This document shows positions 1 to 22,122 of a stretch of 22,122 bases of DNA, piece after piece. This stretch comes from a virus. The position numbers were made by a program, and so were the translations under genes. The stretch covers positions 1-22,122 of the IMG/VR virus record IMGVR_UViG_3300007555_000041; one strand, written 5' to 3'. Each line of letters starts with the position of its first letter. Within the stretch, counting starts at the first letter, position 1. The notes below the pieces were generated by a model that saw only the letters and a list, made by a program, of their open reading frames with translations, had not been told where the DNA came from and made no database searches.

Positions 1-984
1 ACTTTAGGTTCCTATTTGACGAAGAAAACATCTGAATACATGAAAGGCAAAACCCAGCCTGGTTCAAAAGAACATGCCAAAGATGTACAGAACATGGGTA
101 AAGCTTACGATAAGTTAAAGAAAGAAGAAGCGGAACTTGATGAAGCATATCAAACAGCAAAGAGTGAATTCGTAGCTCGTCAGGGAAGACTGACAGCTGC
201 AGCTGCTGAGACTGAAAAAGATCCCGCGCGCCTGAAGAGGATGTCTAGCATACCAGGCTATAGTGCTGCAATGGATTTAGCCAAAAAGACAACTCAGGGC
301 GCAAAGCACACTAAAGAAGAAGTTGAGCAAATGGATGAGCTTTCAGTTGAAACAATGAAGTCGGCAAAAGAAAAATTAGCTAATAAAGCCTATGATGCCC
401 ACATGGATGACAACAAAATGGCAGCAAGAAACTTTGCTCACAGAGCTTTAAAAGTGGGTTCAAAAATTAAAAGTAAAGAGCGTTCCTCCTCTCAAATGAC
501 TAGAGAAGAAGTTGAGATGGTATATGAAGCGAATATTCAACCAACAGCGGCAAAGTCCAGGTCACATATAGGTAATATAAGTCATCCAACTACAAATCAC
601 GTTGCGCATCCTAGTTCAGGAAAAGAAATTGGTCTAATTACAAAGCAGCCAGACGGAAAATACCACGCCCACCCATCATCCGTAAAATTGTCACACAGCC
701 AAGGTGGTACATTTGATACCAAGGACCAAGCTCATCAGCATATCCGTGATGCTCATGCCAAAGCTATTAAAACCGGTACGTTGAGTGATAGATGGAAGAA
801 ACAAGAGAAGCTACCACAATTTGCTAAAGAAGAAGTTGAGCAAGAAGAATACACATTTGCTGATTACTTGAATGCTGCGCTTGAACATTACAATGATGAA
901 GAAGCTGTTAATGTGGCTAATGAGGCTTACAATAAACAAGATATAAGTCTGTTTATCAAAGAATCCCAACAGCCCGAAGCCTAA
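1..984 (+). CDS. Repeat-containing phage protein, 5'-truncated by the window edge
   Basis: The reading frame is open from base 1, and the first residues (TLGSYLTKKTSEYM) resemble the 'LSKKTLGSYxxKA' motif that I associate with proteins of marine T4-like phages, so the true start is probably upstream. An internal TTG at 16 could also serve. The protein is Lys/Glu-rich and modular: an EEVE-containing linker occurs three times (DNA word GAAGAAGTTGAG at 316, 505 and 829), separating a helical section, a His-rich section (about 550-770) and an acidic C-terminal section (FADYLNAALEHYNDEEA). No enzyme motif is seen. It lies just upstream of virion-like genes, so a structural or head-assembly role is possible, but that is inference only. 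Confidence 0.6.
   Translation, partial: TLGSYLTKKTSEYMKGKTQPGSKEHAKDVQNMGKAYDKLKKEEAELDEAYQTAKSEFVARQGRLTAAAAETEKDPARLKRMSSIPGYSAAMDLAKKTTQGAKHTKEEVEQMDELSVETMKSAKEKLANKAYDAHMDDNKMAARNFAHRALKVGSKIKSKERSSSQMTREEVEMVYEANIQPTAAKSRSHIGNISHPTTNHVAHPSSGKEIGLITKQPDGKYHAHPSSVKLSHSQGGTFDTKDQAHQHIRDAHAKAIKTGTLSDRWKKQEKLPQFAKEEVEQEEYTFADYLNAALEHYNDEEAVNVANEAYNKQDISLFIKESQQPEA
316..840 (+). repeat. Three in-frame copies of GAAGAAGTTGAG
   Basis: The identical 12-base word starts at 316, 505 and 829, always in the same codon phase, and encodes EEVE. It marks module boundaries in the first protein rather than a DNA-level element. Confidence 0.7.
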
Positions 985-1051
985 ATATATTACGGGCGCC
1001 ATCTATTTAAAATACGATGGTAATAAAGTTAAAAAGAATAAGGAGACATAA

Positions 1052-1843
1052 ATGTCCTCATGGGGTAATACAGATAATACGTTGATTGCTGGTACTGTAA
1101 CAGCATATGCAGCTAATACACGAGTAGTCGGATCAGGTACATACTTTTCTATTAACGTTAAAGCCGGGGACTATGTAACAATTGCTACCTCCGGTAAATA
1201 CAAGGTAGAGACTGTTACATCCAATACCGTGCTGACACTATCAACGGTTGCAACTGCTGTGACTGGTCAAGCAGTATACTTGCAACAAGGTCCTAAATCA
1301 ATTGAAGCTGCTACATCATTTGCTGCTGCAAGACGTGCTAACCTAGTTACAGCATCAACAGTGTTCGGTGTTGATTCGGCAGAGGCCGGTACAAGTAGAG
1401 TTGCAAGCGTTGCAGTTAATTCCGCTGGTACTGGTTATCAAAGAACAGCCAACGTACCTGCTGCTACAGCTAATACAACTGCTACATTCACCACAACTGG
1501 TGCAAGCCAGCCACAAGCAAATGCAACCGCTACCTTAACTTTTGCAAATAACGTCTTAACGGCTATTACGGTAACAGCTGCAGGTAAGGGGTACACAGCC
1601 GCTGCAAGAGCCAACACAACACTAGTAATTGCTACCACCGGTGCCGCTCAACCACTGACCAATGCTACTGCAACGATTGCCTTCACCACCTCTGGTATTG
1701 CTAACGCATCACATACCGGTTGGGTAAACCAGGTAAACTATTCTACCAGCCAGGGTTCGATAAGAAATAAATCCGAAGTACTTGTTGCTATGTCTAAGAA
1801 CGGTATCACCGGCGACGACGAAGATACTAATTTCCCTGATTAA
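1052..1843 (+). CDS. Beta-rich virion structural protein (putative)
   Basis: This 263-residue protein is rich in Ala, Thr, Val and Gly and nearly free of Cys and Trp, as is typical of phage structural beta proteins. It holds two approximate internal repeats (about residues 119-165 and 171-212), each beginning near an xAGxGY motif (SAGTGYQ, AAGKGYT) and running into an alternating Thr/Ala strand pattern. The C-terminus (HTGWVNQV... LVAM... DDEDTNFPD) resembles the conserved end of a virion protein family in marine T4-like phages. The start is supported by a strong AAGGAG seven bases before the ATG. The next gene follows after two bases. The exact place in the virion cannot be told from sequence. 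Confidence 0.6.
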   Translation: MSSWGNTDNTLIAGTVTAYAANTRVVGSGTYFSINVKAGDYVTIATSGKYKVETVTSNTVLTLSTVATAVTGQAVYLQQGPKSIEAATSFAAARRANLVTASTVFGVDSAEAGTSRVASVAVNSAGTGYQRTANVPAATANTTATFTTTGASQPQANATATLTFANNVLTAITVTAAGKGYTAAARANTTLVIATTGAAQPLTNATATIAFTTSGIANASHTGWVNQVNYSTSQGSIRNKSEVLVAMSKNGITGDDEDTNFPD

Positions 1844-1845
1844 TT

Positions 1846-2286
1846 ATGGCAGATAGTAAAGTAAGTGAGCTTGTATCAGCTACCTCCGTAGGGGGTAGCG
1901 ATCAGCTGTATATTGTTCAATCTAGTACCAGTAAGAAGGTTACTGCAGCGGTGTTGTTCGCCAACGCAGCCAACGTCGTACTTAAGGGCAATATTAACCT
2001 GGACACAACCGTACAGCTATTAGCATCACCAGGTACTATTGACATTACCAAACAAATAACCCACCTCAGTGCTGATGCATCAGGTGGTACTTTGATTTTA
2101 CCAACTGGTACGGATAAGCAGATTAAGATATTAGCTATGACAGCTACAGCCGGTGGTACATACACAGTTACTACTAATGTTGCTAACAGTGCAAACGTTG
2201 TGTTTAATAACGTTGGTGACACTGCTACTCTATTGTATACAAATAACAAATGGTTTGTTATCGGGGGTACTGCCTCACTAACTTAA
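1846..2286 (+). CDS. Small beta-rich virion or fibre-like protein
   Basis: This 146-residue Thr/Ala/Val-rich protein opens with KVSELVSATSVGGSDQLYIV, a pattern seen at the N-termini of phage tail-fibre and other virion proteins ('KxSELxxATxxxxxDxLxVV'). The rest is predicted as beta strands, ending in a TLLYTNNKWFVIGG strand that resembles fibre or carbohydrate-binding folds. It sits two bases after the preceding structural-type gene and is probably co-transcribed with it. No adhesin tip or chaperone domain is visible. A virion role is inferred from composition and neighbours. Confidence 0.5.
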   Translation: MADSKVSELVSATSVGGSDQLYIVQSSTSKKVTAAVLFANAANVVLKGNINLDTTVQLLASPGTIDITKQITHLSADASGGTLILPTGTDKQIKILAMTATAGGTYTVTTNVANSANVVFNNVGDTATLLYTNNKWFVIGGTASLT

Positions 2287-2289
2287 AAT

Positions 2290-2676
2290 ATGTTTGAATT
2301 GACTGAACAAACCTTTACACTATACGCTATTAAACATTATGATAACCCTGCTTGCAAAGGCATGGCAGAATTTCATGATGATTTAAAGAAATTTAGATAC
2401 TTAAAAAGACTCTTTAGGAAATACACTACAGGTAGTGAGCTTAAGGAGAGATTAATAATAAACCATCTGGTTGTTTTATATAACCTTTTTGGACCTGAGG
2501 CGGCTACTAAGATGCTCTTCTTTAAGATTGAAGAAGAGTTTTGGCCACAGCTAAAAACATTTCTGGTGTTCTTAAGCTACATGCCGATAGGTTCAATTGT
2601 ACTTAACAGTATGAAGATAGAGGGATATGAAATTCCTCTTGACGAAGCTGTTGCAGAAGCTTTAGGAAAACTTTAA
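2290..2676 (+). CDS. Uncharacterised conserved marine-phage protein
   Basis: This 128-residue, mostly helical protein has a core FHDDLKKFRYLKRLFRKY followed by ERLIINHLVVLYNLFGPEAATKML. I recognise the latter as a conserved block in T4-like marine phages, but its function is unknown to me. No catalytic motif or membrane segment is evident. The stop codon TAA overlaps the next ATG by one base, which suggests translational coupling with the following protein, a pairing that may itself be functional. Confidence 0.55.
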   Translation: MFELTEQTFTLYAIKHYDNPACKGMAEFHDDLKKFRYLKRLFRKYTTGSELKERLIINHLVVLYNLFGPEAATKMLFFKIEEEFWPQLKTFLVFLSYMPIGSIVLNSMKIEGYEIPLDEAVAEALGKL

Positions 2677-3212
2677 TGGGTCGGTTTGTAGATTCTATCA
2701 TTGCTTATCGTATTTTACGGATGCTTACAACGCCATTCGAAAATACTGATGCCTATCAACTTGGTATCATTGATATTAAGGGTAAAGAGTTGAAGAAGAT
2801 GAGTTCTTTAAACTCAGTAAATGAGCGTGACGCTTATTCTATTCTTCATCGAATGATTTTTCGTATTAAGAGAATAATTGAAAAGGTACCGGTCGATAAT
2901 AAAAAACTTATTACCTTTGCCGCCGCCTTATCTCTAGTTAAAGAGCATGCGCATGTAACAAGTGAACCTATAGACCTAGAGTCACAGTTTATGGATAGAT
3001 TGGACTTTGATCTTCAAAAAGAGATTCAAATTACAGAAGAGTTTTTAGGTAACACAAATATGTTTACCTTTAAACAATTTGTAGAAGAAGCTCCTGCTAA
3101 CAATGCAGCAGCAACCCCAGGTGTAGCCGGATTTACACCTGATACCCTAGGTGTGCCTAAAAGCACACGTCCCCCACTACTGAAGCGAAAGAAGGTAATT
3201 AAAAATGTTTAA
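2676..3212 (+). CDS. Uncharacterised conserved marine-phage protein
   Basis: This 178-residue protein is helical for about 140 residues and has a Pro/Ala-rich tail with a basic end (LLKRKKVIKN). The N-terminal block (YRILRMLTTPFENTDAYQLG) and the NERDAYSILHRMIFRIKRII block match a conserved family that I recall from marine T4-like phages, without known function. It overlaps its upstream neighbour by one base and its downstream neighbour by eight bases. A virion or assembly role is suggested only by neighbouring structural-type genes. Confidence 0.55.
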   Translation: MGRFVDSIIAYRILRMLTTPFENTDAYQLGIIDIKGKELKKMSSLNSVNERDAYSILHRMIFRIKRIIEKVPVDNKKLITFAAALSLVKEHAHVTSEPIDLESQFMDRLDFDLQKEIQITEEFLGNTNMFTFKQFVEEAPANNAAATPGVAGFTPDTLGVPKSTRPPLLKRKKVIKNV

Positions 3213-3582
3213 ATCAATTAAAGAATTTTTTGTAGGTAAACCAAAGGTTGAAGACCCCCCTGCTGAATGCCCCTACATGGCAGAGGTTATACCTGTTGGA
3301 ACAGAGGCAACGATTGTAGCATCGTCTACAACAACTGCTGCTGTATCAGGTGAGCAAGCTCAACCTGCACCAATAACAATTACACCTGAGACCGTCGTTA
3401 TTTCTATCTCTGATAATATGAATGTCAGTGTTGGGAGCCAATCAGATACTATTACACTAACACCCCCGGTCGCTAATTCAGGCGCCTGGCCATTTCCCAC
3501 CGCTGCACCATTGGAGTCTGTAGTTAAGAAAACAACTACACCTGCCATTAAAGCAACTAAAAAACCACGTAAGAAGAAGTAA
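3205..3582 (+). CDS. Low-complexity hypothetical protein
   Basis: This 125-residue protein has a short helical N-terminus (MFKSIKEFFVG) followed by a long Thr/Ala/Pro/Val-rich low-complexity stretch and a strongly basic C-terminus (KKPRKKK). No family is recognised. The ATG overlaps the end of the previous gene, and the next ATG follows the stop codon directly, so it is clearly part of the same operon. The basic tail could contact nucleic acid or phospholipid, which is speculation. Confidence 0.45.
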   Translation: MFKSIKEFFVGKPKVEDPPAECPYMAEVIPVGTEATIVASSTTTAAVSGEQAQPAPITITPETVVISISDNMNVSVGSQSDTITLTPPVANSGAWPFPTAAPLESVVKKTTTPAIKATKKPRKKK

Positions 3583-3939
3583 ATGGCGGAACCAATGTCA
3601 AAAGCAGATCTGGAAACAGAGACCAGAGTATCGGTACTTGAAACCCAGGTCGACACTATTGCAGGTAGCGTAATTAAATTAGAACAAAAAATTGATTCTA
3701 ATTATGCAACGTTACATAGTCGAATTAGTGACTTGAGGGACGATCTACGTAATGACATTGATGTTAAGCATGAGAAAATTATTGATAAGCTTGATGCACA
3801 AAACAAAGCCAGTACCGACCAACATAAGCTTATTTCAGATAAGATAAGCTCTATTGAAAAATGGCGTTACATGATGGTTGGTGGTTCAATAGTAATGGGA
3901 TATGTTCTGGCACACATTAAGTTAGATAAACTATTTTAA
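3583..3939 (+). CDS. Holin-like (XhlA-type) coiled-coil membrane protein
   Basis: This 118-residue protein has a long N-terminal coiled-coil or helical region (about residues 8-92, heptad-like VLETQVDTIAGSVIKLEQKI) and one C-terminal membrane segment at about 96-112 (YMMVGGSIVMGYVLAHI) with a short charged tail. This layout matches the haemolysin XhlA-type holin-associated family. Other single-anchor coiled-coil proteins are possible. The ATG directly follows the previous stop. It is the last gene before an intrinsic terminator. A lysis role is supported by spanin genes about 1.1 kb downstream, though primase lies between. Confidence 0.5.
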   Translation: MAEPMSKADLETETRVSVLETQVDTIAGSVIKLEQKIDSNYATLHSRISDLRDDLRNDIDVKHEKIIDKLDAQNKASTDQHKLISDKISSIEKWRYMMVGGSIVMGYVLAHIKLDKLF

Positions 3940-3940
3940 C

Positions 3941-3969
3941 TTGCCTTTTTAACAGTTCTATATTATAAT
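3941..3969 (+). promoter_or_regulatory. Sigma70-type promoter upstream of primase
   Basis: TTGCCT (3941-3946), a 17-base spacer and TATAAT (3964-3969). The transcript should start near 3975-3977. The region just before and after the -10 (TTCTAT, one variable base, TTATAATAA) is shared with the promoter at 11198-11226, which also has a 17-base spacer and the same ACTTG context. Confidence 0.65.
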
Positions 3970-3970
3970 A

Positions 3971-3994
3971 AGGCCTCTCTAAGAGGCTTTTTTT
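3971..3994 (+). terminator. Rho-independent terminator of the first operon
   Basis: Stem GCCTCT (3973-3978) / AGAGGC (3982-3987), extended by a G-T and an A-T pair, with a three-base loop and seven T (3988-3994). The following promoter's start site falls inside this hairpin, so transcripts from that promoter lack the full stem. The 3' arm provides the AGAGG that can act as ribosome-binding site for the primase ATG at 3998. Confidence 0.8.
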
Positions 3995-3997
3995 ATT

Positions 3998-5011
3998 ATG
4001 TCCGTATTCCTTGACCAAAAATACCTTATGCTTATAAGTAACCGTCTTCCTTTGTTCAAGAAGAAGAAGGATAATACGTATAACTGTAGGTGCGTGATAT
4101 GTGGTGACTCACAAAAGAACAGACACAAAATGCGGGGGTACTTCTTCGCATATAAAACCGATTTGCGGTACAAGTGTTACAATTGTGACTTATCGTTGAG
4201 TTTTGGTAACTTTCTTAAATCTCAAGACTCAATAATGTACTCACAGTATGCGTTAGAGAAGTATAGTGAAGGTCATACTAAATCTGCAAATGTAGTACCA
4301 GAGTTTAAATTTGAGGAACCAGTTTTTAAAAATAAAGACGAAAAACTACTTGATAAGATATTAGATAGAGTAGATACACTGCCGGCAGACCATGAAGTAG
4401 TTTTGTTCTGTAACAGTAGAAAGATACCTAAAGAAAAGCAAAAACAACTCTATTTTATTAATAACATTAAAGATATTGTACAATTAAATGACAAGTATAA
4501 AGAAAGTATTCAAGGCGAGGAACCCCGATTGGTGCTCCCTTTTTACGATAGCAACAATCAGTTATCTGGGGTTACCTGTAGAGCCTTACGCGGTGAAGCG
4601 CTTCGTTACATCACTATCAAAGTTAAAGACAACGTACCGCTCTTATTCGGTATAGACTCTGTAAACAAGAGTAAACCTATATACGTTGTAGAGGGACCTA
4701 TTGATAGTCTGTTCTTAGATAATGCAATTGCCGTAAGTGGTACATCGTTTGGAAAGCTTAATGAGACCGGTCTTGATAAAGATAAATTAATTGTTGTATT
4801 TGATAATCAACCTCGCAATAAAGAAGTATGCAAGTTGATTGAAAAAAATATAGAACTAGGTTATAATATAGTTCTGTGGCCGCAGACGATCGTAGAAAAA
4901 GATATTAATGAGATGGTAATAGCTGGTCATAATGTTAAGAAAATTATTAAAGATAATACTTTCAACGGACTTACAGCAAAGATGAAGTTTATTGGGTGGA
5001 AGCGATGTTAA
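3998..5011 (+). CDS. DNA primase, T4 gp61-like (zinc finger plus TOPRIM)
   Basis: This enzyme should make RNA primers for lagging-strand synthesis, working with the replicative helicase. A four-Cys zinc-binding motif (C32xxC35 and C60xxC63) sits in the N-terminal region. A TOPRIM core follows: YVVEGPIDS with E232 and D236 as likely metal-binding residues, then VFDN at 267-270. Length (337 residues) matches the T4 gp61 primase (342). It is the first gene after a terminator-promoter junction, and its start is supported by AGAGG 11 bases upstream. The ATG at 3998 is the only sensible start, since the transcript begins at about 3976. A helicase partner is not in this window, though a gp59-like loader is at the far end. 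Confidence 0.85.
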   Translation: MSVFLDQKYLMLISNRLPLFKKKKDNTYNCRCVICGDSQKNRHKMRGYFFAYKTDLRYKCYNCDLSLSFGNFLKSQDSIMYSQYALEKYSEGHTKSANVVPEFKFEEPVFKNKDEKLLDKILDRVDTLPADHEVVLFCNSRKIPKEKQKQLYFINNIKDIVQLNDKYKESIQGEEPRLVLPFYDSNNQLSGVTCRALRGEALRYITIKVKDNVPLLFGIDSVNKSKPIYVVEGPIDSLFLDNAIAVSGTSFGKLNETGLDKDKLIVVFDNQPRNKEVCKLIEKNIELGYNIVLWPQTIVEKDINEMVIAGHNVKKIIKDNTFNGLTAKMKFIGWKRC

Positions 5012-5040
5012 GAAGTTTTATTAATAATAAATAACCTACA

Positions 5041-5469
5041 ATGTGGATATTAAATTTTCTTCCTGCTAGCTTCTTTCATATAATCGGTATAGTCGGCATA
5101 CTGGCGGTTCTCTCCGGTATACTCCTTAAAAGAATTCCTTTCGTTAATACTTATTCTTTTCCAATTCAAATAGTTGGATTTGTAGTAGTGTGTCTAAGTC
5201 TCTTCTTCGAGGGCGCATTGTATAATAATGCTGAATGGATTTCTAGAGTAAAAGAGATGGAAGATAAGGTGGCGGCAGCTGAAGTAGAGAGCAAAAAAGA
5301 GACTATTAAGATAGTACAGAAGGTTGTTGTCAAGCAGCAAATAGTTAAAGAGCGCGGTGAAGATATTATTAAGTACGTTGACCGGGAAATAACTAAATAC
5401 GATAACACCTGTGTTATTCCTAACGAGTTTGTTAAAGCCCTTAACGATGCTGCCAGGGATATAAGATGA
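5041..5469 (+). CDS. Inner-membrane spanin subunit (Rz-like)
   Basis: This 142-residue protein has two N-terminal hydrophobic segments (about residues 7-29 and 42-60), then a charged periplasmic coiled coil (about 68-115, KEMEDKVAAAEVESKKE) and a C-terminal block CVIPNEFVKALNDAARDI typical of Rz-type spanins. Spanins join the inner and outer membranes in the last lysis step. The gene ends by overlapping the start of a small lipoprotein gene by four bases (ATGA), the classic Rz/Rz1 pairing. One membrane segment is usual for Rz, so the second segment is a mild oddity, possibly a signal-anchor plus a re-entrant helix. Confidence 0.7.
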   Translation: MWILNFLPASFFHIIGIVGILAVLSGILLKRIPFVNTYSFPIQIVGFVVVCLSLFFEGALYNNAEWISRVKEMEDKVAAAEVESKKETIKIVQKVVVKQQIVKERGEDIIKYVDREITKYDNTCVIPNEFVKALNDAARDIR

Positions 5470-5723
5470 GATATCTCTTACTTCTTTTACTACTCACCGG
5501 CTGTTCAACCACAGTACCGGTTACTGCTAAGTTTCCAGAAGCACCAAATGAAATATTACAGAAGTGCCCTGCACTTAAACAGCTAGGGGAAGATGTTAAA
5601 CTTAGTGAAGTAGCAAAAAACATTACATACAATTACACAACATATTATGAATGCGTGATCAAGCACGATGCCTGGATTGAATGGTATCAGTCACAAAAAA
5701 AGATTTTTGAATCTATTAAATAA
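5466..5723 (+). CDS. Outer-membrane lipoprotein spanin subunit (Rz1-like)
   Basis: This 85-residue protein begins with a short lipoprotein signal peptide (MRYLLLLLLLTGCS). The lipobox LLTGC places the acylated Cys at residue 13. The mature part contains Cys and aromatic residues (KCPALKQL, YYECVIKHDAWIEWYQ) with the CPxL motif often seen in o-spanins. Overlap of four bases with the Rz-like gene supports coupled expression of an i-spanin/o-spanin complex crossing the periplasm, which implies a Gram-negative host. It is followed by 26 bases to nrdA. Confidence 0.7.
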   Translation: MRYLLLLLLLTGCSTTVPVTAKFPEAPNEILQKCPALKQLGEDVKLSEVAKNITYNYTTYYECVIKHDAWIEWYQSQKKIFESIK

Positions 5724-5749
5724 AAAAAATAAGTAGGAAAAATAAAAGT

Positions 5750-7555
5750 ATGAATACAGTACATGGTATTGTGGTAGACTATTCTCGCGACGGCTTGTTT
5801 GATACACTGGGTGTATTACGTCTTAGAGAATCGTATATGCGTGATGATGAGGTATCACCACAAGAGAGATTTGCTTTTGTATCAAAAGCTTTTGGAACGG
5901 ATGAAGAACATGCGCAACGATTATATAATTATTCTTCTAAGCATTGGCTCAGCTATTCTACTCCTATCCTATCCTTTGGTAGGTCGGCGAGGGGTTTACC
6001 TATTAGCTGCTTCCTACCTTACCTTGATGACTCTAGCGCTGGTCTCGTTAACACATTATCCGAAGTAAATTGGCTCAGCATGCTGGGCGGAGGAATTGGA
6101 ATTGGAATTGGAATTCGTGCATCAGATGACAAGAGCGTTGGGGTTATGCCTCATCTTAGAACTTATGATGCTTCAAGTCTCGCTTACCGACAGGGTAGGA
6201 CTCGCCGTGGTAGTTATGCTGCATACCTTGATATTAGTCACCCTGATATTCTCTTATTTCTAGAGATGAGAAAACCAACTGGTGATCCCAATATGAGGAC
6301 CCAAAACTTGCATCATGGTATTAATATTACCGATGAGTTTATGCAGTTGGTCGAACGCAGTATGATTGACAAAGACGCAGACGATTCTTGGAACTTAGTT
6401 GACCCACATAACAGTGAAGTAAGAGAGGTGGTGTCTGCGCGGGAACTCTGGCAACGTATTCTTGATATGCGTATGCAGACCGGTGAACCTTATCTACACT
6501 TTATCGATACGAGTAATAAACATATGCCAGAGTTTCAAAAGAAACTTGGTTTAAAAATTCGTCAATCTAATCTGTGTTCAGAAATTATTCTTCCTACAGA
6601 TAAAGAGAGAACTGCGGTCTGTTGTTTATCGTCTCTAAACTTGGAGTACTATGATGAGTGGAAAAATGATACTTTATTCCTTAATGATGTTGCTGAAATG
6701 CTTGACAATGTACTTCAGTATTTTATTGATAATGCTCCTACCACCGTTGAGCGTGCAAGGTTCTCTGCCACACGTGAGCGCTCTATTGGCGTCGGTGCTC
6801 TGGGCTTCCATGCTTATCTCCAACAATGCGGAATCCCTTTTGAATCACCTATGGCCGTCGGAAGAAATAGACAAATTTTTAAACACATCAGGGAGCAACT
6901 AGATGAAGCTAATCAACAGCTTGGAAAACTTCGCGGAGAAGCACCTGATGCAGTGGGGAGTGGGCAGCGCTTTAGCCACCTTATGGCTATTGCTCCTAAT
7001 GCTTCTAGTTCAATTATCATGGGTAATACTTCTCCTAGTATCGAGCCATACCGTGCTAATGCCTATCGCCAAGACACTCTTTCGGGGTCTCATCTGACGA
7101 AGAACAAGTGGTTAGATAGAGTTATTCAAAAACACCTGTCTGGTGATGGTGATATAGTATCACAAGATGACTACAATGAAATTTGGTCAAGCATTATTGC
7201 AAACGATGGTTCAGTACAACACCTTACATGGATGGATCAATGGCAGAAAGATGTATTTAAAACGTCAATGGAAATAGACCAGAGATGGCTTGTACAGCAT
7301 GCCGCCGATCGCCAAGAATATATTGATCAAGCACAATCACTTAACCTGTTCTTCCGGCCAGACGTTAATATTAAGTATCTACACGCCGTCCATTTCCTTG
7401 CTTGGAAAACAGGACTTAAGACCTTGTACTATTGTCGTAGTGAAAAGATTGGTAAGGCAGATAAAGTATCTAAACGTATTGAACGAGAAGTAATTAAAGA
7501 ATTGGATATGAAGGCAATTATTGATGGTGATGTTTGTTTAGCCTGCGAAGGCTAG
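5750..7555 (+). CDS. nrdA: Class I ribonucleotide reductase large subunit, short form
   Basis: Reduces ribonucleoside diphosphates to deoxy forms together with NrdB. Visible key residues are the redox Cys C87 (PISCFLP), the active-site triad N274-C276-E278 (NLCSE), the second redox Cys at 291 or 292 (VCCLSSLNL), the radical-transfer tyrosines Y560-Y561 (LYYCRS) and a C-terminal CLAC pair (C596, C599) for re-reduction. At 601 residues it is much shorter than the E. coli or T4 proteins (about 750-760). The protein begins near the barrel-proximal helices, with no ATP-cone domain seen at the N-terminus, so dATP activity control is probably absent. The next gene's ATG directly follows the TAG. Confidence 0.9.
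   Translation: MNTVHGIVVDYSRDGLFDTLGVLRLRESYMRDDEVSPQERFAFVSKAFGTDEEHAQRLYNYSSKHWLSYSTPILSFGRSARGLPISCFLPYLDDSSAGLVNTLSEVNWLSMLGGGIGIGIGIRASDDKSVGVMPHLRTYDASSLAYRQGRTRRGSYAAYLDISHPDILLFLEMRKPTGDPNMRTQNLHHGINITDEFMQLVERSMIDKDADDSWNLVDPHNSEVREVVSARELWQRILDMRMQTGEPYLHFIDTSNKHMPEFQKKLGLKIRQSNLCSEIILPTDKERTAVCCLSSLNLEYYDEWKNDTLFLNDVAEMLDNVLQYFIDNAPTTVERARFSATRERSIGVGALGFHAYLQQCGIPFESPMAVGRNRQIFKHIREQLDEANQQLGKLRGEAPDAVGSGQRFSHLMAIAPNASSSIIMGNTSPSIEPYRANAYRQDTLSGSHLTKNKWLDRVIQKHLSGDGDIVSQDDYNEIWSSIIANDGSVQHLTWMDQWQKDVFKTSMEIDQRWLVQHAADRQEYIDQAQSLNLFFRPDVNIKYLHAVHFLAWKTGLKTLYYCRSEKIGKADKVSKRIEREVIKELDMKAIIDGDVCLACEG
6092..6115 (+). repeat. Four tandem GGAATT units inside nrdA
   Basis: Four perfect copies of the hexamer GGAATT encode alternating Gly-Ile residues in the glycine-rich loop (GGGIGIGIGIR). 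The protein loop resembles that of related phage NrdA proteins, so the repeat is probably coding-constrained, yet it is a possible slippage site. Confidence 0.8.
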
Positions 7556-8197
7556 ATGAAAACAATAGCTTTATTTGTATGTGATCCAAAGTGCTCCGTA
7601 CAAAGTAGCAATGGTATTATTAACGCTTTAGGTGATTATTATAAATTTAAGCTATTTTCAAAAAACGAAGTTGAATATAATTTTTTTGATAATGTTGACA
7701 TAATAGCTGTACCAGGGGGATTTGGTCACTCGGATTCCTTTGATACGTTATTAAAACATAATGGTGAATCGATTGTTAAATATGTTAGGAGCGGGACACC
7801 CTATCTCGGTATTTGTATGGGTGCTTATTGGGCTGGTAAACATTACTTTAATATTCTAGATGATGTTGATGCCGTACAGTACTTAAAGCAATCTAATACC
7901 GATACACGCAGACCACATGCAAAGAACATTAAAATAGAGTGGTTAGGTAAACCTATGAATATGTTTTGGTACGATGGGTGTGCTTTTACAGGACCGGGGT
8001 ACTACGATACTATTGCAAAGTACTCTAATGATGACCCAATGGCAATTATACAAAATAATATAGGGCTGATAGGATGCCACCCTGAAAGTCAACAATTTTG
8101 GTATGATAGCTACAGCTGGTTAAAGGGTAAATATCATAACGGTGAACATCATAAATTATTACTAGAGTTTGTAAACGAATTAATTAACAGAAAATAA
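7556..8197 (+). CDS. Class I glutamine-amidotransferase-like protein (BPL_N-like)
   Basis: This 213-residue protein has the class I GATase fold signature: IIAVPGG (49-55), a nucleophile elbow GICMGAY with C87, and a C-terminal GCHPES with H175 and E177, completing a Cys-His-Glu triad. The match is closest to the biotin-protein-ligase N-terminal type (BPL_N) family, often stand-alone proteins of unknown substrate. It sits directly between nrdA (ATG follows the nrdA stop) and nrdB (one base), so it is expressed with dNTP synthesis. It could supply ammonia from glutamine for modification of a nucleotide, or be a peptidase-like hydrolase. No synthetase partner domain is seen in this window. Confidence 0.7.
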   Translation: MKTIALFVCDPKCSVQSSNGIINALGDYYKFKLFSKNEVEYNFFDNVDIIAVPGGFGHSDSFDTLLKHNGESIVKYVRSGTPYLGICMGAYWAGKHYFNILDDVDAVQYLKQSNTDTRRPHAKNIKIEWLGKPMNMFWYDGCAFTGPGYYDTIAKYSNDDPMAIIQNNIGLIGCHPESQQFWYDSYSWLKGKYHNGEHHKLLLEFVNELINRK

Positions 8198-8198
8198 A

Positions 8199-9191
8199 AT
8201 GTCAAAGAAAAATCAAAGTATACTTACAGATGAACGTAATTCCTTTAAACCGTTTAATTATCCATGGGCGTATGATGCATGGTTAAAGCATGAGCAAAGT
8301 CATTGGCTTCACACCGAAGTACCAATGGTAGAGGATGTTAAGGATTGGAAGAAGAAGCTTACTCAAGAAGAAAAGACATTCTTGACTAACATCTTTCGAT
8401 TCTTTACTCAAGGTGATATAGATGTTGCAGGTGGATATGTAAATAACTATCTACCTTATTTCCCACAACCAGAGGTTCGGATGATGCTGCTTGGCTTTGC
8501 TGCACGTGAGGCACTACACATAGCCGCCTACTCGCATCTTATAGAGACCATTGGTCTGCCAGAAACTATGTATAATGAGTTTATGGAATATGCAGAGATG
8601 AAAGAGAAGCATGATTATGTATTAGAAATCTCACAACAAAACTCATCTAAAGAAAATACCGCTAAACACATTGCAGTATTTTCCGCCTTCACCGAAGGAA
8701 TGCAGCTGTTTAGTTCCTTTATTATGTTACTGAACTTTCCACGTCACGGTAAAATGAAGGGCATGGGTCAGATTATAACTTGGTCTATTGTTGATGAAAC
8801 ACAACACTGTGAATCTATGATTAAGTTATTTAGAACTTATATTCAAGAGAACCCTGAGATATGGAACGATGAACTTAAAGGTCAGATATATACAATTGCT
8901 GAACGAATGGTTGAACTTGAAGATAAGTTTATTGATCTGGCATTCAGCCTAGGACCTATGGCTGATTTGGAGGCCGCTGATGTAAAGCGTTATATCAGGT
9001 ACATTACTGACCGTCGCCTCATTAGCCTTGGTCTTAAGGGTATTATGAAGGTTAAGAAAAACCCATTACCCTGGGTTGAAGAAATGATTAATGCACCTAC
9101 GCATACTAACTTTTTTGAAAATAGAGCGACCGATTATGCTAAAGCCGCTCACACCGGTACCTGGGATGAGGTCTGGGGTAAGGCTGCTTGA
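8199..9191 (+). CDS. nrdB: Class I ribonucleotide reductase small subunit
   Basis: Di-metal radical subunit that partners NrdA. The helical ferritin-like core keeps the ligands D73 (FTQGDIDVAG), E104 and H107 (REALHIAAY), E166 (FTEGMQ), E200 and H203 (VDETQH). Y111, seven residues after E104, matches the radical tyrosine position of class Ia enzymes, so a tyrosyl-radical enzyme is expected rather than a Tyr-less subclass. The 330-residue length is close to other phage NrdB proteins. The C-terminus (TWDEVWGKAA) is the presumed NrdA-docking tail. The stop overlaps the next gene's TTG start. Confidence 0.92.
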   Translation: MSKKNQSILTDERNSFKPFNYPWAYDAWLKHEQSHWLHTEVPMVEDVKDWKKKLTQEEKTFLTNIFRFFTQGDIDVAGGYVNNYLPYFPQPEVRMMLLGFAAREALHIAAYSHLIETIGLPETMYNEFMEYAEMKEKHDYVLEISQQNSSKENTAKHIAVFSAFTEGMQLFSSFIMLLNFPRHGKMKGMGQIITWSIVDETQHCESMIKLFRTYIQENPEIWNDELKGQIYTIAERMVELEDKFIDLAFSLGPMADLEAADVKRYIRYITDRRLISLGLKGIMKVKKNPLPWVEEMINAPTHTNFFENRATDYAKAAHTGTWDEVWGKAA

Positions 9192-9622
9192 AAGAAAAAT
9201 ATATTAAAGCTCACATGAAGGTAGCTCAGGTTTATGCTGAGCTGTCAACAGCTGTACGTCTACAGGTGGGTTGTGTAATTGTTAAAGATAATACTATTAT
9301 TGGTATTGGTTATAACGGTATGCCTTCAGGTTGGGACAACACCTGTGAAATAATTAAGCACACCGATTTTACTGGTACAGTAGTAACTATGTCCAAGCCT
9401 GAGGTATTGCATGCTGAAACAAATGCAATTGCTAAAGTATCACGATCATCTAATTCAACTGACAGTGCTGATCTTTTTGTCACACATGCCCCCTGCCTTG
9501 AATGTGCTAAATTAATTTATCAGTCAGGAATAAAATCTGTTTATTATAGGGATATATATCGTGATACACGCGGGCTGGACTTTCTTCAAGCCTGTAACAT
9601 AGAGGTAAATAAAATTGTATAA
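9188..9622 (+). CDS. dCMP deaminase
   Basis: Converts dCMP to dUMP, feeding dTTP synthesis. The zinc site is intact: H75-A-E77 (LHAETNA) and PC103LEC106. The substrate loop GYNGMPSGWDNTCE is typical of phage deoxycytidylate deaminases. I take the TTG at 9188, which overlaps the nrdB stop, because MKEKYIKAHMKVAQVYA fits the usual N-terminus. The ATG at 9215 would cut into the first helix. Gene order nrdA-GATase-nrdB-dCMP deaminase forms one nucleotide-supply block. A thymidylate synthase is not in this window. Confidence 0.88.
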   Translation: MKEKYIKAHMKVAQVYAELSTAVRLQVGCVIVKDNTIIGIGYNGMPSGWDNTCEIIKHTDFTGTVVTMSKPEVLHAETNAIAKVSRSSNSTDSADLFVTHAPCLECAKLIYQSGIKSVYYRDIYRDTRGLDFLQACNIEVNKIV

Positions 9623-9764
9623 AGCATATACTTGTGACAGCTGTGAGGCTGCATTTAAAATAAAACACTCATTAGATGAATCTTTTTTTGAAGTAAACTT
9701 CTGCCCATTCTGCAGTGCACAAATCGATGACGATGATGAACAGGAACCGGACGAATTCGAATGA
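9615..9764 (+). CDS. Small zinc-ribbon protein
   Basis: This 49-residue frame has two CxxC pairs (TCDSC at residues 7-11 and FCPFC near 30-33) and a very acidic tail (DDDDEQEPDEFE), a typical small zinc ribbon. It starts with TTG at 9615, preceded by AGAGGTAA, and overlaps the end of the dCMP deaminase gene. Its stop codon overlaps the next gene's ATG (ATGA). Conserved gene packing and the intact Cys pattern argue that it is real. Tiny zinc ribbons of phages may act as transcription or assembly cofactors. The specific role here is unknown. Confidence 0.7.
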   Translation: MYKAYTCDSCEAAFKIKHSLDESFFEVNFCPFCSAQIDDDDEQEPDEFE

Positions 9765-10159
9765 CCGACTGGACATACCACGGTGAGGTATTCCCTGAAC
9801 CCGGAACTCACTATGGTTTTGTATACTTAATCACAAACTTAAAAACCGGTAGGCAGTATATCGGCAAGAAGTTTTTTTGGTCGTTAAGACGAAAGCAAGT
9901 CAATAAGGTTAGAAAAAGAATTAAAATCGAATCAGATTGGAAGACGTACTGGTCATCCTCCGATGAGCTGCAGGCAGATGTTAATGAGCTGGGCCAAGAA
10001 AATTTTATGCGGGAAATAATATACTTGTGTCCGAGTAAGGGTACAACAAATTATTTGGAAGCAAAAGAGCAGTTCTCTAGAGGGGTACTCGAGAATAAGG
10101 ATAAGTGGTATAATGGAATCATACAATGTAAGATCCATCGAAACCACGTAAAGTTATGA
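9761..10159 (+). CDS. GIY-YIG family nuclease (endonuclease II-like)
   Basis: This 132-residue protein holds the GIY-YIG core near its N-terminus: GFVYLITN (19-26, Tyr22) and RQYIGKK (31-37), then basic residues R43-R44 and a likely catalytic Glu in NYLEAKEQ (about residue 100). Its size is similar to T4 DenA (endonuclease II), which cuts cytosine-containing host DNA, and to stand-alone phage GIY-YIG nucleases. No extra DNA-binding module is present, so a mobile homing enzyme is less likely. Its start overlaps the zinc-ribbon stop and its stop overlaps the next ATG. Confidence 0.65.
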   Translation: MTDWTYHGEVFPEPGTHYGFVYLITNLKTGRQYIGKKFFWSLRRKQVNKVRKRIKIESDWKTYWSSSDELQADVNELGQENFMREIIYLCPSKGTTNYLEAKEQFSRGVLENKDKWYNGIIQCKIHRNHVKL

Positions 10160-11196
10160 TATTAATTTTCTTAACACTACTTTCTGCTTTGGCAGTGTCT
10201 GCGGTTGCAGCTTATTTCTCCATTGCTGGGTTAGTGGCTATATTTGCCTCTGCACCTGTACCAATTGCAACAATGGGTATAACGCTTGAAGTTGCGAAAC
10301 TAGTAACTGCATCCTGGATATATCGAAACTGGGAGGTAGCACCTAGGTTATTAAAATACTATTTTGTAATTGCCACAGTAATTCTTTCTTTAATTACCTC
10401 CATGGGTATATTTGGATACTTGAGTAAAGTACATTTAGATCAAAGTGTACCTAATGGTGAGACAGCGGCAAAGATTTCTTTATTTGATGAAAAAATAAAA
10501 ATTGAAAGAGAGAATATTGATGTTAATCGCAAGGCACTTAAACAGCTTGATGAGGCAGTGGATCAAGTCATGGCACGCTCAACTTCAGAAACGGGTGCAG
10601 ATCGAGCAGTGTCAATTCGACGTGCCCAACAGAAAGAACGTAGTAAGCTTCTTGCAGATAACGAAAAGTCGCAAAAACTCATTGCAGGGTATAATGAAGA
10701 AAGAGCACCTATTGCCACGGAGCTTAGGAAAGTCGAAGCCGAGGTTGGCCCGATTAGGTACATAGCTGCTTTCTTTTACGGGAGTACCGATCAGGATATC
10801 CTAGAGAAAGCTGTAACGTGGGTTATTATAGCTTTGATTATCGTATTTGATCCTCTCGCTATCCTGTTACTTATTGCTGCTAACTTTTCCATCCGTGAAC
10901 GTAACGGTACCAGACTAATACATGCTAAAGTGGTGGAACCTGAATTAAAGCCTAAACCACCAGATGTACAACCCATTGCACCAACTCATAGTCCTACAGA
11001 TGATATCCCGCCTGAAATAACCCCTGCTGAGAGTTCATTCTCTTATCCTGAAACCGTTACGGATCCCGAGGGTGAGAAAGAGGGGTGGAGTAAAGAGTTA
11101 TACCGTAAATTTTTGAATACTGATAAAATAAACATTGATCGATCGCGAATCCACTCAATTCCTAAAGAGATACTTGATAAGGTCTTTAAGAAGTAA
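10156..11196 (+). CDS. Multi-pass membrane protein with central coiled coil
   Basis: This 346-residue protein has about four hydrophobic segments (near residues 3-25, 35-52, 68-89 and 219-242), a charged central helical region (about 105-195), and a long Pro/Glu-rich cytosolic-type tail after 250 that ends in a basic patch. I associate the pattern MGITLEVAKLV, followed later by SLITSMGIFGYLSK and FDPLAILLLIAA, with a conserved membrane protein of marine T4-like phages of unknown function. It ends shortly before a promoter. Possible roles are superinfection exclusion or altering the host envelope, which is not shown by sequence. Confidence 0.6.
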   Translation: MILIFLTLLSALAVSAVAAYFSIAGLVAIFASAPVPIATMGITLEVAKLVTASWIYRNWEVAPRLLKYYFVIATVILSLITSMGIFGYLSKVHLDQSVPNGETAAKISLFDEKIKIERENIDVNRKALKQLDEAVDQVMARSTSETGADRAVSIRRAQQKERSKLLADNEKSQKLIAGYNEERAPIATELRKVEAEVGPIRYIAAFFYGSTDQDILEKAVTWVIIALIIVFDPLAILLLIAANFSIRERNGTRLIHAKVVEPELKPKPPDVQPIAPTHSPTDDIPPEITPAESSFSYPETVTDPEGEKEGWSKELYRKFLNTDKINIDRSRIHSIPKEILDKVFKK

Positions 11197-11197
11197 C

Positions 11198-11226
11198 TTG
11201 ACCGTAACTCAATTCTATGTTATAAT
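11198..11226 (+). promoter_or_regulatory. Sigma70-type promoter
   Basis: TTGACC (11198-11203), a 17-base spacer and TATAAT (11221-11226). It closely resembles the promoter at 3941, including the bases around the -10 (TTCTATG before TTATAATAA). The start near 11233 leaves a leader of about 15 bases with the strong site AAGGAG before the ATG at 11248. Confidence 0.75.
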
Positions 11227-11247
11227 AACATATGTTAAGGAGATTAC

Positions 11248-11571
11248 ATGACTGATGATTTTGATGTTAAATTTAGTTACTTTGATAAGATTAAAGACGA
11301 TGCAAGCTTTAGATCTATTTGGTCTATCTATGAAGTAAGTAATATGTACGATCTCTCTGGCTTTGAAGCTGAGACTCTTGTTTATAAAGACCATTGGGGT
11401 CATGAACGATCAGTATCGATTCCTCTACCCGGTGGTAACCTTAAGTGGTGGGACTTGTGGTCTGCCGCAGATAAAGCTATAATTGAATCAGAAGATAAGC
11501 ATCATGTCTTTATTGAAGACTTTCAAAAGTCCACTGATGGTAAGACGTTATTTTTGAGAACTGGAAGTTAA
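11248..11571 (+). CDS. Conserved hypothetical phage protein
   Basis: This 107-residue acidic protein has several Trp (SIWSIYEV, KDHWGHE, LKWWDLWSAAD). No named family is recognised, although the composition and position fit small conserved proteins of marine T4-like phages. It is the first gene of the operon driven by the promoter at 11198 and has the strong site AAGGAG seven bases upstream, so high early expression is likely. No membrane segment or signal peptide is present. Its function is unknown. Confidence 0.55.
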   Translation: MTDDFDVKFSYFDKIKDDASFRSIWSIYEVSNMYDLSGFEAETLVYKDHWGHERSVSIPLPGGNLKWWDLWSAADKAIIESEDKHHVFIEDFQKSTDGKTLFLRTGS

Positions 11572-11573
11572 TT

Positions 11574-11900
11574 ATGAGTCAAGTTGAAGCCCGTGCTTAC
11601 GAGCCTACCTACTATTCTAATGCAAATGAAGAAGATCAAAAAGTATTTCGTGAATGGTTAGGTGGTGTGTTGCGTATGCATTATGTTAATATCCATTTTC
11701 GTAAGAAAGATGGTTCTATTCGTATCATGAATTGTACCTTGCAAGAAGGTAAGACGTTAGATTATGAAAAGAAGACCGATCGAGTTAAGGCCGTGAGTGA
11801 AGATACATGCCCGGTTTATGATATTGATAAAAAAGAATGGCGATCATTCCGTTATGATGCTGTTACTGAGATTAGATTTAACTTAGGGGAAGGTCGATGA
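11574..11900 (+). CDS. WYL_2 / SH3-like phage protein
   Basis: This 108-residue protein has a conserved core: VNIHFRKKDGSIRIMNCTL, then a CPVYDIDKKEWRSFRYDAV block. This is the pattern of the small Sm/SH3-like family (WYL_2, DUF2693) common in T4-like phages. Family members are small beta barrels of unclear function, perhaps nucleic-acid binding. The gene lies two bases after its neighbour, and its stop overlaps the next ATG (ATGA), so it is coupled to the 352-residue protein downstream. Confidence 0.6.
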   Translation: MSQVEARAYEPTYYSNANEEDQKVFREWLGGVLRMHYVNIHFRKKDGSIRIMNCTLQEGKTLDYEKKTDRVKAVSEDTCPVYDIDKKEWRSFRYDAVTEIRFNLGEGR

Positions 11901-12955
11901 GTAGAGTTATTATGAGTGAGCCTCACGGCATTACACCTGATTTAAGTAATTATAAATCTGCGCTATCACGTGCTTTCAATTTCTATAATCAAGACAACGG
12001 AAAAAAAGAAGCTCGTCTGTTTTTACGGGCTTATATAAAGAGTGTCGGGCAAGATTTAAAAGCGGTAGATAGCGTACCTGATAACAAAATTAGCACAACC
12101 TACGGCTGGGTAGCACGGATACTTTTAAACGGTAATGTACTTCAAGAACAGCACGTTCAAGGACTAAAGAATTATATCAGCACCTTAACGATTGATAAAG
12201 TAGTTAAAGTTGAAGTCGAAAAAGTTACTCGGTTAACTATCCAAGATTACATGCAAGAAAAGATTGCTGAAACCCTTGGAGAGTTAGAAGGAGCTATTGA
12301 TGATTTCATTACTTCAGGTACTGAGTTTGATATGCTTTCGTATCTTAAAGCTTCCTCTACCCCGAAGCCTTACTGTAGTCATATTGATACATGGACCCGT
12401 AAGAAAGCCGCAGAGTTTATCGAGGCATATCAGTCTGATGATAAGGAACTAAAAGAGGCGTATGGGTATCTAGGAAAGAGGAAACTTGCCCAGTTAATTA
12501 AAATGCTTAATAGTTTTGTTACCGATGTAGAGCGGTATACAGAGTTTAAAAAAGCTAACCGTAAACCTAGAGCTACAAAGGTAAAGCCTGCAGGTGTTCA
12601 GGTTGCAAAGATTAAATACAAGATAGAAGATACTGATCTTGGTCTTAAATCAGTAAGACCTTCCGATATAGTTGGTGCTTCCCAGGTATGGGTATACAAT
12701 TGTAAGTATAAAAGGTTAGCGGTTTATAGAACTGATTCCTCTTTAGGAATCCAGGTCAAGGGCACTACATTACAGAACTATGATCCGGAGACGAGTGAAC
12801 AAAAGTCTATACGTAGACCTGAGGCTTTTCTTAAGATTGTATTAAATGCAAGTAAGGTACAACTGCGTAAGATATTGACCGAGCTAACTACGACGGGGTA
12901 CGATCTTACAGGTCGTATAAATGAAGAATGTATTATATTGAGAGTACTTAAATAA
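11897..12955 (+). CDS. Conserved hypothetical phage protein, 352 residues
   Basis: The N-terminal half is helical (about 1-240), with an Arg/Lys-rich joint at about 214-230 (KKANRKPRATKVKPAG). The C-terminal third looks beta-rich (KIKYKIEDTDLGLKSVRP, VWVYNCKYKRLAVYRTD). No catalytic motif is recognised. It resembles uncharacterised proteins of marine T4-like phages lying near the rnh gene. It overlaps the WYL_2-like gene by four bases and the Rnh-like gene by one base, which suggests a role in replication or repair by neighbourhood only. Confidence 0.55.
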   Translation: MSRVIMSEPHGITPDLSNYKSALSRAFNFYNQDNGKKEARLFLRAYIKSVGQDLKAVDSVPDNKISTTYGWVARILLNGNVLQEQHVQGLKNYISTLTIDKVVKVEVEKVTRLTIQDYMQEKIAETLGELEGAIDDFITSGTEFDMLSYLKASSTPKPYCSHIDTWTRKKAAEFIEAYQSDDKELKEAYGYLGKRKLAQLIKMLNSFVTDVERYTEFKKANRKPRATKVKPAGVQVAKIKYKIEDTDLGLKSVRPSDIVGASQVWVYNCKYKRLAVYRTDSSLGIQVKGTTLQNYDPETSEQKSIRRPEAFLKIVLNASKVQLRKILTELTTTGYDLTGRINEECIILRVLK

Positions 12956-13839
12956 TGGTTGTAATAGATTATAGTCAAACGATTATATCTAATTTAATGG
13001 CGGAGATAGGTACAAGAAGTGATGTTGAAATTGATGTAAATCTTCTTCGACACATGGTTATTAATACTATCCGAAGTCATAAGGTTAGATTCGGTGGGGA
13101 GTTTGGCGAGGTGGTAATTGCCTGTGACAGCAGAAAGTACTGGCGTAAGCAACAATTTCCTTATTACAAAGCCAATCGTAAAAAAGCGAGAGAGAGTTCT
13201 GGTCTTAATTGGCCGCAAATATTTGACTCGATTAATCTTATTAAAGAGGAGCTGAAGGCTGTCTTTCCGTACCGGGTTATTGAAGTTGAGGGTACAGAGG
13301 CAGACGATGTTATTGCTGCATTAGTGTACTGGTCTTTAGATAATGATCTTAAGGAAGGTACGTTGTTTAGTGAACCAGCCCCGTTTTTAATTATCTCCGG
13401 TGATCACGACTTTAATCAGCTCCAAGTGCATAAACACGTCAAGCAATATTCGCCTATTAAAAAGAAATTTGTTAAGTCTGAACTCCCACCCGAGCAATGT
13501 GTTATAGAGCACATTATCAGAGGGGATAAAGGTGACGGGGTACCGAATGTACTATCTGCTGATGATAGTATTGTATCTGGCGAGAGACAGAAGCCTATCT
13601 CTACAAAGAAGCTAGAGGAATGGATGGCTGATCCTACCACCATGCCAACGGATGATGAGTTTGTTCGAAATTATCACCGTAACAAAATGCTGGTTGATCT
13701 GTCCATGATTCCTAAATCCATACAAGAACAGATTATAAATACCTTTATAAATTACCCTATAAAAGACCGTAGTCAATTACTAGATTATTTTATAAAAAAT
13801 AGAATGAAACAAATGACTGAACATACACAGGAGTTCTAA
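12955..13839 (+). CDS. rnh: RNase H / 5'-3' exonuclease, T4 Rnh-like
   Basis: FEN-1-type nuclease that removes RNA primers during lagging-strand synthesis. The acidic metal-binding series is visible in order: D5 (VVIDYS), D58 (IACDSRKYWRK), E115-D117-D118 (EGTEADDVIA), D150-D152 (SGDHDFNQL) and D191-D194 (RGDKGDGVPN, the helix-hairpin-helix entry). The length of 294 residues is close to T4 Rnh (305). Start and stop each overlap their neighbours by one base (TAATG). In T4, rnh is followed by dsbA, 33 and 59, and the same order is kept here with insertions. Confidence 0.88.
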   Translation: MVVIDYSQTIISNLMAEIGTRSDVEIDVNLLRHMVINTIRSHKVRFGGEFGEVVIACDSRKYWRKQQFPYYKANRKKARESSGLNWPQIFDSINLIKEELKAVFPYRVIEVEGTEADDVIAALVYWSLDNDLKEGTLFSEPAPFLIISGDHDFNQLQVHKHVKQYSPIKKKFVKSELPPEQCVIEHIIRGDKGDGVPNVLSADDSIVSGERQKPISTKKLEEWMADPTTMPTDDEFVRNYHRNKMLVDLSMIPKSIQEQIINTFINYPIKDRSQLLDYFIKNRMKQMTEHTQEF

Positions 13840-14306
13840 TGAATTTACTTATATCTGAAATTTTAAATAATTTTGAAGCTGCTAAGACAAAGCAGGAGAA
13901 GCTAGCCATTCTCAAGCAAAATGATACCCCGGTACTCCGTACTATTATGAGGTTAAATTTTGATCCTAAACTAAAGATGGATCTACCCGAAGGGGAACCA
14001 CCTTATAAAAAGGATCTAGATAAGCCTATTGGGTACCATGAGACTAATCTTATTCAAGAATACCGAAGATTTTACATCTGGCTTACCCCTCAAACAAACT
14101 TACCTAAGTTTAAGAAAGAAACGCTATTTGTCAGTATGCTTGAAGGCCTTCACTGGTCGGAGGCAGAGGTGTTAGTTTTAGCAAAAGACGGTAAACTAAG
14201 TACTAAGTTTAAGAGTCTTAAGGAAGACATGGTTAGGGAAGTATACTTAAATTGTTTATCTGAAAAAGAGAAAGTTACTAAGGTAACGACAGACCCTTTG
14301 GTATAA
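13839..14306 (+). CDS. Conserved hypothetical phage protein (DUF6433-like)
   Basis: This 155-residue protein contains the conserved-looking blocks RLNFDPKLKMDLPEGEPPYK and LPKFKKETLFVSMLEGLHWSEAEVLVLAKDGKL. I associate these with a marine-phage family annotated as DUF6433, but that assignment is from memory and not certain. It is mostly helical with no catalytic or membrane signature. It is coupled to the Rnh-like gene by a one-base overlap and is the last gene before the structured non-coding stretch at 14307-14464. Its function is unknown. Confidence 0.55.
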   Translation: MNLLISEILNNFEAAKTKQEKLAILKQNDTPVLRTIMRLNFDPKLKMDLPEGEPPYKKDLDKPIGYHETNLIQEYRRFYIWLTPQTNLPKFKKETLFVSMLEGLHWSEAEVLVLAKDGKLSTKFKSLKEDMVREVYLNCLSEKEKVTKVTTDPLV

Positions 14307-14430
14307 AGTCTCTCTGGCATAGGTTCTTTCGACGAGCAGATCCCGTAACCCCCTGGTCTGTAAGTACTGATATTCCGTCACCAGAGAGATCGTTCGACGT
14401 AAGGCTGACAACGTTACGTAACCGTAAACC
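14307..14430 (+). other. Non-coding stretch with nested inverted repeats, possible structured RNA or operator
   Basis: No plausible reading frame occurs. A perfect 9-bp inverted repeat (TCTCTCTGG at 14309-14317, CCAGAGAGA at 14381-14389) encloses a second 7-bp hairpin (14336-14342 with 14355-14361, including two G-T pairs, 12-base loop). Downstream lie a perfect 10-bp palindrome GTTACGTAAC (14413-14422) and a hairpin CGTAAA/TTTACG (14423-14440) that overlaps the -35 of the next promoter. TTCGACG occurs twice (14328, 14393). There is no T-run, so this is not a standard terminator. Confidence 0.5.
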
Positions 14431-14459
14431 TTGATTTACGACTGAAAGTATACTATAAT
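14431..14459 (+). promoter_or_regulatory. Sigma70-type promoter, possibly giving a leaderless transcript
   Basis: TTGATT (14431-14436), a 17-base spacer and TATAAT (14454-14459). The ATG of the next gene is at 14465, only five bases past the -10, so the expected start of transcription falls on or next to the ATG. The palindrome GTTACGTAAC lies nine bases upstream of the -35. Confidence 0.6.
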
Positions 14460-14464
14460 ATATT

Positions 14465-14818
14465 ATGATCTATTCTAATACTAAGTCAAAAGTTAAACCT
14501 AAGACTATGCCTAAAGCCGAGCGCGAGGCGTATGCTAAGTGGTGTGCTCAATACGATATTAAACCTGAGGGTAAGGTTAAGAAAAAAGTAGTAGTTTATA
14601 ATACTGAATTACCTGGTACTGTCTATAAGCCGTTTATTCGTGAGACGGTTCGGTATCCTAGTTTAGATACCGGTCATAAGGGTGCTGTTAATACTGGTAA
14701 GACTACTATGTGGTATACGGGCGATAAGATGCTTGGTGTAGCTACGATGCATAAGTCTAACTTAGTTCCTATTTTTAGTGATGATAACGCGGTCGAAGTA
14801 TCGCAAATGAGGAGATAA
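14465..14818 (+). CDS. Conserved hypothetical phage protein
   Basis: This 117-residue basic protein ends with WYTGDKMLGVATMHKSNLVPIF, a motif that I associate with a small conserved protein of marine T4-like phages of unknown function. The Lys-rich N-terminus is probably disordered. Its ATG sits five bases after a -10 box and has no ribosome-binding site. An alternative is an internal ATG at 14507, which also lacks a ribosome-binding site. The next gene starts one base after its stop codon. Confidence 0.55.
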   Translation: MIYSNTKSKVKPKTMPKAEREAYAKWCAQYDIKPEGKVKKKVVVYNTELPGTVYKPFIRETVRYPSLDTGHKGAVNTGKTTMWYTGDKMLGVATMHKSNLVPIFSDDNAVEVSQMRR

Positions 14819-14819
14819 A

Positions 14820-15200
14820 ATGAGTACATTAATATATAATGCAATCCGTACCCCTGATGGTACTGTACTAGAGTCTAGACATAGACATGATTATGTTGTA
14901 TATGAAGATAAAAATGGTAGAGAGTATATGGTGGATGGCGGCCATGATTATGTTAGACGCAACGTGCACGACGATGCTCCTTATGAAGAGATAAGTGTCT
15001 ATACAACTGATGGTCACGATAAAGTACGTGAAGTACTTAAATGGGGTACATATGGTATCAACGGTGATCAGCCCTTAACCTACATTGCACTTAAAGACAT
15101 GAATACCGGGCATATTCAGGCCTGCCTAGATACCCAATCTCGTATGCATCCGACATACAGACAAGCTTTTGAAGAAGAATTGAAACTAAGGAGTATATAA
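14820..15200 (+). CDS. Conserved hypothetical phage protein
   Basis: This 126-residue protein has strongly patterned blocks (IRTPDGTVLESRHRHDY, YMVDGGHDYVRR, YEEISVY, PLTYIALKDM, ACLDTQSRMHP) that I recognise as a conserved family in T4-like marine phages. The function is unknown to me. Several His residues (RHRHDY, GGHDY) could bind metal. The site GAGGAG lies nine bases before the ATG, which overlaps none of the previous gene. Its stop codon overlaps the next ATG by one base, coupling it to the DsbA-like protein. Confidence 0.58.
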   Translation: MSTLIYNAIRTPDGTVLESRHRHDYVVYEDKNGREYMVDGGHDYVRRNVHDDAPYEEISVYTTDGHDKVREVLKWGTYGINGDQPLTYIALKDMNTGHIQACLDTQSRMHPTYRQAFEEELKLRSI

Positions 15201-15475
15201 TGAGTTTGCCTTCCGATCCCACCGCCCGTAAAGCTATTAAGAAATGTATGGATGAGTTATCTGCATCCATGGCACGGATTGATGGTGAACGAGATTTTAT
15301 CAAGGAAGCTATTGGTAACATATGTGAAGAATATGAAATGAGTAAAAAGACTCTTCGTAAACTAGCTAAAGTATATCATAAGCAAAACTTCTCAAAAGAG
15401 GTTGCCGAACATGAGGAGTTCGAGACCATGTATGAACAGTTGACCGGGGAAACTAGTCTGGGTAATATTACATAA
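15200..15475 (+). CDS. dsbA: DsbA-like double-stranded DNA-binding / late-transcription protein
   Basis: This 91-residue all-helical protein has the core LSASMARIDGERDFIKEAI then KKTLRKLAKVYHKQNFSKEVAEHEEFETMYEQL. It matches the small T4 DsbA-type family, dsDNA-binding proteins acting near late promoters. This is T4 DsbA, not the bacterial thiol oxidase of the same name, and no CxxC is present. Length equals the T4 protein (about 89). Placement downstream of the Rnh-like gene and upstream of gp33- and gp59-like genes agrees with T4 order, although other genes intervene. Confidence 0.65.
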   Translation: MSLPSDPTARKAIKKCMDELSASMARIDGERDFIKEAIGNICEEYEMSKKTLRKLAKVYHKQNFSKEVAEHEEFETMYEQLTGETSLGNIT

Positions 15476-15476
15476 A

Positions 15477-15665
15477 ATGCATACAGTTTATAATCTAGAG
15501 ATGCAGGTACGAGATAAAATGAACCGTCTTAAAAAGACCTCTCACGTTGGCGTATATAATTCTATTGAAGATCTAGAAGTAGCAAAAGGTAAGATGCTGG
15601 AGATTAATCCAGATAATACATTTGACGTTCATTCTATTGATCATCTTTTTGAACCTACAGAGTAA
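15477..15665 (+). CDS. Small hypothetical protein
   Basis: This 62-residue protein begins one base after the DsbA-like gene's stop codon. It is mixed helical with a motif SHVGVYNSIEDLEVAKGKMLEI and an acidic end. No family is recognised. It lacks a clear ribosome-binding site and probably depends on coupling with the upstream gene. Close packing supports that it is coding. Confidence 0.45.
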   Translation: MHTVYNLEMQVRDKMNRLKKTSHVGVYNSIEDLEVAKGKMLEINPDNTFDVHSIDHLFEPTE

Positions 15666-15673
15666 TATAAATA
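15666..15673 (+). promoter_or_regulatory. T4-type late promoter element (TATAAATA), tentative
   Basis: The exact T4 late -10 consensus lies between the stop of the 62-residue gene and the ATG at 15679. It is the only such octamer I noticed in a non-coding position, so chance in AT-rich DNA is not excluded. Confidence 0.3.
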
Positions 15674-15678
15674 AACAT

Positions 15679-15924
15679 ATGCCGACATATATTTTTCGTA
15701 ATAAGAATACAGATGAAGTCTATGACAAAATGATGTCATGGGACAATCGTGAAGTATATCTCCAAGAGAATCCTAACCTAGAGGTCCTCATGGGAGCTCC
15801 GGCTATGGGGGACTCTGTCCGTTTAGGTATTAAAAAGCCAGACGATGGGTTTAAGGAAGTACTGTCAAAGATTCATGCTGCTAATTACAGAAGTAACTTA
15901 TCGGATAAACTATCTAGAAAATGA
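15679..15924 (+). CDS. FmdB-like small phage protein without zinc cysteines
   Basis: I choose the ATG at 15679 (81 residues) because MPTYIFRNKNTDEVYD is the characteristic N-terminus of this family. An upstream ATG at 15622 adds residues translated from the previous gene in another frame. The C-terminal KKPDDGFKEVLSKIHAANYRS block is also typical of marine-phage members. FmdB-type proteins usually carry a zinc ribbon, but no Cys is present here, so metal binding is lost. Its function is unknown. It is the last gene before a terminator hairpin. Confidence 0.6.
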   Translation: MPTYIFRNKNTDEVYDKMMSWDNREVYLQENPNLEVLMGAPAMGDSVRLGIKKPDDGFKEVLSKIHAANYRSNLSDKLSRK

Positions 15925-15952
15925 TTCAAGTGATTACTTCATTCAACCATAA

Positions 15953-15979
15953 GGGCTATACTTATCTATAGCTCTTTTT
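15953..15979 (+). terminator. Rho-independent terminator
   Basis: Stem GGGCTATA (15953-15960) / TATAGCTC (15967-15974) with one G-T pair, a six-base loop and five T (15975-15979). It separates the small-protein cluster from the PhoH gene. A weak -10-like TATACT (15957-15962) lies in the stem, with no good -35. Confidence 0.7.
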
Positions 15980-15994
15980 CATTTAAGGTTTTAT

Positions 15995-16762
15995 ATGTCC
16001 ACAAAAAGAGCAGCGAAACTGGCAGTCGTACATGAAGAAGGCTACCCACAAAAACAAACAGCACCACGCCCCGTTACAAATACTTTAAGATTAAAAACTG
16101 AACACCTTAAATTCTTCGATCCACTTACCGAAAATCAAAAAATATTTTACGACGCGTATGCCCGCGGTGATTACTTTGTAGCACTACATGGTGTTGCTGG
16201 AACAGGAAAAACATTTATTGCTTGTTATAAGGCATTAGAGGAAGTATTAGATAAGAACAACCCCTTCAATAAAATTATTATCGTTAGGTCAGCTGTCCAG
16301 TCGCGAGAGATGGGTCATTTACCTGGTGATGTAGATGAGAAGCTAGAAATATATCAACAGCCGTATCGCCAAATATGCCATACCTTATTTGATCGTAAAG
16401 ATGCTTACGATAGATTGGTTGAACAAGGTCATGTAGAGTTTATTTCAACATCGTTTATTCGCGGTATGTCATTTGATGATGCTATTATCATTGTTGACGA
16501 AATGCAAAATATGAACTTTGAAGAAATAGATACCGTCATGACACGGGTTGGTTACAGATCAAAGATCATCTGGTGTGGTGATTACAGACAAACTGATCTT
16601 CGCAAGTCAGGTGACAAAACAGGTATTTTAAAATTCTTTGATATTGCTTTACACATGGGTGCATTTACACGGGTTGAGTTTACGGCTGATGACATTGTAA
16701 GAAGCTCTTTAGTAAAAGATTATATTATTGCTAAGCTTAGATACGAAGATCTTACCCCTTAA
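15995..16762 (+). CDS. phoH: PhoH-family ATPase
   Basis: This 255-residue P-loop NTPase of the PhoH type has Walker A GVAGTGKT (66-73, K72), Walker B IIIVDEMQN (164-172, D168-E169) and the sensor-like GDYRQTD (195-201). PhoH proteins are RNA-associated ATPases or helicase-like and are common in marine phages, where their role is still uncertain. The N-terminal 40 residues are a variable basic tail. It is the first gene after the terminator at 15953. The glycosyltransferase gene follows after 20 bases. Confidence 0.88.
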   Translation: MSTKRAAKLAVVHEEGYPQKQTAPRPVTNTLRLKTEHLKFFDPLTENQKIFYDAYARGDYFVALHGVAGTGKTFIACYKALEEVLDKNNPFNKIIIVRSAVQSREMGHLPGDVDEKLEIYQQPYRQICHTLFDRKDAYDRLVEQGHVEFISTSFIRGMSFDDAIIIVDEMQNMNFEEIDTVMTRVGYRSKIIWCGDYRQTDLRKSGDKTGILKFFDIALHMGAFTRVEFTADDIVRSSLVKDYIIAKLRYEDLTP

Positions 16763-16782
16763 ACTATTTTGAAAGAACTATT

Positions 16783-17829
16783 ATGAGATTAGAACCATAC
16801 ACAATTTTCGTCTCTCTATGCTCATACAGAGACCCCCTCCTGTACAGTACAGTCATGTCATTGATACAGGGGCGGTGTGGGAGGAATAGAATAGTTATTG
16901 GAATATTTGAGCAGATTGTTGCTGAAGACTCACTGCCGGTAAAGTATCCTGATATTAAAGAAGCTATTGACGCGTACGAAAATAACACACTTAGGTCAGT
17001 GAATGGCGGGCCAAGGCCAGCGGAAATTATATATAAACGAATTGATCCCCAATACTCTAATGGGGCTGGGTGGGCTAGAGCTATTAACCAATATCAACTA
17101 TCTCCTGATGAATATGATTTACTTTATCAAATTGACTCCCATATGCTTTTTGATAAAGATTGGGATAGGACCCTTATAAGCGATTATGAGGATGCAATTA
17201 TTAAGTACAATACTAAAAAAGTAATTATAACTGCGCCGTGTAAGTGGTACGATGTTCTTGAGGATAACAGTATTTCTAAAGGCCCAGAATTATATTATGA
17301 AGGTACTAAGGATATAAGTTACAGAGCGACAGGTCACATGTTGTATTATATGACAAATGCATTTGTCAATGGGTATATTATATCTGCTCATGGACAAATT
17401 GATCCTATAGGACCAGGGATACGGGATGCATTCCACATATGCGCAGGTAATACTGTCTTTCCGTCACAGTGGGTACGAGATGTAGGTAACAATATTGAAA
17501 TTCACTTTGAAGGGGAAGAACAGTGGCTTAGTCTGGCTTCTTTTGCAGCAGGGTATCAACTATGTCATCCAAAAGAAATTGTAACATACCATTATATGAA
17601 ATCGGGTAATTATATTACAAAAGTATGGTTTGAACAGGTTGTAAGTAATTTCAGAAGGTCACATGATGTATTAAGGTCAATCGCTGAATTATCAAAGTTG
17701 ATAACAACGTTACCTGAAGATGTTTTAAAGAGATTTTATGAATATTCAGGAATTGATTATATAAATAAAACTGTAGATCAGCGGGCTCTACATCCCCATC
17801 CCCCTTTTACCCTACCGCCAAAAGAATAA
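16783..17829 (+). CDS. GlcNAc-type glycosyltransferase (PF11397-like)
   Basis: This 348-residue protein starts with IFVSLCSYRDPLLYSTVMSLIQ, the signature of the family related to Skp1 GlcNAc transferase, and continues with IGIFEQ, then GAGWARAINQY. A D-x-H metal or nucleotide-sugar motif follows in YQIDSHMLF (D118, H120). A later block FHICAGNTVFPSQWVRDV fits the acceptor side. It lacks a signal peptide or membrane segment, so it acts in the cytoplasm on phage DNA, virion protein or host glycans. The substrate is unknown. The flanking genes are phoH and lysins. No glycan-precursor genes are seen nearby. Confidence 0.75.
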   Translation: MRLEPYTIFVSLCSYRDPLLYSTVMSLIQGRCGRNRIVIGIFEQIVAEDSLPVKYPDIKEAIDAYENNTLRSVNGGPRPAEIIYKRIDPQYSNGAGWARAINQYQLSPDEYDLLYQIDSHMLFDKDWDRTLISDYEDAIIKYNTKKVIITAPCKWYDVLEDNSISKGPELYYEGTKDISYRATGHMLYYMTNAFVNGYIISAHGQIDPIGPGIRDAFHICAGNTVFPSQWVRDVGNNIEIHFEGEEQWLSLASFAAGYQLCHPKEIVTYHYMKSGNYITKVWFEQVVSNFRRSHDVLRSIAELSKLITTLPEDVLKRFYEYSGIDYINKTVDQRALHPHPPFTLPPKE

Positions 17830-17833
17830 CCAA

Positions 17834-18451
17834 ATGAATATTACATTAGAACAGTTACAAAGCCTTATACCAAACGCTGTTGGAGGACCGGAGGCATGGT
17901 ATGAGCCACTATGTGAAGCATTACCGCAATACGAGATAAACACCGTTGAAAGAGTTGCAGCGTTTATAGCTCAGTGCTCACATGAATCTGGTGGTTTTTC
18001 TGTTTTAGAAGAAAACCTAAACTATAGAGCAGCCACACTCTCTAAGTTATGGCCACAAAGATTTCCACCAGGTGTAGCCGAGCAGTATGCGGGTAAGCCT
18101 GAAATGATTGCTAATAAGACTTACGGTGGTAGAATGGGTAATGGGTCGGAAGAAACTGGTGAAGGGTACAAGTACAGGGGCCGTGGTATTCTTCAATTAA
18201 CAGGTAAGGATAACTATAAAACCTGTTCTCAAGCACTCTTTCAAGACGGGTCTCTTTTAGAAGACCCTGATCTTCTTTTAGACCCGTATTATGCAATTCA
18301 TTCTGCTTGCTGGTTTTGGAATAAAAATAAATTAAACCAATTTGCAGATTCTGGTGATCTAACAACAATGACTAAAAAAATTAACGGCGGAACAATTGGG
18401 CTTGAGGATCGTATTAAGCACTATGATCATGCTGTAGAGATCTTAACATAA
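17834..18451 (+). CDS. GH19-type endolysin
   Basis: This 205-residue glycoside hydrolase family 19 (chitinase-like lysozyme) protein should cleave peptidoglycan glycan strands at lysis. It shows the catalytic motif HESGGF (H50, E51), the following LEENLNYRA (E60) and the conserved YRGRGILQLTGKDNY and KKINGGTIG blocks, so it looks active. No signal peptide or membrane segment is seen, so release needs a holin. It is followed nine bases later by a paralogue. Confidence 0.85.
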   Translation: MNITLEQLQSLIPNAVGGPEAWYEPLCEALPQYEINTVERVAAFIAQCSHESGGFSVLEENLNYRAATLSKLWPQRFPPGVAEQYAGKPEMIANKTYGGRMGNGSEETGEGYKYRGRGILQLTGKDNYKTCSQALFQDGSLLEDPDLLLDPYYAIHSACWFWNKNKLNQFADSGDLTTMTKKINGGTIGLEDRIKHYDHAVEILT

Positions 18452-18460
18452 GGAATATTA

Positions 18461-19189
18461 ATGAGTTATAACTTTACCTTAGCCCAGCTATCGCTTCTAA
18501 TAAGAGAGCCTGGGGAGTCCGAGAACTGGTACGAGCCTCTTTGTGCGGCAATGGATCAGTACGAAATTAACAGTGCAATAAGAATATCTTCTTTTCTTAC
18601 TCATTGTGCCTACATGACAAAACGATTTACAGAAATGGAAGAAGACTTAAGCTACAGCGCTGAAGATTTAGTAAAGACATGGCCTAATATATTTACAGTA
18701 GAAAATGCTGTATCATACGCCGGTAATCCCGAAAAGATTGCTAATAAAGCGTACAGCAATATACTGGGTAATGGTTCAGAAGAATCAGGTGATGGTTATA
18801 AGTTCAGAGGACGCGGCCTGTTAATGATTCGCGGTAGAGGTGATTACACTACATGTTCACAGACTCTCTTTCGGGATTCAAGATTGGTAGATACACCAGA
18901 TTTAGTAAAAGAAAAACCTACCTGTATTGATTCAGCTGGTTGGTTCTGGTCTACAAATAATTATAACGTAAGGTACGATGCTGATACGAAGTATGTGCAA
19001 TTTGGTATGCCAGGTAATACTACTTTTGTTGCTAATACTATACTAGATAATACAGTAAATATTCCGAATATTAATATTATTAATACCGGCGGTAAGTCAG
19101 AGGCAGCATTGACCAGTAGAGAATCACAATCCGCAATCAGTAACTATTCATCGCTCTTACCCTTCATACTGGAAATAACTAAAGTATAA
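18461..19189 (+). CDS. Inactive GH19 paralogue with C-terminal insertion
   Basis: This 242-residue protein is clearly homologous to the preceding endolysin along its first 170 residues (NWYEPLCAAMDQYEIN, LGNGSEESGDGYKFRGRG, SAGWFWS). The catalytic HESGGF has become CAYMTKRF, so His50 and Glu51 are replaced by Tyr51 and Met52. The conserved QLTG is now MIRG. The second acid is kept (E61). An insertion of about 30 residues precedes a remnant of the INGG motif (INTGGKSEAA). A tandem duplication followed by loss of catalysis and gain of another role, such as binding or a structural role, is likely. The ribosome-binding site AAGGAA is present. Confidence 0.75.
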   Translation: MSYNFTLAQLSLLIREPGESENWYEPLCAAMDQYEINSAIRISSFLTHCAYMTKRFTEMEEDLSYSAEDLVKTWPNIFTVENAVSYAGNPEKIANKAYSNILGNGSEESGDGYKFRGRGLLMIRGRGDYTTCSQTLFRDSRLVDTPDLVKEKPTCIDSAGWFWSTNNYNVRYDADTKYVQFGMPGNTTFVANTILDNTVNIPNINIINTGGKSEAALTSRESQSAISNYSSLLPFILEITKV

Positions 19190-19193
19190 TATT

Positions 19194-19862
19194 ATGTTTA
19201 ATCATGTAAAGCTTGACAAAGTTGTACCTAGGTTGCAACAAATTAATGAGAATGGGGTAAGACACTATATGACCCCAGAAGGAAATAAATATCCTTCCAT
19301 TACCACTGTCCTATCTGAGTATAGCCGTAAGGGTATATATGAATGGCGACAAAGGGTAGGAGACGAGGCTGCAAACAGAATATCGGGTAAAGCCTCTACC
19401 AGAGGTACCAAACTACATAAGGCATGCGAAGATTATATCAATAACTTAGAGCCTGAGTTTCGTACCCCCTTTGAGCGAGATTTATTTAAACGATTTACCC
19501 CTACCTTACATCGTATCAACAATGTGTATGCACAAGAGATACGTATGTACTCCGACCACCTACGTATTGCAGGTACGGTAGATTGTATAGGTGAGTTTGA
19601 TGGGAAGATGTCGGTAATCGATTTTAAAACATCTGCCAAAGAAAAAGATAAAGAATACATTGAAAACTACTTCATGCAGTGTTCAGCGTACGCCATTATG
19701 TTTGAGGAGCAGTATGGAATTCCTGTCTCACAAACCGTCGTTGCAATTGCTGTAGAGGATGGGGAGTCACAAGTCTTTATAGAGAAGAGAGATACTCATG
19801 TAAAGCGGTTGATTCACTTTCGGGATTTATATGAACGTAAGAGTAGCCTAATAACTCATTAG
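19194..19862 (+). CDS. PD-(D/E)XK exonuclease (Cas4/RecB/MGME1-like)
   Basis: This 222-residue nuclease has a RecB-type core: RGTKLHKACEDY with H75, E115 in AQEIRMYS, GTVDCIGEF with D130, then VIDFKTSAK with D143 and K145, and the Q162xxxY166 motif (YFMQCSAYAIM). No four-Cys iron-sulfur cluster set is visible, so the match is closer to MGME1- or RecB-like phage exonucleases than to true Cas4. Roles in recombination or genome processing are likely. A TATAAT box lies just before the ATG (19185-19190), and a possible promoter follows the stop. Confidence 0.75.
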   Translation: MFNHVKLDKVVPRLQQINENGVRHYMTPEGNKYPSITTVLSEYSRKGIYEWRQRVGDEAANRISGKASTRGTKLHKACEDYINNLEPEFRTPFERDLFKRFTPTLHRINNVYAQEIRMYSDHLRIAGTVDCIGEFDGKMSVIDFKTSAKEKDKEYIENYFMQCSAYAIMFEEQYGIPVSQTVVAIAVEDGESQVFIEKRDTHVKRLIHFRDLYERKSSLITH

Positions 19863-19872
19863 CATATATAAT
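19844..19872 (+). promoter_or_regulatory. Possible promoter for the small membrane peptide and tmRNA
   Basis: TAGCCT (19844-19849), a 17-base spacer and a perfect TATAAT (19867-19872). The -35 differs at one base from that of the promoter at 3941 but matches the sigma70 consensus at only three of six positions. Confidence 0.4.
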
Positions 19873-19945
19873 GAATACGTAGTAAGTAGATTATTGTTTT
19901 AAAGGGCAGAGAGAAGAATAGTTAAGATCACCATAAGGAGATCAA

Positions 19946-20053
19946 ATGTCTGAATCATCAGAAGAATATGTATACCAAATAGTATGTGGTATACTGATAG
20001 TGTTCTCTATACTATGTATAGGTATTGCATCGGTCTTCTTTTGGCGAGCGTGA
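19946..20053 (+). CDS. 35-residue single-pass membrane peptide
   Basis: A short frame with a strong ribosome-binding site (AAGGAG at 19935-19940, five bases before the ATG). It encodes an acidic N-terminus (MSESSEEYVYQ), one hydrophobic segment (residues 11-32) and a WRA end. It lies about one base-turn upstream of the tmRNA acceptor half and probably shares its transcript. Small phage membrane peptides may be holin/antiholin components or host-membrane effectors. No family can be assigned from sequence alone. Confidence 0.6.
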   Translation: MSESSEEYVYQIVCGILIVFSILCIGIASVFFWRA

Positions 20054-20125
20054 CATAGATTATTGCTGTATGAAGTAAAGAGAAAGACGTCTTGGACGCG
20101 GGCGCAAATCCCGCCAGGTCCACCA
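20054..20125 (+). ncRNA. tmRNA acceptor piece (3' tRNA half with CCA)
   Basis: The T-arm is GCGGG (20098-20102) / CCCGC (20110-20114) with the seven-base loop CGCAAAT in place of the usual TTCRANT. GTCTT (20089-20093) can pair with AGGGC (20219-20223) as the start of helix P2. TTGCT (20063-20067) can pair with AGCAA (20224-20228), though a large internal loop would separate the two. The 5' limit is not defined by the sequence. Confidence 0.8.
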
Positions 20126-20198
20126 AAGTATACTATAAATGGGGTCGTAGCGGTTGTAAGAACTTTAGTACATACCTTAGATAATAGTATACTTTATT
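20126..20198 (+). other. Intervening segment of the permuted tmRNA, closed by a perfect inverted repeat
   Basis: AAAGTATACTAT (20125-20136) and ATAGTATACTTT (20184-20195) are perfectly complementary over 12 bp, so the precursor would stack this stem on the acceptor stem. It is presumably cut out by RNase P and 3'-end processing, leaving two pieces. Confidence 0.75.
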
Positions 20199-20365
20199 GG
20201 GCCTGAAATAGATTCGACAGGGCAGCAAGTAACAGAATGGACAGCACATCAGCAACGATGTAAAAAGAAGAAAACAAAGTAAACGCAAACGACTCAAAGT
20301 TCGCATTAGCAGCCTAAACACTGCTTAGGGTTTCGGTAGGTTTCCTCGTAACAGAATAACCTACC
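20199..20365 (+). ncRNA. tmRNA coding piece (5' tRNA half plus tag frame)
   Basis: Starts with the acceptor strand and D-region. A hairpin ACATC/GATGT (near 20246-20261) lies before the tag. The tag has ten codons (GCA AAC GAC TCA AAG TTC GCA TTA GCA GCC) and a TAA. AGCAG (20308-20312) and CTGCT (20321-20325) form a P5-like hairpin holding the stop codon, as in E. coli tmRNA. A final 8-bp stem GGTAGGTT/AACCTACC (20335-20342, 20358-20365) may mark the 3' end or a weak terminator. Confidence 0.85.
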
Positions 20366-20400
20366 ATTTTCTAACACTCATACACACAAAGGAGATTATT

Positions 20401-20673
20401 ATGAGTAACATGACCCCTTTCGAGATTCGTCTCGAACTTCTCAAAATGGCCAAAGATATGCTTGGTGACGACTACTACGGTAAGCGCGAAGTAATATCTA
20501 ACGACTGGGCCACAAAGGTAGAGACGGCTAAACACGCCGGACAAACGCCTCCAGAGCATCCGGGCTACCCAGCCTACCCCTCAGAAATAGATATCATTGC
20601 AAAGGCTCATGTCTTGAATGGTTTTGTTTCCAACATCCCTCAAGATAACATTAAGACTATTAGTAAGAAGTAA
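20401..20673 (+). CDS. Small conserved phage protein
   Basis: This 90-residue protein starts with MSNMTPFEIRLELLKMAKDML, which I recognise as a small conserved protein of marine T4-like phages of unknown function. A Pro-rich middle (TPPEHPGYPAYPSEIDI) is followed by a helix. A strong site AAAGGAGA lies before the ATG, 36 bases after the tmRNA's last stem. No membrane or catalytic motif is evident. Confidence 0.6.
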   Translation: MSNMTPFEIRLELLKMAKDMLGDDYYGKREVISNDWATKVETAKHAGQTPPEHPGYPAYPSEIDIIAKAHVLNGFVSNIPQDNIKTISKK

Positions 20674-20683
20674 TCTGAAGGTA

Positions 20684-20709
20684 GGGGCTCTTGTTAACTC
20701 AGGAGCCTC
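20684..20709 (+). terminator. Stem-loop without T-run, possible terminator or leader structure
   Basis: GGGGCTC (20684-20690) pairs with GAGCCTC (20703-20709) with one G-T pair and a 12-base loop. No T-run follows, and it sits just upstream of the SleB gene's AAGGAA site, so it may instead shield that start or protect an mRNA end. Confidence 0.4.
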
Positions 20710-20726
20710 CTTAATAAGGAAAACCA

Positions 20727-21269
20727 ATGGTAAAGACTTTTAATCTATTTTTAAAAATAGGTCTTGTGGTATTAATGGTATTTTTAGTTACCAAATTTAC
20801 CACCAATAGAATCGACTATTATAATACTAAGCAATATAATGGTACCCCAATCACAATGGAGGACAGAGAAAAGCAGTTGACCTGCTTAGCAAAGAATATC
20901 TATCACGAGGCGGCTACAGAGCCGTTTGAGGGTAAGGTTGCAGTAGCTCAGGTTACATTAAACAGGGCAGCCTCTGGCAAGTTCCCACCCAATATATGCG
21001 ATGTAGTTTATCAAAAGAATGTTTTTTATGGTAAAGTCATCTGCCAGTTTTCATGGTATTGTGAAAGTGGTCCTAAAGTTAAATCTAATGCTCACTACAA
21101 GGAGTCAATGGAAGTGGCTAAGAAAGTACTTTTAGAAAACTTTAGATTACCCTCAATGCATAAGGCAATGTATTATCATGCCGATTATGTAAGCCCTAAT
21201 TGGAATCTTCCAAAGATCAGTCAAATCGGTCGTCATATATTTTACGGTGAGAAAAATGGAAAAATTTAA
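20727..21269 (+). CDS. SleB-type cell wall hydrolase with N-terminal membrane anchor
   Basis: This 180-residue protein has one hydrophobic segment near the N-terminus (about 7-24), then a Hydrolase_2/SleB domain: LAKNIYHEAATEPFEGKVAVAQVTLNR (E61 catalytic candidate), CDVVY and ICQFSWYC. The family cleaves peptidoglycan, with substrate details varying. The anchor may be a signal-arrest-release type that keeps it in the inner membrane until lysis, which is inferred only from the composition. The gene overlaps the next gene by 14 bases from its preferred ATG. It lies far from the GH19 lysins and the spanins. Confidence 0.75.
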   Translation: MVKTFNLFLKIGLVVLMVFLVTKFTTNRIDYYNTKQYNGTPITMEDREKQLTCLAKNIYHEAATEPFEGKVAVAQVTLNRAASGKFPPNICDVVYQKNVFYGKVICQFSWYCESGPKVKSNAHYKESMEVAKKVLLENFRLPSMHKAMYYHADYVSPNWNLPKISQIGRHIFYGEKNGKI

Positions 21270-21564
21270 CCAATTAAAAGATACAGTATTCTCCTACTTT
21301 GAAGGCTTTACAAAGGCGACGGCTGATACGTTTGCATGGATCAGCATAGTGGTTTTAATTGCTTCAACCATTCCAGGCTTTATTGCTGTAATGGCCGGTG
21401 CTACAGATAAGATGCCACCATTAGATATTACGTTACTGGTGTGGGCAAGTCTGTTGCTTTATTTTGTAAGATCAGCTATACTCAAAGATATGCTGATGGT
21501 GGTCACGATAGGGTTCGGGTTCGCGGTTCAAGCAATATTACTAGGATTGATTTACTTTACATGA
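21256..21564 (+). CDS. Small membrane protein with about three segments
   Basis: I choose the ATG at 21256 (102 residues, preceded by GGTGAG). A GTG at 21247 would add three residues. The helical N-terminus (MEKFNQLKDTVFSYFEGF) is followed by three hydrophobic segments (about 24-45, 54-70 and 76-100). No family is recognised. It overlaps the SleB gene, and its stop overlaps the gp33-like ATG by four bases (ATGA). Given the hydrolase upstream, a holin-like role is possible but unproven. Confidence 0.55.
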   Translation: MEKFNQLKDTVFSYFEGFTKATADTFAWISIVVLIASTIPGFIAVMAGATDKMPPLDITLLVWASLLLYFVRSAILKDMLMVVTIGFGFAVQAILLGLIYFT

Positions 21565-21824
21565 ATGATGACGCTGAAAAGTTGACGGACGTATTGGTTA
21601 TTACCAAGCGGTTTAGATCACCAAATGAGTTTAGTATCTATATTGATGAGATGGTTGCCAGTAACGGGATCAAGTACATGGATGCCGTTATAGGTTACTG
21701 TAATGAGAAGGATATTGAGATAGATAGTATCGGTCCTTTAATTAATCAGAAACTTAGAGAAAAGATTCAGATGGAGGCCGAGCAAGAGAATATGATCAAA
21801 CCTAGAGGCCATCTACCTATATGA
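21561..21824 (+). CDS. Late-transcription coactivator, T4 gp33-like
   Basis: This 87-residue helical protein contains NEFSIYIDEMVASNGIKYMDAVIGYCNEKDIEID and a C-terminal REKIQMEAEQENMIK...GHLPI end, the pattern of the gp33 late-promoter accessory protein of T4-like phages, which bridges RNA polymerase and the sliding clamp. I use the ATG at 21561, which overlaps the upstream stop (ATGA). An upstream extension in the same frame overlaps the membrane protein gene and is rejected. It is directly followed by a gp59-like gene, the same adjacency as in T4. The partners gp55 and gp45 are not in this window. Confidence 0.65.
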   Translation: MNDDAEKLTDVLVITKRFRSPNEFSIYIDEMVASNGIKYMDAVIGYCNEKDIEIDSIGPLINQKLREKIQMEAEQENMIKPRGHLPI

Positions 21825-22122
21825 TTGCTATGGAACCGTTTTCCGTCTATAAGTATTACCTCGCCCTACGACTTCACTTCACCACCGAAGGGTACGATGT
21901 GATTGCGCAGCAAGGGAGAGTGAGAGCGTCAAAGCAAGCGTTCTTAAAGCGTAAGGATTTATTATCAATACGTAAAGTGGCGGAGACGTACTCAGATAAA
22001 GATATAGTTGACTTCCTTGTTGCCAATTTTATATCGGGTGATAGGTGGGGTGGTATATTTGATGTGGAATCAAGAGAGAGGTATATTAGTTGGAAGAAGC
22101 GTATAGAATCTATAGCGTATAA
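21821..22122 (+). CDS. DNA helicase loader, T4 gp59-like, 3'-truncated by the window edge
   Basis: The frame is open from 21821 to the window end, so only about the first 100 residues are seen. It starts MIAMEPFSVYKYYLALRLHFTTEGYD, continues with GRVRASKQAFLKRKD and WGGIFDVESRERYISWKKRI, which matches T4 gp59-type helicase assembly proteins, which load the gp41 helicase onto gp32-coated forks. The ATG at 21821 overlaps the gp33-like stop. An ATG at 21830 (MEPF) is an alternative start. In T4 gene 32 follows, so the ssDNA-binding protein is expected just downstream. Confidence 0.72.
   Translation, partial: MIAMEPFSVYKYYLALRLHFTTEGYDVIAQQGRVRASKQAFLKRKDLLSIRKVAETYSDKDIVDFLVANFISGDRWGGIFDVESRERYISWKKRIESIAY

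Follow-up and report, generated by a model that had tools for sequence, protein, structure and literature searches.

The gene lying between nrdA and nrdB in the phage sequence analyzed here (hereafter GAT) probably encodes a BPL_N-like cysteine hydrolase of the class I glutamine amidotransferase (GATase) fold, which would be an accessory cargo of T4-like phages and not a dedicated subunit of ribonucleotide reductase (RNR), of dNTP synthesis or of a modified-base pathway. The sequence, a 22,122-nt virus record from IMG/VR (IMGVR_UViG_3300007555_000041; hereafter the window), stems from a phage known from environmental sequence alone. It corresponds over its full length to positions 94,764–116,885 of a 159,688-nt contig (99.94% identity, 13 mismatches), on which a gp23 match (PF07068, E = 3.9e-146) indicates a T4-like phage. 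The carriers of GAT are apparently T4-like phages of freshwater bacteria, as judged for 'freshwater' from the titles of bacterial records.

GAT occupies positions 7556..8197 of the plus strand and encodes 213 amino acids, from an ATG start to a TAA stop codon. Its left neighbor on the same strand is nrdA (5750..7555; class Ia RNR large subunit, Ribonuc_red_lgC E = 6.5e-104), the TAG stop codon of which ends immediately before the GAT start codon, and its right neighbor is nrdB (8199..9191, plus strand; RNR small subunit, Ribonuc_red_sm E = 1.1e-75), which begins with ATG a single base after the GAT stop codon. A dCMP deaminase gene follows downstream in the operon (9188..9622, plus strand; PF00383 1.5e-22, phrog_174 1e-50). 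The gap-free filling of the nrdA–nrdB junction described in the first-pass annotation is thereby confirmed, and the window indeed holds no dedicated synthetase of the families examined. A Shine–Dalgarno-like GAAGG (7547..7551, plus strand), read from the sequence and presumed functional, lies within the 3′ end of nrdA, and the same stretch stands before nrdB in relatives with an empty junction. GAT is more AT-rich than both neighbors (34.1% GC versus 41.7% for nrdA and 39.3% for nrdB). Elsewhere in the window, a GlcNAc-type glycosyltransferase gene (16783-17829; PF11397 4.6e-21) has phoH on one side and, on the other, a tandem pair of lysozyme-like paralogs (17834-18451 and 18461-19189).

The identity of GAT as a glutamine-amidotransferase-like protein is borne out by Pfam, in which the gathering score of the GATase family is exceeded (PF00117; 33.5 versus 22.8 bits), and by a predicted class I GATase fold. 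The protein also passes the gathering score of BPL_N (PF09825; 28.5 versus 24.2 bits, the alignment covering residues 24–96 only), as do its homologs L066 (39.9 bits), L075 (43.2 bits) and L072. It falls below all NCBIfam cut-offs, including those of every named GATase subfamily, with a best score of 23.1 bits versus 181 for PdxT. An identity as PdxT was rejected (23 versus 181 bits and 12.7 versus 105.6 bits for the equivalog cut-offs; PdxS in 0/17 GAT contigs), as were the GATase domains of CTP synthase, HisH and PurQ, all of which scored at most 19 bits, under their equivalog cut-offs (CTP_synth_N in 0/17 contigs). A PHROGs profile search gave no match to GAT, PADLOC returned no anti-phage defence family at an E-value of 0.01, and tblastn revealed no match in cultured phages. 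Searching the PDB by sequence yielded weak matches only, and a weak alignment with yeast HIS7 pairs both GAT motifs with GICVG and HPEK.

An AlphaFold2 model built on a 54-row alignment (A1) reached a pLDDT of 95.8 and a pTM of 0.93. Using Foldseek and VIA-align, PdxT was determined to be the nearest solved fold (Z 19.9, 2.4 Å, 176 residues, 15% identity), and the 50 best PDB chains were class I GATases and their relatives, with HisH, PurQ, TrpG, homoserine acyltransferases and gamma-glutamyl peptidase scoring somewhat below PdxT. In BFVD, the top match was a type 1 GATase of Yasminevirus, followed mostly by CTP or FGAM synthase domains of large viruses and herpesviruses among the other strong matches, which indicates that no close viral relative of GAT is contained there. 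The predicted fold alone would not settle the function of GAT.

GAT was compared with several known systems. It shares with BPL_N a GATase-like fold and a family score, and the triad of the yeast domain (C89/H215/E217) is kept as in GAT (PMC12582158); however, eukaryotic members are fused to a biotin-protein ligase, whereas GAT is a stand-alone protein of 213 amino acids with no ligase domain matched in its reading frame and no biotin gene seen nearby. PdxT/Pdx2, the glutaminase subunit of PLP synthase, offers the closest solved fold and the same triad, but GAT lies far under the equivalog cut-off and PdxS was absent from 17 GAT contigs. Free-standing class I GATase-fold proteins such as Arabidopsis gamma-glutamyl peptidase GGP1, TM1158 and DnfC are likewise single-domain, some of them without a synthase partner (Z 15.5–17.7), although they are just 13–16% identical to GAT.

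A tblastn search confirmed relatives of GAT in 73 viral loci. As read previously, residues 87, 175 and 177 are Cys, His and Glu, forming an intact triad. The predicted nucleophile Cys87 (codon 7814..7816, plus strand), within the motif YLGICMGAYWAGKHYF, was found in 58/58 distinct viral sequences of our first alignment and, without exception, in a larger set of 65 bacterial and 72 viral sequences. The remainder of the triad, encoded by the His175-Pro176-Glu177 codons (8078..8086, plus strand), was present in 55/58 viral sequences of the first alignment and, in the larger set, in 67/72 viral sequences and all 64 bacterial sequences covering the site. The P53-G54-G55 codons (7712..7720, plus strand) specify a PGG loop, with G54 and G55 invariant in A1, which we take to form the oxyanion hole as in class I GATases. 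Further invariant residues in the 54 rows of A1 are Y83, L84, G85, G89-A93, Q108, Y109, W129, G141, Y156, N158 and W182. GAT is thus a real gene, recurring with the same junction in other contigs, carrying conserved residues and showing low dN/dS values (0.05–0.12 versus seven close relatives).

Five viral homologs depart from this pattern (L063, L066, L067, L209 and L219, with coordinates L063:5977-6642, L066:3104-3748 and L067:618-1262 for the first three), carrying Cys-x-Asp in place of His-x-Glu while keeping Cys87 and its surrounding motif. These variants are under purifying selection (dN/dS of ∼0.04 for L066-L067 and 0.10 for L209-L219), so that what is conserved may be something other than canonical glutaminase chemistry. 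Moreover, the BPL_N domain of yeast biotin-protein ligase, despite its positioned triad, did not convert glutamine to glutamate in vitro (PMC12582158). Both observations speak against a cargo hydrolase and in favor of a conserved function other than amide hydrolysis, whereby GAT would bind a ligand or protein as inhibitor, decoy or regulator and use Cys87 for other chemistry; the many invariant residues off the triad, from Q108 to W182 as listed above, point in the same direction. We nevertheless regard such a function as unlikely, given that the near-universal retention of His and Glu would be hard to explain without catalysis and that PADLOC gave no match. Quite unlikely, in our estimation, is a further possibility, namely a viral BPL_N/GATase subfamily acting on a substrate of its own, distinct from glutamine and from known GATase partner reactions, which would tolerate the exchange of His/Glu for Cys/Asp as long as the Cys nucleophile is kept and would be swapped as an allele between RNR genes as a means of countering or redirecting some function of the host.

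The position of GAT was evaluated by a survey that started from nrdB, independently of GAT, and that covered the 80 closest of at least 599 loci, 63 of them with both nrdA and nrdB; genes were called as longest non-overlapping ORFs, many contigs are fragments, and trees were obtained by quick searches. Among these 63 loci, the nrdA–nrdB gap varied between -44 and 3,004 nt, and 34 distinct gene contents were encountered. The commonest occupants were thioredoxin (28), GAT (18), a ∼215-aa protein (15) and a staphylococcal-nuclease homolog (SNase; 11), followed by IscU-like (6), Fe-S_biosyn (6), GT2 (3) and metallophosphatase (3) genes and, rarely, aldolase II, SET, 2OG oxygenase, DUF5672 and others, and 13/63 junctions lacked any gene of at least 70 aa. 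The ∼215-aa protein, third in frequency, is without Pfam match (L210:3984-4631 and 14 other gaps). Genes for GT2, metallophosphatase, Fe-S_biosyn, IscU-like and SNase proteins sit at 75-83 kb in the window phage's own contig. On the NrdB tree, the presence of GAT changed at least 13 times, at least four of these changes being forced by well-supported branches.

Near relatives of the window phage display the same junction in several states. Two loci with NrdB 92-93% identical to that of the window (L149 and L150) have an empty junction, with 1 nt between nrdA and nrdB. In two others (L066 and L067; NrdB 92-99% identical), the GAT protein is merely 46-48% identical to that of the window. At the DNA level, the flanks of L067 mostly share 86-100% identity with the window, while most of its GAT drops to 46-65%; in L066, most of the middle of the gene is 51-66% identical and the last ∼60 nt are >90% identical. 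In both, DNA identity recovers at the YLGICxGAYWAGKHYF stretch and is back to ∼91% or more at the 3′ end. A fifth locus (L153; NrdB 90%) starts its gap with the first 24 codons of GAT, MQTIALFVCNLNSCVRSSYIKLRR, followed by a stop codon (together the first 75 nt of the gap) ahead of a different gene, and by its sequence appears to be a fossil of cargo replacement. The rest of this gap is taken up by an unrelated gene of 201 aa, which has a ribosome-binding-like site of its own, and by a thioredoxin gene.

The swapped, empty and remnant junctions, together with the AT-richness of GAT, point to a recombinational cargo slot, which is what comparison suggests the nrdA–nrdB junction of this lineage to be, with nrdA as its left and nrdB as its right edge. 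Class Ia RNR genes of phages are known to be 'sometimes interspersed' with unknown genes (PMC3653736), and in T4 mobE is inserted between RNR genes (PMC2988022). The slot described here resembles such T4-type insertions in that a mobile gene enters the junction of two RNR genes, but differs in taking up many metabolic genes, beyond homing endonucleases. As a swap-in site for assorted accessory genes, the junction renders the position of GAT no evidence for a DNA-building or DNA-modifying job. Two observations run against the cargo reading: GAT is the second commonest gene of the slot in the 63 loci surveyed from the 80 closest, and its clustering with RNR genes on the GAT tree is far from random (7 changes versus 27 in shuffles), much of which is explained by shared phage descent.

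We further analyzed the neighborhoods of 54 viral GAT loci flanked by at least 1.5 kb in both directions. An nrdA or nrdB gene occurred within ∼4 kb of GAT in 18/54 loci and was absent in 36/54. A consistent association of this family with RNR genes, which the first-pass annotation had proposed to look for by a gene-neighbor survey, was therefore not observed (18/54 flanked GAT loci, 18/63 nrdA–nrdB loci), and its suggestion that the placement of GAT implies a nucleotide-linked job loses its footing in view of the slot turnover and of the 36 loci away from nrd genes. These data also bear on the possibility that GAT is a glutaminase subunit supplying ammonia to a synthetase, of phage or host, in nucleotide or dNTP metabolism, its location between nrdA and nrdB reflecting this role. 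Such an activity would agree with the intact triad and a class I GATase fold nearest PdxT, HisH and PurQ, with the co-directional arrangement of GAT, nrdA, nrdB and the dCMP deaminase gene in one operon, with two loci in which a dCMP-deaminase-like gene accompanies GAT at a distance from nrdAB (L042 and L052), and with the RNR-related nature of some slot genes, e.g. thioredoxin. In addition to turnover, unrelated cargo and distant loci, however, no named GATase subfamily cut-off was reached, and the search for a partner synthase with PdxS, CTP_synth_N and Asn_synthase profiles in 17 GAT contigs, and for QueC, showed nothing recurrent, PdxS and CTP synthase being absent and Asn synthase giving weak PP-loop matches only; we thus consider a nucleotide-linked donor improbable. 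A PP-loop-looking ORF near GAT in one locus (L012; SGGIDS, no Pfam match) was dismissed as a partner, as it is not recurrent. In the same 115-kb viral contig, GAT lies near a sodium:dicarboxylate symporter and an Asp/Glu racemase (L012:3228-8161). In the literature, no title or abstract retrieved by a search for phage GATases next to RNR genes proved relevant.

Among the flanked loci, 15/54 carried a metallophosphatase gene without any nrd gene near GAT, frequently together with a family 4 glycosyltransferase gene, and the remaining loci had neither neighbor. A phage-borne metallophosphatase gene, in many cases accompanied by one for a family 4 or family 2 glycosyltransferase, was seen near GAT in L011, L019-L024, L038, L046, L053-L055, L068-L070 and L074. 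In marine bacteria, plcP-agt pairs swap phospholipids for glycolipids (PMC4796936), and GAT could by analogy partner a phosphate-scavenging or membrane-lipid cargo (metallophosphatase and GT4, PlcP-Agt-like, or a phosphate-binding-protein homolog), acting for example on a glycolipid or amino-lipid substrate. The 15 metallophosphatase loci, in which the gene lies within ∼4 kb of GAT in several GAT clades and varied gene orders, would fit this proposal, as would a nearby PBP_like_2 (phosphate-binding-like) protein in four loci (L038, L055, L060 and L062). In contrast, the same genes pass through the nrdA–nrdB slot without GAT (L201), so that shared cargo zones suffice to explain the co-location, and the metallophosphatase and GT4 proteins match LpxH and glycolipid synthases only far under the NCBIfam cut-offs. 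We accordingly attach little probability to a lipid-linked role.

The bacterial homologs of GAT (74 loci, 36-51% identity) derive almost entirely from metagenome-assembled genomes labeled as Burkholderiales or other Betaproteobacteria, with few Rhizobiales/Hyphomicrobiales. No constant neighbor was found for these orphan genes, and no que cluster. They are rare, being detected in 1/200 genomes of the order, namely the query's own. On the GAT tree, all bacterial sequences sampled fall into a single clade except for L075, which groups with a viral sequence.

An ammonia donor for a modified base had also been envisaged for GAT, and this idea stands in part, since the phage does encode a 7-deazaguanine pathway. 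Its cluster (L230:10574-18094, corresponding to 30,574-38,094 of contig G001) lies on the 160-kb contig of the window, 65 kb from GAT, and comprises genes for QueE, FolE, a DNA guanine transglycosylase homolog, a formyltransferase-like protein, QueC, a class II-like amidotransferase, a dCTP-deaminase-like protein and QueD. The transglycosylase homolog is 52% identical to a Flavobacterium phage protein so named, and the QueE-like gene matches phrog_2076. By inference from known systems (PMC6884629), 7-deazaguanine is probably present in the DNA of the window phage, and an unusual derivative could be suggested by the formyltransferase-like gene (PF00551, at 24.4 bits slightly short of the cut-off). 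QueC is adjoined by a 205-aa protein starting with MC that is 36-39% identical to QueC-adjacent Vibrio phage proteins, some of them annotated 'nucleophile aminohydrolase'; with no match in Pfam, NCBIfam or PDB, its class II label follows this phage annotation and the N-terminal Cys.

A role of GAT as nitrogen donor in this DNA modification would draw on the presence of the pathway, on two loci with GAT directly downstream of a queE-like gene and folE (L017 and L018), and on the amidotransferase step used by known dG+ phages (PMC6884629). GAT resembles Gat-QueC and the phage dG+ amidotransferases as a phage amidotransferase gene in a phage with preQ0 genes; here, however, the neighbor of QueC is a separate class II-like gene and GAT is of class I and 65 kb away, so that the modified-base idea falters where GAT itself is concerned. 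Furthermore, QueC was clear in just 2 of ∼22 GAT-bearing contigs (24 contigs examined, several perhaps incomplete), which argues that GAT is not a dedicated donor of the pathway; none was seen in G008, G009 and G017 (each >160 kb) or in G018 (160.7 kb). Together with bacterial homologs devoid of a constant neighbor and of a que cluster, this makes a dedicated 7-deazaguanine role very unlikely, some incidental help by GAT to the pathway being conceivable.

Overall, we come back to the accessory cargo reading, in which GAT is most likely an amide hydrolase. The analysis shows the reading frame, the fold prediction, the triad, the selection and the turnover of the slot, whereas hydrolase activity, substrate and absence of a dedicated partner are what we infer. 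Inserted in the recombinational slot between nrdA and nrdB, GAT would probably be co-transcribed with the RNR genes. Cys87, activated by His175/Glu177, would attack a carboxamide or gamma-glutamyl bond and thereby set free ammonia or an amine. With a carboxamide as substrate, Cys87 would presumably pass through a thioester, aided by His175/Glu177 and the PGG loop. For this the enzyme may need no partner, or it may rely on a protein of the host or on one whose gene lies elsewhere.

Taken together, these results call for caution, as operon position in T4-like phages is a poor guide to function at a junction that shows empty, occupied, swapped and remnant states. With GAT, a conserved family of viral proteins is defined that has neither a PHROG nor a cultured representative, and its triad-variant clade could serve to test the role of the enigmatic BPL_N domain, including that of eukaryotic biotin ligases.
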